Assembly: GCF_008831285.2 (NCBI RefSeq)
Contig: NC_045150.1
Location: 11,639,868 to 11,703,867, forward strand
Length of the DNA: 64,000 nt
Source of the DNA: Nymphaea colorata
Lineage: Eukaryota; Streptophyta; Magnoliopsida; Nymphaeales; Nymphaeaceae
Reading direction: 5' to 3'
Shown here piece after piece: positions 1 through 64,000 of this stretch; position 1 is the stretch's first letter; each line of letters starts with the position of its first letter. The position numbers and the translations under genes are program-made. Below the pieces are notes generated by a model. It was not told the DNA's origin, did not search any database, and was given only the letters and a program-made list of their open reading frames with translations.

Positions 1-330
1 CAAAAGTTTTTTTCCCGTGCTTTTTTTCTTTTCTCGCTCTATTGCCTTTAGATACCTGGTATAGCTTTACAACGGTGAGGATCATCACCATTATAGCTAT
101 GTGGGGCCCCACCACCGCTAGAGATCTATACCGGTGAATTCACTTCCTCGCTATAGCCGTTTGAGAGTGTGGCGCCGGTGGAGGCTTGCTGTACAGGTGA
201 CCTTATTCACCGCAAATATCAGTTCCGACGAAAAATATCACCGCTATAGGTTTACAATGGCGAAGGCAACCACCGTTAGAATCACCGCTGTATCTTTGGA
301 CGATTATTGACCGCATAACAAATATAAGAC
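1..330. repeat. Repetitive DNA with recurring short motifs
   Basis: No gene is seen. The stretch repeats variants of the motifs tcaccgctatag, ttacaatggcg and caccgttag in both orientations, for example near 61-112 and 236-290. This resembles the subterminal repeats of a large DNA transposon. A related piece lies at 24336-24425. No terminal inverted repeat or target duplication was found, so the class stays open. Confidence 0.4.
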
Positions 331-607
331 ATATCTATATAGATTCCTCACTTCGATGAATAGCATGATCTAGCTGATTCATATGCTATGCAGTGTTCAT
401 TCCAGTGCACGGTTATGTAGCTAGAAACTCCTGTTGCTCCCTTCTATTTTCATTTTTTTAACATTCCTATTCAACAAAACTTTAGCTATTTCTCTGTGAT
501 CAATACCACTTTGTTAGCTATAGCATATGATTTTTTTAACTATCCATCCTTCAGGCTTATATGCAATTGAATTGTTTGCATGTAAAAGTGTTGCTTCTCT
601 AGTTGCT
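331..607. other. Intergenic, nothing recognised
   Basis: AT-rich DNA with only short chance reading frames; no repeat or gene similarity recognised. Confidence 0.5.
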
Positions 608-1132
608 TTATGAAAATGTTAATCACGTCTTCACTTGCAATTCTAAAGAATCCAAAGGTTGTCAAGCTTAGCTTGGTGTGTCTTGAGAACCTCCTCTGTT
701 TTCTTGGTGCCTTCATCTGGTTCATGACCATTGTCCACATGTGAAGCTTCAAAAAGCAATAAACGTCTCATTCAAAAAAGTTACTTTTTTTCTTACATCA
801 ATAATGTTTAGCTAACTGTCAACACTTGTGGCCACTTCAACATTTAAGCATGTCTTGGCATCAGCATATATAATCCTTGCTCGGTTTCATGTTCTATCTA
901 CTTGCATATTTGTATCCTGCAACACAGAAGCAACGCCATGTATTTTACAAGCAAGTTCTGTTGGAAGACCAAAATAAAGAAATACATAAGAAATCTTTTT
1001 ATTGGCTAACAAGAAACCAAAATAACAAAATACATAAGAAAGGGGAGGCAGATGACTTATTGATCTTAGGTGAGTGGAACCCATGCACCAACCAAAGATC
1101 GGATTCATTCTTCTTCTTTGACCCAAGTGGAC
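608..1132. repeat. Duplicated block, copy A
   Basis: This ~525 bp block recurs in the same orientation at 3857-4430 with many small differences. Shared landmarks are atgttaatcacgtcttcac at the left and ttgacccaagtg at the right. The minus strand carries a short coding-like stretch (HEPDEGTKKTEEV in copy A, HDPDEGIKKTEEV in copy B), but both copies have stops nearby. It may be an old segmental duplication of a gene edge. Confidence 0.7.
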
Positions 1133-3856
1133 CTGCAATTGGAGCCTGCAAAAGCCTGTTCTTTTATATACTGGCTAGCTAATATCAAGGAAATGTCAAA
1201 TGGCTTCCGATCAAGAAGTTGAAGAAAGAAACCAATCGGGTTGAACATGATACCAAATCTGCTACAAAACATGCCTGATACATGCTATCAAGAAAATTGA
1301 GAAAGAAACAATGTAAAATATCAAATATAGGAACGTCAAAATTATAGTTAAACAAATGCAGTGCCTTGGTTCATTTAAATGGAAAGGAAAAAATGCAAAA
1401 AAAAAGTTGGGGAAATTTATCCTCATCATCAAAAGTCAGTGATATTGGATGCGGATGCTGGTAATCGCAAAGGAACAATTATTGCATTTGTTGCAGGGTT
1501 AGATTTATGTAATGGGTGATATGATACCAAAGCATTCCTTATTTATGCCTTCGTTCTCATGCTTTCTAATTTTTTTGCTGTTAAAATTTTCTTGTTTTTA
1601 TCCATTCTCCTAATCCTGGAAGAATTTCAGTTTCCATTCCATCATTCTCCTGTGATAAAATGTAAAGTCAGCAAAGCTACAGATATAGTTAATAGCTTCA
1701 ACTAATAACAACTCATAGTCTTACAATCCTGAAGATCCATGTGTGCCATGAGTTTTTTTGAGACAACAATCGGATTGCAAGCTATAACATTCGAAAAATT
1801 CATTTCTCATTTTTCTGTTAATGGGGCCCTTATAAGTATGTGTGACTTCCCCAAGGGAGTTGTGGCATGACTTACCCAACAAAACTTGATGGCCTACAAA
1901 ATTGATGGCCTTGATGATTCATTACTGAAGCTTTCAAGCATTTCTGAGATACTTAATATAGAAGATGCACCGTATTTAAAATGAAAATGATCCAAACGCA
2001 TGACATGTACAGGTCATTAATTGTTCCCATTGGAGCAACAAGTTTTCAGTCTCAATAATTTAGAGACATTCAGCCCATGCATCTATCCACCAAGAATATC
2101 TTAAAAATGAACAAAAGACGTAGCTTCCAATGGTAAGTCTAGCTAATTGGAACAATCAACATCAAAATTCTACATACAAAGTGAATTAAAGAGCGATGAA
2201 AATGATGGATGGATTGGTGTGGGTGTGGACCAAGTTTTCGGGTGGGAGATGTTGAAAACGATCTTCGAGCCAGGGGACATTTTCTCTTGATCTCATACTC
2301 TTTCTTTCCTGCTTCCCAGCATACATTTTGATAAAACCCTTTTCTATCGCTGGCTCTAAAAACCAAATTAGAGACCCTGATGTGTGCAGAAGACGAGTTG
2401 TAAAACGGGCTCTAAAACTTAAAGGGGACCAAAAAAAGAAGGTTATTAAGAAGAAGATGAAGAATCAATGCAATAGGCATTGAAAGAGATAGGAGATGGC
2501 GAGAGAGATAGCGGAACCTTCACAAGAAAGCAAGACAAAAATCACGACAATAACCTGTAAGCAAATGGACAAGAAGGGAAAATGTTCAACTCAAGACTTT
2601 TTCATTGAGAATAACATTGGAACCCAAAAGCAATCCAGAGAAGATGCACCCATCTCGATCAATTTGCTCTAGATGTGTGCTACTAAGTGGAAAATGAAAA
2701 ATTGTAACTTCTAAATATTAAAAGGTCACAAAAACTTTTTTCAAAAGAGAAAGAACAAGATACAAGGAAAAAAAACGTGAATTGCATAACCATAACAAAA
2801 TAACAAGTAAAAGAGGGTCTAGTAACACAAAAAACAACAATTACACTATAGCATTTATTGCCTTTCCCGGCGTTTAATAAGTGCACTCTCCCGTCACCCC
2901 ACCAGCATTGGGCATGTCCTGGTTTGGGAGGGACATGAGTTTGGCCGCCGATTCATAAATGCCAGTAAAAAGTCCAAGAAAGCACTACCTCCATTCGCGC
3001 AAGCTACATGTTGCTGTTGCCTGCAGCATATTGCCATTTGCAAAATGTATAAACGGGGCAAATTTGTCCGCTTGTTAAATTAACTAATGCATCGATCAAA
3101 AAGTTTAATACCTACCATTATAATGTAAAAAAAACAAGTCACTCAAGCATGCTGGAGTACTTTTAGCTATTTACCATGTCATGAATTGTTAATGAAGTAA
3201 ATGTCAAACAAAGTTTGGAATCAATACTTTGATCTTACGCAATTTAGTCACAACTTGATGATCTAACAAGCATCTTACTCATAACATGCATTTTATGACA
3301 AAGACAAAAAAAAAATAAAATAAAATAAAACACTACATACCTAAACAGATGCTTTCACTTGGTTTCATCTCTCTACCCCTAATTGAAGATCTTTCTTCAC
3401 TTTGTTCCTCCTTCCTTTTATTTCTTTCCTCCCTAGAACGTGAAAGAGAAATGCAGGAGAAATATTGCACTCTAATATGGTTAAATATCTCCTAAGCAGG
3501 GTTTCTCTGTACAAAAATATCAAAACAGCTGGATTCTTCATGACACACGTTTTTATCTCATCACATATCAACAGCTCGACCAACTAAAATCCTGTCAAAG
3601 AGAACAAAAATGCAAGCATTACTTTTCAAGAGAAAACCAGACCACAGCAGACATGTCAATCAAAGGAGTTAGCTGTCCTAAGGAGGTCGGGATGTTCTAG
3701 TAAACTGATTTGCCGAAAGAGAACTACATGGAGAAGTAAACTTGCAGCAGTCAGTTCAGCAGATCCTATTCAAATCAGTACGAGAAACTCCAACAACAAA
3801 AACCATGAAAAAAATATTCCATGCAATTAAAACAGCTACCCAGTGCACAACACCAT
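1133..3856. other. Intergenic, no gene recognised
   Basis: About 2.7 kb of AT-rich DNA between the two duplicated blocks. Only short unconvincing reading frames on both strands. There are no LTR ends, terminal repeats or known protein motifs. Confidence 0.5.
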
Positions 3857-4430
3857 AGCATAAATGTTAATCACGTCTTCACTCAATCCTAAAGAATCTA
3901 AAGGTTGTCAATCTTAAGCTAGGCTTCTTTCAAAGTGTATCTTTTGCTCGTAGACTGAGAACCTCCTCTGTTTTCTTGATACCTTCATCTGGATCATGAT
4001 TATTGTCTAAATGTGAAGTTTCAAAGAGCAATTAACGTCCCACTCAAAAAAGTGGGTTTTTCTTCTTACACCAACAAATTTTGGCCAAGTCATCAGCACT
4101 TGTGGATTTGTGGCCATTTCAACATCAAAGCGCATCCTGGCATCAGCGTATATAATCCTTGCTCGGTCTCATGCTTTATCTACTTGGATATTCATATCCT
4201 GCAACACAGAAGTAGCACCATGTATTTTATAAGCAAGTTTCATTGGAAAACCAAAGTAACGAAGTAGCAAATACAAAAGAAATATGATCTGCTTATGCTA
4301 TTTTATTGGCTACAAGAAACCAAAATAATGAAATACAAAAGAAAGGGAAGGCAGATGAATTATTGATCTTACGATGGAAACCATGCACCAACCAAAGACC
4401 GGATTCATGCTTCATCCTTGACCCAAGTGT
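3857..4430. repeat. Duplicated block, copy B
   Basis: Direct-orientation partner of 608-1132. It contains an extra ~30 bp (ttctttcaaagtgtatctt...) absent from copy A and ends where the GA microsatellite begins. Confidence 0.7.
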
Positions 4431-4431
4431 A

Positions 4432-4490
4432 GAGAGAGAGAGAGAGAGAGCGAGGGTGAGTGAGTGAGAGAGAAAGAGAGAGAGAGAGAG
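4432..4490. repeat. GA microsatellite
   Basis: Imperfect (GA)n run interrupted by a short gtga stretch. Confidence 0.9.
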
Positions 4491-4622
4491 CACGTAGGTC
4501 CACTACAGGAGGGCATAAACAATGACTCAAACCCACCAGGGAGCGTGTAGGTCCTATTAATTGCTTGACCAAGCTAACAAAGACCATTAACTCATTAATT
4601 AGTATTTCAGCAAAATAATTCT

Positions 4623-5728
4623 TTGATAGGTCGATCAATATTCACACAAACAAGTTCAAGCAAGCACATGTTGAAGGATTCAAATCAACAAACCATGGCG
4701 GGTCGACTAGAAAGGATGGAGACTTCTTCAATGATTAATCAAACCATGGACAGCATGGATGAGAAGTTGCAGGCAATGGTCACAGGTTACCAGGTGATGA
4801 GAACGATGCTTGAGGAGTTGCTCGGCAAGACGATAACAAGTGTTGCTGTTCCAGAGAACATGTACCCCATAACTCAAGAAAATATTACTGTTGATAGCAG
4901 AAAATGGGCAGAACCTAGAGATGCACCAGAGTTTTTAGACGAGTACGACGGTCCTGAAGGTAAAGCTGATAATAAGAAGAAGAATGTGGAAAGAGTTCAT
5001 AGAAAACGTTGGTGAAGATGTGGCCATCGTTCAACTCTCATCTCTGCCCAAGGATGTTGTGTTCTGGAATTCTCGACACCACGCGCGTGCAACCATCACA
5101 TAGCTAGCACCTAGTAGCAGAGGTGGTAGTTCCACTCGTTGGACACCTAAAGACAGCTCCTATTTGGAAAAAAAGAGATGTCAGGAAGATGACTGCATGG
5201 ATTGGGTTAAGAGGACATTGAGGCAGTCAAAGAAACCCCCTTGGGATCAAACCATAGCAGCCAATATAGAGCTGGATGTCGTGGTGAAATCCTTAGAACT
5301 GAATCGGTTGTTAGCAATGGAAGAATTTGGGAATCACACTTACTGGTACTGTTCGCCACCCCCAAACCAGCGCGCATTGTTGACAGCCTATGATAGAAGG
5401 TTCGGAGATGGAATCTCACCAGGGAAGTTCAATTCCTTGTCAGTATTAGAAGATGTTTTGATGGCTGTGGGCAACTAGAATGGGGAAAACCCCATTTCTG
5501 TGGCAGGTTGATGGCTGTCTGCCATATCTCTATAGGATGATAGAATCATTCGATTTGCCAAGTGATGCAGCCAAAAATTGTGCAAACCCTAGTTGTCCTG
5601 CATCTAAGGACACAAATCAATATGTTGGTGTCGCATCTCAGCCCGTTAAATAGGGGGTTGAGCGGCGTAAGATAGAAGCTCCTATACCACACAAGGCTAT
5701 GGAAATGACCCCAAATCAGAGGAGGTTT
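4623..5728 (+). pseudogene. Unrecognised decayed element, left part (gag-like?)
   Basis: Two short open stretches (4623-5015 and 5164-5478) separated by stops. The first reads as a hydrophilic helical segment (MAGRLERMETSS..., DEKLQAMVTGYQ, MLEELLG) that resembles the N-terminal part of some plant retroelement Gag proteins. The second (DCMDWVKRTLRQ..., YWYCSPPPNQR) I do not recognise. The sequence is broken at 5728 by copia-1 and resumes at 15639, so both sides were once one unit. No reverse transcriptase, protease or zinc knuckle is seen. It could be a decayed retroelement, a captured gene or an old insertion of another kind. Confidence 0.35.
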
Positions 5729-6079
5729 TGATAAGATGTTAGATCTAATCTGATCCAGATCCAACATGTCTACTGAATCAGATCCACCACGTCTAACCAT
5801 GTCTGAGCACATTTATCTAGGCAGGGTTATGATTGCAATTTCTGTAATTGTTTTATTATAGACTCTAGATTAATGTGTTGCTTCACTCTAGGCTCTAGAT
5901 TATTGTGATTGTTTCATTCTAGATTCTTGTAAATCATGTAGAGGGATCACTATATAAATGGGTTGTGTGAGAACGTAAACACTTACCTCCCTTCCTCATT
6001 TTTCTTTTCCTAGTCTCTCTCTTTTCTTTCCTTTGCTCAATATGGACGTGGGTTATACTTCGACACCCAAAATCTAACA
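5729..6079 (+). repeat. Copia-1 5' LTR
   Basis: 351 bp beginning tgataagatg and ending aatctaaca. It holds a tatataaatgg TATA-like motif near 5951 and is followed directly by the primer site. Confidence 0.95.
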
Positions 6080-6091
6080 TGGTATCAGAGC
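6080..6091 (+). other. Copia-1 primer binding site
   Basis: tggtatcagagc, complementary to the 3' end of plant initiator tRNA-Met, directly after the 5' LTR. Confidence 0.95.
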
Positions 6092-6253
6092 AAGGTCTGG
6101 CTGGTTCTACCAAGGAGAATGTTTGAACAGACTTGAAATTTCCTGGTTGGTTTTCTCCTATACTCATTCTAACATTCTGCTCCTAACCCCTTCATCTATC
6201 TTGACAACACACTTATATTTTTGTTCGTATATATCTACATTGATAGATATATA

Positions 6254-7240
6254 ATGGATATTCTCTCACAATCCAATATGTCCTCCAACTTCTTGCCACA
6301 CCTTATTTCTGAAAAACTGAACCACTCCAACTATCTTACATGGAAAAGGCAGATCACTCCTTTCATAAGGAGTCAAGATCTGTACGGACATCTTGATGCC
6401 TGCATTCCAATCCCACCACAGTTCATTCAACAAGATGTTAAGAATGAGAAAGGAGAGACAATTTCCACTCAAGAAATTTGTAACCCTCAATTTATAACAT
6501 GGATGAAACGAGATCAAAGTCTTGTTGCTTATATCACATCAACGCTCTCTCAAGAAATGTTGATTTCTCTTTCTGATGACTGTACAGCAGGACAGTTATG
6601 GATCAGTCTTGCTGAAACATATTCTCAAATTTCAAAGGCACGTACTGTACATTTGAAGAAAGAATTTCAAAATCTTAACAAAGGGTCAATGTCGATTATA
6701 GAATACTTGGGATGTCTTAAAGGGATAGCTGATCAGTTGGGAGTTGCTGGATATGTTGTTTCCGACAAAGAAAAAGTCCAGCAGACTCTTAGTGGCCTTG
6801 GACCAGATTTTTATGCCTTCACTACTGCTCTTGAAGTTTTACCTATCTTGCCCACCTTCAAAGAACTTCAGGGCAAGCTGCTTCAACATGAAATGAATAT
6901 AAAACAACTGATGGGAGGAACAAACCAAGGTAATGCTCACCATGTTTTAGTTATGGAAGCTGCTGCAGGTCATAGAAAAGGAAATGGGGCTCATCAAGGC
7001 ATAAATCATGGGCATGATGAACAAACTGGCAAAGGTATTCTTCCAACACCAAGTATTACAAGAAGATTTCAAACTAATACCACAAAAAAGGTGTCGACAT
7101 GTTTCCAATGTAACAAGAAGGGTCACATCAAAGCAAATTGCTGGTTCAATCCACAAAATAGAGGCAATAAACCTAAAGCCAATGCACAACAAATACTTAT
7201 GACTGCCCTCTTCAAGATGAGACTGCCCTCTCCAAGATGA
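6254..7240 (+). CDS. Copia-1 Gag
   Basis: Open frame of about 328 residues from ATG 6254; the frame stays open further upstream to 6221. The N-terminal part has the copia Gag signature (KLNHSNYLTWKRQ), a central UBN2-like helical region follows, and a CCHC zinc knuckle (CFQCNKKGHIKANC, near 7100-7144) lies close to the C-terminus. Gag packages element RNA in cytoplasmic particles. The frame ends at a short tandem duplication (ctgccctcttcaagatga / ctgccctctccaagatga, 7204-7239) whose second copy supplies the stop; protease follows in another frame. Intact gag beside broken pol would allow particles but no replication without help. Confidence 0.9.
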   Translation: MDILSQSNMSSNFLPHLISEKLNHSNYLTWKRQITPFIRSQDLYGHLDACIPIPPQFIQQDVKNEKGETISTQEICNPQFITWMKRDQSLVAYITSTLSQEMLISLSDDCTAGQLWISLAETYSQISKARTVHLKKEFQNLNKGSMSIIEYLGCLKGIADQLGVAGYVVSDKEKVQQTLSGLGPDFYAFTTALEVLPILPTFKELQGKLLQHEMNIKQLMGGTNQGNAHHVLVMEAAAGHRKGNGAHQGINHGHDEQTGKGILPTPSITRRFQTNTTKKVSTCFQCNKKGHIKANCWFNPQNRGNKPKANAQQILMTALFKMRLPSPR

Positions 7241-10200
7241 CAGTGAAACAAAATGATCAAGGCGAATGGTATTTGGATTCAGGCGCTGCTACTCATGTAA
7301 CTGGAAATGCTGGTAAGTTACATGACCTTCTTCCTTATTCTGGTAAAAGTAATATAGTTACAGGTGACGGAGGTTTTCATCCTATCACACATATTAGAAA
7401 TGCACAAATTTCTCTTCCAACATCACATTTCCACTATCTTTGTCAAATATTGCCCTTGCTCCAAATATCAAAAAGAATATTATTTCCATTTCTAAACTTG
7501 TAGATGATACAAACTCATCTGTTGAATTTACTCCTTCTGTGTATGTCAAGGATCTAACGAAGAAAACATTCGCTGAAGGGGAACACCAAGGAAATATGTA
7601 TGTTTTCAAGGAAAATCCTTATCTCTTCTAGTCCTCTTCAAGTCCAGCTCAATTGACCTGTTTTCCTTCCAAACCTTCACAAATTCCAAGTTCTAGCTGT
7701 CTCCAATCAGACATCAGTAAGTCAAATTTATGTTATGGCATGGTCGTATGGGACATTGTAGTCGTGGGTTTTTGGAAAAACTTGCATCAGATAATCTCAT
7801 TCCAAAATCCAGTCTATCTTTTGATTCCTATGACAAAAAATGTTGTAGTTGTGAACTATATAAGAGTCATATACTTCCTTTTCATAATATCAATAAAAGA
7901 GCTTGTAAACCTTCTGAGATTGTCTATTCTGATGTATGGGGTCAGCTCCCATTGATTCTTTATGTGGCTCTCGCTATTATGTTTTCTTTATAGATTCTTA
8001 TTCTCGATATAATTGGATTCACTTCATGAAACAAAAATCAGCAGTGTTTAGTATCTTCCGAGAATTTCATGCCATGATCCAAACACAGTTCTCGTCTAAA
8101 GTTGTGCATTTCCATTGTGATGGTGGGGGAGAATATTCTTCACATGACTTTATTAACTTTTTACGAGAAAATGGGATAACTCGACAGATTTCATGTCCAT
8201 ACACCCCACAACAAAATGGTGTAGTTGAACGAAAACATCGTCACATCGTGGAAAGTGGTATGAGTATGATGCATGATAGTAATATTCCTATTACTCTATG
8301 AACGAAGGCTTTTCACACTGCTATGCATATAATAAATCGTCTGCCCATGACAGTTTTGGATTCAAAATCTCCTTACTTCACTCTTTTTGGTCGAAATCCA
8401 AACTACAATGATTTAAGGCTTTTTGGATGTGTGTGCTATGTTCACATTGACTCGTCATTGAGAAATAAATTTCAAAGCAAAGCAGTGCAGTGCAGGTTCG
8501 TTGGCTATGCAGATGAATAGAAAGGTTTTAGATGTTATGGCCCTATAACCAGACGCATCAAAGTATCGAGAAATGTTGTGTTTGATGAACACAAATTTAA
8601 CCTTTCTACGGAGAATTCTCAAGCCGTGGAATCATATGATCCTTGGGTAAGTGTTGAGTTATTTGCAGGAGGCAGTCTAGAATCACATCCACATGATAAG
8701 ATAGGATCTTCACATATCACACAAACAGAAGGAAACAAAGAACTTGTTCCAGCTATGAAAGAAGGAGAAAACAATGCTTCATGTCGATTTTCAGGACATG
8801 TTTACACTTGTCAGAAAAGAAGGAGAGATGGCAGTCCGACCTCTTCCCACGTTGAAGTCTATGATCAGCCTGTTAGAAGATTGGTACGAGTGCGACACCC
8901 CATTCATAGATGGGTAAGCTAAGATCATCTCTCCTTAGATTTTCAGCTCTTTATATCTCAAGTTATAAAACGAGATGAACCTACTTCTTTTGAGGAAGCA
9001 TCCAAGTCGTCGCATTCGATCAAGGCAATGAATGAAGAAATAGATGCATTGCATGAATGTGGGACATGGAAAGTTGTTCCTAGACCCAAAGAAAAGAATG
9101 TAGTAGGTTCGAAATGGATTTATAAAATTAAATATAAACCTGATGGCAGTGCAGAAAGATACAAGGCAAGATTGGTGGCACGAGGCTTCACACAATAATA
9201 TGGAGAAGATTATGATGAAACATTCAACCCTGTGATCAAAATGGGAACAATCCATGTGATTATATCATTGGCAGTTGAACATGGGTGGAGACTACATCAA
9301 ATGGACGTGAAGAATGTTTTCTTCATGGTGATTTGAGAGAGAAAGTATATATGGAACAACCTCCAGGATATACGAAAGGAGATCCTCATGCATGGGTTTG
9401 TAAACTAAGAAAATCTATTTATGGACTCAAATAGGCCTCATGCTCGTGGTTTGACAGTTTCTCCTGCAAGATTCAAGAATGTGGTTTTTGGAGATGTCCT
9501 TTAGATCACTCTCTTTTCATCTATCGAAAGGAAAAGATATTTACTTTACTTCTTATATATGTTGATGATATTGTTATCACAGGCAATTCAGAAAAACACA
9601 TAGAAGAAGTTAAAGTTTTGATTATGCAAAACTTCAAAATGAAAGAGCTTGGTGATTTACGATTCTTTCTTAGAGTGGAGATTGATAGGCACAATGATCG
9701 TCTCACATTGACGCAACAGAAATACACGATGGATCTATTGAAAAGATAGGTATGTCTGATTGTAAGTCTGTTGGAACTCCTAGTGTTTTAAATCAAAGAC
9801 TAAGTACTCAGGATGGAGAATTATATGAAGATCCTACATAATATTGAAGTATTGTTGGGGCACTTCAATATCTTACATTCACTAGACCAGATATTATATA
9901 TATTGTGAATCAAGTATCTCAATTTATGCATGCACCTAGAGATACTCACATGGATGTTGTCAAAAGAATATTAAGATATCTAAAATGGACAACAGGAGAT
10001 GGCTTAGTTTATGGTAAGAGTGAAAATATAACTGCTGGACATCAACTTGTAACATTCACAGATGCATATTGGGCTGGAGATCCCGATCAAAGAAAGTGCA
10101 TTTCTGGTTTTTGTATTTTCATTGGACGTAATCTTGTGTCTTGGAGTTGTCGAAGGAAAAAGACAGTGGCAAGATCTAGCACTGAAGCAGAATACAGATG

Positions 10201-10473
10201 CATGGCTGCAGGTGCTGCTAAAGTCACATGGATTAAACATTCGCTAGAAGGCATTGGAGAAAAGATTAAAACGTCAATGTTAATGTGCGATAATGAAAGC
10301 GCTATTAGCATTGCTTTTAATCCCATACAGCATGGTCGAACAAAGCACATTGAGATTGATTAACATTTTATTAGACAAAAGGTGGAAAACAAGGAGATTC
10401 AGCCTATTTATGTTCATACAAATGAACAAGTTGCAGACTTATTTACAAAAGGACTAACGAAGCAACGATTCTG
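7237..10473 (+). pseudogene. Copia-1 Pol, broken (protease-integrase-RT-RNase H)
   Basis: Domains follow in Ty1/copia order. Protease WYLDSGAATHVTGN is at 7267-7308 and a gag-pre-integrase motif LWHGRMGH at 7733. The integrase core has HCDGGGEY and PQQNGVVERKH up to 8301. Reverse transcriptase starts near 8990 (SKWIYKIKYKPDGSAERYKARLVARG) with the catalytic YVDD at 9559-9570. RNase H (TDAYWAGD, RSSTEAEYR, HGRTKHIEID) ends with FTKGLTK and a stop at 10473. It is disrupted by frameshifts near 7430, 7960 and 9315 and by in-frame stops, including those after SNIPITL (8299), YADE (8518), RGFTQ (9196), GLKQ-equivalent (9431) and HIEID (10361). It cannot yield a full polyprotein. Confidence 0.93.
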
Positions 10474-10516
10474 ATCTTTAAAAGGCAAGTTGTACATGGT
10501 GCAAAACCATATACAA

Positions 10517-10528
10517 CTTGAGGGAGGA
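10517..10528 (+). other. Copia-1 polypurine tract
   Basis: cttgagggagga immediately before the 3' LTR start; this is the usual plus-strand primer position in copia elements. Confidence 0.85.
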
Positions 10529-10654
10529 TGATAAGATGTTGGATCTAATCTGATCCAGATCCAATATGTCTAATGAATCAGATCCAACACCTCTAACCAT
10601 GTCTGAGCGCATTTATCTAGGTAGGGTTATGATTGTAATTTTGGTAATTGTTTT
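10529..10654 (+). repeat. Copia-1 3' LTR, left part
   Basis: Matches the first part of the 5' LTR with scattered substitutions. It ends in gtttt (10650-10654), the target duplication of copia-2. The remainder is at 15374-15633. Confidence 0.95.
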
Positions 10655-10874
10655 TGTTGAATATTGGAGGAAGAAAGGGACGTGAGAGAGAGAGAGAGAG
10701 AGAGGAAACTTTCTTGTGTCATTCACGTAACCCTAATCTTTTTTAAAAGAGATTAGGGCGTTGACTACATATTTACAATTTTACTCCACTAAAATATAAG
10801 AAAACAATAAGTAGACCCTTGTCTACTTTCTAATATTTCAGAAAGACTCAAATTGACTCTAGAAAACTTTAACA
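10655..10874 (-). repeat. Copia-2 3' LTR
   Basis: 220 bp, tgttgaatattgg to aactttaaca. The polypurine tract (gagggggag on the minus strand) abuts it at 10875. Confidence 0.95.
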
Positions 10875-10881
10875 CTCCCCC

Positions 10882-13800
10882 TCAAGCTGGAGCATAGATA
10901 TCAATCATGCTCAGCTTGTTATACCCTCTCAAGAAATCTCCAATGGAAAGCGGTTTAGTAAACATATCAGTTGCTTGATCTTCAGAAGAAACGTGGATCG
11001 TGCTAATGACTCCTTCTTGGACCAAGTCTCCAACATAATGGCAATCCACTTCAATGTGTTTCGTCCTCTCATGAAAGACAGGGTTATTTGCAATGTAGGT
11101 AGCGGCTCTATTATCACAATACATCTTCATAGGAAGTTTCACTGAAATTCCCAGTTCTACAAGCACTGATTTGACCCATGACATTTCAGCCGCCGTTTGA
11201 GCCATAATAGCTCTATATTCAGACTCGGCACTCGATCTAGCAACCACATTCTGTTTCTTGCTCCTCCAAGAAATAAGATTTCCACCAATAAAGACGCAAA
11301 AACTTGTAGTAGATCTTCTATCATTTGTTGACCCTGCATAATCAGCATCACTATATGCTTCTATGTCCACACATTCTCCTTTTTTGAACCATAACCCCTT
11401 TCCCGGGGCTGATTTCAAGTATTTTATCACCATTAAAGTAGCCTCCCAATGAACTTTTCGAGGTTTCTCCATGAATTAACGAAGCTTATTTACAGCAAAG
11501 CTGATGTCTGGATGAGTGATGGTCAAATATAAAAGTTTCCCTATCAGAGATTTGTAAGAACGAGAGTCAAAAGCCTCTGATTCATCATCATGCATATGAA
11601 TCCGAGGATTCATGGGAAGTGTAGCAGGTTTGGCTCCCAATAACCATGTTTTCTGCAGAAGATCAAGAGCATATTTCCTTTAAGACATCACAATCCCTTT
11701 ACTACTATGAGCCACTTCAATACCAAGGAAATGTCGAAGTTGACCAAGATCTTTTGTGACAAAGTGTTTTTGTAAGAACTCCTTTATCTGAGCTATCTCT
11801 TGAATATTTTCTCCAGTGAGAACAATATCATCAACATATACAATCAATATCACTATACCAGAAGTTCCTCGCTTGATAAACAACGAGTGATCAAGATGAG
11901 ATCTTCGAAATCCACATTTAGAGACAATCTCACTTAGCTTATGAAACCATGCACGGGGACTTTGTTTAAGTCCATAGATAGCCTTTTTGAGTGGTTGTTG
12001 CATATAGTCAAGTTTGCATACCTTAGAACACTCCTCCTGTCGTTCAAAACCTTGTTGCATATAGACTATTTCAGAGAGATCACCATATAGAAATGCATTT
12101 TTCACATTAAGCTGAAAAAGAGGCCAATCCTGCTGAACTGCGAGAGATACAATTAGGCGAATAGTACCTAACTGTGCCACAGGCAAGAACATCTCGAAGA
12201 AGTCCACCCCATAAGTCTGTGTATATCCTTTAACCACAAGACGAGCTTTGAATCGCTCTACAGACCCATCAGAATGATATTTGATGGTGAATACCCATTT
12301 GGAGCCAACAACATCACAATTCAACGGTAGGTCCACCAAGTCCCAAGTCTCCCTAGAAAGAAGAGCATCCATTTCTTCCTGCATAGCATGCTTCCATCGT
12401 GCATCTGATATGGCTTGGTGGTGAGAGGTTGGAATAGTATGACTAGCCATAGCTCGATCAAACTACACCAAACTTGTGCTCAAATGGTCCATAGAAATTG
12501 AGTTAGAAATCGGATGCCATGTGCACTGTCACTGGCCCTTGCGAATAGCAATAGGTAGATCATTTGCAGAATAGTCATCATTTCTTTCTCAGTCAGTCTT
12601 ATCATTAGAACTTACCTCATGAGAAGACATTGGTGGGCGGTTAGGAGAGGGACCTTGACGTCGGGTATAGACTATTGGAGGATCAAAAAAATGATCACCT
12701 GATAATGGTGGAGAGGGCGGGATCGACTCAAGTGATATTGGGGGAATAAGAAGATGAACAAATATTGGAAGCTCAGACACAGTGGTACTTGGAGCAGAAA
12801 AATAAGGATGAGACTCAAAGAATGTCACATCTGCAGTGACGATCTCTTTCTTGATATGGGGATCAAAACATCGATAGTCTTTTTTATTGGCAGAATATCC
12901 AATGAACACATATTTGACAGCTTGGGCAGCAAGTTTGTTTTTGTTTGGACCCAAGATGTGTGCAAAACAAGTGCATCCAAATACTTTAGGAGGTATATGA
13001 AATAATGGTCGATCTAGATATAGTATTTGAATGGGGATGCATTCTTGGATGGCAGACGAGGGCAATCTGTTGGTGAGATAACATGCGGTAAGAATAGCAT
13101 CACCCCAAAAATAGGCAGGCATATGAGTATGCAACATGAGGGTATGGGCCACATTTAGAAGTTGTCGATGTTTGCGTTCAGCAACACCATTTTGTTGGGA
13201 TGTGTGAGGACATGTATATTGTGGTCGGATCCCATGATTGGCATAAAATTGGAGTAGAACTGAAGATTTAAATTCAAGAGCATTATCAGTGTGAATATTT
13301 TTGACAACAACACCAAACTGAGTTTTTATTTTATTGACAAATTTTTGAAGAATATAGATGACTTCAGACTTGTCCTGTAACAAAAATACACAACTGACTT
13401 TAGTAAAATCATCAACCAAAACAAGGTAATACCAGAAACGTGAACGACAAGAAACACAACTTGGACCCCAAATATCAACATGCAGAAGATCAAAGGGACT
13501 TAGACTCGATGGACTCTGACTTGAAGGGAAACTACTACGTGTATGCTTGCCTAACTGGCATGCATCACATAAGAATGACTCTGACATAGGAATATCTAGA
13601 AAAATGCGACGAAGCTTGGACACAGATGGATGACCCAGTCTGAGATGTCACTGCAAAGGAGAAGGGTTTGACATGAAAGAGGATGCAGCAACATCTAAAG
13701 GGACAGAGAGAAAATAGAGTCCCTCCTGTTCATGGCCGCCACCAACCATCTTCCCAGTTTGTAAGTCCTGAAAAGAACATGAACCATGATCAAAAATGAC

Positions 13801-14280
13801 TCTACACTATAAATCTCTAGCCAATTGCTTAACAAATAACATGTTAATATGAAATCGAGGAGCATATATCACATGTGTAATGGTCCGAAAAGGTGTGAGA
13901 TAGATATCACCGCTGCCCAGAATAGGGGACAACTTGCCATCAGCCAACCTGACGTGTTGTGGTGTAGTGAACCTGGTAAACGATAAAAACATCTGTGGCT
14001 AATTACAACAACGTTTGGATGCTCCTGAGTCAATCATCCATATTATACCTGGGTCACTGGTAGGGGCACCAACAGAGAGAACCGAGTCTATAACGGTTGT
14101 GCTGGTTGAGGCAAGAGTAGACCTCCTAGCAAGAACCAGATCATATTCTTCCTTGTTTAAGTTGAGATAATACGATGGAGGTATAGGAGAACAGGTAGGA
14201 GACTCAACCATAGCATCTGTAGACTGTGACGAAGTTGCAGTAGATGAAGAAGACCCTTTTGACCTACTACCGTCAGCCAT
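10882..14280 (-). pseudogene. Copia-2 Pol, broken, with truncated N-terminus
   Basis: The frame starts at an ATG at 14280 (MADGSRSKGSSSS), followed within about 90 residues by the protease-like IWMIDSGASKRCCN; no capsid region or CCHC motif lies between. Then come gag-pre-integrase and integrase (HVDIWGPS, HTDNALEF, SQQNGVAERKHR; 12589-13623). RT follows (SKWVFTIKYHSDGSVERFKARL, YVDDIVLTG; 11680-12450), and RNase H (YSDADYAGS, RSSAESEYRA, HERTKHIEVD; 10882-11472). Stops occur after CCN (13998), RDL (13806), before HLRLGHPS, after VMS (11680) and before FMEK (11473), with more between integrase and RT. The protease lacks the usual DHM after DSGA. It is not functional in cis. Confidence 0.92.
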
Positions 14281-15141
14281 AAAAAAAATTGCACTCGAAC
14301 ACGCAGACCACAACCAAATGATGTGCAGCAGGTTGAACACAAACACAAAAATAGCAGACTTAGCCTGTGGGAATCCACCAAGCACCACATGACTAGACAG
14401 ATCTGAACGTCCAAGAACTTCTTCCACGGCAACAAAGGTCAGATCTGATGGCTGGAACTTCTTCACCCAACGACAAAAGACTGCTGCTACTCGATTAGCA
14501 GCAGTTAACACCTCACAAAGCCTCACTTTACTGATTTCACATTCACGATTTGCAGATATTTCTCCTCAAGTCAAACTGCATCTTCAACCAGCAACATGAC
14601 TCTACCCACAACAACTTCTCACGTCACATTGTACCCACAACCAGCAGATTAACTCTGCCCCACATGATCTTATGCAGCGACAACAAAAGGGTAGATCTGA
14701 TATATCTCGTCACAAATCGTCTTCCATGGCAGAAAAAAAATCAGATCTCTTTAGGGCAGATCTGATACATAACGGCATAGGTTTTCTTCCATGGCAGCAG
14801 AAAATTAGATTTGATAACCAAATCTGAGCGGCATAGATATTCTTCCACAGCAACAGAAACTTAGATCTGATACATCCTGATCAGATCCACCATCTTCTTC
14901 CACGGCAGCAACTTCATCAACATTTCTCTGTATCTTCCACGGCAACAGCAACACAAGGGTGCTGATCACATTTCTACATGTTAAAGGTGATTAGCTCCTT
15001 TCCACCAAACAATCAACTTGCTTGTTTTGTAAACAGCAGGAACCCTAGGCGTGAAACCCTAGACTGGAGGAAGAGAAGAGAAATGAGATAAGGAGGGAAC
15101 CCTAGGCGTGAAACCCTAGATCGCATAGCCCTAGGTCCATT
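14281..15141 (-). other. Copia-2 leader region
   Basis: Non-coding 5' leader between primer site and pol. It repeats the motif gcagaTCTGAT / cttccatggcagcag many times (14690-14900), probably an expanded short repeat. Gag would normally begin here but is not present. Confidence 0.7.
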
Positions 15142-15153
15142 GCTCTGATACCA
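15142..15153 (-). other. Copia-2 primer binding site
   Basis: Minus-strand tggtatcagagc next to the 5' LTR, matching initiator tRNA-Met. Confidence 0.95.
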
Positions 15154-15373
15154 TGTTGAATATTGGAGGAAGAAAGGGTCGTGAGAGAGAGAGAGAAAAA
15201 AAAAAAACTTTCTTGTGTCATTCACGTAACCCTAATCTCCTTTAAAAGAGATTAGGGCATTGACTACATATTTACAATTTCAGTCCACTAAAATATAAGA
15301 AAACAATAAGTAAACCCTTGTCTACTTTCTAATATTTCCAAAAGACTCAAATTGACTCTAGAAAACTTTAACA
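15154..15373 (-). repeat. Copia-2 5' LTR
   Basis: 220 bp partner of 10655-10874. Its GA run has partly become an A run. Confidence 0.95.
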
Positions 15374-15633
15374 GTTTTATTCTAGACTCTAGATTAATGT
15401 GTTGCTTCACTCTAGGCTCTAGATTAATGTGTTGCTTCACTCTAGGCTCTAGATTATTGTGATTATTTCATTCTAGATTCTTGTAAATTGTGTAGAGGGA
15501 TCACTATATAAATGGGTTGTGTGAGAATGTAAACAATCACCTCCCTTCCTCATTTTTCTTTTCCAATTCTCTCTCTTATCTTTCCTTTGCTCAATCTGGA
15601 CGTGGGTTATACTTCGACACCCAAAATCTAATA
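15374..15633 (+). repeat. Copia-1 3' LTR, right part
   Basis: Continues the LTR interrupted at 10654. Compared with the 5' LTR it has one extra copy of a 30-bp unit (attaatgtgttgcttcactc...) within 15389-15450. It ends ctaata rather than ctaaca, then the ggttt target duplication follows. Confidence 0.95.
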
Positions 15634-15669
15634 GGTTTTGCCTTAGAAAAATGGAACTCACAGTTTCAG

Positions 15670-15955
15670 TAGGCCTGTGCACCGGGCCGGGCCGCCGCCG
15701 GGCCGGCCCGGCCTGGCCCGATTGGGCCCGTTTAGAATTAAAAAAATAATTTTTTTAAACATTTTTTGTTTTAATAATATATATTTATTATTAACAAATA
15801 TATTTTATATTTAAAAAAATTATTTTATAATTAAAATTTTATTTTTTATTTTTAAATGGGTGGGGCCGAGTCGGGCTCGGGCCGGGCTGACCGGCCCGAC
15901 GGGCCCGATCGAGCCGGGCCCGGGCCGGCCCTGCCCGGCCCGATACCCACCCTTA
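15670..15955. mobile_element. GC-ended hAT-like MITE
   Basis: 286 bp. The ends are strongly GC-rich and self-complementary (taggcctgtgcaccgggccg at left, cggcccgatacccaccctta at right) around an AT-rich core. Flanking 8-mers agtttcag and ggtttcaa match at 6 of 8 positions, consistent with an aged hAT-type 8-bp target duplication. A relative lies at 46387-46595. Confidence 0.7.
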
Positions 15956-15956
15956 G

Positions 15957-18270
15957 GTTTCAACATTCCCAATTCTTGAAGCCATCAGACGTCATTTTCA
16001 GCTTTGGTTGTATCACTATTGTGAGTATGGAAGCTATTCCTTTAATGCATGGGTACTAGGAAAACACAACAACGATTCTCATTCTTCCGAGCAGGGGTGT
16101 TTCTTCGAAGAATTTATTCTTTTATTTCACAACCATGGACAAGCATGGCAGCATTGATAGGGTCAAGCAGGTGTGTTACACCCTCCCACACACTTCAGTA
16201 AAACAGCCGTTCGTGGTGGGGAACCAATAGGTTTTACCCCACTCTTAAAGAAGGATATATCCTACATCTCATCAACAAGCATGCAGTCTACTGGGCACCC
16301 AAAATCTGGTTATGCTCAAAGGCCCAATTCTTAGTTGTAGAACACAACAACTTTCATGTGACGATAGAGCACTGCTGCAAAGAAAAGACATTCGTGGTAT
16401 GAGTCAAGCCCCAACAGAACCAGGATATTGAGGGTAAAATTGATATAGTAAATTGAAGTGTTCGTCAAACTGGTGCCCCATCATCAATTTCACGCCTGAG
16501 AAGTTTGATAGTGGCAAAGGATGTCCCATCTTGTGGTCGATGTCCAGTTGAGGCCTATTGAATGGACTAAACCTTCTAAGGTCCCCAGCTGTGAAACTGA
16601 AAAGGTGCTGTTGGATGATATAGGGAGTCCTGTGGTCAATGATTTGATCTCAGATATACAAGTTTGGGTTGCCTACACTCAGGAGAATCTTGAGATTTTT
16701 GAGAATATTGGAAGCTCCTCAGTGGTGTAGTGTTGGGTTGCTTGTTTTCTTGCCAACAACGAGGCTAGTGGAATAAATAATTATCATAGAGTTAGCCTTG
16801 GGGTGGATGTTTCCAAAAGACATAACAATGGCTTTATTATGACTCTACGCAGCTTCCAAATGATGGTTCAATCATGTGCTATACTTAGTGTCATCGTTGA
16901 CTGCTGGCCCCCAACTACCTCAAAATGCCTGGACACTGAACCTGTTTTGATGTGTTTCAAGAATGCATTGGCCGATGCTGAAATTGAGACTAAGTGAATG
17001 GGATATTTAAAGGAACATAACAAATTACCTAGAGATGGTTTGCATGCTTATGTCGCCATGGGAAAAGATAGTTATGTGCTAGAAGTAGCAGAGGATGTTC
17101 ATGGGAAAATTTCTACAAACAGCAGCTTCACTCCTCAAGGAGGGAGACATGCTCTACTAGGCTAGGTACCATCCCTACTGTAGTGAAATCTAGGAGAAGT
17201 TCTAATGGCATGATAGAAATTGATTAAGTAGCATCAAGGCCTTTGGCTCCACAAGTGAATCCTCAAACATCAATAATGAATTATGGCTATACTGACGTGC
17301 ATATGGCAGACCAATTACTGAATACTATGACAGAACCAAACCTGCACCTTATGTACAAGGCAGATTGTTACAACCACCAACGTTAGGGGCATGCCACATG
17401 CCTCCATATCTGTAGGATATATTTCCTTCCGGGGTAATGGAAAACCATTCCCATATAAGCCCTATTTTTGGGTGAAGTGGCCTTGTTCCTTATCTACATG
17501 GGATCAAGTGATGGACTGCTGAATGCTGACCATGACAAGTTTTACCTTGGAGGCAGACCGACATACAAAAGGGTATTGCAAGAAACCAGATTGAAAGGTT
17601 GCAACCAAATCCGTAAGGGTGTAGACATATAGATAGACATATAGAGGATTGAAGTCTTGCAGCCGAATTGGCAATTCTTTTCACTCTAGTTGAGGTTAAG
17701 AAACCTGAGGCCGAGAAGGCAGCAACTCATATTGCAGAATACCTAGGTAGAGTGGACATAGTTTCCCCTTTTCACCAAATGGAAAAGAAACACATTGAGC
17801 CCTGTAATGTTTTCAACATTACTTTCCTGGCCCTGGATTTTGTGGAGATGCAAAACTACATCAAGGCTGAGGCCCATAATTTTACTAAGTATGATACTCA
17901 AAGCAGGCCATGTGAAGAAACAATGAAAGATAAGGTGGAGGGTGGAATTGAGAGCCTCCAGGATCAGGTCCATGGGACTGACCTGGTAATAACGATAAAG
18001 GGAGTCAGCTGTCGTAATTTGGGGGCAGCACGTCCATTAGAAGGCCATTCCTCTAGGAGGAAGGAACCCTAATCTGAGATTAGGGTTTGAGTGGGTGAGT
18101 TTGAGGAGTTTATGAGTGTGTTGTATCATCTTGTATCCAACCTTGTTAGCCAGAGGCTAACGCTAGTGCACCTCATGAATTATAATGTTATAGCAGAAAC
18201 AAGGACAATGGAAGCAATCTAATGTAGAAATCTACTGCTTTACCTGATTAGTTTTCTCACTTCATTTTTC
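15957..18270 (+). pseudogene. Unrecognised decayed element, right part
   Basis: Continuation of the sequence broken at 5728 by copia-1. Several open stretches of 60-134 residues (15856-16059, 16521-16730, 16803-16997, 17668-18072) are separated by stops. The last reads as a hydrophilic protein segment (VEVKKPEAEKAATHIAEYL..., DYVEMQ-like, NFTKYDTQSRP) and ends near an agattagggtttgag stretch. I recognise no domain. The mean open length and codon-like texture suggest former coding sequence, but neither family nor strand is certain. Confidence 0.3.
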
Positions 18271-18332
18271 CAATATTCAACTTGAGGACTCAATAAAGAT
18301 GAACTTCCATTAGATGAGAAATGGTTTCCAGT

Positions 18333-18395
18333 CTGCGTCACATAGGTACGGATATGGGTGCCAGTACGGGTACTGACCATTTTCAAAAAACTTGG

Positions 18396-18444
<49 letters not shown>

Positions 18445-18790
18445 TAAACAATAAGAAATACTTAGAAAATATGTATTAAAATAAAGAAACATCAACATAA
18501 ACAAATAAATAACATAGAAAATATATATCAATGGCTCTTGCAGCACTGTGTTTAAGAAACCTATGAAAAACTTTAAACATATGGACAACCAAGCAGCCCC
18601 CTAGTCAAATATGAATATCAATCAAATTTTCACATCCAAAGAATAGAATAAAAAGTAAGGTGAAAAAAATTAAATCAAAGTAAAATTAAGCAGTTTGGAT
18701 CTATAAGTACCCAAGTGTCAAAGTACCCATTTTGGGTACGGGTACGGCGACACGGGTACGTGGACCTTACTGAAGTACCCATGTGACTTC
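18333..18790. mobile_element. Mutator-like MITE with 9-bp target duplication
   Basis: 458 bp between perfect 9-bp repeats gtttccagt (18324-18332 and 18791-18799). Near the ends are the inverted sequences gtcacataggtac and gtacccatgtgac. Short ggtacggg / gtacccg motifs recur at both ends. A 9-bp duplication is typical of Mutator-like elements. The core contains the (TA) run at 18401-18440 and no coding capacity. Confidence 0.75.
18401..18440. repeat. TA microsatellite
   Basis: Uninterrupted (TA)n inside the Mutator-like MITE. Confidence 0.95.
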
Positions 18791-18799
18791 GTTTCCAGT

Positions 18800-19779
18800 A
18801 TGATGTTTTGGCTCAAAAAGTAAGAAACCAACAGATGACAAAGTGGCCCTCGACCCGTAATACTGAAATACATGGAAAAACTGGTTTGAAACTTGTTAAG
18901 ATCGATAAGACTTGTTTAGAAGGATTTGCTTAGGACATTCTCTCAAAGAATGTCAAACTAGAATTATTAAGGGCCAATTATTCAAGCTGACAAACTGCAT
19001 TATATTTAATCTGATTCAAGAACAACCCAGGCATAGAGCATATCCCCATTTACCATCCACTGTTAAACATGGAAGAACCAAATTTTTAGAGCGTCATAAT
19101 GTCTCATGAATGGAAGGGGAAGCTAAAAATGAATGGCTACCCCTTCTTTCCGAAAAGGAGATGATAATCTCTAGGCCCGGCATGAACTGTTTATGTGCAA
19201 AGTGTGAAAAAGTCGAACATATCATGCACTTTAAACACTATATTGTTTCAAATTTTCAAGACCCTTTAATAAAGAAGAGTTCTAACCCTATGAACAAGCA
19301 AACAGTTAAAATACTTATTGAACAAAAGCATGAATAGAAAAAAGGCCAAGACCAGCTATCTACTTTGCTATCTATAATTGTGGTAACTGTAAGTGAAATT
19401 GGACACGTGAAGGAAATCTATGGCAAGTAAGAAATGTGCATTTCATGTAGAGAGGAAACTTCCCAAAATCTCGTGGTACCCAAAAGTTATAAAATTTTAA
19501 ATTTGGCAACTAATAATGGTATATGGTTCTTGCTGGATCTTCACCCCTTTCTGAAGGATTTTACTATCATATTTGTTATTAAGAGAACTCAAACCACCAG
19601 AAATGATACAAAGCTTAAAGGAAATTCAGTCTTGAAAAGATCCTAATGTTTTGTTGCCATGCAAGGCAAATAAAACTCGCTGGTTCGGAATCTTGTTGAA
19701 ATACTACCAAATCTAAATACTGTTTTTGCAAACTAGCAGTACACCAGGACACATCTTAACATCTTGCAGGTGTAGACCT
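18800..19779. other. Intergenic, nothing recognised
   Basis: Short reading frames at 18912-19337 and 19434-19646 have no recognised motifs; no repeats seen. Confidence 0.45.
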
Positions 19780-20253
19780 TTAGGGTCCGTTTGTTTGCAA
19801 GGAAGAATTTAACATGGTAAATTTACCACGGTAAATTTTTCTAGAAAAAAATACAAGATGAAATTTAACCTTCTTCCGATTTGAGGTCATGTTTGATTGC
19901 AGGGAAGTTTTTTGTAGGGTAAAATTAACTGTGTTTGATGCACAGGGTAAAATGAAGGAGAGACTTTTTAGGTGACCATTGGAAGATGACGTTTTAATGG
20001 AGCACTTCGTCACCAAAATTCTGGCCAGCCAATGACCATCCGACGTTCACCCCCAAATCCATGCGGCGTTCTCCACCATGGCCATGGCTGCAAGAGATCA
20101 ACGGCCTCCCTTATTCCTTATTTCTCTTCTCTCTCGCTCAATCCCTCTCCAACCTTCTCTTTAACCTCTTTATTTCCCCACTTCTTCTTCTTCGATCACC
20201 ACATTTTTCGCCCTAGAAATCCACTCTCTCACACACAATGCTGTAACATTTAC

Positions 20254-20611
20254 AACGGCAGAAGTGTCCATGTGGCTGACATCAGCGGTAACTCCAGGGG
20301 AAGTGATGACATCGTAAAGATGGAGAAGGGACACAAGGGGGTTCATCTTCAATAGCAAGGAGAGAGGTTGGCCGATTCCACCAGAGCGGAGGATTGCCAC
20401 CTTGAAACCCGGAGCACCACCATTTGCTCTGCACTCCTCTCTCCTCAGCGAGCTCCATCCTCCCCTCCCCTTTCCCAACAAACAAAACACCATTAAACAA
20501 AGAATTCGATCGATTCCACACGATGAGATCGCCCACCTGGAGGCTTGGAGGATTAAGGTGGCCTGAAATTTTCGCTATGCGTTGAAGGGCCTCTTTGCTC
20601 TGCTGCTGCAT
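20254..20611 (-). pseudogene. Captured fragment of glyoxysomal malate dehydrogenase
   Basis: Minus strand. Exon 1 runs from ATG 20611 to 20537 (25 residues, ending [15 protein letters not shown]), the peroxisome-targeting presequence type of plant glyoxysomal malate dehydrogenase. A gtgggc donor follows. Exon 2 ends at 20254 with a gtaaat donor; it carries [15 protein letters not shown], then [25 protein letters not shown] and [19 protein letters not shown], the start of the NAD-binding domain. Family members read GAAGGIG here; this copy reads RSGGIG, one residue short, which disrupts the dinucleotide-binding loop. Retained introns show capture from genomic DNA, not from mRNA. The rest of the enzyme (substrate and catalytic residues) is absent. 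It lies wholly inside the Harbinger-like element. Confidence 0.88.
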
Positions 20612-20624
20612 CTTCACCTTCCTC

Positions 20625-20905
20625 GTCCTTTCCCCTCTGCTTCTACCCCTTCTTCTTCTTCTTCTTCTCATCCTTCTTCTACCCCTTCTTCTTCTTCTTC
20701 TCATCCTTCCCCCTTTGCTTCTACCCCTTCCCCATCTACTTCTACCCCTTCTTCTTCTTCTTCTCGTCCTTCCCCCTTTGCTTCTACCCCTTCCCCATCT
20801 ACTTCTACCCCTTCTTCTTCTTCTTCTTCTTCTTCTTCTTCTTCTCGTCCTTCCTCTACCCCTTCTTCTTCTTCTTCTTCTTGTTTTTCTCCCTCTGCTT
20901 CTCCC
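20625..20905. repeat. TCT-rich low-complexity tract
   Basis: Runs of (TCT)n with ctacccct and ttcccc interruptions. Open frames over it (Arg-rich on one strand, Ser/Pro- or Leu-rich on the other) are composition artefacts. Confidence 0.9.
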
Positions 20906-21133
20906 TTTCCCCTCTGCTTCTACCCCTTCCCCCTCTGCTTCTACCCCTTCCCCCTCTGTGTCGTCCGGTCGGGAGCTGTCGAGCGGGTGAACTTTCACCC
21001 GCTCGTTTTGACGCGAAACGGGTGAAAGTTCACCCCGTTCGATTGCAAGGAATACGGGCAGGTGAAATTTCACCCACCCGTACAGTTTTCCCCCTCCCCT
21101 CTCGTTTTATCTCTGCAATCAAACGCAGCCTTA

Positions 21134-22780
21134 TGGAGGAGAAACGTTTTCTCCGTTAACTAGGGGGTTGGGGCCTTGATCAAGTAAACAAGAAAGGCAT
21201 GCACGAGTATGAGTTTGGATCACGTTAGCTTTTGTTTTGTCTATATCTACCATGTGTGAAGTAACTAGACCAGACATGGTCCAAGCAACAGGGCATGCTC
21301 GATTGTACCACCTCCACCTTATAGGGTAAGCTATAAAACATCATATCATAGAAACTGGAAAATTTTATCACACAATAAAGCGATCTATGTTTAATGGCAT
21401 AATAAAATAAAAGCATGAATACTTTGGTAACAGATACAGGGAAATATTTGTACCATTTTCATAGTGGAGGCAAACAAATGACCGTAGCAAGGATGGAAAA
21501 GATAAATCCCATGATCTAAGTTTTGTACCATTTTGCATAGTGGAGATAAAAAGAATGAGCACAGCAGGACAAAAACCCATTGTCTTTTCTATCTTTCGTA
21601 ACATCCATATTAGCACCAGACAGCTGGTAATAGAAAGCAAATCTTCAGATGGTAAGTCACCAGGAATCTTTTATTTTACTGTCGCATCGAGTCGGGTGCG
21701 CACCGGACATGGTTGCATTCCGACTCACATCCGAGTCTAGTTAGAATGTCATATTACTAAATTACTTATATAATGTACGTTGTTCTAATATTTTGCTATG
21801 CAATACAATTATTCAAGTATGTTATATACATTAATAACTAAATTATAATAATAATATATACATGTTTATTATGTTATATAGATAATAAATTAATATTAAT
21901 AATAATAATAAAATACCCTCGCCACACCTAAATTTTTTGGGATGTGCTGCTCTAGCACCCGCATCTGCACCAGCACCCCGCACTCTGGTGACATAGCAAC
22001 CATCACTTTGAGTCAGACCATGCAACATGTTTTCAACTCTGGACATGCTAATGTATGCTTTCGTTATTTACAACTGTAGGATACACGGGTTCAGCACCCA
22101 ATTCATCTTTCATCATCATAACCGGACCTCATAAATGTACTGCAACGTGAGTTTCAATTACCGGCCATCAGAGGTCTATAGATTAGCTTGCTGGATCTCA
22201 TATAGCTTAAGTCTCCTGTCACATCATGTTAGCAGAGGTTCTTTAGATTAAGTTGCTGAAGAAATAACTGTTAACAGTTGATGCTGAAGCTGCATATTTA
22301 TAACAGAGTTAGAGGTCATCACAGTTACAATACAAATCAAATGATCTTACAGCTAAGATGGTCACAAGATATCACAATGAATCTGAATCAGAGAAGCCTC
22401 ACACAGTGCAAGAAAAGTCATGCTGCAGGGCTCTTAGTATCTCCCACCTAACATCTTCTTCTGAACCAAAAGTATAAAAGTTATAGAAACAAACAAGGTT
22501 TTGAATTCTAAAAATTTCACATCGACAAAATCTTGTGTATTGATTCTAAATGTGCGCTATTTAGTTGTAAATCCGGGAGATCAGGCTGGTACCATTAAAA
22601 TCTTGAAACAAATTAAGAAAGATATGCACAAATTGCATTTTAAAGCATTTCAACTTATACTCAGTGGAGGAGACAAAGAGAAGGGGAGGGCATGGCGATG
22701 AATTGCCATCCCAAAAAAAAGCGTACCAGATGCTATGGATCTTGATGTCCTTGGGCACCTACGAACCAAATCCCATCAAA
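21134..22780. other. Intergenic, nothing certain
   Basis: AT-rich. Between 21680 and 21990 there are gc-rich patches (gagtcgggtgcgcacc, gcacccgcatctgcaccagcacccc) that may be the ends of a decayed MITE. No gene is supported. Confidence 0.4.
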
Positions 22781-22784
22781 CCGA

Positions 22785-23180
22785 CTATCTCGCTGGTCTC
22801 CGGCTTGCTCTTCTTCGCACTCAGCGTGATCTTCCCCGTTGACGACGATGAGTCCTTGATCTTACCGTCCCTCTGCTCAAACTTGGGGGGGGGCATAGGA
22901 CCCTTGAAGACAGGGGCGGAGGGAAGGGGGGGGCGCCAATGAGATTTTTTATTTTTACTTTGAAAAAAAAATAATTTTAAATTACGTAATGTATTTTTTG
23001 TATTAAAATTCAGTTTGGCCCTACCCGGATCCAGAGGTCGAACTGTCGGCCCGCCCCTGAAAAAAATCTTGGCTCCGCCCCTGCTTGAAGCCGGATCATG
23101 TCTAGGGTGTAGGTGAGGCAGGTCACGAACTTCTTCTTCTCGAACTCCGGCGGAGCGTTCTTGCTGACGCCCTAGACCTT
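22785..23180 (-). pseudogene. Unrecognised gene fragment split by a MITE
   Basis: Minus strand. A coding-like stretch reads GVSKNAPPEFEKKKFV then TCLTYTLDMIRLQ up to the MITE at 23083. Across the MITE it resumes with GSYAPP, hits a run of nine C, and after a one-base frame change continues KFEQRDGKIKDSSSS, GKITLSAKKSKPETSEIVG and a stop. The composition is that of a real protein, but I do not recognise the family. The MITE, the homopolymer frame change and the lack of a clear start make it a broken copy. Confidence 0.45.
22911..23083. mobile_element. hAT-like MITE with caggggcgga ends
   Basis: 173 bp with perfect 10-bp inverted ends (caggggcgga / tccgcccctg) and flanking 8-mers cttgaaga / cttgaagc (7 of 8). 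Relatives or fragments occur near 26744-26930, 27076-27180, 30357-30507, 33215-33345 and 47430-47515. Confidence 0.8.
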
Positions 23181-23510
23181 TCTTGAAAAACCAAAATGAG
23201 ATGGGGAGAGAGAACGCACGCACGGGAGAGAGTGTATGTGAGCTTCTTGTAACCGCCAACGGGAGCTGGTCATTGCCACTTCCATGTCCAGCGGCCTGAA
23301 ATGGGTGGTGTCCGCCAACATTTATTTGAAACAGAAGGCGAACGAAAAGTCAATCGCAACGGCCAAATCAGAAGGGAAAAAAAATGTTCATGAATCAATA
23401 TTTTCTTTAAAATCCAATTTATACATCGGCTTGTTCTATAAGTTGTTCTCGTTTCAATATTTTCACGAGTTTGGAGTTTAAACCATTAACTTATTTTACC
23501 AACTCATCTT

Positions 23511-23515
<5 letters not shown>

Positions 23516-23551
<36 letters not shown>
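23516..23551. repeat. CT microsatellite
   Basis: Uninterrupted (CT)n run. Confidence 0.95.
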
Positions 23552-23554
<3 letters not shown>

Positions 23555-23786
23555 AAATTGTAATCCCATTCAAAAGTCCTAAGTGCTTTAGATATTGTTT
23601 AATGTGCAAATAAAATATTCAAATTGTTTAATAATCAACGCCTAAATTTTTTTGGCTTGTAATACCCATCTTAGTTTTTCAAATATATGGTTTTAATATC
23701 AATTTTTATGGTATTAAAACTAAAAAAATGATTCATGTAATTTGTTTTTGTAAGAAATGTCTAAAAATAAGTAGCTGCCATACAGC

Positions 23787-23810
23787 TCTCTCTCTCTTTC
23801 TCTCTCTCTC

Positions 23811-23840
<30 letters not shown>
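23787..23840. repeat. Compound CT-TA microsatellite
   Basis: (CT)n followed directly by (TA)n. Confidence 0.95.
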
Positions 23841-23841
<1 letters not shown>

Positions 23842-24335
23842 TCTTCGGTGCGCTGAACATTAACGCCACGGTCTTAGATATTGTTGTCTTGTTGGTCTTC
23901 AGGTCGAGCTTCCGTTCAACTCCAACTGGCAACTCTAGAAGGTTTAGTGGTAGCACAGTAGCACTGATGTTCTTACAATCTGTGCGACACTACAATATCC
24001 TTCTTTTGCCTATTCTTGTTGGTGCCGTGCAGCTTTTGACTAGCAATCATATTTTTTTGACCCGCAAGCAATAATTATGAAAGTTTCTTGCGAGTAATAT
24101 ATATATAATCTGTCATTGAAAAATAGTTGTTGCAAGAGCGTTAGTGATAGTAGATGTCGTATGTGCAATGAAGCCAAGCTGGTCATTACTTGACCATCCC
24201 GTGTTGTAGTCCCTTAAGTCTGCGTCAAACTATGATGACTCTATGAAATTTCATAATACAAAGAAACAATCCCCAAACCACTAAATGGGCATCTGGATGG
24301 TAGTTTGTTATTTGCTCAAACTTATTTATTGCAGT

Positions 24336-24425
24336 GATTTCTTCTACCGCTAATATCTGTTTTTACCCGTGAAGAGAAAATCACCGTTATAGATCTACAG
24401 CAGTGGTTTCTAACGCGGTATATCT
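24336..24425. repeat. Fragment of the window-start repeat
   Basis: Shares atcaccgttatagatctaca and related motifs with 1-330. Confidence 0.4.
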
Positions 24426-24475
24426 TAATATAACTGACAATGACCACAAATTCAACACCTTGAATGCCTAGTATT

Positions 24476-24735
24476 TGTTTGAGGCGCCCCATAATCCACA
24501 TCAAACCTGCGCCCCACGTTATCTCAGGTCCCCATCTCTCTCTGTTTATTTTGTGATTAAAGCTTTTATCCATCTATTTTTTAAAACAAATTTGGTGTCA
24601 CATACTAACAGTATTCATTTCTGGTGCCCCATGCTAGCACATCAAGCCTGCGCCTCAGCTTATCGCTCAGGTCCCCATCTCACTCTCTGTCTCTCTATTT
24701 TTTTATTAAAGCTTTATCCGCCTATGTTTTTTTAA
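24476..24735. repeat. Imperfect tandem duplication
   Basis: Two ~115 bp units in direct order (about 24480-24590 and 24622-24735) share ggtccccatctc, attaaagctttatcc and gcgcc landmarks. Confidence 0.7.
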
Positions 24736-24989
24736 CATATAACTATATTTTTGTTGTGTTTACTTTTCTTCTCAGCATTCTTCTCAACAGCATGATAGAA
24801 TTTAATTAGCATAGGATTTATTGGATGTTGTATGTTGAATCAAATCGTGAAATTTAGTAAATGATGGATAAAATCACTAGAATTTAGTAAATTTATCGAA
24901 CTTGTAACCAATAGAAGAAATAGATGCTCTCATAAGTACATTTTTTAAATTAAAGAAAGTAATGTTTTCTCCTTCATTTACAAGGTACT

Positions 24990-25746
24990 GAATAATTCGT
25001 AGTCTTATGAAGTGCTGGAAAATCTGTTTTCACCTCATTTTTTGGAGAATATGGTGTAGACACAATTCGACAATCCATAATGAAGAAGCCTTGTCTCCTC
25101 AACAAGATTCTCATGCTGTCCGGCGGGTCTGTGTTGATGGCTTCTATGCTACTCTGAGGAATTTTGTAGATGACAGAAAAGACGCATAGGTTTGGCTGGC
25201 TACTGGGATTGTTTCTGACAAGTGCTCCCTTATATTCACAGGTCAAGCATTTCTGCAAGTTGCCTCTGTAGCTTCTAACGGTAGAAAGCTGGTCGCCTTT
25301 CTGTTTAAAGACTCGAATGGACTGCATCTTTACCAAGGAGTAGCATGGTGGGAGGACAACAATGACCTACCTGAAGACACTATCCTCCGTCAGCTCTTGA
25401 TGGTTGGTGGTTTGGAGAGGTTTGAGAATATATTGCTGATTTCTAACAACAAGCTTTGCTTAGAAGACTTCAGGCCACGTTCGAAGGACGTCGCCCTTTC
25501 AGAGATGGCAAAGCAACTATGGCAACTTCTTTCATAGAGTGCAAATTTTGCAACAACAACCTGCTCATGATATTTTGTCTCTTTTAACCCAAACATTGTA
25601 AATCTAGTTCCTTCAGCTTTTGTTGTCCTCTTGGTTTGTTTCTCTTCCAGTCTCATTTTAGCCCTTAAGGTAGAGTGATTACCAATTTTTGCTGTATATA
25701 TATTTAGCCCTTTCCCACGCAGGGTTGCAGAATAATTCGTAGTCTT
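24990..25746 (+). mobile_element. 5'-truncated LINE-like insertion
   Basis: A perfect 17-bp direct repeat, gaataattcgtagtctt, bounds the segment (24990-25006 and 25730-25746). Inside, the plus strand reads a C-terminal protein piece with one stop (WRIWCRHNSTIHNEEALS; then VWLATGIVSDKCSLIFTGQ; VAWWEDNNDLPEDTI; MAKQLWQLLS and stop at 25534-25536). The WRIWxxRN motif resembles the end of plant LINE reverse transcriptases just before an RNase H-like tail. A long variable target duplication and 5' truncation fit target-primed insertion. No poly(A) is visible at the right end, which is unusual. Confidence 0.5.
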
Positions 25747-26525
25747 TAATGGAAAATTGTTAACAACGGCTAATCACATTTTCTATCTACACAAAAAAGT
25801 TGGAGCATTGGTGGAGATACATGTTCAACTAAAGAGCATTAAGACCCAGTTGTTAATTACCAAATGACGGGCCAAGACATGCAGACTGGATTGAGTCGAG
25901 CCTCGTTCTTACTTTAGCACCAATGGGTCTGTGTGGGCAGTTGCCTGCAGAGGCCAATTTGTGGCGTCACACCTATCCCTTGCACTTAATCCGAATCTCA
26001 TATGAATGGGAGTAAGGAAGCAAGACTTTGTCTCACTTACCATTGTCAAAGAAAGACCACACGCTGAAACAAATTTAATGTTCAAGCACCTGAAATTAAC
26101 GATCGGGTACCAAATGACCAAAATGCCTCAGGTAAGAAAGAGTGAATACTGCCTCGTATAAGGATAAATGTGAAAAGGTGAAAATTAATTGGCGTTTAAG
26201 TAAACAAAAATGCCTCCCCACAGAACCAAGTTGGAGCATGTAATTAAGAGTCCACCACTAATTTCAATAGTTAACTCCAAAGGGTCATTGGGCAGCATCG
26301 GCCCCAAAGAATATCATAGATTCATATAATACTAAATGATCTATGAATATATGGTAAATTTTAAGTTTTAAAAAAATCTTAAAATTAAGAAAAATAATTT
26401 TTCATGCATCTAATTTTTCATGTAGTAGGTGTGCCGAAACAGATATATGCATGAATATCAAAAGTAGAAGAATGAGTTACCAATGTATATACAGGTTGGA
26501 ATTTCATAATAATTCTCATTTAATG

Positions 26526-26556
<31 letters not shown>

Positions 26557-26577
26557 TGTGTGTGTGTGTGTGTGTAT
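26526..26577. repeat. TG microsatellite
   Basis: Imperfect (GT)n; a shorter counterpart is at 34320-34336. Confidence 0.9.
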
Positions 26578-27198
26578 GTTGAGAGAGAGATATATATTCA
26601 TTGATTACATTTTGTAGTAGTGTGTCTTAATCCAAATTTTAATGCACAACTGTATATGAACGTCATTATGATACACAAACGTATTGCAATATGAATCTAA
26701 TGGGACATTTACGTAAAATATAATCTAAATATGAAGTAAATTAGAAGTCAAGAGGGGCCTGCATAGGCCCTAGTCCCACCTCAAGAAAAAAATTACGTGT
26801 AAATTTTAGAAAATTTCACTTGTCCTACATAAAAATTTTGAAAAATGATAATTCATCCAATGTCAAAATTTACAAACTTTAATTCGGCCCTCTTTATGAA
26901 AATTTTTTGGCTCCATCCCTGAATGGATCGATTGTCAAGCCTGGTGATAAGATGAAATACTTTTCCTACTATCCCTCAACAAATCATACTGTTTACAAGT
27001 TAATAATGAGCATGGTTTTTATTTTTACAACAACCCAAATGCTACGCTTTTGTCCTTTTACGTCTGTATGTACTACATGCAAGGGCGGAGACAGGGGCCT
27101 TCGCCCATTCAAATTTTAAAAAATTAAAAATTTATATGTAAATTTCAATTCAGTGCAACATATATAAAAAAATGAAAAATTGTCCAAAAATAAAGTTG

Positions 27199-27202
<4 letters not shown>

Positions 27203-27243
<41 letters not shown>

Positions 27244-27254
27244 ATATATATATA
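27203..27254. repeat. TA microsatellite
   Basis: (TA)n with one tt interruption. Confidence 0.95.
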
Positions 27255-27919
27255 GATAAAACGTATATAAAGCCAGCTTTTTTTTCATGGAGCATTAAGT
27301 TTATAGTTAACAAATTTTCGATTGGCTTCGAGGTCACTAGTGACTTGAGTCTCTTACGACTATCCTATTTAACTGGACCGGATTCACCCAAATTCAACTA
27401 CTAATTTAAACTTTAAGATAATGAGTTCGGTGGGGCATATGCTAGCCCCACAGAGCCCTCACCGTACACTGTTTCATTTATTAGTGCTCCACAACCAAAA
27501 AATTATGGCTGACGGCAAGCTAAGACCAGGTCAAAAGAGAACCATGAATGGGCAAAACATGTGTTCCTGCCCGAACAAACAACCTGACTTACACAGCACC
27601 AGATCTGGATCAGATCATTGGTTCTCAGCGTGCAGTGCAGCCACGTTCTCTAATACCAACGCAGCTCTAAACCCCATCTTAGTTGGGTGGTAGGGTTCTC
27701 CTTCCACCCACTTGAACATCTCCCAACTAATTGGATTTCAACTTTTCCAATGGCATAAACGTCGAAACTGATATTAAGTAGATTCGATTTTAGTTAACAT
27801 TCAAATTCAATTGGATTTGTGTCCAACATGCTCACCGAACTACAATATCCAGGTAAGTTCCCCCTGGACTACACCTTACTCTCATAAATTCTAATGGCTC
27901 TCCTCATTGCATTTGTAAC

Positions 27920-28178
27920 TGCTAGTCAGTGAGAACCATCAATGCTTTGTAATCCACCAGCGAATTGATCAACAGCATCTTTTTCTTCCTTTCTGCTCTC
28001 TTCTGGCCTTCCTCCCGGAGGCTCTGGGTGCACACCGTCCTAACCTGCTTTGGCTCCTCCTCTGGCCACTGGCTTTTGCGTTGGAAGCCTATGAAGATCC
28101 TCATTCTATTTGCCTTTGCCCCACAACACAGTGTACTGGCCCATGATGTCCAATCCGGTGCCCAACACACTATAGCCA
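27920..28178 (-). pseudogene. WAT1-related exporter, last exon fragment
   Basis: Minus strand reads LIGYSVLGTGLDIMGQYTVLWGKGK, the last transmembrane helix and C-terminal LWGK motif of WAT1-related (drug/metabolite transporter superfamily, EamA) proteins. A stop follows soon after (GK then stop). The tail continues out of frame over a basic stretch. The homologous exon in the second duplication copy is at 34896-35095. Upstream exons are absent here. Confidence 0.75.
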
Positions 28179-28367
28179 ATTAATCAAGATTATGATATAG
28201 TCATTACAAAATTCTGGGTGTTGAATATTGGTGATAAAATGTAAGTTCCAGCAGTCTAATAATTGTGTTGTTTGTTGTGCATACATATAGGAGGCCACAG
28301 TCAATCTTCATCAAATAAAGGAGCAGAGATGATAAGCACAAAGTTTTGGCTCAAATACTTATTTCTT

Positions 28368-28690
28368 ATAGCTAGGGATGCTAATATATCTCATTTGAAT
28401 TGGATATCTGACCGAACCATTCCAAAAAAAAATTGGATGTGGACAAAATTTTATATCCGATTAAAAGTCATATCAGATTCAGATTTAATAAATGACAACA
28501 TATGGAAGGATTTAGATTCAGATATACATAAATATTCAATCAGATTTGGGTTGGATTTACTATATCGAATGTTCTTATATTTTGAAAATCAGCCGGATTC
28601 GGTTCAAAAATTTTGGATTTGGATTCAAAAGTGACTTTTCCTTCATTATTATTTGAATCCGAATGCATGCATATCTGAAAAAATAATGTC
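28368..28690. mobile_element. tagggatg-type MITE, truncated
   Basis: Starts tagggatgctaatatatctc and matches 35287-35604 but lacks its right end. The content is variants of ggatttgg / gaatccga, a common plant hAT-like non-autonomous repeat. Confidence 0.6.
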
Positions 28691-28699
28691 ATTCTTTCA

Positions 28700-30300
28700 G
28701 TTAAGGTGAATGTATCTATTATTTGTGTACATTAACTTAGTTGATGTATGGGACTGGACCCATGCCAGATCCACAGTATTGAAACACATCCATAGAGCTT
28801 GATCAGAGAGAGTGGTTATCATAGAAGTCCAAAATCACATTAATTGTAGTGTAGACATTCCTGTCAGTGCCTGGGACAATTGGACCTAATAAGTGACATG
28901 AACCATTCTATCATTCTTTTACTAAAATGTAGACAAGCAAGTCTTTTCATGAGGCTGAAATGACTTGCAAACTCAATGCAATATGGTGTCCATTAATGGT
29001 CAAGGTTCTATACTCATTTCGGCCATGTATAAAGCAGCCTTGAACCCCAAGAATAGGAGAAAAGCGGGACGGACTTTGACCTCTTTCGAGGTATCTCCTT
29101 CTCTCATTTCAGCCATATTTTTGCTTAATTTAATGTCACTATAAGTCTGAGGGCAAGTTTGATGGCTAGCAACAGTTATCCATGGTAACAAAATCCCGTC
29201 CATAAGCAATTTGTTTTAAATTAATAGTGCATCTATTAGTGGTTTGATTCAATGTCGTGAATTGGCTATGGAACCAAATGGTTACATCAGCCAATTTTGT
29301 GACATTTGATCTATGGAGTCACCTAATTGTGAAAAATGTCTGAGACTTATGGAATTAAACAGCTAAGAACAGCTAATATTAATTTTTTTTCTGCAACCGA
29401 TTTTTTCAAAACAGTATCATCGAACAAATATCGGATTCTAAATCAACGTCTCCACCTTGAATATTACTTCAAAGTTGGAACAGTAAAACAGGAACTACTC
29501 ACTTCAAGTTCGTCAATCGTGATTTTATGATCAGTTTAAAATCATTGAAATTGATTTCTTCATCGATGCCCTGTTCTTTGACCAGCTGAATCAGGGGATT
29601 GGTATTTTCTTTGTGAAGCAAAAAAAAAAATCACAATAATAAGAACAGAGGGCTGAAATAAAATAAAATGTATGAAACCAAAGGATTTTTACCAAACATT
29701 GACTGCACGCACAAACAAGAAAAGAAGTTACGGAGACCCCTAAAAAAAGGTCAAAATAAGCCCTTTTGCAAAACACATACCATGGTAAGTTCCTCAATTC
29801 TTTGCTAAGAAAGCTAATTTCCTCTTAGGGTGTGTGAATGAGACGACGCAACCGGATATTTTTACAAACTTTTGGAAGATTGTTGTGATATATTTGTCAA
29901 TTCACTTCTTTTAATATTAATTAGCATCCCTTCAACGCATTTGCATTTATTGTTCTAAGAGTGGTAAAGCCATGTCTATACATTTGGAGATTAATCACGA
30001 ACGAATAGGCGTTAAAAGCTTTCTAATTGAAGTACATGTTGCGATCAAATTGAACCTAACGAAGTGTGGATCACAAGTTAGTCTGAGTCCAACCGGTTAT
30101 ATTGTGAATATGGTCAAGAATATGCTTTTGATTTTAGTTAGGTCAAATTGATTTGTTTTTTTCGGACTTAATCGGTATTAAATAAATACAAAAAGTTAAA
30201 ATGGCTCAAATGCATGTTTGCTATTCTCAACTTGTTTTTTTGTTTTGTTTTTTCTTTGTCTTTGTTTTTCTTTTAAGGTGAGAGAGATAGTGCTTACTTC
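28700..30300. other. Intergenic, no gene
   Basis: AT-rich. 29281-29350 resembles 37617-37700 (ccaattttgtgacatt..., gtgaaaaatgt), another trace of local duplication. Nothing else recognised. Confidence 0.45.
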
Positions 30301-30327
30301 TGCCATCCCACGATGGGTTAGGCAATG

Positions 30328-30935
30328 CTTGCTGTTGCAATTTCCAATTTGCTTCCTGGGCGGAGGGAGGGAGGGCCCGCCTGGGCCATGGCCTGGGTGA
30401 GCTCAGAAAAAAAAAATTATATATGTAAAAAATCAAATTTTTTTAGTTTGGCCCGACCCACGGATGGTTTGGCCCGTCCCTAAAAAAAATCTTGTCTCCG
30501 CCCCTGCTGCCTTCACCTTCATTTTGACCGCCCCATTCCATTGAAGACCTTAATCTCCTTCAAGCTGCTGCTGATGTACTCACCTTCTGCAAGGGCGCAG
30601 GACTCCAGTTCTGATCCATTCACACCCACCTGTGCGCCGGCATGCAGGGTCATCGGAGCTGGGCAACCTAGCGCTGGGCTCGCTCTTGGCTACGGCCAAC
30701 ACTTTGTGTTGTGCCATATGGTTCATCATCCAGGCAGTGGATTACTACTTCCTTAAGCATATCCATCAAAGCAATTAGGTTCCATTTTTTTCTTCCAACA
30801 AGAAAATTAATTGTTTGATTAAATTGATCTCTAATGATAGGCGAAGATGAGCGAGAGGTACCCGCACCCGTATACAAGCACTGCGTTAATCAATCTGATT
30901 GCAGCCGTCCAGTGCACATGCATTGCAGCCATTAT
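30328..30935 (+). pseudogene. WAT1-related exporter fragment (exons 2-4), plus strand
   Basis: Begins with the exon 2 end (gctgttgcaatttcca...), which is broken by a MITE (30357-30507) and then resumes as LPAFTFIL. Exon 3 is frame-disrupted but clear in GNLALGSLLATANTLCCAIWFIIQ (30657-30735), a helix of the second EamA repeat. Exon 4 is represented by EDERERYPHPYTSTALINLIAAVQCTC (30843-30925). Stops and frame changes exclude function. The exon 3 part forms the left arm of the inverted repeat with 30936-31163. It is paralogous to the pseudogene at 34896-37294. Confidence 0.8.
30357..30507. mobile_element. gggcggag-family MITE inside a WAT1 exon
   Basis: ctgggcggagggagg at left, gtctccgcccctg at right, GC-rich ends around an AT core. 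Comparison with the paralogue at 36980-37015 shows that the exon sequence resumes exactly (gcttc/ctgcc) with no obvious target duplication. Confidence 0.65.
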
Positions 30936-31163
30936 ACCTAATTGCTTTGATGGATATGCTTAAGGAAGTAGTAATCCACTGCCTGAATGATGAACCATAT
31001 GGCACAACACAAAGTGTTGGCCGTAGCCAAGAGCGAGCCCAGCGCTAGGTTGCCCAGCTCCGACGACCCTGCATGCCAGCGCACAGGTGGGTGTGAATGG
31101 ATCAGAACTGGAGTCCTGCGCCCTTGCAGAAGGTGAGTACATCAGCAGCAGCTTGGAGGAGAA
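30552..31163. repeat. Near-perfect inverted repeat of a WAT1 exon
   Basis: Left arm 30552-30780, right arm 30936-31163, about 228 bp each with only about five mismatches by eye (~98% identity), spacer 155 bp. The arms contain WAT1-related exon 3 and part of the next intron; the spacer holds part of exon 4. The right arm is a minus-strand copy of the left. A transcript across it would fold into a long hairpin. Confidence 0.92.
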
Positions 31164-31302
31164 TGGACCACGCACTTGCGCCTATATGTGCTCTTCTGCC
31201 TTCCTTTCTGTCAATCTCAAAATCAGGACTGAAATGAGATGAAAGATAGGTCATACTGGGTTACATTTATAGACATAGAGAGAGACAGGGAGAGGGAGAG
31301 AG

Positions 31303-31363
31303 AGAGTAGGTGAGGCATGCCAGGTATCCCGGGTTGGCATGCCCAGCATGCCTCACCTACTCT
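31303..31363. repeat. 18-bp perfect hairpin
   Basis: Arms agagtaggtgaggcatgc (31303-31320) and its exact reverse complement (31346-31363) with a 25-nt loop. ggcatgcc and gggtat motifs recur in the loop and just after it. Confidence 0.9.
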
Positions 31364-31430
31364 CCGCATTAAGCATGCCGGGTATGCCTCCTTTCTCTCA
31401 TGCTGCATGGATGGTGTTATTATTCTCTAC

Positions 31431-31560
31431 AGGACAACACTGAACCAAATTTTCTACATAATCTCAATGAAAATGACTTCAACGACGTTTGTTTGGGCAA
31501 TGGCCAACCTGCTACCTGCCTTCACCTTCATGCTCCCAGTCATGTTTCGTTGGCTTTTCA
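31431..31560 (+). pseudogene. WAT1-related exporter, exon 2 copy
   Basis: An acceptor-like tctctacag precedes an open stretch reading TTLNQIFYIISMKMTSTTFV then WAMANLLPAFTFMLPVMFR, the second helix pair of WAT1-related proteins (family pattern LTSATFASAMSNLIPAxTFILA). It is isolated: the region before it is a GA tract and hairpin and it runs into a stop after FT. It is a third lineage of exon copies in this cluster and is not contiguous with 30328-30935. Confidence 0.78.
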
Positions 31561-31565
31561 CTTAA

Positions 31566-32100
31566 TTCCCTTATCTTTACCATCTTGTTCTTCTTTCTTT
31601 CTTTTATTCATGCCAATAAGGTTCTCTCTTGAATTCAATTAATTAATTGGATCACTGCAGATCATCCTGGATCATCTTTTGTTTTAAGTGTACGCATATA
31701 TACTTTTTTTTTTTTTGTCGATTCTCAATCTGTTCAGCTGAGTCGCTGGAATGGCCGGTTCATTAGTCCACCCTCCATAAAATTTGGAACAAATAAAAGA
31801 GCATAGATTGAATGCACGGTCGTGACAAACCATAAAATTAGATTATGTTCTTCTGTTCAACATATATGATGGCCCTCTAATTATGTGGGAGTCGCTGGCC
31901 TAAATTTGATGGTTGTGACTGTAAATTGGCGACCCATTGCAGACTGGTTCTCTAACACTTTATGAAAAAGTGTCAAATTGAGCACTTCAGATTCATTTTA
32001 AGCTTGTAATGCATACTTTCTTTAAATGAACATGAGGTTAATAAAGAAGACCCGAATCTGCCCCCGCCGCACCTTTTGTAATATTAACAAGCCTGGTCGG
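31566..32100. other. Intergenic, nothing recognised
   Basis: No gene or repeat identified. Confidence 0.4.
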
Positions 32101-32227
32101 GACTCGGGCCCCATCGGGCGGACCCAGGCTGGGTTTTTCTAATTTAAATATAACCTAGCTCGTCGTTGTCCTCCACTTCGGGCATTAAACAATCACATGA
32201 ACAATTCAAACTTTCATATAAACTTTC

Positions 32228-32263
<36 letters not shown>

Positions 32264-32597
32264 GGCCAAATTTTTCTAATTTAAATACAACCCAGCCAAT
32301 CGTTATCCTCCTCTTCCGGCATTAAACAATCACATGAACCACTATCTGGCTATTGCATTGCTTTAGAGCATAAATCAAACTTTCAAATATATATATATAT
32401 ATATTCTAATTTAAATACAACCCAGCTAATTATTGTCCTCCTCTTCCGGCATTAAACAATCACATGAACCATTGCTTTAGAGCATGAATCAAGCTTGCAT
32501 GTATATAGTCAGATAGTGGTTCATGTGATTGTTTAATGCCGGAAGAGGAGGACAACGATTAGCTGGGTGGTTGTATTTAAATTAGAAAAACCTGGCC

Positions 32598-32655
<58 letters not shown>

Positions 32656-32735
32656 GCTTGGTTGTTCATGTGATTGTTTAATGCCCCAAGAGGAGGACAA
32701 CGATGAGCTAGGTTGCATTTAAATTAGAAAAACCC

Positions 32736-32745
<10 letters not shown>
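32095..32745. repeat. Foldback array: three direct plus two inverted units
   Basis: A ~65-bp unit (tctaatttaaatacaaccc ... attaaacaatcacatgaacc) occurs forward at 32138-32202, 32275-32340 and 32405-32470, and inverted at 32518-32586 and 32662-32727. The units are separated by (TA)n runs at 32230-32260, 32382-32404 and 32601-32651. A GC-rich gcccgggc-like stretch (32091-32130) precedes the array. The whole can fold back on itself. No coding capacity. Confidence 0.9.
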
Positions 32746-32767
<22 letters not shown>

Positions 32768-33435
32768 TTGGGGGGAGGGGGGAGAGAGATGAGCATGCTA
32801 TATAACGCATGAACTTATGATTAAATTCAAGCTATTTCCAGAAAAAAAAAATGTTGATTTTTACACTGCTGAAATTTTTGATTTATTTTAGAAGCTATTA
32901 ATATTTTGATGATATATATCCTGATAAAAAATTACAAACTAGTTTAGTTTCTTTATGCAAATATATATCCTGATAAGTCAGGATGCTTTAAAAAAATGAA
33001 AATTCCTTGGAGCGAGAGAGGGTAACTAGAGTACAAAAATGTTGTAATTCCATTCCCAATATTGTTGTTGTTATTCCTGAGAATAGAATCTTATTGTTGG
33101 CCTGTATTAGCTAGCTAGGACTTGAAGAAATGGTGCTCCTGTGTTTTGCCTTGTGAGGGCATCAAAATTCTCTTACCCACCTCAAATGTGTTTTGGATAG
33201 CTGAGGAATTAAATAGGGCGGAGTCAAGGGGGGGGTGCGTATGGGCCTTGGCCCCACTTCAAAAAAAAAATTCTTTAATTTTCGTGTAAATTTTAGAAAA
33301 TTTTACTTGTCGCATATAACAATTTTTAAAAAATGATATTTGAGCCCGTGTAAAGAGAATCAGTTAAATCCAGTGGAGGAGTGAGAAAAATCATTCTTTT
33401 AGAAATACTGATATGTAGAGCACCTATATATATAT
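32746..33435. other. Intergenic with a MITE remnant
   Basis: 33215-33345 is a fragment of the gggcggag repeat family (ggcggagtcaaggggggg ... ggccttggccccactt). No gene otherwise. Confidence 0.5.
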
Positions 33436-33439
33436 ATAT

Positions 33440-35610
33440 ACCAGCTGTCGGGAGTAAGAAGGCAAGACTTTGTCTCACTTACCATTGTCAAAGAGAGACC
33501 ACAGGCTGAAACAAATTTAATGTTCGAGCACCTGAACTCAACGCTCGGGTGGCAAATGACCAAAATGCGTAAGAATGAGTCAATACTCTGCCTCATATAG
33601 GGATAAATGTGAAAAGGTTAAAATTAATTTCCGTTTAAGCAAACAAAAATGACTCCCCACAGAACCAAGTTGGAGCATGTAGATTCATTTAATACTAGTG
33701 ATCTATGAATATACAGTAAATTTTTAAATTTAAGAAAAAACTTTAAATTAAGAAAAATAATTTCTCATGTAGTAGGTGTGCCATGCATGAATAGTAGAAG
33801 CATATCTCGAAGATCAAGCATTAGTTAGTATTCAATCAGACATCTAAGACGCACCACATTGTTGGTTTTTGCCGACGGTTTTAGCGGCTCAGTGGAAAAG
33901 ATAATAATTGGATGGTGTAGACAATTGCTCACATCGGCTCAACAAAAAAACTTATTATAGTGTTTTCGGATCATATTGTCATGACTCAAAAATTACATGT
34001 GATGCTCACATGACTCCACCAACTCAATTACTTTTTTTAGTAAAAAAATCTTAGCTCGGCCACTATCTTAGCCATCTCTAATGAACCATAGTTATAGTCG
34101 TGGGTGATGTCCTTTTCCTTTGCCAACCAACCCATGTAGGAATTCTTTGAAATGTCCGACGTCCAAAGCCATTGAGAAATCTTATAGATGTCAACAATCA
34201 AGGCCTTATCGGAAAATCTTATAATTTTCAGCAGTTAAAGTGAACGCCAAAGCCATTGGAATTCACATGAGTTACCAATGAACATACAGGATGGAATTTC
34301 ACAATAATTCTCATTTAATGTTTGTGTGTGTGTGTATATATACATATATTCAAGGTAAAGCCAGAACTTTTTTTTCATCCAGCATTAAGTTTATAGTTAA
34401 CAAATTTTCGATTGGCTTTGAAGTCATTAATTATGGCTGACAGCAAGCTAAGACCAGGTTAAAGGAGAACCTTGAATGTGCAAAACTTGCGTTTTTGCCT
34501 GAACAAACAACCTGTCTTACACAGCACCAGATCTGGATCAGATCATTCGTTCTCAGCATGCGGCACAGCCACGTTCTTTAATACCGACGCAGCTCTAAAC
34601 CCTATCTTAGTTCTCCTGCCACTCACTTGAACATCTCCAACTAGTTGGAGTTCAACTTTTCCGATGACATAAAGGTCGAAACTGATATTAAGTAGATTCG
34701 ATTTTAGTTAACATTCAAATTTAATTGGATTTGTGTCCAACATGGTCACCGAACTACAATATCCACAGATATTATCCAAGCAGGTTTTCCTGGACTACAC
34801 CTTACTCTGATAAATTATAATGGCTCTCCTCATTGCATTCGGTAACTACTAGTCAGAGAGAACCATGACTGCTTTGTAATCCACCAGCAAATTGATCAAC
34901 ATCCTTTCTTCCTTTCTGCTCTCTTCTGGCCTTCCTCCCGGAGGCTCTGGATGCACACCGTCCAAACCTGCTTTGGCTCCTTCTCCGGCCACCGGCTTTT
35001 GCGTTGGAAGCCTATGAAGATCCTCAATCTCTTTCCCTTTGACACAGTGTACAGGCCCATGATGATCAATCCGGTGCCCAACACACTATAGCCAATTAAT
35101 CAAGATTATGATACAGTCATTGTAAAACTCTAGGTGTTGAATAGTGGTGATAAAATGTAAGTTCCAGCAGTCTAATAATTGCAACATTTGTTGTGCCTAC
35201 TTATAGGGGGCCGCAGTCAATCTTCATTAAGTTATAAAGGACATGATAAGCACAAAGTTTTGGCCCAAATACTTATTTTTGATAGCTAGGGATGTTAATA
35301 TATCTCATTTGAATTGGATATCTGACCGAACCGTTTCAAAAAAATCGGATGTGAAAAAAAAATTTATATCCAATTAAAAGTCAGATTCAGATATACATAA
35401 ATATTCAATCGGATTTGGGTTGGATTTACTATATCGAATGCTCTTATATTTTGAAAATCAGCCGGATTTGGTTCAAAAAATTTGGATTTGGATTCAAAAG
35501 TGACTTTTCCTTCATTATTATTTGAATCCGAATACATGCATATCTGAAAAAGTAGATACAGTTAAGAGTATGTCCGATTTGAATATGATATGTTGACATC
35601 CCTACTGACA
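33440..35610. repeat. Segmental duplication, copy B
   Basis: Partner of 25920-28690. It has a private insertion at about 33800-34265. It contains the WAT1 last exon (34896-35095), its intron and the complete tagggatg MITE. Confidence 0.85.
35287..35604. mobile_element. tagggatg-type MITE, complete
   Basis: 318 bp in a WAT1 pseudogene intron. Ends tagggatgttaatatatc and gatatgttgacatcccta are inverted. Flanking 8-mers agree at only half the positions. A truncated copy is at 28368 in the duplicate, so insertion came before the segmental duplication. Confidence 0.75.
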
Positions 35611-36034
35611 ATGATTTTCTCATATAACGATTAACAGTTTACCTTCCCAAATGAAGAGGCTCCTCAAGCAATACGGATCCAAACAGGGCGACCATGATGA
35701 GAGATGAGGGGTTAAACACAGAGACAAACAAAGGTCCTCTCTTTTAGATGCCCCATAGCATGACTAACAGCACCATCCCTTATATCACAACCCCCTGCAA
35801 GCTCATCCACAAAATTAAGTAGAAAATATATGTAAATGGCCTAATTGTAAATGGGTTCTTGCCTCCATGCATTCCGGGGGGGACCATGCCCTGGTTTCGA
35901 GTATGAGAGCTTGGTATGGGTTACTTCAGCACCGTACCACCTGGTACCCGGACCAGTGTAAATATAGATTGAGTTTTTGTGCACTCAACAAGTATGTATG
36001 CAGGAGGTGTTTTGGTCGTTGCACACTCGTATAC

Positions 36035-36035
<1 letters not shown>

Positions 36036-36089
<54 letters not shown>
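36036..36089. repeat. TA microsatellite
   Basis: Long (TA)n run in the intron between WAT1 exons 4 and 5, ending in a T run. Confidence 0.95.
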
Positions 36090-36097
<8 letters not shown>

Positions 36098-37299
36098 TTC
36101 TAAAGAAATTTTCCATTTAATGAGAGGCCTAAGTAGAGAATTAGATGAGAAAAAGGAGAAAAGAAGGCATACCACGTAGAGGGCAGTGAAGAGATTAACA
36201 TCCCAAAAGAGCTTCCATGCATATGCATCTCTCTCAGTAATGACTGCAATGCATGTGCACTGGACAGCTGCAATCAGATTGAGAACATAGTGCTCGTATA
36301 CGGGTGCGGATACCTCTCGCTCATCTTCGCCTGTCATTAGAGATCAGTTTAATTAAATAATTAATTTAACTAATTCTATTCTTGTTAGAAGAAAAAATGG
36401 AACATAATTTATTGATATGCTTGAGGGAGTAGTAATTCATTACCTGGATGATGAACCATATTGCACAGCACAAAGTGTTGGCTGTAGCCAAGAGCGAGCC
36501 CAGTGCTAGGTTGCCAACTCCAACGAGCCGGCGTGCCGGCGCACCAAGTGGGCATGAATGGGCCAGAGCTGCAGTCTTGCGCCCTTGCAGAAGGTGAGTA
36601 GTGCAGCTCCACCCATCCCTATGAAGGACCCAATCACCTTCGCCTGGCTTGCTCGGCTCCTCATTTGTAGCTTCTCCTATCTGTTTCAAATCATGGCCCC
36701 TTAACAACGAAGTATATATATATATATATATATATATCTTGATTCCGCCCATGATAGCTTTACCTTTATTGTGCATACATTCGATCGAGGGGGTTATATG
36801 CAATGAAAATATACTATACAACTTTTCACATCAAAAATTATACCATACAACTTCGACTTAATTTGAAAAATATTTTTATTCACGCAGCAGATCATATTAA
36901 TTCATCCAATTATATGTATAATTAAACAACTGATAATGATTGTTCCGAAGGAATTAAGGTGTTCACCTGAATAGGACGGCCAAAATGAAGGTGAAGGCAG
37001 GGAGCAAATTGAAAATTGCAACAGCATATTATACCTCTCCAAGAAAAAGGCAAGAGGGCAGATGAAGGTGGCCCCGAAAATGTAGCGGTAAGCGATGAGG
37101 ATTCGGAGGCTCATCCCTCTGTCTGTGGAGATCTTGTAGATGACGGTCATCCCTGCTACCGCCACTTGCGCCACCACCCTGCACACCACCACCTTCGTCC
37201 CTTTCACCCTTCTCCTCCTCCTATTGTAATAATTTTCATTATTATTTGATCTGCTCTCTTCATGCTGCTGGTCACTCGCGTGTTTCTCCTCCATAATAT

Positions 37300-39083
37300 A
37301 TATTTGACAACCCTCTCTCTATATTCTTCTTGAATTAGCTCTTCTGCTTCTGCCTTCTTTTTACCAACGATATTGCAGAGAAAAGAAAATGCGAACAGGC
37401 TGAAGCTGCCAATCTCAATATCAGCATTGAAATGAGGTTACATTTATAGATTGTACAGACGGAGAGAAAGAGTAATGTTTTTATTATCTTCTTTAGGAGA
37501 GTAAGCAATCGAAGTTGCAAAAAGTCAGCAGCCCTATAAGCATTTGGCATCAAGGTGTATCGGTTTCGCTAACGGATACGCCAGTCCCAGCCGGCCAATA
37601 GGTGTTCGGGCTACGTCAGGCAATTTTGTGACATTATTATGATGATCTTATACAATTTGATATATGGAGTCAGCTAATTTGTGAAAAATGTGTGAGACAT
37701 ATGTAAAAATGAAAAGATAGACCCAAATGTTATATTGTTTGTCAATATGCAATTATTGGTTCTCACTAGATATCAGTGTTGTTAATCAGCACTTATGTAC
37801 AGAGAAAAAAGATGGCCAAACAATTTAAGCGGAGTGACACTTTTTTTTTTTTTTGACAATAACAAAAGGCAAACCCGGTTCGTGAGAGCTCCGATTCGCC
37901 GTGTTGCCGAACCAAAACGATACGGTTCGGGTGCCAAGGATGCCGACAACTTGGGTGCGTGGCAACAGACCCACTTATGTGTAAAGTGCAGGTCTACGTG
38001 ATCGGAAGGAGCACGTCTCCTACAGAGGGTCCACCATCAACGGACACTAGCCTTGCATGGAAAAGCACTTCACATCACACTTGGCCTTCTCGGTGGATGT
38101 CTAAAAATAATTAACGATTGAGAAATTGTTGCTTTATGATTTTGTTATTCTTCGTAAATCTTATTGTGCATCTCAAATAAGTTTATCTAAGAGTGGAATA
38201 TTCCTAAATTTAACTGATATTGACGATCGTACTAATTTATACAATTAGAGGCTTATAGAAACGCGTAAAACATTATTGCTTTTTGAAGTGTGATTCTTCA
38301 TTACTTACACCCCCGTACAAGGCTACAAGCTGTTTGGGTGGCACAATAAAACCTATTCCAAAATTGGGGCCAAATGGCTGGATAGCAAACACCATCATGG
38401 TTTTGTCGACTTCACAAGTTGCCACGTGCCCTTGCAAGGGCATTTTCGTCTGTTCAAAATTTTGTCGTCGTTTTCTCGGATCGGCTTTGGAATCAAATCG
38501 GCAGAAGAATGATTCCATTTGAATTTAAAGATCTGACTCGAATTGTGAAATTGGATTTTAGATTTGGATATAGATTTTTGTCATTTGTATTCGAAACTAA
38601 ATTTGAATCCAATTATGTGAATATCCAAAAAAACGGATACGCTTAAGAGTGTATTTAGTTGGAATCCAATCTATTCACATGCCTCTCTTCAAGAAAACCA
38701 TGTCAACCATGCTCAGAACTTCTCAAAACTTCCCTTGTTTATAAATACATTCTCAAGTAGATATACATGCACTTTGAGAAACGTAGTACAGTTGATTGCG
38801 AGTTTGATTTTTGTAGGCGTTACTCTTTTGAACTACAAACGATAGCACTCTTTTGAACTACAAACGATAGCACTGCAACACTTCAGTTGATAAATATACC
38901 ATTGGTGCTCTCAGGTCCAGAAAGCAATCCTAGACCTAAGGGCAGAAGGAAGGGCGAGGGCTTCAGCCATTATTGGAACAAATTCCAAGTGGACAAGCAT
39001 GTCATCAATGGAAAACATATATTCCTTTTGATTGTGGATCTGGATAATTCACCACATTTATCATGGTCACCTTTTAAGTAAGC
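37300..39083. other. Intergenic, no gene recognised
   Basis: Upstream region of the WAT1 pseudogene to about 37480, partly similar to 31195-31290. 38520-38670 resembles the internal sequence of the tagggatg MITEs. Frames at 38273-38646 and 38887-39081 have no recognised motifs. Confidence 0.45.
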
Positions 39084-39088
39084 TTGCA

Positions 39089-39417
39089 TGTTGAAATGGG
39101 AGAGAGGAGGAAGACGAAGAATTGAAACACAGATTTTACGTGGTTCGGTTCATAGACCTACATCCACGAAGAACACCAGAGCAGCAGCTCTTTGCTTTCC
39201 TATATTTTCTTTCTCTCTATTTTTTCTTTGATTTACAAGGGCATATATAATATCTGATCAATATGAACGTTTGATGAACTTTACATACAAGAATAAAGAT
39301 TATTGAGGAAACTAGCGAGAATGGTAATAATCCTTTCAACGTTCAATGGGCTTCAAAAGGCAAGATTGAGAGGAGCCGTTGAGTATGCTGCGCTGGCTGA
39401 AACGATTACTTTCAACA
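39089..39417 (-). repeat. Copia-3 3' LTR
   Basis: tgttgaaatggg to ctttcaaca. The gag-pol stop codon lies within its first bases on the minus strand. Confidence 0.97.
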
Positions 39418-42400
39418 CTCCCCTTCAAGTGGGGCGTAGAGATTCAAACAACCCCACTTGCTTTTAATATCGTCAAATTGCTTTGTAGGAAGTCCCTTAG
39501 TAAATCCATCGGCCAGCTGCTCTGTGCTTCTAGTATATGGAGTTTCAATCTCTCCTTTTTGGACCTTTTCACGTACATAATGACAATCAATTTCTATATG
39601 TTTGGTGCGTTCGTGAAAAACTGAATTTGCTGCTATATGAATTGCAGCTTGATTGTCACAGTGCATTGGAATGGGAGACTTGATAACAAATCCAAGTTCT
39701 TGGATGAGTGATTTTATCCAAATGAGCTCGCTTGAGGTAGTCGCCATTGCCCTGTATTCAGCCTCAGCACTGGATCTAGAAACAGTGTGTTGTTTTTTGC
39801 TTTTCCAAGAAACTAGGTTATCACCAACATACACACAATAACCTGTCATCGATCTTCTATCTGAAGCACCAGTCCAGTCTGCATCTGAATAACCTTGTAT
39901 ATTAACATGCTCATTCACTTTGTACCACAAACCTTGTCCTGGAGTCTTCTTCAAGTATCTGAGAATTCTTTCCACAGCTTTGACATGAACTGCTTTAGGC
40001 GAATGCATATGTTCACTTACCAGACTGACGGCATAATTGATGTCAGGTCGTGTGACCGTAAGATAGATTAATTTACCCACAAGTCTTTGATAGCTTGTCA
40101 CATTTTCAATAGGTTCATCCTTGGTATTGTCAAGTTTAGGGTAGACTTCTATGGGCGTATCTGCTGGCCTGATACTTGTTTTCCTTGTTTCTTTAAGTAA
40201 ATCAAGTATGTACTTCCGTTGGTTTAGAAATATACCTTTCTTGGATCTAGCAACTTCGATTCCCAAAAAGTACTTTAGTCTCCCCAAGTCTTTGATTTCA
40301 AACGTATTGTGAAGATACCACTTTGTGTGATCCATCTCTTGTTCATCGTTGCCTGTAATTATTATGTCATCCACATAAATCAATACAACAACAATTTTAT
40401 CGTCTGATCTCTTGATAAAAACTGAATTATCTGAGTAGCATCTGATGAATTTTTTGTTTTCCAATGCATCACTCAATTTTTGATACCAGGCTATAGGAGA
40501 TTGCTTCAATCCATAAATCGACTTCTTGAGTCTGCAAACAAGTCTTGGAGTGCATTCCATAAGATGGCCTGGTGGCAGGTTCATATATACTTCTTCTTGA
40601 AGGTCGCCTTGTAGAAAAGCATTCTTCACATCTAATTGAAACAAAGGCCATTCAAAATTACAAGCAATTGATAGGAGAATTCTGATGGTAGTCATTTTTG
40701 CAACAGGAGCAAAAGTTTCTTCATAGTCTAACCCTTGTGTTTGAGTATACCCTTTAGCAACCAGGCGTGCCTTGTGGCGTTCAATGGAGCCATCACTCTT
40801 GTACTTGGTTTTGAAAATCCATTTGCACCCAACGGCACGTTTTCCCACTGGAAGAGTTACAAGTTCCCATGTACGATTTTTGTGGAGAGCATCTAGCTCT
40901 TCATGCATGGCTTCAACCCATATTTTTTGGTCTTTGGCTTCTTGGTATGTAGTAGGATCTTTTTGTTTTTCAATGCGACTAAGGAAGGCCACATGGTGTT
41001 TGGGTTGATTGCTATAACTCAAATATTTTTCCAAAGGATGAGAAACAGCGATGTTGGTGACAAAGTCTTTCAAATGTCTAGGTGGCTGAATGTTTCGAGA
41101 AGATCTCCTTAGAGTGGGTTCAAACGGGTGAGATTCTAAAGTTTCCAAGTAAGGTTCAATAGGATCTATAGCTCCACTTTCATTGCTTTGATCTGCTTGA
41201 GGCTCAAAAGAGACTTCTGTACTGTTAGGATCAGTTTCAAGGTTTTCATCGGTTTCTCTTCCTTCAAGGTCACTACGATGATGGGTTATGGTGATATCAA
41301 AATCATTGTATGATAGACTGTTGGGTGTGACCATGATGTCGTGCTTGGAACTATCCTCCCCTTGCCTTGCATCGTGAGAGAAATAAGACCTTTTTTCATC
41401 AAAAACTACATCGCGAGAGATATGGATCTGCTTGGCGGTAACATCATAACACCTGAACCCCTTTTTTGTCGATGAGTAGCCCAAGAAAATGCATTTTTTT
41501 GCTCTGTGGCTGAGTTTGTCTGCAGCTTTACTCTTGACATAGACAGTGCATCCAAAAATTCTCATGTGGTCCACTTTAAATTTCCTTTTCATGAGGGCTT
41601 CCAAAGGAGTTTTTCTAGCAAGAATTCTTGTGGGTGTGCGATTGATAGTATAACATGCTATCAAAACTGCATCACTCCAAAAATGTTTAGGAACATTCAT
41701 ATCAAATAGTAAAGACCTAGTCATTTCTAGAAGATGATGATTTTTTCGTTCTGCCACCCCATTTTGTTGGGGTGTATCTACACAGGTGAATTGTTGGTCC
41801 ATCCCGCTCTCCTTTTTGAATTGTTCAAAGAATTGGTTTTTATATTCCGTACCGTTGTCGGATCTAAGACATTTTATACGAGTTGCAAATTGAGTTTCAA
41901 CCATTTTGTAAAATTCTAGAAATTTTGAAAAAACTTCATCTTTGGTTTTTAATAGATAAATCCAAGTGGTTTTTGAAAAATCATCAATGAAAGTGAGATA
42001 ATACCGAAAATTTGAGTAAGATTTCACGGGGGCCGGCCCCCATACATCGGTATGAACAAGATCAAAAGGAAACATAGCATTGTTTAAGGATTCATGGAAT
42101 GGAAGTCTAGACATTTTAGCATACTTGCAAGTTTCACAAACATGAGAGTCATAATTCAATTTTGGTAACAAAACATTCAAAACACGATGTGATGGGTGAC
42201 CAAGTCTCTGATGCCAAAGTTCACCTTCTCGGTTGATTTGGGCAGTCAAGGCATATTCATTGATTTTCAGCATATATAGCCCGTTTTCGTGAGTTCTCTC
42301 ACCAATCTTCCTCTTCGATATAGGGTCCTGTAAAACAACGTTAGTGGGAGAGAAAATAACTTGACAATTTAAATCTCTAACAATTTTTGAAACGGACAAC

Positions 42401-43659
42401 AAGTTGGTCGAGAGATCTGGCATGTAGAGCACTTTAGATTTAGCACCATTTCTAAGAATATCTAATTCTCCTTCTCCTTGAACATGCATAGAAGAACCAT
42501 TAGCAATAACAACAGATTTTTTTCTAGTCATAGAAGAATAATTACTAAGGTTATGGCAGTTCATAGACATATGATCACTAGCTCCAGAATCGACAATCCA
42601 ATAATCAGATTTGAGTGAAGTAAAAGCGTTACCAGTAGCACTTGCTGAAGCTGCCGTACTGTTTTGATGTTCTTTATCATCGTGATTCTTGACATTTTTC
42701 AGCAGTTCGTTTATTTTTTCCAGCAGCTGAGGAAGATCTGAAGTATCAAGAGTTTTGGTTGCAACATTGGCTACGGTAGTGGTGCTCCCCTTCTCTCTTT
42801 TTTCTGTCCTCATGGTGGTGGGTTTTCCGTGGAGGAACCAACACCTTTCCTTGGTATGACCCTCCTTTTTGCAATGAGAACAAAATCGTTTTGGACGATT
42901 CTTCCATTTATGTTCACTGCTTTTATGGGCTCCATAGAAGGCAACCTGTTCTATATTGCTAGAGTTCTCTTTAAAAGAATCAGAATTTTGAAACATAACC
43001 TTTTTTCTGGATTCGTCTCTCATAAGAATTGAGCAAACAGTGCTAAGAGAAGGAAGCTCCAAGGACATTAAAATTTGGCTTCGGATGGGTTCATATTCTG
43101 GGCCAAGAGTCGCAAGAAGCTCAAAAATTTTTTGTTGTTCACGCAACTTTTCTCGAGATCTAAGTGTAGCAGACATATCCATAAGATAGTCAAGTTCATC
43201 CCACATACCTTGGATGTCGCATAGCAGGTCACCAAAATTTTTGTTGTGCTTTTTGAGATCCCGAATACCTTGAGAGAGTTGATACATATGAGCAATGTCA
43301 TTTTTTTCACTATAGAGGTCTTTTGCCTTTCTCCAAATTTGATGAGCAGTTTCTGCGAAATAGAATCCTCGTGCGACTTTAGGCTCCATAGAGTTAATTA
43401 ACCAGGACATTATGAGATGATTGGTGGATCGCCATTCTCTATAAGTCGGATCTGTTTCAGCAGGTCTTGGAAGATCTTCGGTCACGAAATCCAGCTTGTT
43501 TCTGCCACTTAAATAGAGCATCGCCGATTTGGACCAAGCCAAATAGTTGCTGCCATTTAGAAGTACAGAAGTAATCTTGTTTGCAGGGCTTGGTTGCTCC
43601 TGCACGATAATTTTTTCTACCACTCTGGTGGTGGTTCCGACGCTTGAATCTTCTGTCAT
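39412..43659 (-). CDS. Copia-3 Gag-Pol polyprotein
   Basis: 1415 residues without interruption. Gag: LNGSNYLAWSKSAMLYLSG near residue 34, helical UBN2 region to about 230, CCHC knuckle CSHCKKEGHTKERC at about 258-271. Protease: DYWIVDSGASDHM at about 351-363. Gag-pre-integrase: ELWHQRLGHPSHR near 480, then zinc-binding CETCKYAKMS. The integrase core keeps its catalytic D, D and E in HTDVWGP (about 537), LRSDNGTEY (about 595) and QQNGVAERKN (about 635). RT: WIFKTKYKSDGSIERHKARL to about 1165, with YVDDIIITG at about 1093. RNase H: YSDADWTGAS, RSSAEAEYRA, HERTKHIEID. It ends YAPLEGEC with the stop overlapping the LTR by 6 bp. All catalytic residues I can check are present. Gag and Pol share one frame, as in most plant copia elements. 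Confidence 0.97.
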   Translation of the reverse strand: MTEDSSVGTTTRVVEKIIVQEQPSPANKITSVLLNGSNYLAWSKSAMLYLSGRNKLDFVTEDLPRPAETDPTYREWRSTNHLIMSWLINSMEPKVARGFYFAETAHQIWRKAKDLYSEKNDIAHMYQLSQGIRDLKKHNKNFGDLLCDIQGMWDELDYLMDMSATLRSREKLREQQKIFELLATLGPEYEPIRSQILMSLELPSLSTVCSILMRDESRKKVMFQNSDSFKENSSNIEQVAFYGAHKSSEHKWKNRPKRFCSHCKKEGHTKERCWFLHGKPTTMRTEKREKGSTTTVANVATKTLDTSDLPQLLEKINELLKNVKNHDDKEHQNSTAASASATGNAFTSLKSDYWIVDSGASDHMSMNCHNLSNYSSMTRKKSVVIANGSSMHVQGEGELDILRNGAKSKVLYMPDLSTNLLSVSKIVRDLNCQVIFSPTNVVLQDPISKRKIGERTHENGLYMLKINEYALTAQINREGELWHQRLGHPSHRVLNVLLPKLNYDSHVCETCKYAKMSRLPFHESLNNAMFPFDLVHTDVWGPAPVKSYSNFRYYLTFIDDFSKTTWIYLLKTKDEVFSKFLEFYKMVETQFATRIKCLRSDNGTEYKNQFFEQFKKESGMDQQFTCVDTPQQNGVAERKNHHLLEMTRSLLFDMNVPKHFWSDAVLIACYTINRTPTRILARKTPLEALMKRKFKVDHMRIFGCTVYVKSKAADKLSHRAKKCIFLGYSSTKKGFRCYDVTAKQIHISRDVVFDEKRSYFSHDARQGEDSSKHDIMVTPNSLSYNDFDITITHHRSDLEGRETDENLETDPNSTEVSFEPQADQSNESGAIDPIEPYLETLESHPFEPTLRRSSRNIQPPRHLKDFVTNIAVSHPLEKYLSYSNQPKHHVAFLSRIEKQKDPTTYQEAKDQKIWVEAMHEELDALHKNRTWELVTLPVGKRAVGCKWIFKTKYKSDGSIERHKARLVAKGYTQTQGLDYEETFAPVAKMTTIRILLSIACNFEWPLFQLDVKNAFLQGDLQEEVYMNLPPGHLMECTPRLVCRLKKSIYGLKQSPIAWYQKLSDALENKKFIRCYSDNSVFIKRSDDKIVVVLIYVDDIIITGNDEQEMDHTKWYLHNTFEIKDLGRLKYFLGIEVARSKKGIFLNQRKYILDLLKETRKTSIRPADTPIEVYPKLDNTKDEPIENVTSYQRLVGKLIYLTVTRPDINYAVSLVSEHMHSPKAVHVKAVERILRYLKKTPGQGLWYKVNEHVNIQGYSDADWTGASDRRSMTGYCVYVGDNLVSWKSKKQHTVSRSSAEAEYRAMATTSSELIWIKSLIQELGFVIKSPIPMHCDNQAAIHIAANSVFHERTKHIEIDCHYVREKVQKGEIETPYTRSTEQLADGFTKGLPTKQFDDIKSKWGCLNLYAPLEGEC
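39418..39432 (-). other. Copia-3 polypurine tract
   Basis: Minus-strand acttgaaggggag directly before the 3' LTR. Confidence 0.9.
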
Positions 43660-44411
43660 GGTGAAGCAAGCACTGATTGACGCTGGTGGCAGCTATCGCT
43701 CCTATCTCCTCCTTTGGATATTGGGATTTAACCCACTGATGAACAGGACTGATCGAGCGATCACATGCTTGCTCCGCACTCAAAAATTCATTAAAAATCA
43801 ATCGGAGGTCCGATTGCACTGAAAATCGGTCCACAGCACCCTTGGATAGTTATGTTTAGACGCCCCAAAGATGAGCTCCAACCAAGCTCCCTACAGGAAA
43901 CGCGATGCACTTGAAGTCCTCAATCTGTTGCAGTCGCAGGGCAGGTTCTGCTATAGACGATGAACAGGGGACGCCATGGTAGGTTGCTACTCCAAAAATC
44001 CTTAAAAAACACCCAGACCTCCAAACGATAAGAGATTTGGACTGAGGGCTGCTGAGATGATGAGTATTGAACGCTCCAAAGATCTGGCCGAGATCTGTCT
44101 CCAGGGAAAAATGCGTGAAGGTTTTCTTCTCGCCAGAAATAGAAGTCACGCTGGTGGAGAGTTTTCCTGTTGCGCCTCTGATTTTCACCCAACTCCAATA
44201 TGCTCTGGCGAACTAGGCAGATCTGATTTGATTGTCGTCAAAATGCAGTAGATTGTTCCCGCTAGATGAAGGGAGCTAATGGAATCGTCTCTGCCCACCA
44301 GACGGCCTCCAGTTGCTGAAAATCAGGTCTGATCAGAAAACCCCCTTTTTTGTTGAAATTAGGTGCAGCGGTTAGATCTCCGGCAATGGACAAGAGGAAC
44401 GGTGGAACCTG
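43660..44411 (-). other. Copia-3 leader
   Basis: ~750 bp between primer site and the gag-pol ATG. It contains several short upstream ATGs and no convincing second gene. Confidence 0.8.
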
Positions 44412-44423
44412 GCTCTGATACCA
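44412..44423 (-). other. Copia-3 primer binding site
   Basis: Minus-strand tggtatcagagc, matching initiator tRNA-Met, next to the 5' LTR. Confidence 0.96.
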
Positions 44424-44752
44424 TGTTGAAATGGAAGAGAGGAGGAAGACGAAGAATTGAAACACAGATTTTACGTGGTTCGGTTCATAGACCTACATCC
44501 ACGAAGAACACCAGAACAGCAGCTCTTTGCTTTCCTCTATTTTCTTTCTCTCTATTTTTTCTTTGATTTACAAAGGCATATATAATATCTGATCAATATG
44601 AACGTTTGATGAACTTTACATACAAGAATAAAGATTATTGAGGAAACTAGCGAGAATGGTAATAATCCTTTCAACGTTCAATGGGCTTCAAAAGGCAAGA
44701 TTGAGAGGAGCCGTTGAGTATGCTTCGCTGGCTGAAACGATTACTTTCAACA
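44424..44752 (-). repeat. Copia-3 5' LTR
   Basis: 329 bp; contains gcatatataatat, a likely TATA region on one strand reading. Confidence 0.97.
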
Positions 44753-44757
44753 TTGCA

Positions 44758-46380
44758 TATTATCGCCCATGATCGCTTTCGTAGTTCTCTTCACTTTTCA
44801 TACCTTCCTTACCTTTGTCATTATCTATCTTTTCAGTATCTTGCGGTACGACCACTGATAGATGGCCACATCGAATATTATATTCGAAAACTTAAGCATT
44901 AACTAGAAAGAGCATCAATGGACCTCCAACAATGAATTTTTTAACTTAAAAAAGAAAAAGAAAATTTAATTTTCGAATTTTTGGACTCTTGCTTTTTTTT
45001 TTTTTTGTTGCTATTAGTTATAATTTTTTAGTAATATGTAGCTTCAAAAAAAAATTCCCCCCTTCGGGTCTTTAGGTGGATGACATGACAAAGGAATGTA
45101 ATTTTTTTAGTAATTCCATTTGGTTCATGCTGGAACAGAGAATAATTTAGAGATTAAATCGATGGCCCTCAAACCCCAGATATCTTAGATGAGGGGTAAT
45201 TAAATCAAAATGCAATGTAACATTCTCAAAGTTTAGTAAGTTTAGTTTTATACGCATGATTGTCAAGAATTACAAGTGATTTAAAAGGAGTTTACTTAAG
45301 TGATTGATGGTCATGGTTCCTATTCTTTTGGACATTAGAACCTATGCTGCTAAATGAACCGCGTTGGGATCCAACAAATTGGAGACCGGAGCTTGGTGTG
45401 GAAGTGAACCAGGTTGTTACAATGATATACCACCCTGAAAGTTTAGTCTCATATATAAAATTGTGAAGAATCTTATGAGACAGCTATTTAAATAATAATT
45501 GTCTTAATTTCTATCTTTTTTGGAATACAACTAAATCTAGTACGAAGCATGTTGAGATCCCTCAAACAAGGACCCGAAGCTGGAGCCCAATACAAGAGTG
45601 GGCGGGGTTGTTACATGCATCCTCAAGATCTGTTCTGCAATGCATTCTCTTCTTTGTGCAAGTGAAGGTCATCCACTCCACTGACACTTTGTTATTTTAG
45701 TGCTACTTAACACTTGATTTTCTGTAGTGAAATTTCATGTACATAAGGAAAATGCAATGTAACATGCTACTTCAATTTCTCTTGCTGATGATTTCTCCAC
45801 AGAAAGTCATTTATTAACAAAGTATTTCACCACCTTCCTTGCCATATATTCCATGACAACTGGCATTTTCTCATGGAATATAGTTGACTTCCAATGTGCG
45901 TTGATGGTAAAAGGAAAGTCCATGACATAAGTGGCTGAAGTTTCTTTCCTTATGTTCATTTGGTCGACAAATAATGTCTTAAACTTAGAACAATGGAGAT
46001 GAGGTTTGCAAAATAGCAATTATTTCAAAACCTTCCCTAAATTGGAAATATAGTTCTAGAATATCATCACATCTTCTTGATGTCAGCATCAAGATGGGTA
46101 AGAATTGAGGTGTTGGCAAAGCACAATCAAGTTAAAAATATCTACCAACAAGTTTGTTGTCCATTTTCATCTTCAAATTGCTAAAGAAGAAAAATTATTT
46201 TTGTGGAAGTGCACAAAATGTCTTTCATACCAAGGTAATAAGAAAAATGGCTACTCACTAGATGATTTTTTTTTTTTCAAATTTTGCCCTATGTTTCAAG
46301 ATCTACCCCAATCTTTAAGCCATATTAGTAAAATATAGTGTTAATATTTCTATTTTAATATAACCCCTGAAGTTTTAAAA
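44758..46380. other. Intergenic, no gene recognised
   Basis: Two loosely similar stretches (about 45195-45420 and 45425-45620: gatcc/gatccctcaaa..., gttgttaca) suggest an old tandem duplication. A 70-residue minus-strand frame at 45807-46019 has no recognised motif. Confidence 0.45.
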
Positions 46381-46386
46381 TTATAT

Positions 46387-46595
46387 TATGGGTGGGCGCC
46401 GGGCTGGGCCACCGGCGGGGTCCAGGGCCCAGTAATATTAAAAATATATTTTTTTATTATTTTTAAATTTAATTATATATATTTTATTATTTAAAATACA
46501 ATTTATATTAAAACAATAATCTTATAATTTGAAAAATATTTTTTTAATGTAAAAAGACTGGGCGAGAGAAGGACCCAACCGGATGTCCACCCCTA
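46387..46595. mobile_element. GC-ended hAT-like MITE, second copy
   Basis: 209 bp with inverted ends tatgggtgggc / gtccaccccta, GC-rich shoulders and an AT core. Flanking 8-mers aattatat and aatttgat agree at 6 of 8. Same type as 15670-15955. Confidence 0.7.
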
Positions 46596-46599
46596 AATT

Positions 46600-48060
46600 T
46601 GATGCTTCTTTTCACATTTGAAGTCAAAAGACGAGACCTATTGAACAAACAGTACCTCTTAAACCTACATTTTTTTTTAAGCAATAAAACAAAAGATGGA
46701 CAAAAAAATGTTCATTGACAATAAAATGTTATTATAATCATCCTTTTTAAATATTTAAATACTCTAAATCAGCCTGTCATTCAGATCTTGTTTTTAAATA
46801 TTTTAACAAAATTCTTATTCTTTAATATTTTTATTTTTACGAGAAATTATTTTTTAAATACTTTTTACCGATTCCGACAAGACTGCTGGACAGTCTTATA
46901 TATAAATCATATACTGCTACTTTTAAATGACAAGAAAAAAAAAAGGATAGGGAAGCAATACCGGTGGCAAAAGCAGGAAACGAACACTGTGAAAAATATC
47001 AAACTAGCATAAATGATGAAATTTATAGAAGAATGAGGATGTGGAAGGATTGGATTCGAATCCGATACAGCATTTACCATACCCTGTTTTTTCTTATGTT
47101 CCATAAGTTCATTTGAAAATGGATTGCTATAGAGTTAATGTAAAAGTTATTAGAAACCAAATTCAGATTTCTGCATTTGGATCTCCTAAAATGTCTCATA
47201 TGTATCGGATTCAGTAAGGACATCCGCTCCTGAAGCTCGAACCCTAAACACTGAAGCACGGACCCTAATCAACTCTAGACTTAGATCAAATATCGAATTA
47301 TATATGAAAACAGAGAAATAAGTCTAAACTTCCTTCTCATAGGGAGGGTGTTGGCCAAATATAAAATTTAGCTATTAAATTTTTGCAAAATTTTGGTTTA
47401 GCATCTGTCAATTTAAAAAAAAAAAAAAAAAAAATTGGGGTTGACCCACGATAAAAAAAAAAATTAATTTTTATTCCCTGGTCATTACGATGAAATCATG
47501 GCTCCGCCCCTATGGTGGTGCATGCAATTGGTATGGCATGGCTGGTCGTAGTCGGTGCACATTCACTCAAATCAGAACGATGGGTTCGCGGTCTCTCAAG
47601 ATCAAGGTTCAATGTTGGTTCTCACTTGCCTCGCTTCAACTTGCGTAGGATCCAAGTTGTGATTATGAAGCGTGCAAAAACCAAAAAACTACATAAAACC
47701 TAGAGAGAGAGTGAGCATGTGCTACTTGTAAGCAAAATAATGAATGCAATGGGTTATGTAGGATCCAAGCAACACAGGCACATATATGCTTGCGTGTGTT
47801 TTTGTTGCTTAAAAAGGTCGATTCATTGCAAGGCAGAAAGAGACATAGCAGAACTCTGTTTTGCTGTGAGTTGAAGATTGTCGTTGGAAGGTTGCAATTG
47901 GACGTGTGAGGGTTAGCACAATGATACCAAAATGACCAAAATACCCATCAATCAAAAAAAAAAAAAAAAACCTTTTGTATCAAGGAAAATCCGAAAAAAA
48001 AAAGATCACCTTCATGAAAAAGAAAACAAAACCCTCTTATGAACAAATATTATGAATAAA
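46600..48060. other. Intergenic with MITE fragment
   Basis: 47430-47515 is a piece of the caggggcgga family (ends atggctccgcccctatgg). Several A runs. No gene. Confidence 0.5.
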
Positions 48061-48245
48061 TAGGGATGTCAATGGATCCGAGTTCACATGTTCTGATTAA
48101 TTTGAATATAAATGAAGAAAAGTCTGTATTCTATCTGAATCTAACTTTTAAATGCATTTTTATTTTCACAGGTGCACCTCAATCCGACTTTCAAATATAC
48201 AAGCAAATTTGAGCAGCAATACGATATGTTAACAACCGACTCTCA
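48061..48245. mobile_element. tagggatg-type MITE fragment
   Basis: Starts tagggatgtcaatggatccg; the right end near gatatgttaacaac is decayed. Similar sequence continues in broken form to about 48430. Confidence 0.55.
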
Positions 48246-48681
48246 AAATGTATGGATGTCAAACGTTGAAATTGAATCGGAATCCATTTGAGACGTTTTC
48301 TTGAAACCAAATCTAAATCCAGATGTTATTTTTAAAATCTGAATCCGTTCTGATTTGCAAATCTGATGCTAACTATTTCTCCATATCCAACCCTTTTGAA
48401 GAATGCCGATTGGATAGCCGGTTCAAATCCAATCCCTATTAGTGATCGGGCCCGAGCATATGGCGTAAATTCGAAGTTGATTCGCATTGGATCCAGGAGC
48501 TGGAGGACCCATCTTTTTATTGAGGGTATTAAAAGTTTTAGGACCACGGGATTCAAATTATGTGTTGACATCTATTTTTTATTCATATTAAAAACTAACA
48601 AGTGTTGCCACTCTGAGCTTAGGACAAAAAGCGAGTCCGTAAATGAGCTTAAACAAGTCAAATTTGAGCGGCAACTCGGTC

Positions 48682-49181
48682 TAGGGCTGCACAACTAGAC
48701 GGCCATTTCAGGCTCGATTGGGACTCGCTCGAAAAAACTTGGCTTGGTTCTTGCTCAACTCATTTATAAACGAGCCAAGTATGAACTTACAAATATACTC
48801 GAAACGATAAATGAGTCGATTTCGAGTTTTAGAAACTCGACTTGTTTATACTCAACTCGATTCGTAAATCGGTATTCTATATAATATTGTCAAAACCGGC
48901 TTCACAAGTTACATGAGTTAAAAGAGTTACACGAGTTAATGCTAAACAAGTTAAATGGGTTGCATGAGTCGAGTTTGAGGTCGAATTTGTGAAGTCGAAT
49001 CAGGGTCGAGCTTGCTATAAGGAGCTCGAGTCGAGTTCGAGCTCGAATTTATGAAGTCAAGCTCGAGCTCGAGCTTGCTATAATGAACTCGAGTTGAGCT
49101 CGAGCCGAGGTCGAGTCTTTTGAGCTAATTTGAGCTCCAACTGACCAAGCTTGGGCTCCATTCGACTTGTGTGCAGCCCTA
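48682..49181. mobile_element. hAT MITE with tagggctgcac ends
   Basis: 500 bp with inverted ends tagggctgcacaa / gtgtgcagcccta and 8-bp flanks actcggtc / attcggtc (7 of 8). The interior is rich in repeated cgagctcgag motifs in both orientations. Confidence 0.85.
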
Positions 49182-49801
49182 ATTCGGTCCATCAAGTTGA
49201 GCTTGAGCTGACCTTGTACAGCTTGCTGCGAAAATGCCTTTATCATAAATCGTGGGTACATGCCTTCACACGCTAATGGCACAACATAGGAAGAGTCTTC
49301 CCAACCATCGGACTGTCCAGGTGGTGAGAAAGATATTCGAAATGTGGAAGCCAGCTTCTCGAATTATGTTCAAAGCATAGGTCCTTCAGCATAAATTTGC
49401 CTCCACAAAAGTTGCGTTTCCTCATCTTTTATTAGGATGCAGTTATCATGGCATTTGATTACCTGTTCAAACTTTTATCGTTTTTTTTTTCTTTTCTTTT
49501 TCTTTTATTACTTCCTATTTTGTGCGCCCCATCGCCTACCTCTCATCCCTGCGTCCGAATGGCCATGCACGCTTTCATCGTCTTCCATTTGCCATGATTC
49601 GTTCTCTGCAACAGACCTCTCAGAGAGAAAGAGAGGAAGAGACCAAGGAAAATGACCATGTAGGAGGCCTGTAACAGTTGAGCACTCTGGGGAGAGAAAG
49701 AGAGAGAAGGAGACCTTGAATGATGAGAGTCGAAACTAGAGGCCTGTAAAAGTTGAGCATTCTTCAGACAAAGGAAGAGAGTGAGACAGAGAGAGAACAG
49801 G

Positions 49802-52800
49802 ATGTTGCAGAGGGCAGCCAGCAACGCCTACTCATGGTGGTGGGCGAGCCACATAAGGACCAAGCAGTCAAATTGGCTGGAGCAGAACCTTCAAGGTAAT
49901 CCTCACTCTTACGCTGGCCATTCTTTCTCGTGCTTTTGCTCCGATTTCTTTGGTCATTTTCATCTACTAGTGAGATGAACGATGCAAGCTGACGAGAAAT
50001 TGTATGTATGTCTTCTAGACCAATCAAATCAAACTCTGCCAATCGAGTTTCACATGATTGTTTCATCCTCCGCTTGTAATAGAGAGAGAATATTATTAAG
50101 TCCTATTGGATGCAATATTGTAATAGAAAAGAAGCACGATGCACGTCCCATGCTAGATCAGAGCATGTTTAAATGTGTATTTTGCGCAGATTAAGCCCTT
50201 AAAGATGAAAGATTAGAATACAGGCCAACCATTTTCTTTTGTTTCTGGCTTTCTTGAACAAAATATTGCATTTCTGTTGAAGTTATTTATAGATTATTGT
50301 TCAATTAAATGGAAACGAAAGCGGAATGGTATTCATATCTCTAGAACATGTTTATAATGCATACCTATCACTTGCCACAGAGCTTCTGCATTTTATGTTA
50401 GTAATCAAGAAAGAAATTTAAAAAAAAAAAAAAAAAAAAAAGCTCGATTGAATGAGAATGTGCACTGAATATGCAGATATGGAGACAAACCTGCAAACCA
50501 TGCTTCAACTCATTGAACAAGACGGTGATACTTTTGCCCAGAGAGCAGAGATGTACTATAAAAAGAGGCCAGAGTTAATTCACGTTGTGCAAGAGTTCTA
50601 CAAAGGGTACAGAGCAGTAGCAGAAAGATATGATCACATCTCTGGTGATCTTCATAATGCCCGCAGTACCATTGCAACGGTTTTTCCAGAGCAAGTGCCC
50701 ACCATTGCCAATGATGTAGATCCTCCTAAAGAAGAAATTGAGCAAGTGACTGATATCACTAAAAATGTCAGTGAGGCACCAAAGAATCCACCCCCACCAC
50801 CACCGCCTTCAGTATCAGGAAAATCAGAATCAAATATTTCAAAAAAGTCCAAAAGAAGTGATTCAATTGATTCCCATCCAAAGATGGATAAAGAAACGGC
50901 ACAGAAAGAGATAGATAAGCATCAGAAAGAGATACTGGTCTTACAGACAGAGAAAGAAGTCTTCAAGAGCTCATATGAAGCTGGGTTAGCAAAATACTGG
51001 GAGGTAGAGAACCAAATCTTGGAGCTGCAGGCTTTGGTCTGCTGCTTGCAGGAAGACCATGGTCTTGGTAGTAGCATCCAAGGTGAAGAAGAGCAGACCT
51101 TAATGGCAGTCACAGCTCTGAGATCATGTGAACAGATGCTTGGCAGTTTGCAAGAAGAGCAAAAGAAGTCAATGGCAGAAGCCAAGGTGGCATCTGAAAA
51201 AATTAAGAAAATGGAGGAAAAATTGAAGCATTTCAAGGATGAGTTCCTCAAGCACCAGCCAAAGAATAACGAATTTGGTGATGAACAACCTAAAGTTCTA
51301 CATCCAGCATCCAAGGCATTGGAACCAGACAATGACAAACTTACTGATGAACAACCAAGAGCACTATATCCAGTAATGAGTGCATTGGAAGAAGAAGTGT
51401 GCAATCTGAAGAAGGAAAAAAATGAATATCAAGAAGCATGCCAGAAAATTGTGAAACATCTGGAGTTAGAAGTTAATGATTCTCAGAGCTTTCCTGAACT
51501 GAGCCATCTGATTGATGAGCTTGTAGGCAAAGTGGTAAATCTGGAAGGAGAAGTTTCTTCTCAGAATGTTCAAATACTGAGACTGAAAACCGAAACAGAC
51601 TCTCTGCATGAGCACTTCCAAAGCCTTCAAGAAGGCAACTTGTTGCTCAAGGATGATGCCAAGACAATGAATAACAGAATAAATGAGCTAGAATTGGAAC
51701 TTCAGGGTATTCAAGATCTTAATCTTCGCATCGAGGAACAGAAAGCACAGCTTCAGAACCACCTAGCAGAAGCATGCTGCAATCTTGATGATCTTGCAGG
51801 AAAAATGAAAAGCCAACAGAATCATAATGAAGATGAAAACTCTGACTTGGTTCGGTCTGTTGCTGAAGATGAATTTCAAGAAGTCAAAATTGCAAATGAA
51901 GCTCCTACAGCTGAAACTGACAATGGAAAAGATGTGGACAAGAAAAAGGAAGCAGAAGCTAGCAAGCTGCCAAAGGAAACTGAAAAGCCTAGCTGTGAAT
52001 TTGGTGGAGAAGTTAAACAGTGTGAAGAAATCGAAGAATCTTATTCTGGATATGAGACAGAAGCCAAATCTATTGATGAGACTGAAGAATCCAGTTCTGA
52101 GTTTGATCCCGAGGTTAAATGTGGGTCCGAACAAAAATCAGATGTCGAAAGCTTCAATTTTGGCAATGAATTTCAGAACTTGTGCTTAGAATTAGTCAGT
52201 TCACAAGCTTGGAAAAGATTCTTAGAGGGGATTGAAGGCAAGGAGAAGACATTGTTGACGGAGTATACATCTGTTCTTTGCAAGTACAATGAAACAAAGC
52301 AAAAACTTTCTCAAGTAGAGAAACAGAACCAGGATCTTTCAGAAAAAATATTAAAGGTCAGGTCGCTGGAGTCAACAACTGCACGTAAAGATGCAGAAAT
52401 TGAATCACTAAAACAGAAACTGAGCATCCTGCAAACGGATTATGAACATCCTGACATCAAATCTACCCAAGGCAACCGTCTAGCAGGAAGCAAATCCCAT
52501 AAGCTGAACAGCTCGAGGATGCTAGCAGCTATTGGTTGTTTAGATTATCAAATTAAGGAAAACTCTGAAGAACAAAGCACTGAAAGTGCTAGAATCCAGG
52601 ATGCACCAGCCACAGATAGAGAGACCAAAATCATGCTCGATGAGGAACCACGTCCTGTTTCTGCGATGGAAGAAAAATTCCGGTGGGAAATAGATTCGCT
52701 GCTCGAAGAGAACTTAGATTTTTGGATAAGATTCAGTGCCTCCTTCCATCAGATACAGAAATATCAGACTGCAATTCAGGAGGCACAGGTGGAGTTATTG

Positions 52801-53403
52801 AAACTAAGAAAGGAGAAAAATGTAGCTGAGGACAATCACAGTTCTTCAACCCACAGTGGTAGTACCAATCAGAATCAAAGCATAAGATCGAGTGTGGAAG
52901 CAATTCAAAAGCAGTTGAGGGAATTACAAGGCGAACTGCTGGTATGGATAGAACAGAATGCACTGCTCAAGGATGAGCTAAAGCACCGATCCTCATCATT
53001 GTGCAGCATACTGGAAGAAATATCTCAAGTATCAAAGATAGGGTGCAAGCAAGCCGGAGATCTAACAGATTATCAGGCCGCAAAATTTCAAGGTGAGGTT
53101 CTAAATATGCAACAAGAAAACAAGAAAGTTTCAGATGAACTACAAGCTGGACTGGATCATGTTAGAGCGCTCCAGTTGGAAATTGAGAAGAACCTGCTGA
53201 AATTGAAGGAGAACTTTGGGCTATCAGGAAGCAAGCACCACCACAATAATCATATTCAATACATGCGGCAGACTCTCAGTCGAACAAGAATTCCATTGCG
53301 AACATTCATTTTCGGAAAGCCAAAAAAGCCTTCCATATTTTCTTGCATGAATCCAGCACTGCAGAAACAATATAGTGACATGAGAGCAGGCAGAAAAATA
53401 TAG
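49802..53403 (+). CDS. NET2: NETWORKED 2-type actin-binding protein
   Basis: Two exons: 49802-49895 and 50477-53403, 3021 nt, 1006 residues. The intron has a gtaat donor and a tgcag acceptor; the split codon gives D32. Exon 1 begins MLQRAASNAYSWWWASHIRT, the hallmark start of NET2 (KIP1-like) proteins. The NAB actin-binding domain spans about residues 10-84 and ends EFYKGYRAVAERYD. STIATVFPEQVP follows near residue 95, then a proline run (PPPPPPP, about 136-142). Long coiled coils cover about 165-460 and 600-690. A conserved C-terminal region has FWIRFSASFHQIQKYQTAIQ and LLVWIEQNALLKDEL. The tail is basic (RIPLRTFIFGKPKKPS). The length matches NET2 (about 950-1000) rather than the longer NET1 or shorter NET3/4 groups. 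NET proteins link F-actin to membranes; NET2 members act mainly in pollen tubes. No disruption is seen. The ATG at 50452 is intronic and not the start. Confidence 0.95.
50421..50440. repeat. A run in NET2 intron
   Basis: About 20 consecutive A just upstream of the exon 2 acceptor. Confidence 0.95.
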
Positions 53404-53411
53404 TCCTCCTT

Positions 53412-53475
53412 ACTTTCTTGTGCTTCTCCCTTGCAATCTAGAATACTTTCTTGTGCTTCTCCCTTACAATCTATA
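53412..53475 (+). repeat. Tandem duplication in NET2 3' UTR
   Basis: A ~33-bp unit, tactttcttgtgcttctccc followed by ttgcaatctagaa, occurs twice directly after the stop codon with three differences. Confidence 0.9.
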
Positions 53476-53631
53476 ATGGCTAGATTTATAGGAAATTTTT
53501 TCCTTTCTTACTTCTTCCTACTGTCCTACTCAACGGTTTCAGATAAGAGCTTTCTTATGTGGATGAAGAGTCATAATTTTGGAGAAACGAAGGGAGTATT
53601 CTGCTGTTTTTACAATAGTGCATATATATGA

Positions 53632-55150
53632 TTATTTGAAATTTGGATGGCATTGATACACCTCAAGATCGAGATAAGGAATCACTATAAAGAATATGTA
53701 AATGTTCAGAAGTTTTCTTTAAAGATACTTGTGGTGAAATTGCGATCTCTCAGTTGAATAGGAAAATACAGGGAGATTTTGAAACCTATACGGTTAATTC
53801 GTATTATGGATCAAAACATGCTTTGTCTGTTGCTCACTTTCAATGTGATACTTGTTGGTTGATCCCTTTGCCCTTTTTTTCCCTTTTCCAACAAAGAATT
53901 TGCATTTTTATCTGAAGACGTAGCGTGAATATTGTAGTGCAATGATGTGATCATGTTACAGCCCCTTGGTTGCAGAGGAAGAGGCGTGAAAGATCTTGTC
54001 CCTCAGGACCTGAGATAATTAAAAATAGTTTCCAGATAGAGATTGCTCAGAAGCATGCCAAGATTTTGTCTGTTATATGTTTTTGTTTCATTTCCTTTTT
54101 TTGCTGTGACTGCACCGTGAATATTCATTCTATGATACGGTATTAGATTTTCTATAAGATATCAGGGAACTTTTGAAATAACTAGTGATCATCATTTTAC
54201 ATGACTTGTCAACTGATTTCTCTGTGCATCTTATTAGAAGCTAACAGGACAAACGAGTTGTACTGTAGTTCATAGCCCATCATATATTGAAGGGAGTCCT
54301 TTTCCTCTTAAGGAATACCAAACTTTGTTCCTAGCTTTCTGCGGGTTATCAAGTTCCAATTTTTGTATATTTATGTTTACAACATTCACTTGATCAAATA
54401 ATTAGAAGACCTATAATGAAATGGGTGTTTTTGAAATACATGGATCTTTCCTCTAGTATGTAATTATACTCTAAAAAATTTCGCTGATCATTTTCATTTA
54501 ATTGATTCGTGTGTCTTGCAAGGCGATCTTAATCTTGTAACCAAGCAAGGAAGGCCCTAACAGGGCTTAGAAACATTGTAACCAACAATAAAGTGCAATA
54601 CCTGCCTTCTATTTCATTTTCATGTGAGCTTCGCTTTATGGGAAAACTCATTAATGCCGCATCAAAAAGTCCAGCTCATATGGTTGTATTCCACCACAGG
54701 AACGTAAATGAATCGCACATATTTCAACTTTAGATCCATTTAACCAGATGTTGTTAAAAAATAAAATCCGAATCGACAAACTCACAGCCAGACCCCTGAT
54801 TCGAATCTAAAATTGTTGAGTTGATTACATGTAAATGTCCGATATCCAGGTCCAAGTTTGGTTTTGCAAAATACAAATCCAAATCCAAAACCGAGTTCGT
54901 CGACGGGGTTCGTTATGTTGAATTCGACACCCGTGAGGATCCGAAACGCTCGCGGAAGAAAACCAATTAATCTCCAATCGGCAGTTTTAAGACAAAAATG
55001 AACTTAATATTGTAGAGAAACAACAAAATCAAAGGAAGAAGAATTGGTTCGCAACAGGGGACTGGGAATGGATAGTATCTCAACAGTCCGCATGAAAACA
55101 GTAACTCAACCGTATCTATCCAAAAAGTGATTTTGCCTGACTTAGCGTTC
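53632..55150. other. Intergenic between NET2 and RPL3
   Basis: Includes the rest of the NET2 3' UTR and, at 54900-55150, the RPL3 3' flank. 54725-54945 has ggatccgaa / aaatccaaatcc repeats like the tagggatg MITEs. No other gene. Confidence 0.5.
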
Positions 55151-58578
<3,428 letters not shown>

Positions 58579-58584
58579 CTACAG

Positions 58585-58617
58585 AGCTTATATATCTGCC
58601 CGAGCGAAAACCCTAGG
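58585..58617 (-). promoter_or_regulatory. RPL3 core promoter: telo-box and TATA
   Basis: On the minus strand the order is ctagggttt (telo-box AAACCCTA in reverse, 58608-58616), then gatatataagctc (TATA, about 58585-58597), then the ATG 79 bp later. Telo-boxes are frequent in promoters of plant translation genes and fit coordinated ribosomal protein expression. Confidence 0.7.
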
Positions 58618-59830
58618 TCTTTTTTTTTTTTCGTCATGTCTTCCCACATGAAAATTTTACAGTGAACCACCTTAATTTCAGTGGTATACCGCAGGCACCT
58701 CAAAAGTTTAAAAACAATTCAAATTTAATGAGCCTCAGTTTTCAGTTTCAAGTCCCTCCATGTAAAGGTAGGAAACGGATCGGGTACCCAATGGTTAGTT
58801 AGCTATTTGACTTGTGATGGACCGAGCTTGGGTTGGCTATTTGGTATTTGGATTGACTCGAAAAAAAAAAAAAAACTTGGAGGCAACAGATCAAGTACCT
58901 GGTAGGTAGTTAGGTATTTGGACCCCGCTTGGGTTGGCTATTTGACATTTGGGTTGAAACAAAAAAAAAATTGACTGGTCAATTTGATCGAGTGGGTTAT
59001 TGTATACCGTACTTGGCCGGTGTGATGTTTATGGTTGGACCCAACCCAATAACTAAAAAAAGAGTCTGGATTGAGCCCTTAACATTCTTTTGGATCAAAA
59101 TATGATTTGGTACATAACAAAATTTGGGAAAAACTAAATCCGAAACACTTGCAATCTTGGGTATGGTTTGCTCCCTGAATTAACATAATATTCATTTTGG
59201 AAATTAACGAATCCCAAAATACAATTTCTGATTTCATAACTCTTTCATGTTTGCCTAAATAGATTCGTGTTTTATAGAAGCTCACTTCAGTATTTGATGG
59301 GTATGATAGGAATTGAAACACTGTTTTGAAATTTTAACAAAGGTTGTAGGCTATTATTGTAATATTTTATATAGGCTTAGCATTTTTCCAAAATTTTTGA
59401 AACGTAGTCAGACGGACGTTAAAATTGAAAAGACCGACCATCGTTTTGAAAATTTTCTAAGGCCGGTCGCCCGAACAAGGTAACGGTGAAAGAGATCACT
59501 TTAGAATTCTAGATGGCAGGTGTTTGATTGCTTATCATCTCTAGTCAATGGAACTATTTTTTTTTTTTTTTGTGAGATCCACCTGAAATTCATAGTTCTA
59601 GTGAACCTTGAATTTTAGAACCGTAAATTTTACAACTATTGCAAATTTATGATGTAATGTACATATTTTTCTGACAAAACAAATAATATCCTTACTGAAA
59701 ATCGGCGATCTAAACTAATCTAAAACACACTTATTGTTATAAATATCAATTTCAAATTTGTATTTGAAATTTTGAAAAAACAATGTACACCAGAGTGAAT
59801 TTGGAGTAGTTGTATGCTACGGTCTCTAAC
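58618..59830. other. Intergenic with imperfect tandem duplication
   Basis: 58766-58985 holds two ~110-bp units (ggatcgggtacc ... gcttgggttggctatttg ... A run). The rest is AT-rich without genes. Confidence 0.6.
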
Positions 59831-60380
59831 ATGATACCATGTGTTATATGTTGGAAATGACCATGATACCCCCATTAATTAAATAGAAGACCTCCCTTTA
59901 TAAGGACAAAAATTAAACTTAAAAAAATTCCCAAGGTTACCAAAATATCCCTCTCATAAAATGTAGGAACTGTCTTCTTGCCATGTTAGCAGCCTCCTGG
60001 TGCATGAACCCCATATTATATGGACGTTTTTTCATTTGTTATCTAAAAGTTAGAAAGGTATGAAGATAAGCCTAATTACATAAGGAAACGGATTGTTTTC
60101 ATCTTAGTTCAAAAATTAGTGTTTCTTTTTGTCAATTTCTTTCAAAAATTGGTCATTTACTTTTCAAAGTTGGAGTGGTGATTTTTTTTTCTTTAACATT
60201 GCGTGTCCTTTTAGTATTTGTTTATAAAGAAGTTAATGTATAAATATTTTCAAATGCTTAATAAGATAAAAACAAAACATAATTTTCCGACTTCCTATCA
60301 CTAGCATATTTTGTTCATTTAATATCATCTACATTAGTTAATATCAAAGTAAGCTATTTATTATAACATTCCATCATCGC

Positions 60381-60524
60381 AAGTGAAATGTCATAATACC
60401 AAAGTCTCATTCAAATAATACATCAACTAGGTGGAATGTTATAATACCAAAGTCGCCTTCAACTAACATATCGGCCAGGTGGAATGCCATAACACCATAA
60501 TCGTCTTCAAGCTAATATATGCCT
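60381..60524. repeat. Three tandem 48-bp units
   Basis: Units at 60381-60428, 60429-60476 and 60477-60524 share aggtggaatg, cataataccaaagtcg and cttcaactaa with a few changes each. Confidence 0.9.
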
Positions 60525-60584
60525 TACTGATAACATTGATTATTAGTTTACAAATTAAATATATACTTTTATGTATATTAAATA

Positions 60585-60796
60585 AGTGTGTGACACTTTC
60601 TATCATAATGGTAGAGTCTACTTCAAAATGATTTGTTTCTAATACATCTCCTATCCAATAATATGTCATAACGTCTTTTTTTGATCTTGCATGCAAAATA
60701 AAATTTTTTGCCTATATATTTTCATCAACAATAACTCTATACTAACTTCTGTCACTGTCATAAACTCTACCATTATGATAGAAAGTGTCACACACT
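60585..60796. repeat. 33-bp perfect inverted repeat
   Basis: 60585-60617 and 60764-60796 are exact reverse complements over 33 bp, spacer 146 bp. It lies between the 48-bp array and a copia RT remnant; it could be the edge of a decayed element. Confidence 0.92.
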
Positions 60797-60829
60797 TTTG
60801 AAATATGTAGACTTTTTATAATATATGGA

Positions 60830-61245
60830 TTTTTTAGAATCAATATCACCTGCTATATTTGAATATGTATAACCTATCAAAGTAGGTTTCTACTCACCAA
60901 AACAAAGACACAAATTGTTAGTGCCTGAAAGGTATCTAAAAATTCATTTCACAGCATTCCAATGCTTTTTTGTCACGATTTAAGAAAAATCTGTGGATAA
61001 CCCCAACTGCATAAGCAATATATGGTCTCCTATACATTATAACATACACCAAACTACCAACAAGTGAAGCACATAGAATCTTTTAAATGTTGTCTTTCTC
61101 ATCATTTATAAAATGACTCTATTTTATTCTTAGCTTAAACTGTACTCCAAGTGGCTCAATGTTTTTGCTTTTGCCTATGTTGAATTTTTGAAATACAATT
61201 TCAATGTACTTCCTGTCATAGCCATGGTTCCAAAATCCTTATCCA
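60830..61245 (-). pseudogene. Decayed Ty1/copia reverse transcriptase remnant
   Basis: Minus strand retains YIEIVFQKFNIGKSKNIEPLG, then FKLRIK, a stop, ASLVGSLVYVIMYRRPYIAY and AVGVIHRFFLNRDKKALECC with further stops. This is the RT-to-RNase H connection of Tnt1/SIRE-like copia elements (family pattern YASAVGSLMYAMxxTRPDIAxAVGxVSRF). No LTRs were assigned with confidence. It is highly degraded and unrelated to copia-1, -2 and -3 by sequence. Confidence 0.8.
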
Positions 61246-61384
61246 ACGATTTCTTCAAATTAATTTTCAGAATAAAATATACAAATTTTGGTTAACCTGA
61301 AAAACTTAGCTGAAATTTTTTCATTTAACTTTCTACATTACCTTATATCAGTAAATTACGTTCTGACCACTTTAGCAGAAAGAA

Positions 61385-61387
<3 letters not shown>

Positions 61388-61410
<23 letters not shown>
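61388..61410. repeat. GA microsatellite in a 5' UTR
   Basis: (GA)n 9-30 bp upstream of the microprotein ATG. Confidence 0.95.
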
Positions 61411-61416
<6 letters not shown>

Positions 61417-61418
61417 CG

Positions 61419-63876
61419 ATGCTGGAGTTCTTCCTTCTGGGGTGTACCGGGGTGGTGGTGTTCCTCCACAGTGCCAATTTCCTCTTCCACTACATCTCCA
61501 ACCACGTCGCTGTCCGTGCCCTCAGGTGATTCGTAGATTGCTTTCTTCGAATTTTCTTTTGATTCCATGTTTTCTTTTTGAAGTTCTTATTTGAGCTGGT
61601 GGAAGAATTGGGACGACTTCCATTATAAACAAGTATTAATAGCATTTGGAATCTATCTTTTATGAGAATAGCTTGAGGGGGATTAACAAGGTTGATTTCT
61701 GTTTTCCGGTGTTTCGTCTTGGTACTTTGGTTTTTTGCTGATCATGAGTTTTGCTTGCTTTTGTAATGGATCTATGTGGAGTCTTGAGATTTTCCGTGAA
61801 CTGTTCGGGAATTTCTGTTTTTTTTTTCAGTTCGTGGGTTTTATTATATCTACATTTTGAAGACTTTGTGGTTGTTGATTCATTGATATTGTTCTCGTGG
61901 TATTGGCACAGCTAATTTCCTTTTTATTTTTGTTGTTGAAGTTCTTTTCCCCTGTTTTTTCTGGTAGAATTGAGGGGACTGCACTAAGAAATGTTTGGGC
62001 TTACAACTATTTGCTCATTTGAGGTTTACGACTAACATAGAACTGCTTTTTTGTTGTATTACGTACTTTTATTCATTTTACTGTTGTTAAATATCAGCTT
62101 CAAGGGAATTTGTATTGGATGGACTCTATATCAATTGGGGTTGATATTCGTTAGGGTACCAAGCATCCGAAGAAAGAAAATTTGAGGAATTACTTTCTTT
62201 ATTCTTTTACATTAAACTTTTAGATGAGGTTAGGCTGGCCTAAAGTCGTAAATGGTGGTGATGGTTGAGTTCATGTCTGCTGCAGTTCTCTTAGTCTGCA
62301 ATATTTAGTTGACAATTATTGCCTTTCTTGCATATTGTGGTTAATCTTGAGTAATTACAACGACTCATTCATTGTTCTTTGTCTCTGGCTTCTTTGATTG
62401 ATGCCAAGTTAGGTTTCACTAGAGCAACCTTTAGATTGAAATTCTGGATCGAATTGCTGAACCAGTGACAACCGTGTGGAGAAGTTGGGCTGTGTATTTC
62501 ATGGTACTTTACATAGTATTAGTTACCTAACTTGGTACTTGAACTTCAATCCTGTCTATCGTTCATTCTATAATAAAACTCAACTTGCTATCCTAGTTTA
62601 GTCTGTGAACGACTGCAGCTATTGTAACATTTCTAGCGTAAAGCACACATAACAGCTCCACTGAAGACGATAGATTTGTGGTGACCTGTTGTCTGGCTAG
62701 GAGTAAGAATTTCTTTTTATCAAGGTCCCTCTGAGGCTGTTGATTCTGGTATCAATCCAATTCCATCCTTCAAGGCTACCGAAGCTAGATATTCAACTTT
62801 TTTTTATTTTTGTTTTGAATGAATTCAACGGAAGACCAGATTTGAAACTTCTTGAGACTACTGGGAAAGCGGGTTATTGAGTCATGAGTTTCTGCATGAC
62901 TGCCAAAGCTTGCCTCACTATACCATTCTTTAGTAATTCATAGTAGCGTGCTCTAGCAGATCTGTTACAGGATCAATTCGGATTGGCTTTGGTCTGCTTG
63001 GAAAATGTGGTTTGGTGAACTATATGTGGAGCAATTTGGCATAAATTTATACCTGTTTCAAAATGTAATGTTGGTTCGTTGAAGCCATATAAACCCATAC
63101 CTAAAACTCCCATTAAGATAAAAATGGAACCTTCTGCAGTGTATAAAATGAACTTTGTAGCTGAGTACAGACGTTTCTTTCGTCCTCACATGGTTTCAAT
63201 GCCAATGAAGACTTCATGTACTAATTTTTCTCTTCAGCAGAGAAACTGTATCTAGTGAATCACTGTCGAGAAATTCATCTATGATCTCTGTAATTGTTGG
63301 TGTTTTCATTGTGGACAACATCAATTCATTTGGTTGGCTTACCTGAAATTGTGCATTTTAATCCTTAGAAGCACTTGCGATTTGATTCTTTACCTCCTCC
63401 TTTTAGAGGGCAGGGACAGGAAACAAGAGTTGTTTTAGTTACATCACCAACAACCGAGTAACTTGTGCAAAAACAGTCAGTGAACTGCTGTCCTTTCTGT
63501 TGCTACTGGTTTTGGGTAGTTTTTTTCTTCTCTAATACAAATTAGCTCTACAATTTTAGGTGAACTAAATTTCCTTCCCATGTTTTTGTAACGGTGGCCT
63601 TACTGATGGTTGGTCTGCTGTATTGGGTGATTTGTTATTGGGTGATTTGTTAAAAACTTAAAATGTCACTGATAGTCCAAGTCTGTTACCAAGTTACAGT
63701 AGGCGTCGTCAAGACTGCTAAAAGTGTTTACTGAGTACAAAGTGCAGCACTATCACTCTGGTTGTAGTATTGACGGCTCCCATGTGCATCACCCCTGTTA
63801 GTTGTGTTCGTTCTCTTGGTCACATGTTTGTGTTGTTTCATCTTGTTGCAGTTTCCTCGGTTTTGTTGGATGGTAG
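61419..63876 (+). CDS. Probable 43-residue membrane microprotein, two exons
   Basis: Exon 1 61419-61525 encodes [20 protein letters not shown], then [15 protein letters not shown], and ends ag at a gtgatt donor. Exon 2 63852-63876 follows a ttgttgcag acceptor; the split codon gives S, then FLGFVGW and a stop. Total 132 nt, 43 residues plus stop. Residues 4-17 form one hydrophobic helix and the C-terminus is again hydrophobic. The intron is 2326 bp. Support: an exon-like GC peak in AT-rich DNA, matching splice phase, GA-rich leader, and two aataaa signals 63-76 bp past the stop. I believe similar short plant proteins exist but cannot name a family or function. Alternatives are other exons inside or beyond the window. 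Confidence 0.6.
61526..63851 (+). other. Long intron of the microprotein gene
   Basis: T-rich 2.3 kb without open frames of note; T-rich composition on the plus strand is typical of a plant intron read in this direction. Confidence 0.55.
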
Positions 63877-63938
63877 CTGATGCCGTTCGGCACTTTTGAA
63901 GAGGCTGCTTGCCTGATGTGGACTGTACAGTGCTTTAG

Positions 63939-63957
63939 AATAAAAGAAGGGAATAAA
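63939..63957 (+). terminator. Polyadenylation signals
   Basis: Two aataaa hexamers (63939-63944 and 63952-63957) downstream of the microprotein stop. Confidence 0.55.
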
Positions 63958-64000
63958 GTGGAATAAGTCGATGCCGTTGGCCGTCCTGAAGGACCGTGAA

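Follow-up and report, generated by a model that had tools for sequence, protein, structure and literature searches.

How a piece of a malate dehydrogenase (MDH) gene came to lie between the inverted ends of a short transposon is the question raised by positions 19783-21130 of the window (that is, the whole stretch of 64,000 nucleotides analysed; contig C13:11639868-11703867). Pack-TYPE elements shuffle plant exons, and how they take them up is disputed, with fusion, abortive gap repair and fork stalling with template switching as the competing proposals. The best explanation found here, at a probability of about 0.88, is a non-autonomous Pack-PIF/Harbinger element that captured the 5' ends of two genes stepwise. 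The evidence was drawn from the window (Table 1) and from searches of the genome (407.8 Mb in 783 contigs).

Table 1. Features of the element in window coordinates
Feature	Position	Strand	Remark
Left target-site duplication TTA	19780..19782	.	
Left terminal inverted repeat	19783..19799	+	14 of 17 bases identical to right repeat
Family 5' core	19783..20000	+	Common to sister elements without the captured pieces
Subterminal TIR-like repeat	19885..19901 (element ~103-119)	+	
Captured piece 1, from a PAM2-domain gene: 5'UTR, start codon at 20083-20085 and first codons	20002..20239	-	
Second exon of 124-aa frame	20170..20469	-	Open provided that intron 1 is removed as inferred for parent
Filler of 11 bases between captured pieces	20240..20250	.	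Matches neither parent
MDH exon 2	20251..20469	-	Ends 3 bases beyond inferred exon 2/intron 2 border
Chimeric open frame, 263 aa, unspliced	20282..21073	-	Mechanical ORF only; spans 3' core, array and exon 1 of MDH
MDH intron 1	20470..20536	-	67 bases; 105 in parent
Coding part of MDH exon 1, including start codon and the PTS2-like RIAKISGHL	20537..20611	-	
MDH 5'UTR	20612..20644	-	Array border shares AGAAGCAG with parent
CTT-rich low-complexity array (GAA-rich on minus strand)	20645..20957	.	Similar arrays in other copies
Family 3' core with strong hairpin	20958..21130	+	Arms 20985-21001 and 21019-21035
Right terminal inverted repeat	21114..21130	-	
Right target-site duplication TTA	21131..21133	.	

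The assignment of 19783-21130 to a non-autonomous PIF/Harbinger-type element flanked by TTA on both sides is supported by its ends and by its family. Both the TTA duplications and the matching inverted ends on which a preliminary description, made from the letters alone, had based the transposon are present, the two ends being identical at 15 of 20 bases. The end match alone is not overwhelming: within the window, 5 of the 73,572 pairs of the same TWA trinucleotide spaced 0.5-2 kb apart reach at least 15 of 20 (the other four are AT-rich), and the ends were therefore rejected as stand-alone proof; the observation is settled by family copies with identical target-site duplications (TSDs). Between its ends the element has host gene sequence and lacks a transposase. 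The 3' core folds strongly as DNA (z=-5.8; 0 of 200 shuffles equally low); miRNA-family matches of its hairpin are sub-threshold and at chance level, and an Rfam scan of the window gave no match at the gathering score.

A genome search with the whole element gave 81 matches, which come from the best 40 of 772 candidates, so that all copy numbers given here are lower bounds. Of 37 further loci taken, one proved to be the CID-like gene treated below and one was the same locus as another in the set; together with the window's own element this makes 36 candidate copies. After removal of the 15 without two placeable ends, an identical 3-bp TSD was found in 18 of the 21 copies placed at both ends (16 with TTA/TAA and 2 with TCA), and an unequal one in three (L048, L055 and L071), which counts against the proposed reading; the terminal inverted repeats matched at 11-17 of 17 bases. 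Two of the copies, L037 and L039, share flanks and thus represent one insertion that was duplicated. Moreover, a combined pattern of terminal inverted repeat (TIR) and TSD (TWAGGNTGCGTTTGATTGCA; at most one mismatch anywhere) matched the genome at 57+55 (112) places, and its reversed control at 0+0. The ends, on which the earlier reading had been staked, are thus common to other insertions.

A profile search of the genome with DDE_Tnp_4 (best 150 scored of 307 candidates) placed one match, C6:19929465-19930031, in a stretch bounded by family ends (19924285 and 19931376, 7.1 kb apart; TAA/TAA). With 331 bases read at each end of this stretch, its ends were 83% identical to the cores of the window element over 162 bases and 75% over 73. 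The Harbinger-type assignment, likewise made beforehand, is thus upheld by the shared ends, the TWA duplications and the family ends around a DDE_Tnp_4 domain. Pack-MULEs are also TIR elements carrying gene fragments, with target duplications longer than 3 bp; they belong to another superfamily, whereas the window's family has 3-bp TWA duplications and Harbinger ends. The core of the family, two ends plus a simple-sequence array, would have been mobilized in trans by a relative that carries transposase, although the C6 transposase copy has one TGA within its DDE_Tnp_4 domain.

The captured MDH piece occupies 20251-20644 on the minus strand; the preliminary description had its location right and its extent (20254-20611) too short, as 33 bases of 5'UTR belong to it. 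A start codon, exon 1, an intron and exon 2, all reported at the outset, were borne out by a Pfam match (Ldh_1_N, E=7e-8) and by alignment to a parental gene on contig C4 (C4:13218152-13218583), which covers 5'UTR, exon 1, intron 1 and exon 2. In BLAST, the piece and the C4 gene are identical at 374 of 435 positions with 44 gap positions (17 mismatches in 391), and in a MAFFT alignment they differ by 22 mismatches in 391 (K2P 0.059). Since intron 1 is retained and aligns to the parent, shortened as it is, capture took place at the DNA level, as had been claimed. Pfam names the piece no further than Ldh_1_N; we take the enzyme to be peroxisomal from RIAKISGHL, a PTS2-like motif. Three equal-scoring Ldh_1_N loci on C6 (17306791, 17427062 and 17444085), two of them 17 kb apart, are either recent duplicates or assembly copies.

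Searching the genome with MDH gave five matches, of which one is the window site, two are MDH loci and two are short matches to the array, and among the examined family copies MDH is present in the window copy only. A partial MDH duplicate (L031) was seen at C13:17713967-17714224; over 247 sites it agrees with the C4 gene at 98.8%, differing at 3. The part of the match in exon 1 is missing from it, and an 8-bp insertion shifts its frame. It was rejected as the source, the element agreeing with C4 at all three diagnostic sites and being without the 8-bp insertion.

A single MDH fragment had been reported, and a second captured piece beside it (piece 1 in Table 1) had been missed. This piece is identical to C10:13111204-13111444 at 230 of 241 aligned positions, and the protein of the C10 parent has a PAM2 motif (Pfam, E=8.5e-6). 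No RRM exceeded the Pfam cut-off in the gene, and none was found in another stretch examined, so that the name 'CID-like', which we presume to be apt, leans on PAM2. Thirteen examined copies with family ends carry the CID-like piece. In 12 of the 13 its alignment stops at an identical base (2096/2097), and in L042 at 2091; two bases (TA) of the C10 parent are missing in every copy spanning that place, and the window copy has the longest piece. Three pairs sharing flanks (L033/L035, L037/L039 and L043/L044) reduce the 13 copies to ten independent sites. The CID-like piece was thus mobilized with the element, whereas MDH is single-copy; the parental genes (C4 and C10) lie elsewhere in the same genome. 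As the CID-like piece is shared and MDH is not, the CID-like piece was captured first and capture was stepwise. The 5' end of the CID-like gene was acquired first by the core, which then reached ten or more sites; one copy later took up the MDH 5' end, between the CID-like piece and the array. Both pieces were copied as DNA. The existence of the frameshifted C13 duplicate lends something to a different account, in which the MDH and CID-like pieces are ordinary dispersed duplicates of the host and the transposon ends are accidental or inserted around them; that duplicate is not the source, however, and the CID-like piece stands at the same place in 13 copies with family ends, a shared breakpoint that largely refutes the account and leaves it scarcely credible.

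Sister elements have in common the 5' core and some stretches of the 3' core, and their interiors differ, with cargo from PP1, PMI1-like, GH28 and one unnamed gene. L071 carries the 5'UTR, start codon region, exon 1 and part of intron 1 of PP1 (STPPase_N, E=3e-19), with a 4-base loss after the start codon and two further jumps, and L056 carries the 5'UTR, start codon and exon 1 of a C11 gene without Pfam match. L046 has a PMI1-like piece, 96% identical to C6 (L074), whose parent product bears a PMI1_PMIR1-2_C domain; the jumps of the piece relative to that parent fall within an exon as well as over an intron, at short stretches of identity, and are therefore read as two internal deletions. A first impression of intron loss ('spliced' pieces) in L046 and L071 was dropped after alignment to the parents. 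The interiors of L065 and L068 were searched and gave no clear host gene source.

Two side observations concern these elements. Another part of L046 corresponds to a tandem array at C3:5280587-5282773, with copies ~389 bases apart. In L032 (2035-2225), two unrelated foreign pieces are found at the spot of MDH in the window copy: 65 bases of a C11 open frame, with Glyco_hydro_28 upstream of those bases, and 85 bases of unknown kind that resemble C6 and C14.

The borders of the pieces bear on how they were acquired. In the window copy, L032 and L056, the extra piece adjoins the low-complexity array. At the border of MDH and array, element and parent share an 8-base identity (AGAAGCAG), and in 200,000 random pairings of array with sequence upstream of MDH, an identity of at least 8 was reached in 0.0485% of draws. 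The other MDH border, on the CID-like side, has the 11-base filler and no microhomology, which speaks against the proposed course of events. We consider template switching the most likely mechanism and a somewhat better than even choice; it would have taken place at the array and hairpin, in the course of repair or when replication stalled, and transposition would have followed. In animal Pack-TIRs, FoSTeST invokes template switching with microhomology, stalling at repetitive transposon sequence, and then transposition (PMC8277862). The array, hairpin and border facts fit template switching, so that the mechanism proposed here would come close to FoSTeST, which in the parts of that account compared is described in metazoans, its authors leaving plants open (PMC8277862).

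Fusion of neighbouring insertions, in which two family elements flank a gene end and their outer ends then move as one (the Pack-TYPE model), is the route published for plants, and room is left for it by subterminal TIR-like repeats within the element ends (element positions ~103-119 and ~1254-1265). The model is supported for maize Pack-PIF in the portion of that study compared (PMC8903248). These internal repeats lie in the cores, however, and no TIR-like sequence (at most 2 mismatches of 12) is found beside the MDH or CID-like pieces; the parents are on other contigs (C4 and C10), and the pieces in L046 and L071 jump internally relative to their parents. Fusion is thus an unlikely origin for the two pieces, with perhaps one chance in a handful.

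A further pattern concerns orientation. In six of six identified gene pieces, coding sense opposes the direction from 5' core to 3' core (two-sided binomial 0.031, hand-computed and post hoc on six pieces), and 5'UTR plus start codon are present in four of the six. Capture might be directed rather than random, with the simple-sequence array of the family acting as bait at which template switches start, a suggestion that we hold only tentatively and think doubtful. Resemblance of such an array to the purine-/pyrimidine-rich tracts of plant 5'UTRs would explain the 5' ends, the one orientation and the presence of different pieces in different copies along the inner edge of the array. Over the first 40 bases from the 5' edge, purines make up 85% in MDH, 87.5% in PP1 and 90% in the L056 gene, which puts these edges at ranks 24, 16 and 6, respectively, of 280 in the 300 bases that precede the start codons. 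The CID-like edge, in this sample of four, is at 65% not purine-rich (rank 116 of 280) and counts against the bait; 5'UTRs are often purine-rich anyway, which weakens it further, and in L056 and L071 the border is rich in pyrimidines on its array side, so that a single strand rule fails to fit all.

Whether the pieces are kept for a function, as small RNAs or antisense transcripts acting on MDH or the CID-like gene or as a short PTS2-bearing chimeric peptide, was weighed from the letters of the element. With intron 1 spliced as inferred, the element retains intact splice sites and an intact frame of 124 aa, which begins at the MDH start codon and meets its stop within the CID-like 5'UTR. Relative to the parent this frame has 7 changes in 72 synonymous sites and 8 in 222 nonsynonymous sites (Fisher p=0.06), a comparison that is unpolarized and takes in changes in the constrained parent; purifying selection on the frame is thus not established. 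The NAD loop is damaged as first described, reading RSGGIG for GAAGGIG with one codon lost and two changed, and the piece is single-copy. Retention for function therefore seems improbable, and the pieces are presumably without one.

Gene capture by PIF/Harbinger elements, which had been held to be less known, does occur here and, in the parts of the literature compared, had already been described in grapevine, maize and rice (PMC2528002, PMC8903248). As presented there, Zm-Pack-PIF cluster #18 of maize has a first piece of 163 bp in 72 elements and a second of 58 bp in 4 (PMC8903248). It resembles the window's family as a non-autonomous PIF with TTA/TAA duplications and stepwise capture; such capture being already published for maize, the window element is one more of its kind. 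Unlike those of cluster #18, so far as the published portion compared extends, the pieces of the window's family consist of 5' gene ends that include start codons, and one of them has an intron; they border a simple-sequence array in an apparent common orientation, and sister subfamilies carry other genes. Grapevine Pifvine-3 likewise comprises PIF elements with host exons and introns in several copies, yet its foreign region, in the part of the report compared, lies in transposase-bearing elements, while the gene-carrying elements examined here are short and non-autonomous (PMC2528002). The shared orientation and array-edge location, noted post hoc on six pieces, are absent from the published descriptions as far as compared, and a literature search gave no paper on this element family among the matches listed. 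Few PIF/Harbinger captures are dissected in the portions of the literature compared, and the element should be most useful for testing the mechanism of capture. In one genome the family forms an ordered series of cores without pieces, copies with one piece and copies in which a second has joined it in the same place, the parents being known, which makes the capture step testable base by base.

Elsewhere in the window, an open polyprotein frame of 1415 aa at 39412-43659 (minus strand) is, judged by its motifs, presumably Copia-type, and we also take frames at 6221-10363 (plus) and 10882-14526 (minus) to be broken Copia-like ones. Ribosomal protein L3 pieces in two frames (55151-56013, minus strand; Pfam match on 55513-56013) are possibly an intron-bearing gene or a pseudogene. 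A NET2A-type protein is encoded at 50452-53403 on the plus strand (KIP1, NET2A and NET2A_C; Pfam).
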